Part shown: positions 1 through 32,324 of the stretch, piece by piece
How positions within the stretch are numbered: position 1 is the stretch's first letter
How the letters are laid out: the number at the start of each line of letters is the position of its first letter
Position numbers and translations under genes: made by a program
Source of the DNA: a virus
Length of the DNA stretch: 32,324 bases
Direction: 5' to 3' (one strand)
IMG/VR virus record: IMGVR_UViG_3300033183_000240
Span: 1-32,324 of that record
Notes under the pieces: generated by a model
The model's database searches: none
Told to the model about the DNA's origin: nothing
The model's input: only the letters and a program-made list of their open reading frames with translations

Positions 1-755
1 AATATCTCCCGTGGGTGAAGATGTACTCCCACGCCTTCCAAGGTCCTGGTGGTTGGTACATTGAGAACTCCCTGACCACCACTGGTGGTAAGGATCCCGT
101 GTCTGAACTCAACACCCGTCTGTGGAACTCTGGTAATGATGCAGACAAAGAGACTGCACGGAAACAGAAACGTAAGCTTTCCTACTACTCCAACATCTAT
201 GTTGTGAAGGATCCCGCCAATCCTCAGAACGAGGGTCGTGTGTTCCTGTACAAGTTCGGTAAGAAGATCTTCGACAAGGTGATGGCTGCGATGCAACCTG
301 AGTTCGAAGATGAAGATCCCATCAACCCCTTCGACTTCTGGCAGGGTGCAGACTTCAAGATTAAGATCAAGAAGGTTGCAGGTTACTGGAACTATGACTC
401 CAGTGAGTTTGCCCGTCCCTCCGCACTTCTGGATGGTGATGATGATGCACTGGAAGCTCTCTGGAAGAAAGAGTATTCCCTGCAAGAATTGGTTGCTGCT
501 GATCAGTTCAAGGACTACGAGACCCTGAAGAAGCGTCTCGACAACGTTCTGGGTAACGCTGCTCCTGCACGTCGTCCTGTTGCAGAGGAAGTTGAGAACG
601 AAGATGACTTCCGTGGTCCTGCTCGTGACCTTGATGAAGGTCTCCGCAGTGAACTGAACAACCTCAACCGTGAACCTGTCGCTGTTGGTGGTGGTTATGC
701 TGATGAGGATGAGGACGATGCACTGTCCTACTTCCAGAAACTGGCTGAAGAGTGA
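1..755 (+). CDS. gp32: gp32 ssDNA-binding protein (5' end outside the window)
   Basis: This is the C-terminal part of the T4-type single-stranded DNA-binding protein, which coats ssDNA during phage replication, recombination and repair. The frame is open to the left edge (codons run from base 3), so the true start lies upstream and the GTG at 15 is internal. Matches to T4 gp32 are seen in the segments around GGWYIEN, VVKDPANPQNEGRVF and KFGKKIFDK, and in the VAGYWNYDSSEF stretch that parallels T4 VSGFSNYDESKF. The tail is rich in Asp and Glu (ending DEDEDDALSYFQKLAEE), the usual acidic region that contacts other replication proteins. The three T4 zinc-ligand cysteines are replaced: T4 ETC is ENS and T4 SCPVCQ is KDPVSE, although the His of SHAF is kept. 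The TGA stop overlaps the next ATG by one base. Confidence 0.95.
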   Translation, partial: YLPWVKMYSHAFQGPGGWYIENSLTTTGGKDPVSELNTRLWNSGNDADKETARKQKRKLSYYSNIYVVKDPANPQNEGRVFLYKFGKKIFDKVMAAMQPEFEDEDPINPFDFWQGADFKIKIKKVAGYWNYDSSEFARPSALLDGDDDALEALWKKEYSLQELVAADQFKDYETLKKRLDNVLGNAAPARRPVAEEVENEDDFRGPARDLDEGLRSELNNLNREPVAVGGGYADEDEDDALSYFQKLAEE

Positions 756-874
756 TGGGAGAAGCTGTTCACGCATGGAACACCATGGGGTATGGAGAGG
801 GTTTCCTCTTCTCCCTATGGGTGATCGGGATGTACTACATCAAACTCCGCATGGATCGTAAGTTTGGTCGATGA
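755..874 (+). CDS. 39-aa putative membrane protein
   Basis: This short ORF begins at an ATG sharing one base with the gp32 stop (TGATG) and ends with an ATGA overlap onto the next gene, so translational coupling is likely. The product begins MGEAVHAWNTMGYGEGF. It has one short hydrophobic stretch (about residues 16-29, with LFSLWVIGMYYI) followed by a basic tail (KLRMDRKFGR), the pattern of a small inner-membrane protein with positive residues on the cytoplasmic side. I do not recognise a function. Support comes from the overlap at both ends and the lack of any other reading of this stretch. It may be expressed with gp32. Confidence 0.6.
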   Translation: MGEAVHAWNTMGYGEGFLFSLWVIGMYYIKLRMDRKFGR

Positions 875-1077
875 AAAAGAAAACAATCTGGCGTTTATGG
901 GCTAAAGCACTTGGAGAGAAACCAACTAAATGCGACCGAGAGTCTGATACTATTGCTTGGATACGCACCTTTATTTTTGTTTCTTATCTGGTCACTAATG
1001 TGGCTATCGTTGCTAATGCCGTAAGACATTGGAACGATGTCCCGGCCACCAAAAACGACACTTGTTTTCAAAAATAG
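871..1077 (+). CDS. 68-aa putative membrane protein
   Basis: A small protein with a basic N-terminus (MKKKTIWRLWAKALGEK) and one predicted transmembrane helix at about residues 32-51 (rich in I, V, F, L and A), then a short polar C-terminus with one Cys. The ATG overlaps the preceding TGA by four bases, so it is probably coupled to the 39-aa gene and to gp32. It is the last gene before the terminator at 1091. The family looks familiar as a small conserved cyanomyovirus protein next to gp32, but I know no function for it. Confidence 0.7.
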   Translation: MKKKTIWRLWAKALGEKPTKCDRESDTIAWIRTFIFVSYLVTNVAIVANAVRHWNDVPATKNDTCFQK

Positions 1078-1090
1078 CGCAAAAAAAATT

Positions 1091-1131
1091 CTGGGGCTTT
1101 TTGACCTGTCAGGGTCGGCCCCAGTTTTTTG
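1091..1131. terminator. bidirectional rho-independent terminator
   Basis: The arms CTGGGGC (1091-1097) and GCCCCAG (1118-1124) pair perfectly. A smaller inner pairing GACC/GGTC lies in the loop. On the plus strand the stem is followed by six T (1125-1130). On the minus strand it is followed by a run of eight A in plus-strand terms (1081-1088), which reads as U. It therefore ends both the rightward gp32 unit and the leftward gp4-gp53 unit, which converge here. Confidence 0.85.
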
Positions 1132-1133
1132 TA

Positions 1134-1157
1134 GCCATATACTGCGCGGTATATGGC
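1134..1157 (-). other. post-stop hairpin of the gp53 transcript
   Basis: A perfect 9-bp inverted repeat, GCCATATAC (1134-1142) and GTATATGGC (1149-1157), with six bases between. Read on the minus strand it begins three bases after the gp53 stop codon and precedes the terminator. A related hairpin of the same length, with a compensatory pair change, follows another stop codon at 31563-31586. It may protect the 3' end or mark an RNA-processing site. Confidence 0.55.
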
Positions 1158-1160
1158 GAG

Positions 1161-1811
1161 TTATACAATTCTTGTATTTTCGGTCTTTTTCAACGAATTG
1201 TTGATATATTGAGAAGATCTACCATATTTCATAATCGCATCAAAGTCTCTTAATACCTTATCTACGAACTCTGTCTTCACAAGGTCAATTACACGTTTTT
1301 CGTCATTCTTTTGTACTTCCCATTCAAAATAAGATACTGCCTTAATGGGTGATACTGTTCTAACTTGACCACCTTTAAGATACTCTACTTTAAAGTTTTC
1401 ATCTACAACTTGGCCACTTTTTACAATCAACTGATTTGAAAAATCACGATATTCTGTAGTTTCGTAGTGATGAATTTCTACTAGTTGTTGTGGAGTGTAC
1501 TTGTCATTTAAGTAGACATTGAGATCATACTCAGTCATTGGCCAATCATTTTTAATGTCAATGATATTGTTAGCTGTCAATACCAACCAATCAAGATTTG
1601 CGGATCCGTAATATTTTTCTGCAACGTTATCTGGTCTTTCATCACCAATAACGTTGTATTTTGTGAAAAGAACGAAGTTGCCAAAAAAGTCTTCTCTAAT
1701 CTTTGCTCTGCGCCAAAGATTCTTGACGCGAACAGTATCTCCACTACTCTGTCTGTCGTTCAACAGAGATGGATAGTCGATTTCTGGAAGTTTTCTGAAA
1801 TAGTTAGACAT
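1161..1811 (-). CDS. gp53: gp53 baseplate wedge subunit
   Basis: A 216-aa protein recognised as T4 gp53, a baseplate wedge component that helps join wedges around the hub. The sequence shows the family features MSNYFRKLPEIDYPS near the N-terminus, NLWRRAKIRED, a YYGSANLDWLVLTANNIID block and the WPMTEYDLNVYLNDKY block typical of gp53. It is the last gene of the leftward operon, and its ATG overlaps the gp48 stop by one base (TAATG). A hairpin and a bidirectional terminator follow the stop. It is expected late, from the promoter upstream of gp4. Confidence 0.88.
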   Translation of the reverse strand: MSNYFRKLPEIDYPSLLNDRQSSGDTVRVKNLWRRAKIREDFFGNFVLFTKYNVIGDERPDNVAEKYYGSANLDWLVLTANNIIDIKNDWPMTEYDLNVYLNDKYTPQQLVEIHHYETTEYRDFSNQLIVKSGQVVDENFKVEYLKGGQVRTVSPIKAVSYFEWEVQKNDEKRVIDLVKTEFVDKVLRDFDAIMKYGRSSQYINNSLKKTENTRIV

Positions 1812-3265
1812 TAGAATGCTACGTCGTCTTCGTTACCAATGGTCAGATAGTCACTATCATACAGAGGAACAAGTTCTGAGAATGCTAAAGTGACAATGGT
1901 GGTGACTGGTTGACTGTCACCGTCATATGCTGCCCATCTACCAGCTTCACCTGTGTAGTCAACAGATACGTTAGTTAGGGCACAAGTCTTAAACTTATTT
2001 AATCCTTTGATGTTGGTATCTGGGCCAGTTCCAACCGTTCCTCTTCTCTTATATTCAAGACGGAATACGTCTGGTGTTCCAAGAAGTAAGTTATCACCAG
2101 ATTCGTTAAATCCACCGAACGATACACCTTTTTTGACTGCGGATCTTTCTTTCAGAGCTCTAATAATTTGACGTACTCTCTGTGATTCTGGTGCGCTTCT
2201 TGGAGTGAATCTAATGGTAAATTGGAATGTTCTGAGCGCAGGACCAGTGAACAACAGTTCAAGGTTTGGATTTTCGATGACACCACCAAGACGTGTGATT
2301 GCTTGGTTGACATCAACGTTAATATTAAAAGCACTCAGAGCACCTGCTAATTTGTTTGCAGCAAGTCTTCTTCTAACAAACTTAGTTTGAAGTGCATTGA
2401 CACCACCTGATACACTTCTTCCAATTAAAGCTGCAGCTGTCGTAGCACCATCTTGCAGATCTCCTGCAAGTCCTTCTGCTGCAGTATCACTTTCGGAGAA
2501 TAGAGCACCTGCAACTGCTTGCGCAGCTTCTCCAGCTGTACTGGTCATTCGCCCAGGACCCCAGTTCACACTGTTTTGATCCCGAATTGCATTAGGAATA
2601 GGGATCTGGATGATTTCTCTTGCTTTTTCTTGTCTTGCATTTTGGAATTGCGGTGATGATGTATTGATTGTTGGTAATCCACCCGCAGTATAACTAAAAA
2701 TCCTAATCTGGAGATAATCTTGTTCGTTTGTATCCATATCTATTGGATACTTAAGAACTGTATCTCCACCAATCAGTCTATCTTGACTTCCTGGTGTTTC
2801 TAAACCAGGAACTGTTCTATTTGCTCCTCGGAAAGCATCGATTAAGTCTGATCCATACTGTGCAGCACTTTCTACGATTGTTTGTGTGTTATTAAAACCA
2901 GAAAGTAAAGTATTTGGTTGAAGTGGTGGTAGAGTTGCATCACCTGTCAGATTTACTCTTGCCTTTTGTAGATCGATGATAGCTTTGTTGTTAGCAACTC
3001 TTAATAGGTCTGCTCCACCATTAGCCTCAATCAAATCAGCATCCCAACCTTCACCTTGGTTTGCTTCTGGAATATCTGTATAACTTGTTAAAGAAGTTGC
3101 ATTCTTAATCTGGAACAGTGTCGTTCCTTCATTATTTTGAAATTCTTGATTTGTTGCTTTGATTACTGAGTATGTGTCAGCAACTGCATCAATCTTTACA
3201 TAGAAAGATGACTTAGTTTTTGGTATGTTTAAGAGACCAGTACTTGAAATTTTTTCTTCCGCCAT
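1811..3265 (-). CDS. gp48: gp48 baseplate tail-tube cap protein
   Basis: A 484-aa protein assigned to gp48, which caps the baseplate hub and starts tail-tube assembly together with gp54. It is longer than T4 gp48 (364 aa). The N-terminus (to about residue 110) is family-specific. The middle carries an Ala/Gly-rich low-complexity region (about residues 235-300). The C-terminal half has the tube-like fold signature seen in gp48/gp54/gp19-type proteins: ELLFTGPALRTFQFTIRFTPRS, then FRLEYKRRG, then FKTCALTNVSVDYTGEAGRW, and a final TTIVTLAFSELVPLYDSDY. It overlaps the upstream and downstream genes by one base each. The gp4 to gp53 neighbourhood supports the call. Confidence 0.8.
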   Translation of the reverse strand: MAEEKISSTGLLNIPKTKSSFYVKIDAVADTYSVIKATNQEFQNNEGTTLFQIKNATSLTSYTDIPEANQGEGWDADLIEANGGADLLRVANNKAIIDLQKARVNLTGDATLPPLQPNTLLSGFNNTQTIVESAAQYGSDLIDAFRGANRTVPGLETPGSQDRLIGGDTVLKYPIDMDTNEQDYLQIRIFSYTAGGLPTINTSSPQFQNARQEKAREIIQIPIPNAIRDQNSVNWGPGRMTSTAGEAAQAVAGALFSESDTAAEGLAGDLQDGATTAAALIGRSVSGGVNALQTKFVRRRLAANKLAGALSAFNINVDVNQAITRLGGVIENPNLELLFTGPALRTFQFTIRFTPRSAPESQRVRQIIRALKERSAVKKGVSFGGFNESGDNLLLGTPDVFRLEYKRRGTVGTGPDTNIKGLNKFKTCALTNVSVDYTGEAGRWAAYDGDSQPVTTIVTLAFSELVPLYDSDYLTIGNEDDVAF

Positions 3266-3774
3266 TACTTATCCCTCCATACTCTATAGGATGGATAATC
3301 TACTCCGTTGGGAGTGACAAATTTTTCGGTAGGTAACAGTGACACGTCAGCCATCTCTGCTTCTGGAACTCTCATCATGCCACCTTGTATCCCACCAAAG
3401 TAATACCTGTGTAAGGTTTTATTGGGTACAACTACACCATCTCCACTATTTAGAAGAGATAACGCAACACCTTGTCTTAGTTTAGGTGCCAAGTAATGTA
3501 AGTTTGCTCCCAGAAAACCATCTGGAAAAGTATTAATTATGTATGTGAGTGGGAACTGATCATAATACTTCAATCTGTTTGGTTTAGTTGCGATGTAATT
3601 GAAGAAGTACATCTCTCCAGCTTCTGCTGGACCAGACTGATCTCTATCACTGTCTGGATCGTCATACTCTGGACCTTGGTAGTTTTGCAGAACTTGTGCT
3701 AAGGTGCCACGATACCAATCGCGGCTGCGATTCTTGTTACCTGCTTCAGATTTGACGATAGACGCGATACTCAT
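3265..3774 (-). CDS. conserved 169-aa virion-assembly protein of unknown function
   Basis: The protein sits between gp4 and gp48 in the leftward late operon, with an ATGA overlap to gp4 and a TAATG overlap to gp48. Notable segments are DWYRGTLAQVLQN, an acidic stretch (YDDPDSDRDQSG), GEMYFFNYIATKPNRLKYYD, FPLTYIINTFPDGFLGANLHYL and a C-terminus with YYFGGIQGGMM. The YYD-x-FPL to GFLGxNLHYL pattern looks like a conserved domain found in T4-like phages beside head-completion and baseplate genes, but I know no proven function. The setting suggests a late structural or assembly factor. It has no signal peptide or membrane segment. Confidence 0.75.
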   Translation of the reverse strand: MSIASIVKSEAGNKNRSRDWYRGTLAQVLQNYQGPEYDDPDSDRDQSGPAEAGEMYFFNYIATKPNRLKYYDQFPLTYIINTFPDGFLGANLHYLAPKLRQGVALSLLNSGDGVVVPNKTLHRYYFGGIQGGMMRVPEAEMADVSLLPTEKFVTPNGVDYPSYRVWRDK

Positions 3775-4211
3775 TTAATACCTAGTTCTTTCTCAGTAAA
3801 GATCTTGAACTCCCAAAGACGATCATCACAGAATTCTTTACAAGCTTTCCATTTAGCTTGATTCGTACCCCAGGTATATACTTCGTTGATCCAAGTCTTT
3901 GTTTTCTTGGGTGGATTGGGGTTTGGTTCTCTACACTGTTTTGCTGGTTTGATCTCTACAACCATTCGACGCATACGGCCAGTTGCGTCAATATATTTGA
4001 TGTAGAAATCTGGGAAGTACCTTCTCTTCTTTCCTGTCACTGGATCTTTGTATGGAACAAAGAACTCTTCACTGCCCCATTCAATAATGTTCTCGGTGTC
4101 GTCACAATATTTGCAAAACTTTCTTTCCCAAAGAGACCTATAGATGATATTTGTTGGATCACCTTTATATTTCTTTGGATTGGAAGGCTTATACTTCCCC
4201 TTATAACTCAT
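3771..4211 (-). CDS. gp4: gp4 head completion protein
   Basis: A 146-aa homologue of T4 gp4 (gp50/65, 150 aa), needed to finish DNA-filled heads before tail joining. T4-like blocks are visible: KYKGDPTNIIYRSLWERKF, IEWGSEEFFVPY, KKRRYFPDFYIKY, VVEIKPAKQ, and NEVYTWGTNQAKWKA near residue 110. Residues P67-D68 and E86-I87-K88 fit a PD-(D/E)xK nuclease-type core. It is the first gene of the leftward operon. A late-promoter-like box on the minus strand (4236-4243) lies about 25 nt upstream, and the opposite promoter box for gp54 overlaps the gp4 start codon. Confidence 0.92.
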   Translation of the reverse strand: MSYKGKYKPSNPKKYKGDPTNIIYRSLWERKFCKYCDDTENIIEWGSEEFFVPYKDPVTGKKRRYFPDFYIKYIDATGRMRRMVVEIKPAKQCREPNPNPPKKTKTWINEVYTWGTNQAKWKACKEFCDDRLWEFKIFTEKELGIK

Positions 4212-4217
4212 AAATAA
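4209..4217 (+). promoter_or_regulatory. late promoter box for gp54
   Basis: The sequence CATAAATAA resembles the T4-type late promoter TATAAATA and lies 31 nt before the gp54 ATG. It overlaps the start codon of gp4 on the other strand. It is paired face to face with a similar box on the minus strand. Confidence 0.6.
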
Positions 4218-4235
4218 CTCTTAACTGGCTGATAT

Positions 4236-4243
4236 CTATTTAG
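4236..4243 (-). promoter_or_regulatory. late promoter box for the gp4-gp53 operon
   Basis: On the minus strand the sequence reads CTAAATAG, the same box type seen before gp26 and the fibre operons. It lies about 25 nt upstream of the gp4 ATG and would drive leftward transcription of the four-gene operon. Confidence 0.5.
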
Positions 4244-4248
4244 AACCC

Positions 4249-5121
4249 ATGCCTTTCGGTCCAAGACGATATCGAATCGACGATATCCGTTCCAGATTTC
4301 AAACTGTTGCACTTGATAACACATATCAAGTGTATTTCAACATGAACTCTTATGTGGTCAACGCGGCCAAAGAAAGGGGAATCGATCAAAGGTTTTTGAC
4401 CGAAGATCTTGGTTTGTATGTGTCGGATGCTGTTTTACCAGGATCAAGTTTCGGAGATATTGAGGTTGCTGGTGATCGTCAAGGTATCACCGAAAGAGTT
4501 GCGTTTTCTAGAATCTATGATGATGTGACCTTTAGTTTCTATGTTGATAGGGATTATAAGGTCTTGAAGTTCTTCGAATCATGGATTGAACTTGTAAATC
4601 CTCTGTCTGGATCGCAGAGTAGAAACAGTCAAGTAATGAGACTGAATTATCCAGACACTTATAAGTGTGGGATGAAGATATACAAATTCAACAAAGACAG
4701 ATTTAGTCGTGGACCACAATCTGCAAATGAACTTGAATTTGATTCTTTGAATAGAATCTCCATGATTGGCTATAACTTCTTCAGAGCCTGGCCATATTCC
4801 ATTGCTTCCACACCTGTGAATTACAATGGATCAAATGTGTTACAATGTAATGTAACCTTTAGATATGATCGTTATATTGTGGATAATGTTACCATCAATA
4901 GAAGTTCTAATGTAACTCCTGGTTCCATTCTTCAACAACAGGCACTCTTTGAACAAAACCTTCTTGAAGCCACTGGTGGTGGTATTGCATTGACTGGTGC
5001 TGGAACTGCACAAGAACTTTTCGAGATCAATAATATCGGTGGAGCTTTTGGTGGTCCACAAGAAGGAGACACTCCTGAAGCTTTCCAAGGTAACTTCAAC
5101 ATTGGAGTTGACATCGGATAA
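4249..5121 (+). CDS. gp54: gp54 baseplate-tail tube initiator
   Basis: A 290-aa protein recognised as gp54, which sits on the baseplate with gp48 and starts polymerisation of the gp19 tail tube. Family features include an N-terminal RRYRIDDIRSRFQTVALDNTYQV, a GLYVSDAVLPGSSFGDIEV block, ITERVAFSRIYDDVTFSFYVDRDY (tube-like beta strands) and FRAWPYSIASTPVNYNGSN, followed by a Gly/Ala-rich tail. The size is close to T4 gp54 (320 aa). It opens the long rightward tail block behind its own late promoter. The 31-nt gap to gp26 holds another late box. Confidence 0.87.
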   Translation: MPFGPRRYRIDDIRSRFQTVALDNTYQVYFNMNSYVVNAAKERGIDQRFLTEDLGLYVSDAVLPGSSFGDIEVAGDRQGITERVAFSRIYDDVTFSFYVDRDYKVLKFFESWIELVNPLSGSQSRNSQVMRLNYPDTYKCGMKIYKFNKDRFSRGPQSANELEFDSLNRISMIGYNFFRAWPYSIASTPVNYNGSNVLQCNVTFRYDRYIVDNVTINRSSNVTPGSILQQQALFEQNLLEATGGGIALTGAGTAQELFEINNIGGAFGGPQEGDTPEAFQGNFNIGVDIG

Positions 5122-5126
5122 TCACT

Positions 5127-5134
5127 CTAAATAA
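5127..5134 (+). promoter_or_regulatory. late promoter box for gp26
   Basis: CTAAATAA lies just after the gp54 stop and 18 nt before the gp26 ATG. It matches the box type seen at several other late operon starts in this window. Confidence 0.55.
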
Positions 5135-5152
5135 ATCACTGACTCTCTTATC

Positions 5153-5866
5153 ATGCCTTTACCTACAATTTCAACCCCTACCCATGAACTGACTTTACCA
5201 TCAACAGGAAAGACAGTTAAATATAGACCCTTTTTAGTTAAAGAAGAAAAAATCCTTATTCTTGCGATTGAGAGTGGAGATCTCAAAGACATCACAAGAG
5301 CTATTAAGGATGTATTGAAAAACTGCATCATGACCAGAGGTATCAAGGTGGATCAACTTCCCACCTTTGATATTGAGTATTTGTTTTTAAACATCCGTGC
5401 AAAATCTGTTGGTGAAAGTGTTGATATTATTGTGACCTGTCCTGATGATGGTGTCACTGAGGTTCGCACTAAGATCTATATTGATGAGATCGAAGTGAAG
5501 AAAAACAAGGACCACACCACTGACATTCAAATTGATGACAACTATACTTTGAGGATGAAATATCCATCTCTGGATCAATTCATCAGTGAGAACTTCAACT
5601 TTAAGGGTGATACTGATGATACCTTTGCTCTTGTAGCATCTTGTATCGATATGGTCTATAGTGAAGATGAAGCTTGGTCCGCTTCAGATTGCACTAAGAA
5701 AGAACTCATTACATTCATCGAACAGTTCAACTCTTCTCAATTCAGAGAGATTGAGAAATTCTTTGATACTATGCCCAAACTTTCACATACCGTTGTTGTG
5801 AAAAATCCAAACACGGGTGTTGATAATGAAGTGGTCTTGGAGGGGCTGTCAAGTTTTTTCGCCTGA
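5153..5866 (+). CDS. gp26: gp26-like baseplate hub/tail assembly chaperone
   Basis: A 237-aa protein matching the T4 gp26 family (T4 baseplate protein family; T4 gp26 is 208 aa), an assembly factor of the central hub. Visible features are the N-terminal PTISTPTHELTLPSTGKTV, KYRPFLVKEEKILILAIESGD, then FDIEYLFLNIRAKSVGESV with a following CPDDG loop, and the C-terminal SQFREIEKFFDTMPKLSHTV. The gene ends at codons AGT TTT TTC GCC TGA. This contains a T_TTT_TTC heptamer in the zero frame, so a fraction of ribosomes may shift to -1 and continue into the next ORF. That would give a fusion of about 299 aa, like the G/GT tail chaperones of other long-tailed phages. Confidence 0.85.
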   Translation: MPLPTISTPTHELTLPSTGKTVKYRPFLVKEEKILILAIESGDLKDITRAIKDVLKNCIMTRGIKVDQLPTFDIEYLFLNIRAKSVGESVDIIVTCPDDGVTEVRTKIYIDEIEVKKNKDHTTDIQIDDNYTLRMKYPSLDQFISENFNFKGDTDDTFALVASCIDMVYSEDEAWSASDCTKKELITFIEQFNSSQFREIEKFFDTMPKLSHTVVVKNPNTGVDNEVVLEGLSSFFA

Positions 5867-5876
5867 GTATGGCTCA
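5839..5876 (+). promoter_or_regulatory. candidate programmed -1 frameshift signal at the gp26 end
   Basis: The slip heptamer is T5854 plus TTT TTC (5854-5860), read by gp26 as agT TTT TTC. An internal Shine-Dalgarno GGAGG (5839-5843) lies exactly 10 nt upstream, the spacing that stimulates -1 shifting in dnaX-type sites and too far (over 20 nt) to serve the ATG at 5869. A small stem TGAG/CTCA (5864-5867 with 5873-5876) follows. After a -1 slip the next codons are CGC CTG AGT ATG, exactly the frame of the downstream ORF, with no stop between. Confidence 0.65.
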
Positions 5877-6051
5877 TATAAATGCTGAGTCATACTACGA
5901 ACTTAATTTTTCGTTGATGCAGTACCATAAATACTCTTTGACGGAAATTGAAAACATGATGCCGTGGGAGAGAGACATTTATGTATCTCTTCTTAGAAAC
6001 TATCTTGACGCTGAGAAACTCAAACAACAACAAGAACACGGTCTCGGTTAA
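5869..6051 (+). CDS. gp51-position small assembly protein / candidate frameshift extension of gp26
   Basis: A 60-aa ORF (starting MAHINAESYYELNFSLMQYH) directly after gp26, in the place of T4 gene 51 (baseplate hub assembly catalyst). It is far shorter than T4 gp51 (249 aa). It contains the pattern YHKYSLTEIENMMPWERDIYVSLLRNYL and a polar C-terminal tail with KLKQQQEH. The short W-E-R-D-I-Y helix near the end resembles the downstream half of GT-type tail chaperones. No Shine-Dalgarno lies at normal distance from the ATG, and the ORF is in the -1 frame of gp26 and open back to the slip site. I therefore infer it is made at least partly as a gp26 fusion. Its stop overlaps the next ATG (TAATG). 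Confidence 0.7.
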   Translation: MAHINAESYYELNFSLMQYHKYSLTEIENMMPWERDIYVSLLRNYLDAEKLKQQQEHGLG

Positions 6052-7574
6052 TGGCAGTAGGATTAGGAGCGTTATTTAAGAATATCTTGAAACTTGGCGT
6101 CAAGGAAGGCGCCAAGAAAAGTATAGCTAATAAATTGTTTGGTCAACCAGAACCTCAGGGTGATCAACTATTAGATCTTTTAGAAGAAGAAAGAAGACAA
6201 AGGGCCATGGAGTTCCTTGGTGGTGGGGGACCAAACTACTACCAAGATCCTAGGGATGACGCTCCTAACATCATGATACCTGAACCTCTGGTTCAAACTC
6301 CCACAAGTGATATTGTTCCACAACAGACTGTTGTTCCTCAAATTATTGAAGCTCCAAGAGGTGCGGTCAGTCGTAGTGTAGCTGGTATCGTCGAAGAAAT
6401 AGATCGCATTAACTCCAATATTGCAGCAATCACACTGGCAATGGCTAGTAGTGCAGAATTGGAGAAGAAATATCGTGATGAGATGATCAAGGATCGTGAA
6501 GAACTCCTTGCACAGAGAGGAAAGGCAAGATCTCAAAGAAGGGCCACGAGACGTAGATCTCAAGCTAGAGGATTCTTTAGACCAATTAGACGAGCTGCGA
6601 GAAGAGCTGGTGGTGGACTTCGCAACTTAGGAAACGCAGCCCTGATGGGACTGGGTATTGAAACTGCTGCATTTGTTGTTAAAGCCCTTGAGAAATTCAT
6701 GGGTGGTCCAGATGATCCAACTACAGCACCAACTGCAAAAGGTGCTGATGATTTGTTCACTGTTATCTCTGGTGGTGAAGGTGGTATAGATTCTTACAAC
6801 ACTGGAACTGCGGGAAGTCAGGCTGGATACGAGCCACCAAAACCAATTTCTCAAATGACCTTTGGGGACATCATGGATGCCCAGGATGCAGGGTCATTGT
6901 TTGCGGTTGGTAAGTACCAAATCACTCCAGATACCATGAAAGGTTTTGTGAGTGGTATGAACATCAAGAGAACTGATGTTTTCAATGAAGAGAATCAAGA
7001 TAAGTTTAAAGAGTATGTTGTAACTAAGAAGAGACCTAAGGTTGGTCAATACTTGGCTGGTTCTAAGAAGATTAGTAGAGATCAAGCTCTCTTAGAGCTT
7101 GCTGCTGAGTTTGCATCTGTTGGTGTTCCTTATGACATGAAACAGGGTGAATACTCTCGTTATGATCCTAGTTTGGGTGGTCCTGTTCCAAGTAGAAACA
7201 TCAAAGCTGGTGAGAGTTTGTATGTTGGATATGGTGGAAACCGTGCAAGTCCTAACCTTGGACCAGATAGGTTAGGACCACTCCTGGAAAAAGCCAGAGA
7301 GAAGGCAATGAGAGGTGGTGGTAGTAATGGTCCTGTAGAGCCAACAAATAACGGTGGTGGACAACAATCGTCCGCCTCATTTACTCCAATGTCAAGTGAT
7401 ATTGCTATGAGTGGTGGTGGTGTTGGTCCTAGGAGCCCAAATGTAACTGTTATTGATAGAAGAGTTGATGTTGCTCTTCGTGGTAAAGGTGGTGGAGTTG
7501 CTCAATCCACAGAGATCCCAGATCGTGATCCTGGTGGTGGTGGACTTTACGAACAATATATGGAGGTTGCATAA
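6051..7574 (+). CDS. tail protein with lysozyme-like muramidase domain
   Basis: A 507-aa protein in three parts. The N-terminal 150 residues are mixed, with helix-prone segments (LLDLLEEERRQRAMEFL; IVEEIDRINSNIAAITLAMASS). A very basic stretch follows at about residues 155-195 (RRATRRRSQARGFF, RRAARRAGG). From about residue 238 it carries a lysozyme-superfamily domain: SGGEGGIDSYNTG with E243 as the likely catalytic acid, ISQMTFGDIMDAQ, LFAVGKYQITPDTMKGFV, NEENQDKFKEYVV. This is the pattern of phage muramidases that cut peptidoglycan. The rest is Gly-rich linker. Placed between the gp26/51 chaperones and the hub, it likely supplies the tail cell-wall hydrolase that T4 carries inside gp5. It could alternatively be annotated as a tape-measure-type protein. 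Confidence 0.7.
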   Translation: MAVGLGALFKNILKLGVKEGAKKSIANKLFGQPEPQGDQLLDLLEEERRQRAMEFLGGGGPNYYQDPRDDAPNIMIPEPLVQTPTSDIVPQQTVVPQIIEAPRGAVSRSVAGIVEEIDRINSNIAAITLAMASSAELEKKYRDEMIKDREELLAQRGKARSQRRATRRRSQARGFFRPIRRAARRAGGGLRNLGNAALMGLGIETAAFVVKALEKFMGGPDDPTTAPTAKGADDLFTVISGGEGGIDSYNTGTAGSQAGYEPPKPISQMTFGDIMDAQDAGSLFAVGKYQITPDTMKGFVSGMNIKRTDVFNEENQDKFKEYVVTKKRPKVGQYLAGSKKISRDQALLELAAEFASVGVPYDMKQGEYSRYDPSLGGPVPSRNIKAGESLYVGYGGNRASPNLGPDRLGPLLEKAREKAMRGGGSNGPVEPTNNGGGQQSSASFTPMSSDIAMSGGGVGPRSPNVTVIDRRVDVALRGKGGGVAQSTEIPDRDPGGGGLYEQYMEVA

Positions 7575-7577
7575 GAC

Positions 7578-9500
7578 ATGGCTTTTAATCCATTCCACGA
7601 TTTAGATCCAGCAGATAGAGAACGTGCCATTGAACAAATGGGTGGTGCAAACACCACCGACTTGAATATAATCCGTAACAGACTGAGAACAACAACTTCT
7701 CAGGTTAAAGGTATTGTTAATCTACTGAAGAGAAAGAACTCAACAGTCAAACAAGATCTTGATAGAATTAAGTTATTAGATCGTAGACTGAAGAGAGTTA
7801 TTCCAATCATTCCTGGAATGGCTGGAGTTGCTGGTGCTGTCTTTGGTGGTCCTCAACGTGTTCAAGGGCGGCCGCCAGGTGGTGGTTTGCCTCCTCTGGG
7901 TGGATTGCCTGGTGGTATTCCCAGAGGTCCTGGTGGAAGACCAACGGCTCCAACACCTGTACCTGTTACTCCAACAGTCCCTGTACCTGAAAAAGAACGA
8001 GAACGAGAAAGAGAACCAGAAAAAGTTCCTGAACAACCACCAGTAACTATACCTGAAAAAGAACGAGAACGAGAACGAGAACGAGAAAGAGAACCACGAA
8101 GACAACCTCAGTGGGAATGGCCAGAACTTCCACCATTTATTCTTCCACCACTTCGTGATCTCCCTGGATTAGCATATGGTCTTAACAACACAATTGTTGC
8201 TAAAGCTAATGCCCTTTCTGGAAAACTTAACGCTATTGCAAAGGATTTTGGATTTGATTTTAATTTAGATCGTGACAAATTAGCAGCTGAATTTGCAAAG
8301 TTACCTGAACAACTAAAAGCAGAACAAGAGAAACAAGCAAAGGCAGGTTTTCTTCAAAATTTGAAGAATCCAAATTTTCTTATTCAATCCATTGCATTGC
8401 AACAGACATTTGGCAATCTAGGCAGACCTGGACGTGACAAGTTTGGTGATACAGCAATGAAATTAAAGCTTGCTTCTAGATTTGCCAGACTTTCCAGAAC
8501 TGCTAATCTAACTAGAAGAACACCAATCGTCTCAGCACCTGCTGCACGGATGTCGCAACTGTCCGCACCGTATGAAGAAATTGTAAAAGGTCTTAGTTAT
8601 GCAACTAGAGAGGGTCGTCGCATAGGTGGAACTACGGTTCGTAGAAGAGCTCCATTGATGCAAGGATTTGAAACTGGTGGACTTTATAGAAAAGGACCTA
8701 CGATTACACCTGAAGAAAGAGCAATGAGGCAAGCCCTGATGGACATTGTTGATGAAGAAACTCTTAGAATGCTTGATGATCCTAAAAACGTTTATTCGCA
8801 ACTTGCAAGAGCTGATGTAGATAAAATTGTTGCACAAACTTATAAGAGAGCTGACGATATTGCAGAACAAATTTTTGGTATCAAAACAAAACCAGCTAAA
8901 AAGGCTGTTACATCCATGAACGTTTTGAAAAGTCCTAGAAACTTTATGAACTCCTTCATGGAGGGTGATATTGCAATTCCACCAGGATCTGTTGCTGATA
9001 TTCTTGGGTTGAATAATGATGCATTGAGAAAGAGATTTGGTTACTATCTCCTTCAAGCACCTCCAGGCAGAAAAGAGCAGTATTCTAACTTCATTTACAA
9101 GATTTCAAAAGATCTTGGTATCGTACCAGGAAAATCTACAAATCAACTTGATGATAATACTGTAAAATTCTTGATGCGTTTCTTTAGACCTTCTGCAAAT
9201 GCGTCTACTGATATTAGACCTGGAATATTCAAGAAATTACAAGAGGGTAATTTTGTTGAAAAAGACAAATTATTTGGTGAGTTCTTATCTATAGATGATA
9301 TTAAAAATCTAAAAGATCCTGCACAAATCCCTGGAGTTCCTGATCCAAAACTTTTGTCACCAGGAGCTGAAAAAATTTCTGGTCCAAGAAGTTCTGTCAT
9401 GGGTGTACCACTTTCTATGGATATTGCTTCATTAAATAGTCAAATAGATAACACCGACATTGTAATCGTTCTCACAGGTCCTAAACCAGTCGCCGTCTAA
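7578..9500 (+). CDS. 640-aa tail protein with ER-repeat linker (tape-measure candidate)
   Basis: A large protein after the lysozyme gene, starting MAFNPFHDLDPADRERAIEQM. Residues about 30-75 are helical and basic. Residues 85-130 are Gly/Pro-rich. Residues 137-180 hold two copies of a charged tract, PEKEREREREPEK and PEKEREREREREREPRR, separated by VPEQPPVTI. The remainder is mostly helical and Ala/Lys/Arg-rich, with no catalytic motif I recognise. Its position between the assembly chaperones and the gp27-like hub, with a length near T4 gp29 (590 aa), makes a tape-measure or hub role plausible, but I see no direct sequence match to gp29. Its stop overlaps the next ATG (TAATG). Confidence 0.7.
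   Translation: MAFNPFHDLDPADRERAIEQMGGANTTDLNIIRNRLRTTTSQVKGIVNLLKRKNSTVKQDLDRIKLLDRRLKRVIPIIPGMAGVAGAVFGGPQRVQGRPPGGGLPPLGGLPGGIPRGPGGRPTAPTPVPVTPTVPVPEKEREREREPEKVPEQPPVTIPEKEREREREREREPRRQPQWEWPELPPFILPPLRDLPGLAYGLNNTIVAKANALSGKLNAIAKDFGFDFNLDRDKLAAEFAKLPEQLKAEQEKQAKAGFLQNLKNPNFLIQSIALQQTFGNLGRPGRDKFGDTAMKLKLASRFARLSRTANLTRRTPIVSAPAARMSQLSAPYEEIVKGLSYATREGRRIGGTTVRRRAPLMQGFETGGLYRKGPTITPEERAMRQALMDIVDEETLRMLDDPKNVYSQLARADVDKIVAQTYKRADDIAEQIFGIKTKPAKKAVTSMNVLKSPRNFMNSFMEGDIAIPPGSVADILGLNNDALRKRFGYYLLQAPPGRKEQYSNFIYKISKDLGIVPGKSTNQLDDNTVKFLMRFFRPSANASTDIRPGIFKKLQEGNFVEKDKLFGEFLSIDDIKNLKDPAQIPGVPDPKLLSPGAEKISGPRSSVMGVPLSMDIASLNSQIDNTDIVIVLTGPKPVAV
7982..8096 (+). repeat. in-frame GAACGA hexamer repeats (Glu-Arg tract)
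   Basis: Two tracts beginning CCTGAAAAAGAACGAGAACG carry runs of GA(A/G)CGA/GAAAGA units that encode alternating Glu and Arg. The second tract is two units longer than the first, a sign of slippage or unequal exchange in steps of six bases that keep the frame. Confidence 0.8.
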
Positions 9501-10798
9501 TGTCATACATCAAGGATATTCGTTTCAATACTTTTAGACTTATCGATCTGGAAGGTAATCCAGCTGACATTGGCGGAGAGATCAATGCAATTTTGAATTT
9601 TGACTATTATGAAAGTATCTTCCAACCAAACATAAACGTCACTGCTGTTCTTGCAGGTACAGATCAAATTCTTGCATCCAGAAAGTTCAAAGGCACTGAA
9701 ACAATGTCCTTTGAAATTGCACACCCAACTGGAACTTTGTCTTTTGATGATCTCACCGTATCATCAACACAACAAAACGATAACAGTTCCACTTCTACTC
9801 TTTATACTATTCTTGCAACTAATCCAGACGCATATAAGAACTATTCAAACAAACTCACACAGAGGTATGATCCAAAGGCTCCAATCAGTACACATGTCAA
9901 TAGTATTCTAAACACACTTGGAACGACCAGACCTGTATATATTGAACAGACTGCCAACTCTCACGGTTTTTATGGTAATCATTGGACACCTTATAAAGCC
10001 CTGTATTGGTTAGCAAAGAGATCTGCATCTGGAACTGGTAGTGATGATGGTTCTGGAACATCTAGAGTTGGATTTACATTCTATGAAACTGCTGATGGGT
10101 ATAGATTTGAGAGTATTGATACTATCGCATCAGAAGCAAAAACTAACGTAATTGAATTTTTCAGACAAAGTGATGTTGTTGATGAGAACGAGGATTTCAA
10201 CATATACAACATGAGATTCGAAAAAGATCAGAATATACTTGACCAAATGGCGAAAGGTATGTATAGTGATAGTGCCAAATATTTTAACGTTCACAGTTTA
10301 GCTCAAGGTTTCAAAGTACCTGGTCAAGAACTGAGTTATGCTAACAAAGTTTTCTCTGGTCAATCACATTTTGGTAGTGAAGGCATTGCCAACTACTCTT
10401 TTAATGATTCGATGAACTTTGATAGTGTTCAGTTTTTTGTTGATGGAACGATGAAAACCGATGGTCAAATGGAGTATAATGCTGCAGGAGACGGAGAAGA
10501 CAACATTCACAAAACCAAAGCTCAATCAAGAATGAGATATGCATCGATCATGTCTAGATCATTGAGAGCAACGGTTCCACTTAACTTCAGACTCAAAGCT
10601 GGCCGTGCCATCGACATCTCACTAATTCAAAGTGGAGTTGGTGAATCAAAACACCAAAGTGGTGTCTACATCATCAAAGATTTAAGACACAATATTGAAA
10701 TGACTGAAGACGGTATTAAAGGATTCACTCATCTCAGACTTCTAAGTGACTCCTATGGTGTTGATAGTGATGTCACAACAAACAATTTTCTTGAGTAA
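9500..10798 (+). CDS. baseplate hub protein, gp27-like
   Basis: A 432-aa protein starting MSYIKDIRFNTFRLIDLEG. The order beta-rich N-terminus (INAILNFDYYESIFQPNINVTAVLAG), middle domain (YKALYWLAKRSA, VGFTFYETADGYRFESID) and beta-barrel-like C-terminus (VPLNFRLKAGRAIDISLI, GVYIIKDLRHNIE) fits the T4 gp27 hub, which has two barrel domains and forms the trimer on which gp5 sits. The size is near T4 gp27 (391 aa), and the gene lies upstream of gp5, separated only by cp12. The pattern of a phage-tail hub (gpD/gp27 class) is clear, but sequence identity with T4 gp27 appears low. Confidence 0.75.
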   Translation: MSYIKDIRFNTFRLIDLEGNPADIGGEINAILNFDYYESIFQPNINVTAVLAGTDQILASRKFKGTETMSFEIAHPTGTLSFDDLTVSSTQQNDNSSTSTLYTILATNPDAYKNYSNKLTQRYDPKAPISTHVNSILNTLGTTRPVYIEQTANSHGFYGNHWTPYKALYWLAKRSASGTGSDDGSGTSRVGFTFYETADGYRFESIDTIASEAKTNVIEFFRQSDVVDENEDFNIYNMRFEKDQNILDQMAKGMYSDSAKYFNVHSLAQGFKVPGQELSYANKVFSGQSHFGSEGIANYSFNDSMNFDSVQFFVDGTMKTDGQMEYNAAGDGEDNIHKTKAQSRMRYASIMSRSLRATVPLNFRLKAGRAIDISLIQSGVGESKHQSGVYIIKDLRHNIEMTEDGIKGFTHLRLLSDSYGVDSDVTTNNFLE

Positions 10799-10802
10799 AT
10801 AG
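10795..10802 (+). promoter_or_regulatory. possible late promoter box for cp12
   Basis: GTAAATAG overlaps the stop codon of the gp27-like gene and lies 19 nt before the cp12 ATG. It is a weaker match to the CTAAATA box used elsewhere in the window. Confidence 0.35.
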
Positions 10803-10821
10803 TTCAATACGAAACAAAGCT

Positions 10822-11034
10822 ATGGAAAACATCGACCAACACATTAAAAAAGACGAAGAACTTCTGAGTGATCCCACTATTTCGCCACAGTCGCGCCGTC
10901 ATACTGAAGAAGAGTTGGAAGCACTGAAAGCATATAAAGAAAACCACCCTGGTGAGTCACACGATCCCACTCCACTTGAGTTGTATTGTGACACTCATCC
11001 CGATGCTTCTGAGTGTAGGGTCTACGACGACTGA
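10822..11034 (+). CDS. cp12: CP12-like Calvin cycle regulator (auxiliary metabolic gene)
   Basis: A 70-aa protein whose C-terminus carries the CP12 signature: LELYC(56)-DTHPDASE-C(65)RVYDD, a Cys-X8-Cys pair followed by the acidic end that enters the GAPDH active site. The preceding helix (TEEELEALKAYKENHPG) also fits the CP12 core. The N-terminal Cys pair of plant-type CP12 is absent. CP12 binds GAPDH and phosphoribulokinase and shuts the Calvin cycle down. In cyanophages it is known as a gene that redirects host carbon flow towards the pentose phosphate pathway and nucleotide synthesis. It sits between the hub genes gp27-like and gp5, with (A)TAAATA boxes on both sides, so late expression is possible. 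Confidence 0.87.
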   Translation: MENIDQHIKKDEELLSDPTISPQSRRHTEEELEALKAYKENHPGESHDPTPLELYCDTHPDASECRVYDD

Positions 11035-11040
11035 TAAATA
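11033..11040 (+). promoter_or_regulatory. late promoter box for gp5
   Basis: GATAAATA, overlapping the cp12 stop codon and followed by an A-run, lies 20 nt before the gp5 ATG. It is one of the best matches in the window to the T4-type late consensus TATAAATA. Confidence 0.6.
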
Positions 11041-11060
11041 AAAAAAACTTTGTCTGATAG

Positions 11061-13181
11061 ATGGTAGATCTACTTGAAGGCTCATCAAACTTTGGATCTG
11101 AGGTTAAATGGTGGATCGGGGTAGTTGCGCCTCGATCTGCCTGGGCTGATGGTGGAAACTATGATAACGACAAAGACTACGGTAATAAACAAAACAAGGG
11201 TGAAGTAGAGGGAATATACTACAACCGCGTAAAGGTCAGAGTGGTTGGGTATCATGACCAGATTGCTAACCCATATGATCTGCCTTGGGCTAACATCATG
11301 GCATCACCCATGATGGCAGCTGGTTATGGTGGTCTAGAACAAAACCATATGTTGCGTGGTGGTGAAAGTGTCTTTGGTTTCTGGGCTGACGGTGAGGATG
11401 AACAGAAACCAGTAATCATGGGTGTCTTTTATAGACACGTTACCGCTGAAGATGCTGGTCCACCACCACAAGGAAAACAGGCTCCATTAAAGAACGGAAA
11501 CGCACAACAAAATCCTGATGGTACTTTTACACCAAAAGGAACAACGGAAATTGTAACTGGTCGAAAGATTTCTATTAACCAGAGAGGAACTGTAAGACTG
11601 GTTCTTAACCAGAAGAGTGCTGAGAAAAAAGAAGAATCTGTATCTCAAGCTGCAGAAATTTCTGATGATCAGTTAGATGTTGGTGCATCGAAACCAACGT
11701 GTAAAAGAGACAATGCGATCGGTGAAATTACTTATCTTCTTGGTGAGTTCTCAAAGATTCTTATCACTGCACAAAATTATGCAAACTTCTATGTAAATGG
11801 GATTACTGGAGTTCTTCAGAATCTTCAGGGCGAGATTAATCTTATCGCTTCTAAGATTGCAAAGATCATGACAGGTCTTTTCAATGGTGTTCGTGATTGG
11901 ATCTTTGCTGAGATTGGAAAAAGAATTTCTAACTTTATCAACAGTGTTCTTCCAGAAGAAGTCAAACCTATTTTTGGTTTGAGTTTGAAAGAGATCATGG
12001 ATACAATCTATTGTATCTTTGAGAATCTAATCAAGTCTCTGTTGAAGACAGTTAGTGATTTCTTAGCTGCATTAGTTGGTAAGATGGTTAATGCACCAAT
12101 CTGTGCCGCAGAACAGTTCGTTGGTGGTCTTTTAAATCAACTCAGTCAAGGTATTAGTGATGCAATTTCACCAATTCTGAATAGTTTGAGTGGTAGTCTT
12201 GGTGGTGCTCTTGGAAAGGTAAATGAGATCATCGATAAGGCTTTAAATTTTGTTGGTCTTATCTACAACTTCATTGGTTGTGATGAGTTCAAGTGCCCAC
12301 AACCATCTAGATGGGATAACAGACTTGGACCATCTCAATCAGAACGTGACAATGCAAACAAAATCTTCAAGAGTATTTCACTTCTCAATATTCCTACCGC
12401 GTTTGATGAAAATGGAAATCCAAAACAGACTCTTGGTGGTTTCTTAGATGAGGCTGGTGAAAATACCAGTAGTATCTTTAATCTGACACCAGGACAACAA
12501 CAGAGTGCTGCTGAGGTTGCATCTCTGGTTGGTGGTTGCGAAACTCGCGTCCTGCGTTGTGGTCCACCAACGATTCAAATCTTTGGTGGAGATGGTATTG
12601 GTGGATTTGCAAATGCTGTTGTTAGTAACCTTGGAGACATCATTGGTGCTGATGTAATTGAGAGAGGAATTGGATATTCACCAGAACGACCACCATATGT
12701 CACGTTCAAAGATGCTTGTGGAAATGGAGCTGGTGCAAGAGGTCGTGCAATCATTGGTGCTGATGGTGGTATTGATCGTATTGTGATTGATTATGGTGGA
12801 TATGGTTATCTTAATAATTTTGGCGATGTGATCACAACCGAAGGAACTATTCCTGGAACTCCTGTAGAAGGTGACGAATTGGTTGGTCAAATTGACGAAG
12901 TTATTGTCACAAACCCAGGAAACAGTTATAATCCTGGAGATATTATTACTGTTGGTAATGGTGCTGTTTTAGAACCAGTTGTTCAGGATGGATATGTTCT
13001 TGAAGTGAAGGTTCTTAATCCTGGACTTGGATTTACTGAACTCCCAGATATTGAAATAAATAGTGAAACTGGAGTTGGTGCAGCCTTTAGACCAGTTCTC
13101 AAGTTCACTAGAGTTGACGAACTTTCTCAACCACTTGACCCAGGTAAAGTTGTACAAGTCATTAACTGCGTATCAAGATAA
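11061..13181 (+). CDS. gp5: gp5 baseplate hub OB-fold protein, no lysozyme domain
   Basis: A 706-aa protein. Residues 12-130 form the gp5-type OB domain: EVKWWIGVVAPRSAW, YYNRVKVRVVGYHDQ, LPWANIMASPMM, MLRGGESVFGFWADGEDEQKPVIMGVFYR. Residues about 210-415 are an unusual hydrophobic helical region (ITGVLQNLQGEINLIASKI, SLLKTVSDFLAALVGKMV) with Cys residues. The C-terminal 200 residues hold at least three repeats of the type G-x-G-Y/S-x-x-P-x-V/I (ERGIGYSPERPPYVTF, VTNPGNSYNPGDIITV, VLNPGLGFTELPDIEI). The T4 tail lysozyme between OB fold and needle is missing; a lysozyme is found instead in the gene at 6051. The stop overlaps the next ATG, whose product looks like the needle. Confidence 0.85.
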   Translation: MVDLLEGSSNFGSEVKWWIGVVAPRSAWADGGNYDNDKDYGNKQNKGEVEGIYYNRVKVRVVGYHDQIANPYDLPWANIMASPMMAAGYGGLEQNHMLRGGESVFGFWADGEDEQKPVIMGVFYRHVTAEDAGPPPQGKQAPLKNGNAQQNPDGTFTPKGTTEIVTGRKISINQRGTVRLVLNQKSAEKKEESVSQAAEISDDQLDVGASKPTCKRDNAIGEITYLLGEFSKILITAQNYANFYVNGITGVLQNLQGEINLIASKIAKIMTGLFNGVRDWIFAEIGKRISNFINSVLPEEVKPIFGLSLKEIMDTIYCIFENLIKSLLKTVSDFLAALVGKMVNAPICAAEQFVGGLLNQLSQGISDAISPILNSLSGSLGGALGKVNEIIDKALNFVGLIYNFIGCDEFKCPQPSRWDNRLGPSQSERDNANKIFKSISLLNIPTAFDENGNPKQTLGGFLDEAGENTSSIFNLTPGQQQSAAEVASLVGGCETRVLRCGPPTIQIFGGDGIGGFANAVVSNLGDIIGADVIERGIGYSPERPPYVTFKDACGNGAGARGRAIIGADGGIDRIVIDYGGYGYLNNFGDVITTEGTIPGTPVEGDELVGQIDEVIVTNPGNSYNPGDIITVGNGAVLEPVVQDGYVLEVKVLNPGLGFTELPDIEINSETGVGAAFRPVLKFTRVDELSQPLDPGKVVQVINCVSR

Positions 13182-13771
13182 TGGGAAAAATTAAAGACGA
13201 TCTAGATTTTGAAAATAAAAAGAATTATAGAATTGATGGTGGTCAAGATACTCCATATGGTCGTTTAAGTTATAGAGTCCTTACTAAGAATGGTAATAGT
13301 CTTGGATTCTATGATAACGGTGAGAGTGGAGAGGACATTCAAGAAACCACAAGTGGTAAGTCTGTAGAGGCTGTTGGTAATAAAATCAAAAAGTCTAAGA
13401 CTGCACTGGAAGATCCTCTTGTTCCTGCGAAAGTTATCAACGCAAAACACGGTGATATTGTTCTCAATGCAGAAGATGGAAACATCATTCTGAAAGCCGA
13501 CAACATCTTGATTGAAGCTGATGGTACTCGTGATGATGGTGACGGTGATATTCTGATCAAGGCTAATAAAGGTATTCGTGTTGATGCACCTGATGTTAGA
13601 CTTGATGCTGGTCAACTAAGAATGATGGCTAAAAAAGATTTCACCTTGGTTGGAAAGGCTTATGGTGAGGTCATTGCTGGTTTTCTTACGGTTGGATCTG
13701 CTGCAGATTTTGGTGGATCAAGTCTCTTAAATAAAATTACCTCTATCGCAAGAAACTTCTTAGGTTTTTAA
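13181..13771 (+). CDS. beta-helix needle-like protein of the cell-puncturing device
   Basis: A 196-aa protein. Residues about 88-165 show short repeats of alternating hydrophobic and Ala/Asp positions: KHGDIVLNAEDGNIILKA, NILIEADG, GDILIKANKGIRVDAPD, VRLDAGQLRMMAKKDFTLV. This resembles the V-x-L-x-A pattern that builds the triple-stranded beta-helix of the T4 gp5 C-terminus. The N-terminal 80 residues are polar, with YGRLSYRVLTKNGNSLGFYDNG. It overlaps gp5 by one base. I infer that it forms the spike beneath the gp5 OB trimer as a separate chain. It could also be another baseplate plug. Confidence 0.65.
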   Translation: MGKIKDDLDFENKKNYRIDGGQDTPYGRLSYRVLTKNGNSLGFYDNGESGEDIQETTSGKSVEAVGNKIKKSKTALEDPLVPAKVINAKHGDIVLNAEDGNIILKADNILIEADGTRDDGDGDILIKANKGIRVDAPDVRLDAGQLRMMAKKDFTLVGKAYGEVIAGFLTVGSAADFGGSSLLNKITSIARNFLGF

Positions 13772-13773
13772 TA

Positions 13774-14706
13774 ATGGCATTTTACCCTTCTATTCATGGT
13801 AGCCGAATGGTTCTCGGTGGTGAAGCGCCAGCGGGAATCACGAAGGTACAAACTAAACCTTATGATGGATCACTTCTTGGTGGTTTGTCTATTCTGAATG
13901 GACCTGTTCAGATTGGTGTTGCACCTCTTGCTGTTCCTCCACTTGGAACAGTTTTCATTGGACCTAATCCACCAACTTCAGGACCAACATCTCTTGCAGG
14001 GTTGCATGTTTTACATCCAGTCCTCGGTATCAACATTTATTCACCGATTGCGTTACAACATTTCGGAATCCTGAATGGATTTGGTATTACAAACAAGTTT
14101 GCTCCTGTTTTTCACTACAGAACTACAACTCTTCTTGATGTTCTTCTCAAGCTTGGAAAGAGTGTAGAGACGGGTGGAACAATTAAAGCAGAACCAAGTA
14201 TCAATGAGTCAACGCCAAGTAGACAGACAGCTGGTAACTGGACTCATGCTGGTAATATCACTGCAACCAACTTTACGGGAAATATCAATGTTCAGTCCTG
14301 GAAAGGATTTGACATCAAACATCCTAAAAAACCAAATAGACGTATCCGTCACATTTGCGTAGAAGGTCCAGAAGCTGCAATCTACATCAGAGGAACTCTG
14401 AAGGGATCTAATGTTATTGAACTTCCAGACTATTGGGATGGATTAGTTGATATTGAATCAATCTCTGTTCATCTGACTCCTATTGGTTCTTATCAAGAGT
14501 TATACGTTGATAAGATTGAGTGGGGTAAGAAAGTCATCGTCAAGAACAATCAAGGATCTGCAATCAACTGTTACTACAGAGTTGAAGCTGCTAGAATTGA
14601 TGGTGAACCACTGATTGTTGAATATGATGGAGAAACACCTGCTGACTATCCTGGAGATCCAACACAATATTCTATCTCTGGTCATGATTATGGGAGGAAA
14701 GACTGA
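13774..14706 (+). CDS. virion protein with fibre-type EGPE domain
   Basis: A 310-aa protein. Residues 1-125 are Gly/Pro/Leu-rich (GEAPAGITKVQ; GPVQIGVAPLAVPPLGTVF). A linker (TPSRQTAGNWTHAGNITATN) of the kind seen in fibre proteins follows. Residues about 185-295 form a recognisable fibre-associated domain: KGFDIKHPKKPNRRIRH, CVEGPEAAIYIRG, VIELPDYWDGLVD, SVHLTPIGSYQELYV. Similar EGPE/LPDYW domains occur at the ends of phage and cyanobacterial fibre-like proteins; I know no proven function. It is co-transcribed with the hub genes and overlaps the next ATG by one base. Confidence 0.65.
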   Translation: MAFYPSIHGSRMVLGGEAPAGITKVQTKPYDGSLLGGLSILNGPVQIGVAPLAVPPLGTVFIGPNPPTSGPTSLAGLHVLHPVLGINIYSPIALQHFGILNGFGITNKFAPVFHYRTTTLLDVLLKLGKSVETGGTIKAEPSINESTPSRQTAGNWTHAGNITATNFTGNINVQSWKGFDIKHPKKPNRRIRHICVEGPEAAIYIRGTLKGSNVIELPDYWDGLVDIESISVHLTPIGSYQELYVDKIEWGKKVIVKNNQGSAINCYYRVEAARIDGEPLIVEYDGETPADYPGDPTQYSISGHDYGRKD

Positions 14707-15515
14707 TGCCAGAAAGTAACGAAGCCAGAACAGAATATCTTTTAAAGGATATTGATGTTCGTATCAAGAGAGAAGAACAAGTTCTTGGTATCAATACAGA
14801 ATCATCTGTAAAACCACTTCTTGATAAATCCAATGAACTTATTGATTCTTACATTCCCGTAATCAATGGTATTGATAATAAGATTGTTTCTATCGGACAG
14901 TCTATCAATCTTCTCAAGGATGAAATCATCAGTCTTGTAGAGACTGCGGTGGGAACAAGTACAGAAGTCTATTGTGGTATCGCTAGCACTGGTCCTGGAG
15001 GTGCTTGTGGACTGAGTACCGATGGTGGTGTTGATGGTGGATGGGCTGGTGGTATTTCTACATGTCTTGTTGGATATTCAACGGAATATTATGATACCAT
15101 TACCACAAATATTTGGGGATTCTCTAGCACATCATATAATCCATTTACTGTTACAACGGGAATCTTGACAGATGCTAGTAGTACGTTTGGTGCTGGGATT
15201 GGCACTTATCTTTTTGTTACTCAAGATAATTCTTCTTATATTGCTGGTTATCGCGTAAGTCTTGGGTCTTCTGATACTTGTTCTGCAACTCAAACTGAGA
15301 TTGACAGAAAAGATGGTGAAATTACAACTCTTAGAGATGAAATTGGTCACTATATTGGTATGGTTAATAAAATCAGAGAAGATCGGTGGAAAGAGGAACT
15401 TGCCAGATGGGGTCAACTGAGAGCTCAAACTCTTGCGGGTGAGGAACGTGACAGATTGGTTGGTGTTCTCACTGCTTTCAACGACAGCACCTACAACAGC
15501 CTCTTTTTGAAGTGA
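14706..15515 (+). CDS. 269-aa virion-type protein with terminal coiled coils
   Basis: The N-terminal 80 residues are helical and charged (EYLLKDIDVRIKREEQVLG; DNKIVSIGQSINLLKDEII). The middle (about residues 85-195) is Gly/Ser/Thr-rich with Cys (STGPGGACGLSTDGG, GILTDASSTFGAGIGTYLF). The C-terminal 65 residues are again helical (TQTEIDRKDGEITTLRDEIG, REDRWKEELARWGQLRAQTL). The helix-beta-helix layout suggests a trimeric or paired structural protein. I do not recognise the family. It is the last gene of the tail block; a hairpin and a promoter follow the stop within 40 bases. Confidence 0.65.
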   Translation: MPESNEARTEYLLKDIDVRIKREEQVLGINTESSVKPLLDKSNELIDSYIPVINGIDNKIVSIGQSINLLKDEIISLVETAVGTSTEVYCGIASTGPGGACGLSTDGGVDGGWAGGISTCLVGYSTEYYDTITTNIWGFSSTSYNPFTVTTGILTDASSTFGAGIGTYLFVTQDNSSYIAGYRVSLGSSDTCSATQTEIDRKDGEITTLRDEIGHYIGMVNKIREDRWKEELARWGQLRAQTLAGEERDRLVGVLTAFNDSTYNSLFLK

Positions 15516-15517
15516 CA

Positions 15518-15567
15518 CAGGGGCCTTGCCTGAGACCCCTGGCTCTGGTATTATACATAGGTAATCG
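15518..15567 (+). promoter_or_regulatory. hairpin plus sigma70-type promoter with conserved leader
   Basis: The arms CAGGGG (15518-15523) and CCCCTG (15536-15541) form a hairpin two bases after the stop at 15515. Its loop contains the -35 box TTGCCT (15526-15531). A 17-base spacer leads to the -10 box TATTAT (15549-15554). The start region carries TAGGTAATCG (15558-15567), repeated at the same offset in the promoter at 32255. It should drive the small gene at 15581 and perhaps the tRNA cluster. Confidence 0.65.
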
Positions 15568-15580
15568 AGGGGGACACCCA

Positions 15581-15793
15581 ATGATCGAAGAAGAGTTCGT
15601 AACTAAAGTGGTTATCGACCTTTCTCGCCGTGGTTTTTACATCACCAGTAATCTTGGTGACGAACGTGAAGTTCTTTGCGATACTATCGAAGAGTTCTAT
15701 CAAGTCCAAACGGTTATTGATGCTGCATATGAATTTGGTGTTGATGTGTCCTATGCAGATCCCCTCGTTTCACAAGATGCGGGTGTGGTGTAG
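15581..15793 (+). CDS. 70-aa conserved small protein upstream of the tRNA cluster
   Basis: The start at 15581 is chosen because a strong Shine-Dalgarno (GAGGGGG) lies 6-8 nt upstream, downstream of the promoter; the frame upstream of it overlaps the hairpin and promoter. The product is acidic (MIEEEFVTKVVIDLSRRGFY, then DEREVLCDTIEEFYQVQTVI). Its last codons overlap the 5' end of tRNA-Gly by 15 bases. It looks like a small conserved cyanomyovirus protein; I know no function for it. Expression is probably early, from the sigma70-type promoter. Confidence 0.75.
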   Translation: MIEEEFVTKVVIDLSRRGFYITSNLGDEREVLCDTIEEFYQVQTVIDAAYEFGVDVSYADPLVSQDAGVV

Positions 15794-15849
15794 TGGTAAC
15801 ATGCGAGCCTTCCAAGCTCCTGTCACGAGTTCGAACCTCGTCACCCGCT
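15779..15849 (+). tRNA. tRNA-Gly (anticodon TCC)
   Basis: The acceptor arms GCGGGTG (15779-15785) and CACCCGC (15842-15848) pair perfectly, with T as discriminator. The anticodon loop CTTCCAA gives TCC (15811-15813). The T arm is ACGAG-TTCGAAC-CTCGT. The outermost anticodon-stem pair is C:C. No CCA is encoded. It reads GGA, a frequent glycine codon in the structural genes here. It overlaps the end of the preceding gene. Confidence 0.9.
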
Positions 15850-15865
15850 CTTTAGTATTTTTCCT

Positions 15866-16045
15866 ATGAGACCTGAAACCCGCAAGTCAATGGAGATGTT
15901 GTTCTCCGCCAAGTGGAACTTACCACAAGCCGCACGAAATGCGGGATTGACAAACAAAGAGATGAAAATCACATTCAATGAGTATTGTGCATTTCATCCT
16001 CCTACATATGTTTTGAACAACGAAGATCAACTCAGTTTATTCTGA
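15866..16045 (+). CDS. 59-aa conserved small protein between tRNAs
   Basis: The ORF starts MRPETRKSMEMLFSAKWNL, passes through PQAARNAGLTNKEMKITF and ends NNEDQLSLF. The middle (about residues 18-40) reads like a helix-turn-helix-type segment (WNLPQAARNAGLTNKEM), so DNA binding is possible but unproven. It lies between tRNA-Gly and tRNA-Leu, with 16 bases before and 8 after, so it fits an operon with RNA processing. I believe similar small proteins occur in other cyanomyoviruses; none has a known role. Confidence 0.7.
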   Translation: MRPETRKSMEMLFSAKWNLPQAARNAGLTNKEMKITFNEYCAFHPPTYVLNNEDQLSLF

Positions 16046-16053
16046 GTTTCTCT

Positions 16054-16126
16054 GCCCGTGTAGTCCAACGGCAGAGACAGAGGACTTAAAATCCTTCCAG
16101 TGTCGGTTCGAATCCGACCACGGGTA
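16054..16126 (+). tRNA. tRNA-Leu (anticodon TAA), short variable arm
   Basis: Acceptor arms GCCCGTG and CACGGGT (one G:T pair), T arm GTCGG-TTCGAAT-CCGAC, discriminator A. The anticodon loop CTTAAAA gives TAA (16087-16089) on a GAGGA/TCCTT stem. The variable region is only about five bases (CCAGT), whereas leucine tRNAs normally have a long variable arm. No CCA is encoded. Confidence 0.85.
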
Positions 16127-16174
16127 TAGTCTCGGGATGACTTTAAAAGCGCCCTGGTCGGGATCCCCCCAACT

Positions 16175-16241
16175 GTGGATGTGATGTAAGGAAACACGCC
16201 TCTTCGGAGAGTATTGCAGGTATCAAACCCTGTCATCCACA
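16175..16241 (+). ncRNA. tRNA-like element without a normal anticodon arm
   Basis: Arms GTGGATG (16175-16181) and CATCCAC (16234-16240), extended by one T:A pair, are spaced as in a tRNA (67 nt). Inside are a D-arm-like TGT-AAGGAA-ACA and a T-arm-like CAGG/CCTG stem with a loop starting TATCAAA. In place of the anticodon arm there is a CTC-TTCG-GAG hairpin with a UUCG tetraloop. It lies between tRNA-Leu and tRNA-Thr, five bases before the latter. It could be a decayed tRNA or a distinct structured RNA. Confidence 0.45.
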
Positions 16242-16245
16242 CCTT

Positions 16246-16317
16246 GCCCTTGTAGCTCAGTGGTAGAGCGCGGCTTTTGTAAAGCCGATGTCGCAAGTTC
16301 AAATCTTGTCGGGGGCT
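16246..16317 (+). tRNA. tRNA-Thr (anticodon TGT)
   Basis: Acceptor arms GCCCTTG and CGGGGGC (two T:G pairs), D arm with AGCTCAGTGGTAGAGC, anticodon stem CGGCT/AGCCG with loop TTTGTAA giving TGT (16278-16280), and T arm GCAAG-TTCAAAT-CTTGT. The discriminator is T. No CCA is encoded. It reads ACA, a frequent Thr codon in the fibre genes. Confidence 0.9.
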
Positions 16318-16318
16318 T

Positions 16319-16337
16319 TGGTAGGCGATGTCTACCA
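16319..16337 (+). other. intergenic hairpin after tRNA-Thr
   Basis: TGGTAG (16319-16324) pairs with CTACCA (16332-16337) over a seven-base loop. It starts one base after the tRNA discriminator and may mark a 3' processing site. Confidence 0.45.
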
Positions 16338-16340
16338 TAC

Positions 16341-16365
16341 GGGTCGGGATCATCATATCCGACCC
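16341..16365 (+). other. intergenic hairpin before tRNA-Pro
   Basis: GGGTCGG (16341-16347) pairs with CCGACCC (16359-16365), extended by an AT/AT pair past one bulged G, with loop CATCAT. It lies four bases before tRNA-Pro. There is no T-run after it, so a processing signal is more likely than a terminator. Confidence 0.5.
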
Positions 16366-16369
16366 ACCA

Positions 16370-16442
16370 CGGGGTGTAGCGCAGGTGGTAGCGCGCGGCT
16401 TTTGGGAAGCTGAGGTCGGAGGTTCGAGCCCTCTCACCCCGA
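16370..16442 (+). tRNA. tRNA-Pro (anticodon TGG)
   Basis: Acceptor arms CGGGGTG and CACCCCG pair perfectly. The anticodon loop TTTGGGA on a CGGCT/AGCTG-type stem gives TGG. The T arm is GGAGG-TTCGAGC-CCTCT, and the discriminator is A. No CCA is encoded. It reads CCA, the commonest Pro codon in the neighbouring structural genes. Confidence 0.9.
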
Positions 16443-16454
16443 TATTATAATCGT

Positions 16455-16461
16455 CTAAATA
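16455..16461 (+). promoter_or_regulatory. late promoter box for the fibre operon
   Basis: CTAAATA, followed by TAAGGAG, lies 37 nt before the ATG of the 2025-aa fibre gene and 12 bases after tRNA-Pro. A TATTATAAT stretch a few bases upstream could be a host-type -10 box, but no good -35 is seen. Confidence 0.5.
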
Positions 16462-16498
16462 TAAGGAGAAGAAATCTTGTACGCCGCAGGATAGCGAA

Positions 16499-19400
16499 AT
16501 GCCTTTAAGTAGACTAGAGAATTTCCTGAAGAATGTTGAAGGTAACATCCTCTATGTAAACCCAACTGATCTAGATGCAACTGATAGTATTGAGAATCAG
16601 GGTAATTCATTAACGAGACCTTTTAAGACTATTCAAAGAGCACTGCTTGAGGCAGCTAGATTTTCGTACCAAATTGGACAGAACAACGATAAGTTTGATC
16701 GTACAACAATTCTTCTTTATCCTGGTACTCATGAGATTGACAACAGACCTGGATATAATGTAACAGATAGTGGTGGAACTGCGGTCTATAGAGATAGAAA
16801 CGGAAATAGCCAGACTCTAACACAACTTACTGACGAGAGTAACTATAACTTAGATGATGCTGGTAATGATCTTTACAAGTATAACTCAGTAGAAGGAGGT
16901 GTAGTTGTACCTCGTGGTGTATCTATTGTTGGTTTAGATCTTCGTAAAACAAAAGTTCGCCCTAAATTTGTACCAAGTCCAACTGATGATTCTGTCGCCA
17001 GAACTTCCATCTTCCGTGTAACAGGTGGTTGTTACTTCTGGCAGTTCTCTATCTTTGATGGTGATCCTATCGGATCTGTTTACAAAGATTATACGGCTAA
17101 TAGATATTCTCCTAGTTTCTCCCACCACAAACTCACTGTATTTGAATACGCTGATGGTGTAAATGGTGTAGGTGTTGGTACTTCTTCTACCACCACTGAC
17201 CTCTCAATGTATTTCCATAAGATCCAAAGGGCTTATGGAGATAGTTCTGGTCGTGCTATTGGTGATTGGCCTTCAACAACTGATATGCAACCTAAGTTGC
17301 CTGAATATCAGATTGTTGGTCCAGTTATTCAAGATAATGTTGGTATCAATAGCCTTCGTGCTGGTGCTGGATCTAAGACAAATACATCTACTACAATCAC
17401 CGTAGATTGTTCCGCTGCTCACGGACTGGTTGTTGATAGTCCAGTAAGAATCGCTGGTGTTAATACATATCCAAACATTTATAATGGCAACTTTGTTGTA
17501 AGTGGTGTATCTTCTGATAGAATCTTTACATATCAGTCGTCTAGTGCTCCTCTTGATGGTTTACCTGACCTTGATGGAGATGAAGTTGTCATTGCAGACA
17601 CTGATAGTGTAACTGGTGCATCACCATATATCTTCAACTGTTCGTTGAGATCTACTTATGGTATGTGTGGACTTCATGCTGATGGATCTAAAGCCACTGG
17701 CTTTAAGTCCATGGTTGTTGCTCAATATACTGGAATTGGATTACAGAAGGATAATAATGCCTTCCTTCACTATAATGCAACCACTGGTCAGTATGATACA
17801 AATGCCACTGTAGCTGACAGTGAGAAGCCTCTCTATTTGAATAGTGATGCAATCTATAGACCATCTTATGAGAACTTCCATATTAAGTGTTCTAATAATT
17901 CGGTTCTTCAAGTTGTATCCGTATTCGCTATCGGTTATGCACAACACTTCCTTGCTGAGTCTGGTGGTGACCAATCAATCACTAACTCCAACTCAAACTT
18001 TGGTGCAAAAGCTCTGATTTCAAAAGGTTTTAGAGACTCTTCCTTTGGTAGAGACAATAGAGGATTTATCACTCACATTGTTCCCCCACAAAATCTTGTC
18101 AAGAATGATACATCCGTAGAGTGGTTAGCTGTTAACGTTGGTCTCACAACTGCACCTGTTGGTGTTGGAACAACGGCTAAGATTTTCCTGGATGGATTCA
18201 CCGATAGTGATATTGCACCACCAAACATTGTTGATGGATACAGAATTGGTGCAAGAACTTCTACATCGGATCCAGACTTACTGAATGTAAGTATTGCTGG
18301 TGTTGGAACATTCTCAACACCAATCAGAATGATTAACTTTGATGGTACTGAAGGTGTAGTTGGTAGAAAAGAATATGAGGTTGGTAGAGCTGGAACAGCA
18401 AGTAGTATTTCAAGTAATACGATCACGTTAAAGAGTGATCACAAACTGTTTGCTGGTGAAAGTGTTCGTGTTCTCTCTGATGATGGGCATCTTCCCGATG
18501 GAATTGAGAATGGTGTAATTTATTATGCGGTTACCAACCAATCACAAAATGAATCTCTGAATGATGATCAAATCAAACTGGCAAGAACTGAGAATGATGC
18601 TATCCTTGGTGGATCTGGTAACTTTATTACCATTAACAATAATCAGGGTGGTTTACTTAAGATCGTATCCAGAGTAAGTGATAAGACTCCTGGTGATTAT
18701 GGTCATCCAATTCAGTATGATGAATCTAACAACAACTGGTATGTTCGTGGTGGTATATCCACATCTGAGAATACTCTTTGGACCAAGATTGTAGACAATC
18801 AAGATTCGATTGGTGCAAGAACTAACAAAACCTTTATCAAGAGAAAAGAAGATAATAGAGCCTTAGGTGACAAGATCTACAAACTCAGATATGTAATTCC
18901 AAAAGAATCTTCTGACGCTAGACCTCCAATTCCTGGCTATGCAATTCAAGAATCAGAAACCGTTGGTGTAACAACATCAACCGACTTCACTAGTAACATT
19001 CCTAATGTTAATGTTCAAAGAAACATTAGGATTCTTAAGAGTATTGATAGGGATTCAAACACTGGTGTAACAACAGTTGTAAGTGAAAAACCACACAACT
19101 TTATCATTGGCGATACCGTACAGTTCAATAAAGTAAAGAGTACAGGTAACCCAACGGGTATTGGTAATTCTGGATATAACATCTCAAGAACTATTGTTGG
19201 TATTACTAGCTCGAAGGGATTTGAGGTTAATTTTACAGAGAATGATCCTGGAACATTTGTTAGTGATGTATCAACTAGAGGACCAAATCTTCCAACAATC
19301 GCAAGAAAGTCTTATAAGGATACATTAACAGTATATCGTGTTGAGACTCTCAGAGCTCATGAATACAACAAACAGGATGGTGTTTATCACTTAATCTGTG

Positions 19401-22400
19401 TTGATTCTAGTATTTCTCCAACAGTAAATGAATTTACTGATGCTAGATTCAACCAAAATATTGAGAATCTCTATCCTCAGTTTGATGGTGATAACTTCAC
19501 AATGGATCCGCTTCATGCAGCAAGTTTTGCTGTTAATGAACCGATTGGTAAGGTTGTTACTAACGAACTTACAAACAGTGTTACAAAAGAAATGTCCAAC
19601 AATTTCATTGTTGGAAATAGAATTGGTTATGCAGTAACTGGTGCTCTTGGATCTTCGCAGGGTATCTCAACGGTATTCACCAACGTACAACATAATTTAA
19701 ACTCTGTCATCTCTGTTGGTATTGGTTCTAGTGGTTTGAATTATGGTGCAGGTATTGCAACCACACTTCACAACGCAACTTTGTCATACGCTGGGGTTTC
19801 AACAGGTGAGGGTGCAACAGCTAATATTGCCATTGATGCCAATGGTGGTATTACTTCGATTACCATCGTTGATGGTGGTTCGGCTTATGGTGTTGGTCAC
19901 ACACTGAATGTAACTGGTGTTCAGACTGACACTGGTTATGTAGAGGGCTGGGTCACTGTTAATAAGATCAACGATAACATCGGTGACGCAATTCAGATCG
20001 TTGGTGTTGGTTCTGAGACTAATCGTTATAATTCTGGATTCAATGGTATTCATACCATCACTGCACTGACACCAAAATCAGTTTCTTATAATAATGGAGC
20101 TAATGCTGGTATCTACACTGCAACAACAGTTGGTATTCACACTGGATTCTTTATGCTTTCTGGTGATGCACCAGGAATCACCACAATCAACTATACCAAC
20201 AAGACCAGTGGCATCGTTACAGTAACTACCGCATATCCACATGGATTGAATGTCAATAATACATTCAAGATTGTAGGTGCGGCTCAAACCATTTACAATG
20301 GTGAGTTTGTTGTAAATGAAAGAGTTGGTGTCAACACCTTTACGTTTAAGTTTACTGAATCATTTGATACTGATGCCTATGTTTCTGGTGGTCAAGTTCT
20401 TCCTATTGCTTATGGTGCAAGAGGTGGACTTACTCAGGCTGGAAATGAAAGAATCGGACAGAGACATGTTCCATTCGTTGTTGGAATTGGAACAACTCTT
20501 GGTGCTTCTGGGCTTACCACAACAACCACAACACTGACACTTTCTGATAGTTCTGGTTTCTATAAGGGTGATTACTTACAAATTGATAGTGAGATCATCA
20601 GAATTGCAAGTGATTTCTCATCGGATGCTGCAACTGTTCTGAGAGGCCAACTTGGATCCAGATCTGCATCTCATGATGGAACTTCTGTTGCTAAGAAGAT
20701 TCGTGTAGTACCTGTAGAGAAGAGAAGATATTCTATTCTTCGTGCGTCTGGTCACACATTTGAATATGTTGGATTTGGTCCTGGTAACTACTCAACAGGT
20801 CTTCCACAAAAACAAAATAGAGTTCTTAGTAGAGAAGATCAGTTCTTATCACAGTCCAAACAGGACAATGGTGGATCTGTTGTTTACACTGGTATGAATG
20901 ATGCTGGTGACTTCTACATTGGTAACAAGAGAGTAAGCTCCATTGATGGTACAGAACAAACCTTCAATGTACCAGTACCAACTACGACTGGATCTGATGT
21001 TACTACCGACGCTACAAGTGGAAGACTTGATGTTATCTTTGATAGTGTCAATATTCGTGAAAGTCTGGTTGTTGATGGTCTTAACAACACCACAATCAAA
21101 CTCAATGCACCAACACAAATTAGTGAAAAACTGACATCCACATCAACTGATGGTGTTGAGGTAGTATCTTTGGATATTACTGGTGGTCTTGCACAACCAA
21201 GAACACTTACATATTCTTCTTCGCAACCTGTTGATGCTGGAACTGAAGGTGATATTATCTTCAATTCTAGCCCAACCTTTGGTCAATATGCTGGTTGGAT
21301 CTATACACAACAAGGTTGGAAGAGATGGGGATTTGTTTCAACTGAAGTTGATGCAAATCAACTGAGTGTTGATCAGGTTGGTATCGGATCTACAAGTGCT
21401 GGTCGTCTTGGTACTCAAGATGGTATTGATGTTCGTGGTCAAATTGTTGGTGACAATCACCTGATTACTGGTATTGCAACTTTCCTTGGATCTACAAGCT
21501 TCAACGACATCACCTTCTTACAGTCCAGAACTGGTATTGGTACTGTCACAACAGAACTCAATGTAACTGGTGATGCAGTTCTCAGTGGAATTACTACTAT
21601 CGATGATGGTAGATTTGTTGACATTCAAGTAAGTGCTGGTGCAACATTCAATGGAAACACTGATATTGGTAATGCAACCAGTGACACACTGACAATCACT
21701 TCAAGAGTTGATAGTAGAATTGATCCTTCTGCTGATGCAACATATGATCTTGGTGCTGGTGCAGTTAGATGGAGAAACATCGTTGCTTCTGGAGTTTGTT
21801 CTGCAACAAGCTTTGTTGGTGATGGTGCAGGTCTGACCAATACTGGTGCTACTCTGAGTGCCGCATCTGGTTCACAGAGACTTGTTCTTACCAGTTTGAC
21901 ATCTGGTACGATGACCTCTGCAGCTACTGAAGCTGCTCTCGCATATAATGCGTCTACAAATACTCTGACCGCAGGTACATTTAGTGGTTCTGGTGCTTCA
22001 CTAACCAGTATTCCAAATAGTGCCACTACTGCTACTGCATCCAACACTGGATCTACTATTGTTTCTAGAGATTCTTCTGGTAACTTCTCTGCTGGTACAA
22101 TTACTGCTTCTCTGACTGGTAATGTCACTGGTAATGCAACTTCCGCAGATACTGTAGATACAACCGCAACTTCTAGTGACGCAACCTATTACATCAACTT
22201 CGTTGATAGTTCTTCTTCTACTGCTGGTGAAACGATTAGAATGTCAAGCACCTTGACATATAATCCATCTACACAACAGTTCACAAACTCTTCTGATGAA
22301 AGACTGAAGACTAACATTGTTGGTATTACTGGTGCTGTTGAAAAGGTTCAACAACTTCGTGGTGTTGAGTTTGACTGGATCTCAAGTGGTCATCATTCAG

Positions 22401-22576
22401 TTGGTGTTATTGCTCAAGATGTTGAGAAGGTATTACCTGAACTGGTAGCTACCCGTGATGATGGCATGAAGGGTGTTGATTATGGTAAGTTGACTGCCGT
22501 TCTGATTGAGGCTATCAAGGAACAACAAGTTCAGATTAACGAACTCAAGTCAAGACTGGACGAACTAACTAAATAA
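16499..22576 (+). CDS. 2025-aa tail fibre/tailspike-like protein with S74 chaperone domain
   Basis: A very large virion protein. The N-terminus (NILYVNPTDLDATDSIENQG, PFKTIQRALLEAARF, TTILLYPGTHEID) has the pectin-lyase-like beta-helix opening seen in phage spikes, and it continues through a Thr/Ser/Gly/Asn-rich body of several hundred residues. Around residues 1410-1480 it has a module (HTFEYVGFGPGNY and FLSQSKQDNGGSVVYTGMND) shared with the 520-aa fibre gene downstream. Residues 1780-1900 carry a repeat also found in the 1882-aa fibre. The last 94 residues form a peptidase S74 intramolecular chaperone: S1932-DERL-K1937 is the Ser/Lys pair at the self-cleavage site, followed by GVIAQDVEKVLPELV and a terminal coiled coil. 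It likely binds or degrades host surface polysaccharide. Confidence 0.85.
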   Translation: MPLSRLENFLKNVEGNILYVNPTDLDATDSIENQGNSLTRPFKTIQRALLEAARFSYQIGQNNDKFDRTTILLYPGTHEIDNRPGYNVTDSGGTAVYRDRNGNSQTLTQLTDESNYNLDDAGNDLYKYNSVEGGVVVPRGVSIVGLDLRKTKVRPKFVPSPTDDSVARTSIFRVTGGCYFWQFSIFDGDPIGSVYKDYTANRYSPSFSHHKLTVFEYADGVNGVGVGTSSTTTDLSMYFHKIQRAYGDSSGRAIGDWPSTTDMQPKLPEYQIVGPVIQDNVGINSLRAGAGSKTNTSTTITVDCSAAHGLVVDSPVRIAGVNTYPNIYNGNFVVSGVSSDRIFTYQSSSAPLDGLPDLDGDEVVIADTDSVTGASPYIFNCSLRSTYGMCGLHADGSKATGFKSMVVAQYTGIGLQKDNNAFLHYNATTGQYDTNATVADSEKPLYLNSDAIYRPSYENFHIKCSNNSVLQVVSVFAIGYAQHFLAESGGDQSITNSNSNFGAKALISKGFRDSSFGRDNRGFITHIVPPQNLVKNDTSVEWLAVNVGLTTAPVGVGTTAKIFLDGFTDSDIAPPNIVDGYRIGARTSTSDPDLLNVSIAGVGTFSTPIRMINFDGTEGVVGRKEYEVGRAGTASSISSNTITLKSDHKLFAGESVRVLSDDGHLPDGIENGVIYYAVTNQSQNESLNDDQIKLARTENDAILGGSGNFITINNNQGGLLKIVSRVSDKTPGDYGHPIQYDESNNNWYVRGGISTSENTLWTKIVDNQDSIGARTNKTFIKRKEDNRALGDKIYKLRYVIPKESSDARPPIPGYAIQESETVGVTTSTDFTSNIPNVNVQRNIRILKSIDRDSNTGVTTVVSEKPHNFIIGDTVQFNKVKSTGNPTGIGNSGYNISRTIVGITSSKGFEVNFTENDPGTFVSDVSTRGPNLPTIARKSYKDTLTVYRVETLRAHEYNKQDGVYHLICVDSSISPTVNEFTDARFNQNIENLYPQFDGDNFTMDPLHAASFAVNEPIGKVVTNELTNSVTKEMSNNFIVGNRIGYAVTGALGSSQGISTVFTNVQHNLNSVISVGIGSSGLNYGAGIATTLHNATLSYAGVSTGEGATANIAIDANGGITSITIVDGGSAYGVGHTLNVTGVQTDTGYVEGWVTVNKINDNIGDAIQIVGVGSETNRYNSGFNGIHTITALTPKSVSYNNGANAGIYTATTVGIHTGFFMLSGDAPGITTINYTNKTSGIVTVTTAYPHGLNVNNTFKIVGAAQTIYNGEFVVNERVGVNTFTFKFTESFDTDAYVSGGQVLPIAYGARGGLTQAGNERIGQRHVPFVVGIGTTLGASGLTTTTTTLTLSDSSGFYKGDYLQIDSEIIRIASDFSSDAATVLRGQLGSRSASHDGTSVAKKIRVVPVEKRRYSILRASGHTFEYVGFGPGNYSTGLPQKQNRVLSREDQFLSQSKQDNGGSVVYTGMNDAGDFYIGNKRVSSIDGTEQTFNVPVPTTTGSDVTTDATSGRLDVIFDSVNIRESLVVDGLNNTTIKLNAPTQISEKLTSTSTDGVEVVSLDITGGLAQPRTLTYSSSQPVDAGTEGDIIFNSSPTFGQYAGWIYTQQGWKRWGFVSTEVDANQLSVDQVGIGSTSAGRLGTQDGIDVRGQIVGDNHLITGIATFLGSTSFNDITFLQSRTGIGTVTTELNVTGDAVLSGITTIDDGRFVDIQVSAGATFNGNTDIGNATSDTLTITSRVDSRIDPSADATYDLGAGAVRWRNIVASGVCSATSFVGDGAGLTNTGATLSAASGSQRLVLTSLTSGTMTSAATEAALAYNASTNTLTAGTFSGSGASLTSIPNSATTATASNTGSTIVSRDSSGNFSAGTITASLTGNVTGNATSADTVDTTATSSDATYYINFVDSSSSTAGETIRMSSTLTYNPSTQQFTNSSDERLKTNIVGITGAVEKVQQLRGVEFDWISSGHHSVGVIAQDVEKVLPELVATRDDGMKGVDYGKLTAVLIEAIKEQQVQINELKSRLDELTK
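22569..22576 (+). promoter_or_regulatory. possible late promoter box before the second fibre gene
   Basis: CTAAATAA covers the stop codon of the 2025-aa gene and lies 54 nt before the next ATG. The box type matches those before gp26 and the first fibre gene. The longer spacing and its coding context make it less certain. Confidence 0.35.
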
Positions 22577-22583
22577 TAACAAT

Positions 22584-22599
22584 GCCGATATATATCGGC
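22584..22599 (+). other. 16-bp palindrome in the fibre operon spacer
   Basis: GCCGATATATATCGGC is a perfect palindrome eight bases after the stop of the 2025-aa gene. It can form a hairpin in the leader of the next gene. It has no T-run, so it is not a typical terminator. It may be an RNA-stability element or a protein-binding site. Confidence 0.5.
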
Positions 22600-22630
22600 T
22601 ATTAGGTACATACCGCATTGAGAGAGCCAT

Positions 22631-24193
22631 ATGGCGTCGAACATTAAGTTCAAACGATCTTCTGTAGCTGGTAAAGTTCCAACGTCGGGACAATTACCAG
22701 TCGGTGAATTAGCCATCAACACAGCTGATGGTATTGTTTATACACAGAAAGACGATGGCTCTATTGTACCTATAGCCGGTGCTGGATCTTCTGTTAGAAA
22801 CTTTATCTTTGTTTCAAAAGATGGAGATGATAACAACGATGGTCTTCGACTTGGAACCGCAAAAGCCACTATTAAGGCTGCAGTTGGATTGTCTACCGAC
22901 GGTGACGTAATTCAGGTCTATCCTGGAACTTACCTAGAGAATAACCCGATTGTTCTTCCTCCACATGTTTCTGTCATTGGACAGGACTTAAGAACAGTTG
23001 TAGTTGCTCCTCAGAATACCACCCAAGATCTATTTCAAGTAGATAATGGAAACTATATCTCTGATATGAGTTTCACTGGGGCTGGATGTTCTGCGGTTGT
23101 TGCTTTTAGACCTGAAGGTGTTGGTATTATTACACAATCACCTTATGTAAGAAACTGCACTAATTTTATTCCTGGTTCTGTGGGAATGAAAGTTGATGGC
23201 AACTTGGCTGATAATGATAATGGAGTCTCTGGTTCCATGGTCGTTGATAGTTACACACAATATAATGTTGCAGGAACAGGTGTTTCTATCTCTAATGAGG
23301 CATACGCTCAGTTAGTTTCTATCTTTACCATTAACTGTGACATCGCTATCAATGCGGAAAGTGGTGGACAGGCTGACATTACAAACTCAAACTCCAGTTT
23401 TGGTAACTTTGGGTTAGTTGCATCTGGTCTTGGGACCATGATGGACGTTGGTATTGTTACCACTGCATCTGGTATTGGAAGTGATAAGGTAACTTTGGCT
23501 GATTTGAACACCCGTCCTTATGACGGTCAGGCCATGTTCTTTGATACTCTTTACTATGAACTGGAAAAAATTGATGTAACGAATGGTGGTTCTGGTTACA
23601 CCTCTCCACCTACAGTTTTGGTTGAAGCTCCAACTGGACCAAATGGAGCGACAGCACTTGCATCCGCTGACATTAAAGACGGTAAGATCTCAGAAATTAC
23701 TGTTCTTACCAATGGGTCTCAGTATACTCAGAATCCCACTATCACCATTACTGGTGGTGGTGGATCAGGTGCAGCTGTAACTACTGGTATTCAACCTATC
23801 TATTATACGGTTGAGAGTTCAACGGAACTTTCCAGTGGTATTTCTACTGTTACATTAACTCAGACTTTGAATAATGCAGTTGGAGTTGCTAGTACAGCTC
23901 CAATCTTCCAACAAAGTTTGATCATCGCATCTTCACACTCTTTTGAGTATGTTGGTGCTGGTACTGATAAGAATGCTGCAAGACCTAGAAGGGGTGGTGT
24001 TGGTATTCAAACTCAAGAAGTTGTGATGAGAGACGGTGGTTTGTGTGTATTCACAAGCACAGACCAGGCAGGTAATTTTGCTATTGGTCCAGATGTGAAT
24101 ATCAACCAGGCTACTGGAACGATCACTGGTCGTGCCTTTAGTCAAAGTCTATTAAATACAGTAACTCCACTCATCATCGCACTGGAAGATTAA
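22631..24193 (+). CDS. 520-aa fibre/spike protein with beta-helix
   Basis: The N-terminus (MASNIKFKRSSVAGKVPTSG, then LPVGELAINTADGIVYTQKD) is the short adaptor-like module common at the start of phage fibre proteins. From about residue 55 a pectin-lyase-like beta-helix follows (FVSKDGDDNNDGL, TIKAAVGLSTDGDVIQVYPG, LPPHVSVIGQDLRTVVV). Around residue 317 are two repeats of the G-SGY-xPP-V type (VTNGGSGYTSPPTVLV, LTNGSQYTQNPTITIT), also present in gp5. The C-terminus (HSFEYVGAGTDKN, VFTSTDQAGNFAIGPD) matches a module inside the 2025-aa fibre. It has no S74 domain. The product is probably a virion component of the host-adsorption apparatus. Confidence 0.78.
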   Translation: MASNIKFKRSSVAGKVPTSGQLPVGELAINTADGIVYTQKDDGSIVPIAGAGSSVRNFIFVSKDGDDNNDGLRLGTAKATIKAAVGLSTDGDVIQVYPGTYLENNPIVLPPHVSVIGQDLRTVVVAPQNTTQDLFQVDNGNYISDMSFTGAGCSAVVAFRPEGVGIITQSPYVRNCTNFIPGSVGMKVDGNLADNDNGVSGSMVVDSYTQYNVAGTGVSISNEAYAQLVSIFTINCDIAINAESGGQADITNSNSSFGNFGLVASGLGTMMDVGIVTTASGIGSDKVTLADLNTRPYDGQAMFFDTLYYELEKIDVTNGGSGYTSPPTVLVEAPTGPNGATALASADIKDGKISEITVLTNGSQYTQNPTITITGGGGSGAAVTTGIQPIYYTVESSTELSSGISTVTLTQTLNNAVGVASTAPIFQQSLIIASSHSFEYVGAGTDKNAARPRRGGVGIQTQEVVMRDGGLCVFTSTDQAGNFAIGPDVNINQATGTITGRAFSQSLLNTVTPLIIALED

Positions 24194-24196
24194 AAA

Positions 24197-24532
24197 ATGG
24201 CTGCAACGCAACTAAACACATTTAAGACGATTAGACATACTTTGACTACATCCAGTGTGGGCATTTACACTGCTCCAGTGAATGTTGCGACTGTTATATT
24301 GAATTTTACCGCTGCAAATACTGCATCGGGAATCTCATCAATCACTGCGTATCATTCTCGTAGTGGTAGTGATATTGAAATTGTCAAGAACTTTGCCATT
24401 CCTACAAAAGATACTGGTATTCTTGTTGATAAGAAACTGGTTCTTGAAACTGATGATGTTTTAAAAGTGGAAGGAACTGCAAATAGTGAGATTGAAGTTT
24501 TACTTAGTGTACTAGAATCGGCTAAGCAGTAA
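24197..24532 (+). CDS. 111-aa small virion-type protein
   Basis: A beta-rich protein beginning MAATQLNTFKTIRHTLTTSS, with a VATVILNFTAANT strand region, SSITAYHSRSGSDIEIVKNF, then KDTGILVDKKLVLETDDVL and EIEVLLSVLES. The alternating hydrophobic pattern suggests a single beta-sandwich domain. It lies between two fibre genes with a 3-base gap before and a one-base overlap after, so it may be a fibre accessory, capping or attachment protein. I do not recognise a named family. Confidence 0.65.
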   Translation: MAATQLNTFKTIRHTLTTSSVGIYTAPVNVATVILNFTAANTASGISSITAYHSRSGSDIEIVKNFAIPTKDTGILVDKKLVLETDDVLKVEGTANSEIEVLLSVLESAKQ

Positions 24533-25647
24533 TGGCAAGATTACTTTCTGGTAGAGTCAAGGTTACGTCACCTTTAGGTGTATCAACCGACAGATATTCT
24601 TACTTAAAGTTAGAAGAAGCAGAACCTAATGCTGGTGCTCCGTCTTTAGATGGTCAGGTTTTAGCTAGTCTTACTGACGGAACTAGATTTTGGAAGGCTG
24701 CTCCTGGTGCTTCTGCCATTAGTGGTATCACGATTAAAAGTGGTGGATCTGTAGTTGGAACTGCTGAGAGTGTTACAACTGTGGATTTTTCGGGTGATAA
24801 TCTAACAGCCACAGCTTCTGGGGTTGGTGCTACGGTTACATTTAGTACCTCACCAACATTTACTGATCTTACCGTTTCTGGTATCGCTACGTTCGCGGCG
24901 GTTAAAGATCTGAATGTCTCTGGTGTTTCTACATTCCAAGGTAATGTAAATCTTGGTGATGAGGATAGACTGAGATTTGGTGATGATAATGACTTACAGA
25001 TTTATCATGCAACTGGTGGAGACTCTAGAATTTTAGAAACTGGTTCTGGAAACTTAAATATTGATGCGAATAATTTAAGAATTAGAAACGCTGGTAGTAG
25101 TGAAATAAAAGCACAATTTATTACAAATGGTGCAGTAGAACTCTACTACGACAACTCCAAGAAATTTGAAACCACTGGCTATGGTGCAACTGTAACTGGA
25201 ACATTATTCACCAATGAACTGACGGTATCTGGTGTTGCAACCATCAGTGGTCTTAGTTATCCATCATCGGATGGATCAAATAATCAAGTATTAACCACGA
25301 ATGGCTCTGGTACTTTATCGTTCCAAAGTCTTTCTGCTCTTTCTGGATTTAATTGGGAAACAGACGGGCAAGATTTTGGACTCATTACAGATTCTGTTAC
25401 TACATCGACTGACAATGGTTTAGTAACTCAGTCGGTTGCTAATTCATATACTCTTGGATTTATTGTTGTTACTGGATTGATTTACCCAACACAATTTGTG
25501 TTGCCTTCATATACTGTTGCGACATTACCGAGTGCTGCTACTGCGGGTGCAATGCTCTTTGTTACTGATGAAACGGGTGGATCAGTACCTGCTTTCTCCG
25601 ATGGTACAAACTGGAGACGAGTCACAGATAGATCAATCGTATCTTAA
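24532..25647 (+). CDS. 371-aa short fibre-like protein
   Basis: The N-terminal 50 residues (MARLLSGRVKVTSPLGVSTD, then YLKLEEAEPNAGAPSLDGQVL) look like an attachment module. The middle has repeats typical of phage fibre genes: FTDLTVSGIATF, DLNVSGVSTFQGNVNLGDED, LRFGDDNDLQIYHATGG and VELYYDNSKKFETTGYG. The last two motifs recur several times in the 1882-aa protein downstream, in places at near-identical DNA level. The C-terminus (FVLPSYTVATLPSAATAGAM, LFVTDETGGSVPAFSDGTNW) is a common phage tail-fibre end. It has no S74 domain. It may be a short fibre sharing shaft modules with the long one. Confidence 0.72.
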   Translation: MARLLSGRVKVTSPLGVSTDRYSYLKLEEAEPNAGAPSLDGQVLASLTDGTRFWKAAPGASAISGITIKSGGSVVGTAESVTTVDFSGDNLTATASGVGATVTFSTSPTFTDLTVSGIATFAAVKDLNVSGVSTFQGNVNLGDEDRLRFGDDNDLQIYHATGGDSRILETGSGNLNIDANNLRIRNAGSSEIKAQFITNGAVELYYDNSKKFETTGYGATVTGTLFTNELTVSGVATISGLSYPSSDGSNNQVLTTNGSGTLSFQSLSALSGFNWETDGQDFGLITDSVTTSTDNGLVTQSVANSYTLGFIVVTGLIYPTQFVLPSYTVATLPSAATAGAMLFVTDETGGSVPAFSDGTNWRRVTDRSIVS

Positions 25648-25674
25648 TTTTTTATTTTTTAACGGAGAAAGACA

Positions 25675-28600
25675 ATGGCTGTACAGGTTCAATTTAGAAG
25701 AGGCACAAAAGCACAACATGACGCCTTTACAGGCGCAACTGCTGAAATCACTGTTAATACCACGGACATCACAGCACACGTCCATGACGGAACAACTGCT
25801 GGTGGATTTCCGTTAGCTAGGGCTGATGCTACAAACCTTGATTTCACTGGGCGAGCTGGTGTTACCACATTTACTTCTGTTGCAATTCATAATGGTACTA
25901 TCAACAACACTACCATTGGTATTGGTACATCTGCCAATGGTAATTTCACTAACGTAAATATAGTTGATGGTCAAGTTGGTAGTGCCCTTACAGTTGGTGC
26001 TGCGACAACCTTTAAAGAAGATTTGGTTGTCAATGGTAATGCAAGGGTTACTGGCATTCTTACTGTTGGTACAGGAACGATTCAAATTGATGGTGATAAC
26101 AGCACCATCTCTGGTGTTGATGGTGGTACATTCACAGATGTAACTGCAACTACCACTGACACACAAAGTCTTCGTGCAGTTGCTGGTGTTGTCACTACAT
26201 TGACATCCACTAATGCAACTATTGCTGATCTGAATGTAACCGCTGATGCAAGAGTTGGTTCTGCATTGACTGTAAGTGGTGATCTGTTAGTTGTTGGCAA
26301 TCTGACCGTTGAGGGAACAGAAACAATCATCAATGTTGACCGTTTAGACGTTCAAGATAAGACCATTGGTGTTGCATCAACATCCACAGCTTCCAACACA
26401 ACTGCTAATGGTGCTGGATTCTTTGTTCATGGTGGTAGTGATGGTGATAAGGAAATCCTGTGGCAAAGTGATACAGCTTCATTCGAAGTCAATCAGGATT
26501 GGTTACCATCTGCTGATGGAACCTATGACCTTGGTGCCTCTGGTCAAGAGTGGCAAGATCTTTATGTAGATGGAACTGCAAATATTGATAGCTTAGTTGC
26601 TGATACTGCCGACATCAATGCTGGTACGATTGATGGTACTACCATTGGTGGATCATCTGCAGCTGAAGGTACGTTCACTAACTTAACTGCTGCTGATGCA
26701 AACATCACTGCTGATGCAAGAGTTGGTGCTGCACTGACTGTCACTGGTGACGCTACATTCCAAAGTGATGTATTTCTTGGTGATAGTGATAGACTGAAAT
26801 TTGGTGATGAAAATGACTTACAGATTTATCACGATGGATCTAATTCTTACATCAGAGACCAAGGTACTGGTGAAATAAGATTAGAAACAAATAATTTTAG
26901 AGTTAGAAACGTAGTAAATGGTGAAACTATTGCACAATTCACTGCTGATGGATCAGTAAAACTCTACTACGACAACGCCAAGAAAATTGAAACCACGGCT
27001 TATGGTGTTGATGTAACAGGAACCACTGGTACTGATAACTTAAGCGTTACTGGTGTTTCAACATTCACTGGAACCATTGATGTTGATGGTCAAGCCATCT
27101 TTGATGACATCACTGTCTCTGCTGCATCAACATTTACTGGAGCTATTGATGCTAATGGTGGTGCTAATATTGCTGGTGGTTTAGTTGCTAACTCCGTTCA
27201 AGTTTCAGACTTAACAGACAATCGTGTTGTTCTTGCTGGTACTTCTGGTGAACTGGAAGATAGTGGCAACTTGACCTTCGATGGCACCACCTTAGCTGTA
27301 ACTGGTAATCAAACTGTTAGTGGAACCATTGATGTAGACGGCCAGGCTATCTTTGATGACATTACGGTCTCAGCTGCATCAACATTTACGGGTCTATTAG
27401 ATGCTAATGGTGGCGCAACAATTGATAACGTTAGAATTGGTGTTGCTGGTAACAATGAGATTGATACATCAACTGGCAACTTAACGATTGATTCAGCTGG
27501 TGGTACTACAACCATTGATGATAATGCTAGTGTTAGTGGTACTTTAGGAGTCACTGGTACAACTACATTAACTGGTGCTCTGGTTGCTAATGGTAATGTA
27601 GATCTTGGTAATGCCACAAGTGATACTATTACTGCTACAGGTCGTTTTGATAGTGACCTTACACCTTCTACGGATTCTGCTAGGGATCTTGGTTCTACGT
27701 CTCTGAGATGGGCTGAGGTTTGGAGTGATCAAGTAGTTGCTGATAACATTCAAATTGCCGTAACTGGTACTAATGAAATTGATACTGCTAGTGGCAACTT
27801 AACGATTGATTCTGCTGGTGGTACTACAACCATTGATGATGCATTAACTGTTACTGGTGATGCTACCTTTAATGGAACCATTGATGTTGATGGTCAAGCC
27901 ATCTTTGATGACATCACGGTTTCGGCTGCATCAACGTTCGTTGGTAACGCTGAGTTCCAAAGTAATGTAAGTCTTGGTGATAGTGACATATTAAACTTTG
28001 GTGATGGTAATGACTTACAGATTTATCACAATGGAACCGAAAGTATTATTAGAGATGTTGGAACAGGTAACCTAAAGATTAGAGCGGTTGACCAGATTAA
28101 TTTAGAAAATAATACTGGTACAGAAACTTATGCTAATTTCATTAATAATGGAGCAGTAGAACTCTACTACGACAACTCCAAGAAATTTGAAACCACTGCC
28201 TACGGTGTTGATGTAACTGGTACTACTGGTACTGATGGTCTTATCGTTTCTGGTGTTTCTACATTCCAAGGTAATGTAAATCTTGGTGATAATGATAGGA
28301 TTAGATTCTATGATCCGAACACTACAATTTATGGAACTTCGCAAGGTCTATATGTTACAGCTTCTGGCAATAGAGATATAACAATTGAGTCCAATAATTC
28401 TGGCGGTAGTGCTGGAGATATTCAATTAAGAACTGTACAGGGTGGTAAAGTTTATGTTACTGGTACTGGTGGTGTAGGACTTTATCATGCTGATACTTCA
28501 TTAAAACTTGAAACTACTAGTACTGGTGCAGTTGTAACTGGTACTACTGGTACTGATGGTCTCATTGTTTCTGGTGTTACCACTACAACAGGAACTCTGG

Positions 28601-31323
28601 ATGCTAATGGCAACGTAACTGTTGCTGGTACTCTGGATGTTGATGGTCAGGGTATTTTCGATGACATTACTGTTTCGGCTGCGTCCACATTTGTCGGAAA
28701 TGTAATTGCTCAGGGTAACGTCACGATCAACGGTGATTTGATCGTTGAGGGTACTCAAACAATTATCAATGTTGACCAACTTGATGTTCAGGACAAGACA
28801 GTCGGTGTTGCGTCTACATCTACTGCGTCAAATACTACCGCTAATGGTGGTGGATTCTTTGTTCATGGTGGTTCTGATGGAGACAAAGAAATCCTATGGC
28901 AGAGTGATACTGCATCGTTTGAGGTCAACCAATCATGGCTTCCATCTGCTGATAATTCTTATGATCTTGGTGCTTCTGCACAAGAATGGAGAAACCTTTA
29001 TCTTGATGGAACCGCTAACATTGACTCTCTGGTTGCTGATACCGCAGACATTAATGCTGGTACGATTGACAATGCCACTATTGGTGGAACCACACCAGCT
29101 GCTGGTACATTCACAGACTTGAAAGGTGGAAACGTTCAAGTTGGTACAACAGGTGATAATGAGATTGATACTTCTTCAGGTAACCTCACTATTGACTCTG
29201 CTGGTGGTACTACAACCATTGATGACATTCTTTCCGTCAGTGGCAACGCCACCTTTAGTGGAACCATTGATGTTGATGGTCAAGCCATCTTTGATGACAT
29301 CACTGTCTCGGCTGCGTCCACATTCACTGGTTCCATAACCGCTAGCACGTTGACTGCAAGTGGTGACATTACTGCAAACGGAAACATTGTTGGTGATGAT
29401 TCCACAAACATCTCTGGTATTTCTTCTGTAACTGCATCAACATTCTTCGGTGATGGTTCTGGACTCTCTAACACTGGTGCTACTCTGAGTGCTGCTTCTG
29501 GATCTCAAAGAGTTGTCCTTACCAGTTTGACATCTGGTACTATGACTTCTGCGGCTACTGAAGCTGCACTTGCATACAACGCTACCAGTGATACTCTTAC
29601 TGCTGGCACATTCAGTGGTTCTGGTGCTTCCTTGACCAGTATTCCTAATGGTGCTCTGGACAACTCCACAATCTCTGGTGTTTCTCTGGGTTCTAACCTG
29701 AATACTCTGACTAGAGGTTCTTATCTGACTGGATCCAACTACAATGGATCCAGTGCAACTACTTGGGCAGTTGATGCAACTAATGCAAACACTGCATCCA
29801 AGATTGTTGCTAGAGATGCATCAGGTAACTTCAGTGCTAACATTATTACAGCATCTCAATTTAGTGGTAATGCTACCAGCGCAAGTACACTCCAGACAGC
29901 TAGAACAATTAACGGAGTTTCCTTTGATGGTTCTACCGGCATTACTGTTGAACCTTATGTTGAAGATGATGCAGGTACAAACGCCACCCGTTATCTTACC
30001 TTTGTTGATAGCACCACAGCTGGTTACAAGAGACTGAATGAAGACGCCAACCTTTCATACAATCCATCATCAAACGTACTGACTGCTGGTACATTTAGTG
30101 GTTCTGGTGCTTCTTTAACCAGTATTCCTAATGGTGCTCTGGACAACTCCACCATCTCTGGAACCTCATTGGGTTCTAATTTTCCCACTCTGTATCTGGC
30201 AACATCAGGAACAGGTCTTTCTGGTTCCACACAATATAATGGAACCTCAGGGACCACTTTCACTGTCACCTCCAACGCAACTAATTCAAACACTGCATCC
30301 ACAATCGTTGCTAGAGATTCATCAGGTAACTTCTCTGCTGGTACTATTACGGCTACTCTGTCTGGAACTGCAAGTAATGCTAATACTCTTGATAGTCTGG
30401 ACAGTAGTCAGTTCTTAAGGTCCGATTCTAGTGATTCTGCGACTGAACGAATATCCTTCTCAGCAAATAGTACTAATAATTGGGATACCATAGCAACGGC
30501 AACTGGTTCTCAGGGAGCAATTGAAATTCGCAACGATGGTGTTGCAAATGATGCTTTTATGGCATTCCATTCTGGTGGTGACTATGCCTTCTACTTTGGT
30601 CTTGATGCAAGTACCAATGACCTTGCCGTTGGTGGTTGGTCGATGGGTGCTAACAAATATAAAGTATGGCACCAAAACAACGATGGTTCTGGATCTGGTC
30701 TAGATGCTGATACTGTTGATGGTGTTCAAGCCAGCAGTTTCCTGCGTAGTGATGCTGCTGATACTAAAACTTCTGGTAACCTTGGATTTAGCGACAACGT
30801 TAAAGCAACGTTTGGTACTGGTAACGATCTGGAAATCTTCCACGACGGAAGCAGCAGTAATATCAAAGATGTTGGAACTGGAAATCTTCAGATTTTTGCT
30901 GACGACCTTTATATTCTTAAAGCTGACGGCTCTGAAACAAAAGCTCAGTTTAATTCAAATGGAAATGTCAGGCTGTTCTACGATAGTTTTGAAAAACTAG
31001 CCACCACCTCAGGTGGTATTCAAGTTACTGGTACTGTAACTGCTACCTCCGACATCAAACTGAAGGAGAATGTTACAACCATTGAGAATGGTCTTGATAA
31101 GATTTCTCAACTGCGTGGTGTTGAGTTCGACTTCAAATCAAATGGGCAACACTCTTTGGGTGTTATCGCACAAGAAGTTGAACAAGTTCTTCCTGATCTG
31201 GTAACTACAAATGAGGAAGGAATTAAATCGGTTGCTTATGGCAACCTCACCGCAGTCCTGATCGAAGCCGTGAAGGAACTGAAGGCAGAGGTTGCAGAAC
31301 TGAGAGCCAGACTGGACGGTTGA
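25675..31323 (+). CDS. 1882-aa tail fibre with repeats and S74 chaperone domain
   Basis: The start has a good GGAG Shine-Dalgarno 9-12 nt upstream. The N-terminus (MAVQVQFRRGTKAQHDAF, TAEITVNTTDITAHVHDGTT) is the adaptor module known from phage fibres. The body is built of repeats: five copies of DVDGQ(A/G)IFDDITVSAAST, repeats of GDxDxLxFGDxNDLQIYH and ELYYDNSKKFETTAYG, and a 115-residue duplication. The C-terminal 91 residues form a peptidase S74 domain with S1792-DIKL-K1797 as the catalytic pair, GVIAQEVEQVLPDLV, and a coiled-coil end (LKAEVAELRARLD). Such domains trimerise the fibre and then cut themselves off. A likely host-receptor-binding long fibre. Confidence 0.85.
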   Translation: MAVQVQFRRGTKAQHDAFTGATAEITVNTTDITAHVHDGTTAGGFPLARADATNLDFTGRAGVTTFTSVAIHNGTINNTTIGIGTSANGNFTNVNIVDGQVGSALTVGAATTFKEDLVVNGNARVTGILTVGTGTIQIDGDNSTISGVDGGTFTDVTATTTDTQSLRAVAGVVTTLTSTNATIADLNVTADARVGSALTVSGDLLVVGNLTVEGTETIINVDRLDVQDKTIGVASTSTASNTTANGAGFFVHGGSDGDKEILWQSDTASFEVNQDWLPSADGTYDLGASGQEWQDLYVDGTANIDSLVADTADINAGTIDGTTIGGSSAAEGTFTNLTAADANITADARVGAALTVTGDATFQSDVFLGDSDRLKFGDENDLQIYHDGSNSYIRDQGTGEIRLETNNFRVRNVVNGETIAQFTADGSVKLYYDNAKKIETTAYGVDVTGTTGTDNLSVTGVSTFTGTIDVDGQAIFDDITVSAASTFTGAIDANGGANIAGGLVANSVQVSDLTDNRVVLAGTSGELEDSGNLTFDGTTLAVTGNQTVSGTIDVDGQAIFDDITVSAASTFTGLLDANGGATIDNVRIGVAGNNEIDTSTGNLTIDSAGGTTTIDDNASVSGTLGVTGTTTLTGALVANGNVDLGNATSDTITATGRFDSDLTPSTDSARDLGSTSLRWAEVWSDQVVADNIQIAVTGTNEIDTASGNLTIDSAGGTTTIDDALTVTGDATFNGTIDVDGQAIFDDITVSAASTFVGNAEFQSNVSLGDSDILNFGDGNDLQIYHNGTESIIRDVGTGNLKIRAVDQINLENNTGTETYANFINNGAVELYYDNSKKFETTAYGVDVTGTTGTDGLIVSGVSTFQGNVNLGDNDRIRFYDPNTTIYGTSQGLYVTASGNRDITIESNNSGGSAGDIQLRTVQGGKVYVTGTGGVGLYHADTSLKLETTSTGAVVTGTTGTDGLIVSGVTTTTGTLDANGNVTVAGTLDVDGQGIFDDITVSAASTFVGNVIAQGNVTINGDLIVEGTQTIINVDQLDVQDKTVGVASTSTASNTTANGGGFFVHGGSDGDKEILWQSDTASFEVNQSWLPSADNSYDLGASAQEWRNLYLDGTANIDSLVADTADINAGTIDNATIGGTTPAAGTFTDLKGGNVQVGTTGDNEIDTSSGNLTIDSAGGTTTIDDILSVSGNATFSGTIDVDGQAIFDDITVSAASTFTGSITASTLTASGDITANGNIVGDDSTNISGISSVTASTFFGDGSGLSNTGATLSAASGSQRVVLTSLTSGTMTSAATEAALAYNATSDTLTAGTFSGSGASLTSIPNGALDNSTISGVSLGSNLNTLTRGSYLTGSNYNGSSATTWAVDATNANTASKIVARDASGNFSANIITASQFSGNATSASTLQTARTINGVSFDGSTGITVEPYVEDDAGTNATRYLTFVDSTTAGYKRLNEDANLSYNPSSNVLTAGTFSGSGASLTSIPNGALDNSTISGTSLGSNFPTLYLATSGTGLSGSTQYNGTSGTTFTVTSNATNSNTASTIVARDSSGNFSAGTITATLSGTASNANTLDSLDSSQFLRSDSSDSATERISFSANSTNNWDTIATATGSQGAIEIRNDGVANDAFMAFHSGGDYAFYFGLDASTNDLAVGGWSMGANKYKVWHQNNDGSGSGLDADTVDGVQASSFLRSDAADTKTSGNLGFSDNVKATFGTGNDLEIFHDGSSSNIKDVGTGNLQIFADDLYILKADGSETKAQFNSNGNVRLFYDSFEKLATTSGGIQVTGTVTATSDIKLKENVTTIENGLDKISQLRGVEFDFKSNGQHSLGVIAQEVEQVLPDLVTTNEEGIKSVAYGNLTAVLIEAVKELKAEVAELRARLDG
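26308..26652 (+). repeat. 345-bp intragenic duplication, copy 1
   Basis: This stretch encodes 115 residues (from VEGTETIINVD through FFVHGGSDGDKEILWQSD to the DGTTIGG end) that recur at 28744-29088 with the same length and no gaps. Protein identity is high, but many third positions differ. Confidence 0.9.
27076..29325 (+). repeat. five 60-bp copies of a fibre shaft module
   Basis: Copies encoding IDVDGQAIFDDITVSAASTF lie at 27076-27135, 27328-27387, 27880-27939, 28633-28692 and 29266-29325. All are exactly 60 bases and in frame. Copy 4 is the most diverged (L for I, G for A). These are coding repeats of a fibre shaft, not a CRISPR array. Confidence 0.9.
28744..29088 (+). repeat. 345-bp intragenic duplication, copy 2
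   Basis: The second copy of the 115-residue block (VEGTQTIINVD to DNATIGG). The preceding and following shaft modules are also similar, so the duplication may have involved a larger unit that later diverged. Confidence 0.9.
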
Positions 31324-31332
31324 GGGACTGGC

Positions 31333-31370
31333 ACGGGGCCTTGACAAAAGGCCCCTCGCCTAGATATATT
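31333..31370 (+). promoter_or_regulatory. hairpin with embedded sigma70-type promoter
   Basis: GGGGCCTT (31335-31342) pairs perfectly with AAGGCCCC (31348-31355) around a five-base loop. The consensus -35 box TTGACA (31341-31346) sits in the tip of this hairpin. A -10 box TATATT (31365-31370) follows after 18 bases. It begins ten bases after the 1882-aa fibre stop and reads into the small gene at 31395. The stem may also slow or end incoming late transcription, but it has no T-run. Confidence 0.65.
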
Positions 31371-31394
31371 AGTCAAGTCGTCAGTTCTGGACCC

Positions 31395-31562
31395 ATGACC
31401 GCCTCCTTGATGCAGAAACGTCGTTACCGCGTTGTGTTGGATCTTGAGATCCTGGATGATAGTCATCCCGCAGATTTCAACTGGGAGAACATGATTGACA
31501 TCGGCCCAGGTGAGTGTGTTAATCTGGTGCGTGTTGATGAGGAAGAGGATGACCTCTGGTAA
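31395..31562 (+). CDS. 55-aa acidic small protein
   Basis: The start at ATG 31395 is the first after the promoter; a second in-frame ATG at 31410 (MQKRRYRVVLDLEILDD) is equally possible. The frame upstream of 31395 runs through the promoter hairpin and is not used. The product has a basic start and a very acidic end (VRVDEEEDDLW), with NWENMIDIGPGECVNLV in the middle. I do not recognise a function. Expression should be early, from the TTGACA/TATATT promoter. Confidence 0.65.
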   Translation: MTASLMQKRRYRVVLDLEILDDSHPADFNWENMIDIGPGECVNLVRVDEEEDDLW

Positions 31563-31586
31563 GCCATTTACTGCGAAGTAAATAGC
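31563..31586 (+). other. post-stop hairpin related to that at 1134
   Basis: ATTTACT (31566-31572) pairs with AGTAAAT (31577-31583) over a GCGA loop, with flanking GC pairs past one mismatch. It follows the TAA stop directly. Aligned with the minus-strand hairpin at 1134-1157 it agrees at 19 of 24 positions and carries one compensatory A:T to T:A change. Confidence 0.55.
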
Positions 31587-31611
31587 CTCACATATACTGC
31601 ACAGGAAACAC

Positions 31612-31767
31612 ATGAATCTCACCTTGCAAGAAGTTGACGCACTAATTACTGCGTTGCAACTGATGAACATTACTGATCAAAATCGTCAAGAACAACTTCT
31701 TGGTGTAGACTACAAGGAGATCTGTAAAAAACTGGAGAACCATCGTTTCAACATGACTTCATTCTAA
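31612..31767 (+). CDS. 51-aa small protein
   Basis: Starts MNLTLQEVDALITALQLMN and ends ENHRFNMTSF, with an AGGAAAC Shine-Dalgarno-like stretch at normal distance. It is helical and charged (VDYKEICKKLENHR), with one Cys. A TATACT box at 31592-31597 might serve as a -10 for it. Small helical proteins of this type are common in cyanomyoviruses and are not characterised. The stop overlaps an ATG in TAATG. Confidence 0.65.
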   Translation: MNLTLQEVDALITALQLMNITDQNRQEQLLGVDYKEICKKLENHRFNMTSF

Positions 31768-31916
31768 TGAAACTTCTTTTTGTTATTTCTGGTGTCTGGT
31801 TTCTTCATTGGTTATGTCTGTTGCCCTCTCGTTTAGTGGCTATCGCCACCGCAAACGACTTGTCCGCTCAGCTGTGGACTGGTTTGTATCAAACTTCATT
31901 GGTAAGTATCAACTAG
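31767..31916 (+). CDS. 49-aa hydrophobic ORF overlapping the metallopeptidase gene
   Basis: The ATG at 31767 overlaps the preceding stop in TAATG and opens MKLLFVISGVWFLHWLCLLP, a hydrophobic segment resembling a signal or membrane anchor. The ORF then runs out of frame through the first 100 bases of the metallopeptidase gene. Coupled starts of this kind are common here, which favours a real gene, but the long overlap and lack of a recognised family leave it doubtful. Confidence 0.35.
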   Translation: MKLLFVISGVWFLHWLCLLPSRLVAIATANDLSAQLWTGLYQTSLVSIN

Positions 31917-32248
31917 AGATTGATATTCAGGACCGAGGATTGAATCGTGAAGGTCTCTTCGGAGCCTGCACAATTCTTGACAAGAACTCCCGTCCCAGGG
32001 AGTTTCTTATTGAGATGAATAATACTCTGGACGATATGGCTTACTTGTCCACATTGTTCCATGAGTTAATTCATGTCAAACAACGTGTGTTGGGTCAATT
32101 CAAAACCAAATATGATAAAGATTACTGGTTTGGGAAACTGATTGATCCTGACACAGAATATAAAAACCTCCCGTGGGAGGTAGAGGCTCACCAGTGTGAG
32201 GGTTCCGTAACAGAACTTTACCTGGAGAGCCTTGCCACTCCTCTCTGA
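31814..32248 (+). CDS. putative HExxH (SprT-like) zinc metallopeptidase
   Basis: A 144-aa protein from ATG 31814; a TTG six bases upstream (31808) is in frame but less likely. Residues 83-87 are HELIH in the context STLFHELIHVKQ, the zinc-binding and catalytic motif of SprT/gluzincin-type peptidases. The later WEVEAHQCEG segment could give the third ligand (E or H). The N-terminal 30 residues are helical and basic (GYRHRKRLVRSAVDWFV). Related small SprT-like proteins occur in cyanomyoviruses; substrate and role are unknown. It overlaps the 49-aa ORF in another frame, and a promoter for the next gene lies at its end. Confidence 0.7.
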   Translation: MSVALSFSGYRHRKRLVRSAVDWFVSNFIGKYQLEIDIQDRGLNREGLFGACTILDKNSRPREFLIEMNNTLDDMAYLSTLFHELIHVKQRVLGQFKTKYDKDYWFGKLIDPDTEYKNLPWEVEAHQCEGSVTELYLESLATPL

Positions 32249-32273
32249 GGGTGGTATATTACTTAGGTAATCG
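32232..32273 (+). promoter_or_regulatory. sigma70-type promoter reading out of the window
   Basis: TTGCCA (32232-32237) and TATATT (32255-32260) are spaced by 17 bases. The -35 lies inside the end of the metallopeptidase gene. The spacer can pair (CCAC with GTGG). The start region TAGGTAATCG (32264-32273) is identical, and at the same offset, to that of the promoter at 15549. Confidence 0.6.
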
Positions 32274-32278
32274 GGACA

Positions 32279-32293
32279 GGGAACTTAGTTCCC
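32279..32293 (+). other. leader hairpin downstream of the promoter
   Basis: GGGAAC (32279-32284) pairs with GTTCCC (32288-32293) over a three-base loop in the leader that follows the promoter at 32255. The gene it serves lies beyond the window. The rest of the edge (32294-32324) shows no clear feature. Confidence 0.4.
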
Positions 32294-32324
32294 ACCTTGG
32301 TTGCAACTTGTTAAACTTTCAAAG

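Follow-up and report, generated by a model that had tools for sequence, protein, structure and literature searches.

The DNA analysed here, hereafter the window, is the full length of the linear IMG/VR fragment IMGVR_UViG_3300033183_000240 (32,324 bases), from a marine T4-like cyanophage, and its features described below between 4249 and 7574 lie on the plus strand. A tail tube protein gene (4249-5121), recognised by profile match (Phage_TTP_2, phrog_45), is situated upstream of the gp26 gene (5153-5866; 237 aa), which we read as the putative short (G-like, TAC-N) form of a chaperone gene. The latter is the only PF12322 gene of the 32,324-base fragment (PF12322/phrog_150, E 3.5e-75) and its profile score of 252.9 bits lies far above the curated cut-off of 24.5 bits. 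Past gp26, the -1 frame runs on as a putative T-like (TAC-C) extension (5860-6051) of 63 codons beyond the slip site plus a stop, usually annotated as a separate 'gp51'. The 60-aa open reading frame (ORF) annotated as 'baseplate hub assembly catalyst' (5869-6051) is this same open -1 frame. The next gene, a 507-aa ORF (6051-7574), is a candidate tape-measure or hub protein by virtue of the tape-measure position only; it has a hydrophobic segment around residue 200 and, at residues 221-360, a phrog_37890-like domain, and none of the tape-measure profiles matched it. The initial annotation had noted that long-tailed phages make such a shift just before the tape-measure gene; for the locus considered here this link is drawn from relatives, HTVC008M and phiM12 having a tape-measure-like gene two genes downstream of gp51, as the next gene of the window is without such a profile match. 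A 640-aa ORF (7578-9500), flanked by the gp26 region and a gene for a tail protein, matches neither Pfam nor PHROG and contains a low-complexity Pro/Glu/Arg stretch, EKEREREREREREP.

Because the gp26 gene ends in TCA AGT TTT TTC GCC TGA, its TTTTTTC is parsed as T_TTT_TTC in the gp26 frame (5854-5860), a slippery heptamer of the X_XXY_YYZ form that characterises programmed -1 ribosomal frameshift sites and one that is kept in relatives. An internal Shine-Dalgarno-like GGAGG (5839-5843) lies 10 nt 5' of the heptamer, 25 nt from the ATG at 5869 and thus too distant to serve this start codon. Beginning 34 nt 5' of the gp26 stop, the -1 frame stays open up to the TAA at 6049-6051, and a shift at the heptamer would join 236 residues to 63, giving 299 aa. 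In these respects the initial annotation was accurate: it had proposed the in-frame heptamer, which is correct base for base, the GGAGG 10 nt before it, a downstream ORF open in the -1 frame from the slip site, and a fusion of about 299 aa beside a 237-aa gp26. It had also noticed a short stem just after the slip site. A stem-loop is indeed predicted there (5866-5896), with 5866-5876 pairing with 5886-5896 around a 9-nt loop after a 5-nt spacer, but 'short' understates it, as it comprises 11 bp with an energy of -13.9 kcal/mol and a z of -3.6 against dinucleotide shuffles. Its 5' arm holds the annotated gp51 ATG (5869-5871). An Rfam search of positions 4000-7000 returned no family at its gathering score.

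The arrangement is conserved far beyond the window. The 80 closest IMG/VR relatives, picked by gp26 similarity alone (63-72% identity), without exception carry TTTTTTC at -10 from the gp26 stop together with an open -1 frame (80/80). A wider survey with S-PM2, Melnitz-3, Aeromonas 65 and T4 as queries, complemented with GenBank records, yielded 204 non-redundant loci with one PF12322 gene, in which the T domain was located by HMM. At every one of them the -1 frame encodes the T domain, with a match to the T-domain HMM, and is open and conserved as protein (204/204), while 203 have a U6 heptamer in the gp26 frame, 7-13 nt before the gp26 stop. Most of these heptamers are TTTTTTC, with some TTTTTTA or TTTTTTT. 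Methylophilales-type phages (loci L084 and L173-L189) display an eight-T slip run that abuts the gp26 stop (TTTTTTT heptamer at -7). Among named phages, gp26 with a -1-frame T is found in HTVC008M, phiM12, pf16, Aeromonas 65 and Cronobacter S13, as well as in Vibrio D481, EniLVp02, Acidovorax ACP17, Rhizobium RL38J1 and Acinetobacter SH-Ab 15599, so that the arrangement spans phages of Pelagibacter, Methylophilales, Sinorhizobium, Pseudomonas, Aeromonas, Vibrio, Cronobacter, Acidovorax, Rhizobium and Acinetobacter. A chance origin of the heptamer can be rejected, given these counts and given that no further in-frame U6 heptamer exists in the 11 main ORFs checked in the window.

The signal also bears the marks of selection at the nucleotide level. 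In 74 sequence pairs from loci pre-selected for TTTTTTC, synonymous differences are absent from the two Phe slip codons, where approximately 18 are expected for each, and number 5 in the codon before them, against 22.8 expected, the slip codons being the strongest synonymous-constraint window of the gp26 gene. Since this set was chosen for the heptamer and the set of nearest relatives was not, more weight is due to the 80/80 given above. At the Glu codon within the Shine-Dalgarno sequence, 115 of 157 relatives use GAG and 28 use GAA, against a preference for GAA in the Glu columns nearby (GAG:GAA 20:84 and 18:62). Downstream, the 50 nt past the heptamer have a mean folding z of -2.29 over 203 loci, compared with -0.85 to +0.31 in control stretches. 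Within the window's group (33 sequences), 93.7% of the stem pair cells are formed, versus 26-46% when the partner is slid; 13 stem cells are altered on both sides and one stem pair alternates in compensatory fashion between UA, AU and GC. The clearest instance is an Ala codon whose silent third base varies with the middle base of the E/V/A codon on the opposite arm (GCT/GAG 57 times, T-A; GCA/GTG 12 times, A-T; GCG/GCG 5 times, G-C; unpaired 4 times). We rely on the slid-partner control and on this silent-site covariation because shuffle controls for stem pairing ignore the relatedness of the sequences. Other groups, for example the S-PM2 relatives, retain a stem of different sequence. Both types of stimulator are therefore present, an upstream GGAGG with its conserved GAG codon and a covarying downstream structure. 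The initial annotation had named conservation of the heptamer, of the 10-nt Shine-Dalgarno spacing and of the -1 frame in relatives as its own test: all three are kept, and so is the stem.

T4 encodes a counterpart of the product that a frameshift would give here. PF12322 matches residues 1-206 of T4 gp26 and residues 1-201 of T4 gp51, and past this match T4 gp51 continues, in one reading frame, into the same C-terminal domain as that of the window's -1 frame. T4 gp51 thus combines a gp26-like domain with the C-terminal domain, and the fusion product predicted for the window has a natural counterpart. By sequence, a short and a C-terminally extended form can be recognised (237 and 299 aa), with gp51 as the counterpart of the latter in T4-type phages. 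The earlier proposal that gp26 and its small neighbour are the T4-group chaperone pair gains support from the fused T4 gp51 and from the fold match of gp26 described below. The surveyed loci fall into two types, having either a single gp26 with T in the -1 frame or a pair of gp26 paralogues, one of which carries T as a fusion. In an unrooted tree of 44 domains, the T-fused and the T-less paralogues of the two-gene phages form one group each, and both groups together are set apart from all single-gene phages (99/93 support). As the single-gene members include Straboviridae (Aeromonas 65, S13 and EniLVp02), a single duplication in a frameshifting ancestor would be the simplest reading of the origin of the two-gene type, albeit one that is not proven. 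In Cronobacter phage vB_CsaM_leN (L270, 2473-3791) the gp26 paralogues are in tandem on one strand with the T-fused one first, whereas those of T4 are divergent. At another locus (L266, 2482-3255) the T-fused paralogue is broken into two overlapping frames, owing either to a sequencing error or to a real break.

Structure prediction offers a further indication. The AF2 model of the window's gp26 has a mean pLDDT of 86.9, and the predicted fold of its N-domain (the first ~90 residues) resembles the HK97 tail assembly chaperone 2ob9 (Z 7.8 over 84 residues, 8% identity) and 3fgx (Z 7.9), followed by 5ir0 (4.8), the rest being at 2.3 or below. A best match near Z 8 is at a level that is possible for an ordinary arrangement, and the Foldseek E-value is 0.73. 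The predicted HK97-type tail assembly chaperone fold is thus supportive but not conclusive. The tail chaperone match was seen with the window's gp26 model only: Foldseek with a T4-type gp51 model against the PDB gave no match with E <= 0.001, nor did the matches listed include a tail chaperone. Sequence searches of solved structures with a gp26 profile or T4 gp51 brought up no believable relatives.

From the sequence signals and the analogy with lambda, it appears very likely that -1 frameshifting at the end of gp26 yields a 299-aa gp26-T fusion beside the main 237-aa gp26, and that the two serve as chaperones in the manner of lambda gpG/gpGT, gp26 being the G-like short tail assembly chaperone and the 299-aa product its GT-like form. 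Ribosomes translating gp26 would reach T_TTT_TTC, where the Shine-Dalgarno sequence 10 nt upstream and the stem 5 nt downstream would strain the mRNA, and in a minority of ribosomes both Phe tRNAs would slip back by one base and re-pair with UUU UUU, translation then proceeding in the -1 frame. Gp26 and the gp26-T fusion would then be made at a fixed ratio, with gp26 as the main product. If the analogy with lambda gpG/gpGT extends to function, many short and few long chaperones would cover the tape-measure protein, and the T domain would bring in tail-tube subunits, starting the tail.

It is conceivable, but in our judgement unlikely, that the site is real and yet serves baseplate hub assembly specifically, as in the classical reading of gp26 and gp51, rather than tape-measure chaperoning. 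Although gp26 and gp51 figure as chaperones of hub assembly in a review on the T4 tail (PMC3004832), and the profile names read baseplate hub, the same review reports that T4 gp51 is required yet absent from the finished particle. The predicted fold of gp26 moreover resembles a tail assembly chaperone, and in relatives the locus has a tail tube gene on one side and tape-measure-like genes on the other. In any case one role need not preclude the other, since T4 gp29 is both a hub part and the tape measure (PMC3004832).

A far less probable scenario is that gp51 is a separate 60-aa protein initiated at ATG 5869, perhaps coupled to gp26 termination. Such coupling would fit the window's ATG only 2 nt beyond the gp26 TGA, the ATG near the T-frame ORF start in 136 of 204 loci (absent in 68), and GenBank records, which annotate two genes: among the frameshift-type records examined none has a joined CDS, the halves being listed as separate genes. 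However, ATG 5869 sits within the conserved stem with no Shine-Dalgarno sequence at a usable distance, and in 41 of the 204 loci the T frame is devoid of ATG, GTG and TTG from the slip site to approximately 40 nt beyond the end of gp26, which makes gp26 the most likely sole route to the T domain of these phages. Coupling would need neither an invariant T_TTT_TTC nor a fixed -1 frame, and T4 gp51 has the same domain fused to a gp26-like domain. Independent initiation of the 60-aa ORF is thus rejected on the position of its start codon and on the absence of a start from 41 loci, and this ORF is probably not a separate gene. Least probable of all is that slippage of the transcribing polymerase on the T6 run gives rise to the fusion. 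Although six Ts are in general a plausible slippage substrate, an internal Shine-Dalgarno sequence at fixed spacing and a covarying stem 5 nt downstream are ribosome-directed stimulators, and in most loci the run stops at six T, with C or A as the next base, and so has the form of a heptamer and not of an extended homopolymer. We therefore reject this reading.

Programmed frameshifting is the preferred reading for the window, and a variant of it may operate elsewhere. Ackermannviridae (CBA120, 15 IMG/VR relatives, phiMAM1 and phiA8-29; L268, L269, L272 and L279-L293) and Vibrio D506 (L089) have the T domain in the -1 frame, but their gp26 ends in NTT_TTC (ATT TTC, GTT TTC or CTT TTC) without U6. 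The first ATG of the CBA120 -1 frame lies only inside the T domain. A weaker slip involving the second tRNA is possible at NTT_TTC in these phages. We tentatively entertain, at somewhat less than even confidence, the combined proposal that Ackermannviridae (CBA120, phiMAM1) and Vibrio D506 fuse the two parts by a -1 shift at NTT_TTC with the second tRNA alone re-pairing well, and that in the cyanophage group the stem buries the annotated gp51 ATG, so that T would be made as a fusion only. A scan of viral contigs with Vibrio D506 gp26 as query gave no matches.

The abstract of the 2022 study by Vladimirov, Gautam and Davidson reportedly states that frameshifting is conserved in several T4-like groups. 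In the record of Acinetobacter phage Stupor both genes are named tape measure protein assembly chaperones. In the earlier literature, G-T frameshifting was described as conserved in long-tailed phages 'except T4' (Atkins et al., 2016, PMC5009743), and cyanophage gp51 as having ~20% of the usual length and lacking the first ~200 residues (Sullivan et al., 2010, PMC3037559). As cited by others (PMC10885494, PMC12846349), Vladimirov, Gautam and Davidson (2022, Virology 566:9-15) identified the chaperone genes of T4-like phages, and they are credited with the poly-T slip sites in T4-like TAC-N genes (PMC12846349); according to PRFect, some T4-like phages have a short gene and a fused long gene in place of frameshifting (PMC10885494). 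Inasmuch as these citations convey that work, this kind of frameshift was already known, and the window's locus is a well-supported further member of the known frameshift-chaperone kind. The initial annotation was not aware of such an event being annotated for cyanomyoviruses; the frameshift-type GenBank records examined indeed have no joined CDS, whereas novelty for T4-like phages does not stand in view of what is credited to Vladimirov et al. (2022). The literature searched, which left out most subscription papers, contained no cyanophage-specific report of a gp26 frameshift, nor did we find the stem, Shine-Dalgarno and start-codon evidence described there.

The present analysis contributes the scale of the survey, a covarying stem in which the start annotated for gp51 would be buried, a conserved internal Shine-Dalgarno sequence, and an Ackermannviridae variant without a canonical heptamer. 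This supports correcting the annotation of frameshift-type T4-like genomes, in which the small 'gp51' would be the frameshift half of a chaperone rather than a truncated gene. It also ties marine T4-like phages to the tail-building scheme of lambda, and points to gene duplication in one lineage where others use a frameshift. The covarying stem provides a concrete, mutable signal with which the short-to-long ratio could be probed.

Compared with lambda gpG/gpGT, the window's locus has what is probably the same place in the tail module, a predicted -1 frameshift site near the end of the putative short chaperone gene, and a short and a predicted long form, but it uses a U6 heptamer where lambda has its own slip site, and its gp26 belongs to PF12322 and carries further residues past the N-domain. 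The predicted N-domain fold may be akin to that of the HK97 tail assembly chaperone (2ob9), to which the window's gp26 adds a further ~140 residues. T4 gp26 corresponds to the short form and T4 gp51, a gp26-like domain with the same C-terminal domain, to the long one, although T4 encodes them as two duplicated genes and without a frameshift. Closest are the TAC-N/TAC-NC genes of T4-like phages (Vladimirov et al., 2022), which, as represented in the papers citing them, share with the window the kind of gene, the two forms, the poly-T slip site in TAC-N and the contrast to those T4-like phages that have two genes instead, and from which the window shows no fundamental difference.

Follow-up and report, generated by a model that had tools for sequence, protein, structure and literature searches.

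The window analysed here is a virus record of 32,324 bases from a T4-like cyanophage, in which a CP12-like gene (cp12) stands between a gp27-type baseplate hub gene and gp5 (Table 1). The sequence-only reading had placed such a gene at this junction with a TAAATA-type box on either side, and this is confirmed by the open reading frame, by the Pfam and PHROG matches, and by the positions of the boxes; the range 10795-11040 given in that reading comprises the cp12 frame and both boxes. The label "gp27-like" for the upstream gene was also introduced there, and the position of this gene fits the cyanophage T4-GC 15 protein that precedes gp5. The gaps around cp12 measure 23 bases on the hub side and 26 bases on the gp5 side, with one TAAATA box in each. 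No Shine-Dalgarno-like purine run was seen in the cp12 leader, and a megablast search with the hub-cp12-gp5 stretch of the window matched no phage record. Farther upstream, between gp51 and the hub gene, two long open reading frames (6051-7574 and 7578-9500) have no Pfam match, the second being without a PHROG match as well; their counterparts in isolates are often annotated as peptidoglycan hydrolase.

Table 1. Features of the hub-cp12-gp5 region (positions in the window).
Feature	Position	Strand	Basis or remark
gp27-type baseplate hub / tail protein gene	9500..10798	+	ORF; phrog_350 tail protein, E 1.4e-69
late-promoter-like box AGTAAATA before cp12	10794..10801 (TAAATA 10796-10801)	+	putative function
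cp12 leader	10802..10821	+	resembles the leader of cp12 genes sited elsewhere
cp12, CP12-like Calvin-cycle regulator, 70 aa, C-terminal Cys pair only	10822..11034	+	Pfam PF02672, E 3e-14; phrog_627, E 6.5e-29
late-promoter-like box GATAAATA before gp5	11033..11040 (TAAATA from 11035)	+	putative function
gp5-type gene (baseplate hub subunit and tail lysozyme)	11061..13181	+	phrog_1922, E 1.5e-118

The Pfam CP12 match reaches 54 bits, compared to a cut-off of 22.7, and joins residues 2-69 to positions 3-70 of the 70-position profile. Alignment to the CP12 chains 6gfo, 3zdf and 6kez places the C-terminal Cys pair and the GAPDH-docking tail ECRVYDD in the window protein. Its only two cysteines are C56 and C65, with none before residue 56; the N-terminal pair is absent, and the protein is therefore not a classical CP12 (CP12-N/C). 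The AWD_VEE core, a motif whose definition is taken from PMC3906501, is absent as well, RRHTE..EEL lying opposite AAWDEVEEL in the 6kez alignment. The sequence-only reading had pointed to the missing N-terminal pair; this is true but not special, because all 89 phage CP12 sequences examined have the C-terminal pair only, and picocyanobacterial host copies are alike in this respect. Among cellular-genome loci, 34 full-length ones also lack the N-terminal pair (in L129, a single Cys stands upstream of the probable start), and another locus, L138, is partial. Judged by these residues, the window protein is of the picocyanobacterial/cyanophage CP12 type with the C-terminal pair only. Two of the 34 cellular loci, L104 and L122, have phage-type CP12 in contigs labelled Euryarchaeota and Rhodopirellula, and are probably cyanophage DNA in mis-binned assemblies. 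An AlphaFold2 model (mean pLDDT 88) has helices at residues 4-16, 22-41, 51-58 and 63-69; its top PDB match, the cyanobacterial full-length CP12 6gfo_F, has an E value of only 0.29 and adds little. By analogy with its family, the window CP12 would be expected to bind GAPDH, and PRK as well, and to inhibit GAPDH; C56 and C65 may provide redox control.

The setting of cp12 between the hub gene and gp5 had been treated as an oddity, and a survey of its position in other cyanophages had been proposed along with that claim. We inspected 24 cyanophage isolates, picked for spread from 374 records with a match, and found cp12 after the gp27-type gene, on the way to gp5, in 19 of them (S-T4, S-H25, DSL-LC03, S-SZBM1, DSL-LC02, S-CREM1, S-SM2, S-RIM2, S-SCSM1, Syn9, S-SM1, P-SSM7, S-SSM4, Syn10, P-RSM4, Bellamy, ACG-2014d, S-H38 and S-RSM4), and elsewhere in five (S-SRM01, S-TIM61, P-SSM2, P-HM2 and P-TIM68). 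The oddity is thus not borne out: the placement is usual, and it is already known, Sullivan 2010 (PMC3037559) locating talC and cp12 near psbA or near gp5. The hub-gp5 junction is a standard cargo site of T4-like cyanophages. In P-TIM68 (L157:2501-2728), cp12 immediately precedes baseplate wedge genes and has GGTAAATA at -31, which is another placement on the side of structural genes.

It could be argued that the junction is a neutral landing site for cargo (cp12, CpeT, tRNA, 2OG oxygenase) that leaves the operon undisturbed, so that the timing of cp12 has no selective meaning. Other cargo does occupy the junction in S-RIM2, S-SZBM1, Syn9, S-SM1, P-RSM4 and others, and 'near gp5 with tRNAs' is listed as a hot spot in Sullivan 2010 (PMC3037559). 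However, the hub gene is immediately followed by cp12 in 19/19 hub-sited isolates inspected, and cp12 genes sited elsewhere, in accessory regions, also carry a late-type box (68/69, see below), which indicates that the box is tied to the gene and not to the site alone. We therefore consider neutrality of the site quite unlikely.

We also examined the boxes themselves, using as a criterion of a T4-type late promoter the presence of a TATAAATA or NATAAATA box shortly upstream of a late gene; in PMC2984593, the cyanophage late promoters of this type are given as NATAAATA. The box before cp12, which overlaps the hub stop codon, matches TATAAATA at only 6/8 positions, a point against the late reading, and the box before gp5, which overlaps the cp12 stop codon, is a 7/8 match. 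TAAATA is not enriched across the window (15 occurrences on the + strand versus 10.5 expected), and the count of NATAAATA is 4 versus 3.0 expected. Seven of the 15 TAAATA nevertheless fall within 60 nt before called + genes, i.e., in 3.1% of the sequence (P 1.3e-7), the two boxes that flank cp12 being themselves among these seven. Both boxes are found at the same place in all five hub-sited relatives of the window lineage (L024, L029, L034, L036 and L074), with TAAATA kept before cp12 and ATAAATA kept before gp5 in 5/5. Since the hub proteins of these relatives are 96%, 51%, 47%, 52% and 51% identical to that of the window, respectively, the boxes are probably not due to chance, and a chance origin was rejected on conservation, despite the lack of window-wide enrichment of TAAATA. 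No sigma-70-like promoter was found in the 120 nt before cp12, either in the window or in its five relatives, and no terminator was found after the window cp12.

Among the hub-sited isolates, TAAATA occurs within 60 nt before cp12 in 14/19. The other five (S-T4, DSL-LC02, DSL-LC03, S-SM2 and Bellamy) have no box, cp12 abutting its neighbours, and the box is thus not essential to the hub site. The metagenome loci L012, L013, L017 and L022 are packed in the same way; they lack the box and have a purine-rich ribosome site. In P-SSM7 and P-RSM4, the annotated cp12 start is 18-21 nt upstream of the conserved start, so that their boxes also lie near -30.

Transcription of the window cp12 together with the tail genes, as proposed in the sequence-only reading, is the simplest interpretation, because conserved late-type boxes flank the gene, there is no sigma-70-like promoter before it, and there is no terminator after it. 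We put the probability that cp12 is late and co-expressed with the tail genes at about 0.6. The gene is a small metabolic cargo at the hub-gp5 junction with its own late-type box and leader, gp5 having another box, and would most likely be transcribed late, through initiation at its own box and also as part of transcripts that run on from the hub operon into gp5. The C-terminal tail of the protein most likely docks in host GAPDH; such docking would damp the Calvin cycle, so that NADPH and carbon could go to the pentose phosphate pathway and to phage synthesis. This explanation as a whole, a late-type boxed cargo gene in a tail operon, appears to us about as probable as the late co-expression itself.

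The proposal of co-expression does not stand in full, however. The cp12 of P-HM2 has CATAAATA at -30 together with TTGACA-17-TAGGAT, and expression measurements assign it to the middle cluster (PMC5082946), although it lies upstream of talC, outside the tail operon; a TAAATA-type box is therefore no proof of late-only expression. By the same token, the window cp12 could be a middle gene in spite of its place, driven by the box plus weak or unseen early elements, or by upstream transcripts. An overlap of early with late promoters has been proposed for the middle genes of cyanophages (PMC2984593), and psbA of S-PM2d has motifs for both kinds of promoters (PMC5931967). A hub-sited example is provided by P-RSM4 (L156:2420-2500), in which a perfect TTGACA-17-TATAAT, followed by TATAAATA, precedes cp12. 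In all six members of the window lineage, the 120 nt upstream of cp12 contain no sigma-70-like site, which argues against expression in the middle phase; furthermore, the excess of such sites before cp12 across the loci is only mild (10/32 versus 5.3 expected by shuffling). Middle expression of the window gene thus appears improbable, although it is the strongest of the alternatives. The P-RSM4 element is, in its own right, a candidate dual early/late promoter within a tail operon.

No report on the timing of hub-sited cp12 was found in the literature searched, most subscription papers being outside the search. Doron in 2016 reportedly followed an infection time course of Syn9, in which cp12 is hub-sited. 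Secondary reports say that CO2 fixation stops at about 2 h in infection by S-RSM4, sooner than with S-PM2. Such an early arrest fits late-only CP12 poorly, given that cp12 of S-RSM4 is hub-sited; however, talC, gnd and zwf are also present in this phage. The arrest, and the location of the gene among hub genes, are the points in favor of a further scenario, in which CP12 is made late for loading into the particle with the hub and is delivered with the DNA, for immediate inhibition of the Calvin cycle in the next host. Accessory-sited cp12 is common, which speaks against loading, and the Syn9 record labels gp16, but not gp17 (cp12), as a structural protein, although an 8-kDa protein could be missed. 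We consider delivery in the particle highly improbable. Late transcription with the tail genes remains our preferred interpretation.

One freshwater/estuarine group carries cp12 away from the tail genes and has an empty hub-gp5 junction. Among the best 80 viral contigs nearest to the window CP12, 11 are hub-sited and 69 are not; the latter, together with S-SRM01 and S-TIM61, make up an accessory-sited set of 71 loci. No hub or gp5 match occurs in the available sequence of these loci, of which 61 have at least 500 nt upstream and 39 have at least 3 kb on both sides, so that for the shortest contigs the site is inferred. In S-SRM01 and seven contigs (L142-L148), a gp5-type frame starts within about 10 nt of the hub stop, and the P-HM2 junction is likewise empty. 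Accessory-sited cp12 has ATAAATA within 60 nt in 68 of the 69 loci with enough upstream sequence, compared to 83/2176 other ORF starts; TAAATA lies at -24 to -31, and the sole miss is S-TIM61. The leader reads approximately CGATACAAAAC before the ATG, with conservation of 0.74-0.85, and the box identity is 0.94, versus 0.55 for four-fold sites of cp12. It should be noted that the surveyed loci are related, so that none of these counts represents independent events. A terminator-like hairpin is present after cp12 in 48/71 accessory-sited versus 0/18 hub-sited loci, and a sigma-70-like site occurs within 140 nt after accessory-sited cp12 in 37/71 loci, versus 12.6 by shuffling. A small conserved protein (about 58 aa, with ...MEKFAELMVRSLEGK...; e.g., L062:9795-9971) is encoded just before accessory-sited cp12 in 56/71 loci, as counted by a simple pattern.

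The leader of the window cp12 is identical to accessory-sited leaders at up to 22/29 positions, box included, part of the match being the shared box; among 2582 other ORF starts, the maximum is 21 and the 99.9th percentile is 17. The cp12 tree shows 8 changes of the site label, 4 of them forced by well-supported branches, whereas the hub tree separates the window lineage (6 rows) from seven accessory-sited phages, both groups having 100/100 support. The leader match and these site changes, set against the hub groups, make it likely that box, leader and cp12 moved together as a unit. The unit is present both in the tail operon and in accessory regions in different lineages, a pattern that carries neither direction nor date. 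Sequence identities had suggested that the window lineage and accessory-sited phages recently exchanged cp12 horizontally: the window CP12 and those of L001, L003, L015, L016 and L020 share 96-97% of protein positions, with four-fold identity of 0.60-0.79, and hub identity is 27-31% in the accessory-sited phages with a hub found, which do not include these five. Such an exchange is not claimed, because a single clade for the six window-lineage cp12 genes was not rejected by the AU test on the 210-base tree (p 0.27).

The window cp12 is a real gene in an ordinary arrangement, and the conserved late-type cassette is the part of interest; it looks like a late-promoter cassette placed in a tail operon. 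What is added to the sequence-only reading is the form of the gene, i.e., the pattern of box, leader and terminator by site. A broader rule can be put forward only tentatively: phage CP12 may in general be a late-phase regulator, its gene travelling as a cassette that brings along a late promoter and a conserved leader. A terminator would insulate this cassette where the surrounding genes have sigma-70-like promoters and would be absent in the tail operon, and the Calvin cycle would be shut down in step with virion assembly rather than with DNA replication. In the prevailing view, CP12 allows cyanophages to halt carbon fixation and to supply nucleotide synthesis while they replicate. Late production of CP12 in many phages, together with the tail genes, would make it a switch that serves assembly or late protein synthesis instead, and models of infection and carbon fixation would then need two classes of phages. 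Ordinary as the placement is, the conserved late-type cassette makes the timing directly testable in cultured Syn9, S-RSM4 and P-HM2.

Compared to known systems, the window gene shares its place with the cp12 of marine T4-like cyanophages (T4-GC 337; S-SM2, Bellamy, S-RSM4 and Syn9), which belongs to the same family and follows the same gp27-type gene. In S-SM2, Bellamy and S-RSM4, cp12 is directly before gp5, as in the window, whereas in Syn9 CpeT and a tRNA intervene; S-SM2 and Bellamy are tightly packed and have no box, unlike the window with a box in each of its two gaps. The Synechococcus phage isolates S-T4, DSL-LC02 and DSL-LC03 have the same hub-cp12-gp5 order, with CP12 71, 61 and 63% identical to that of the window, but their cp12 abuts or overlaps both neighbours and no TAAATA box is present. 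S-SRM01 and related freshwater/estuarine contigs have CP12 up to 97% identical to the window protein (74% for S-SRM01) and a related leader with ATAAATA; in contrast to the window, their cp12 lies among the small genes of an accessory region, in many cases followed by a terminator, and the hub-gp5 junction is empty. The cp12-talC arrangement of P-HM2 involves the same family and a similar box; unlike the window gene, this cp12 has a TTGACA element and adjoins talC in the psbA region, and its expression was measured as that of a middle gene (PMC5082946). Picocyanobacterial CP12 shares the C-terminal pair only, the missing AWD motif and the HDPT.LELYC...ECRVYDD tail. It is two residues longer between the first helices, where phage copies have DPT.SPQ.RRH (residues 16-27 of the window protein) and P-SSM2 is unlike both; this segment is a possible marker of phage origin.
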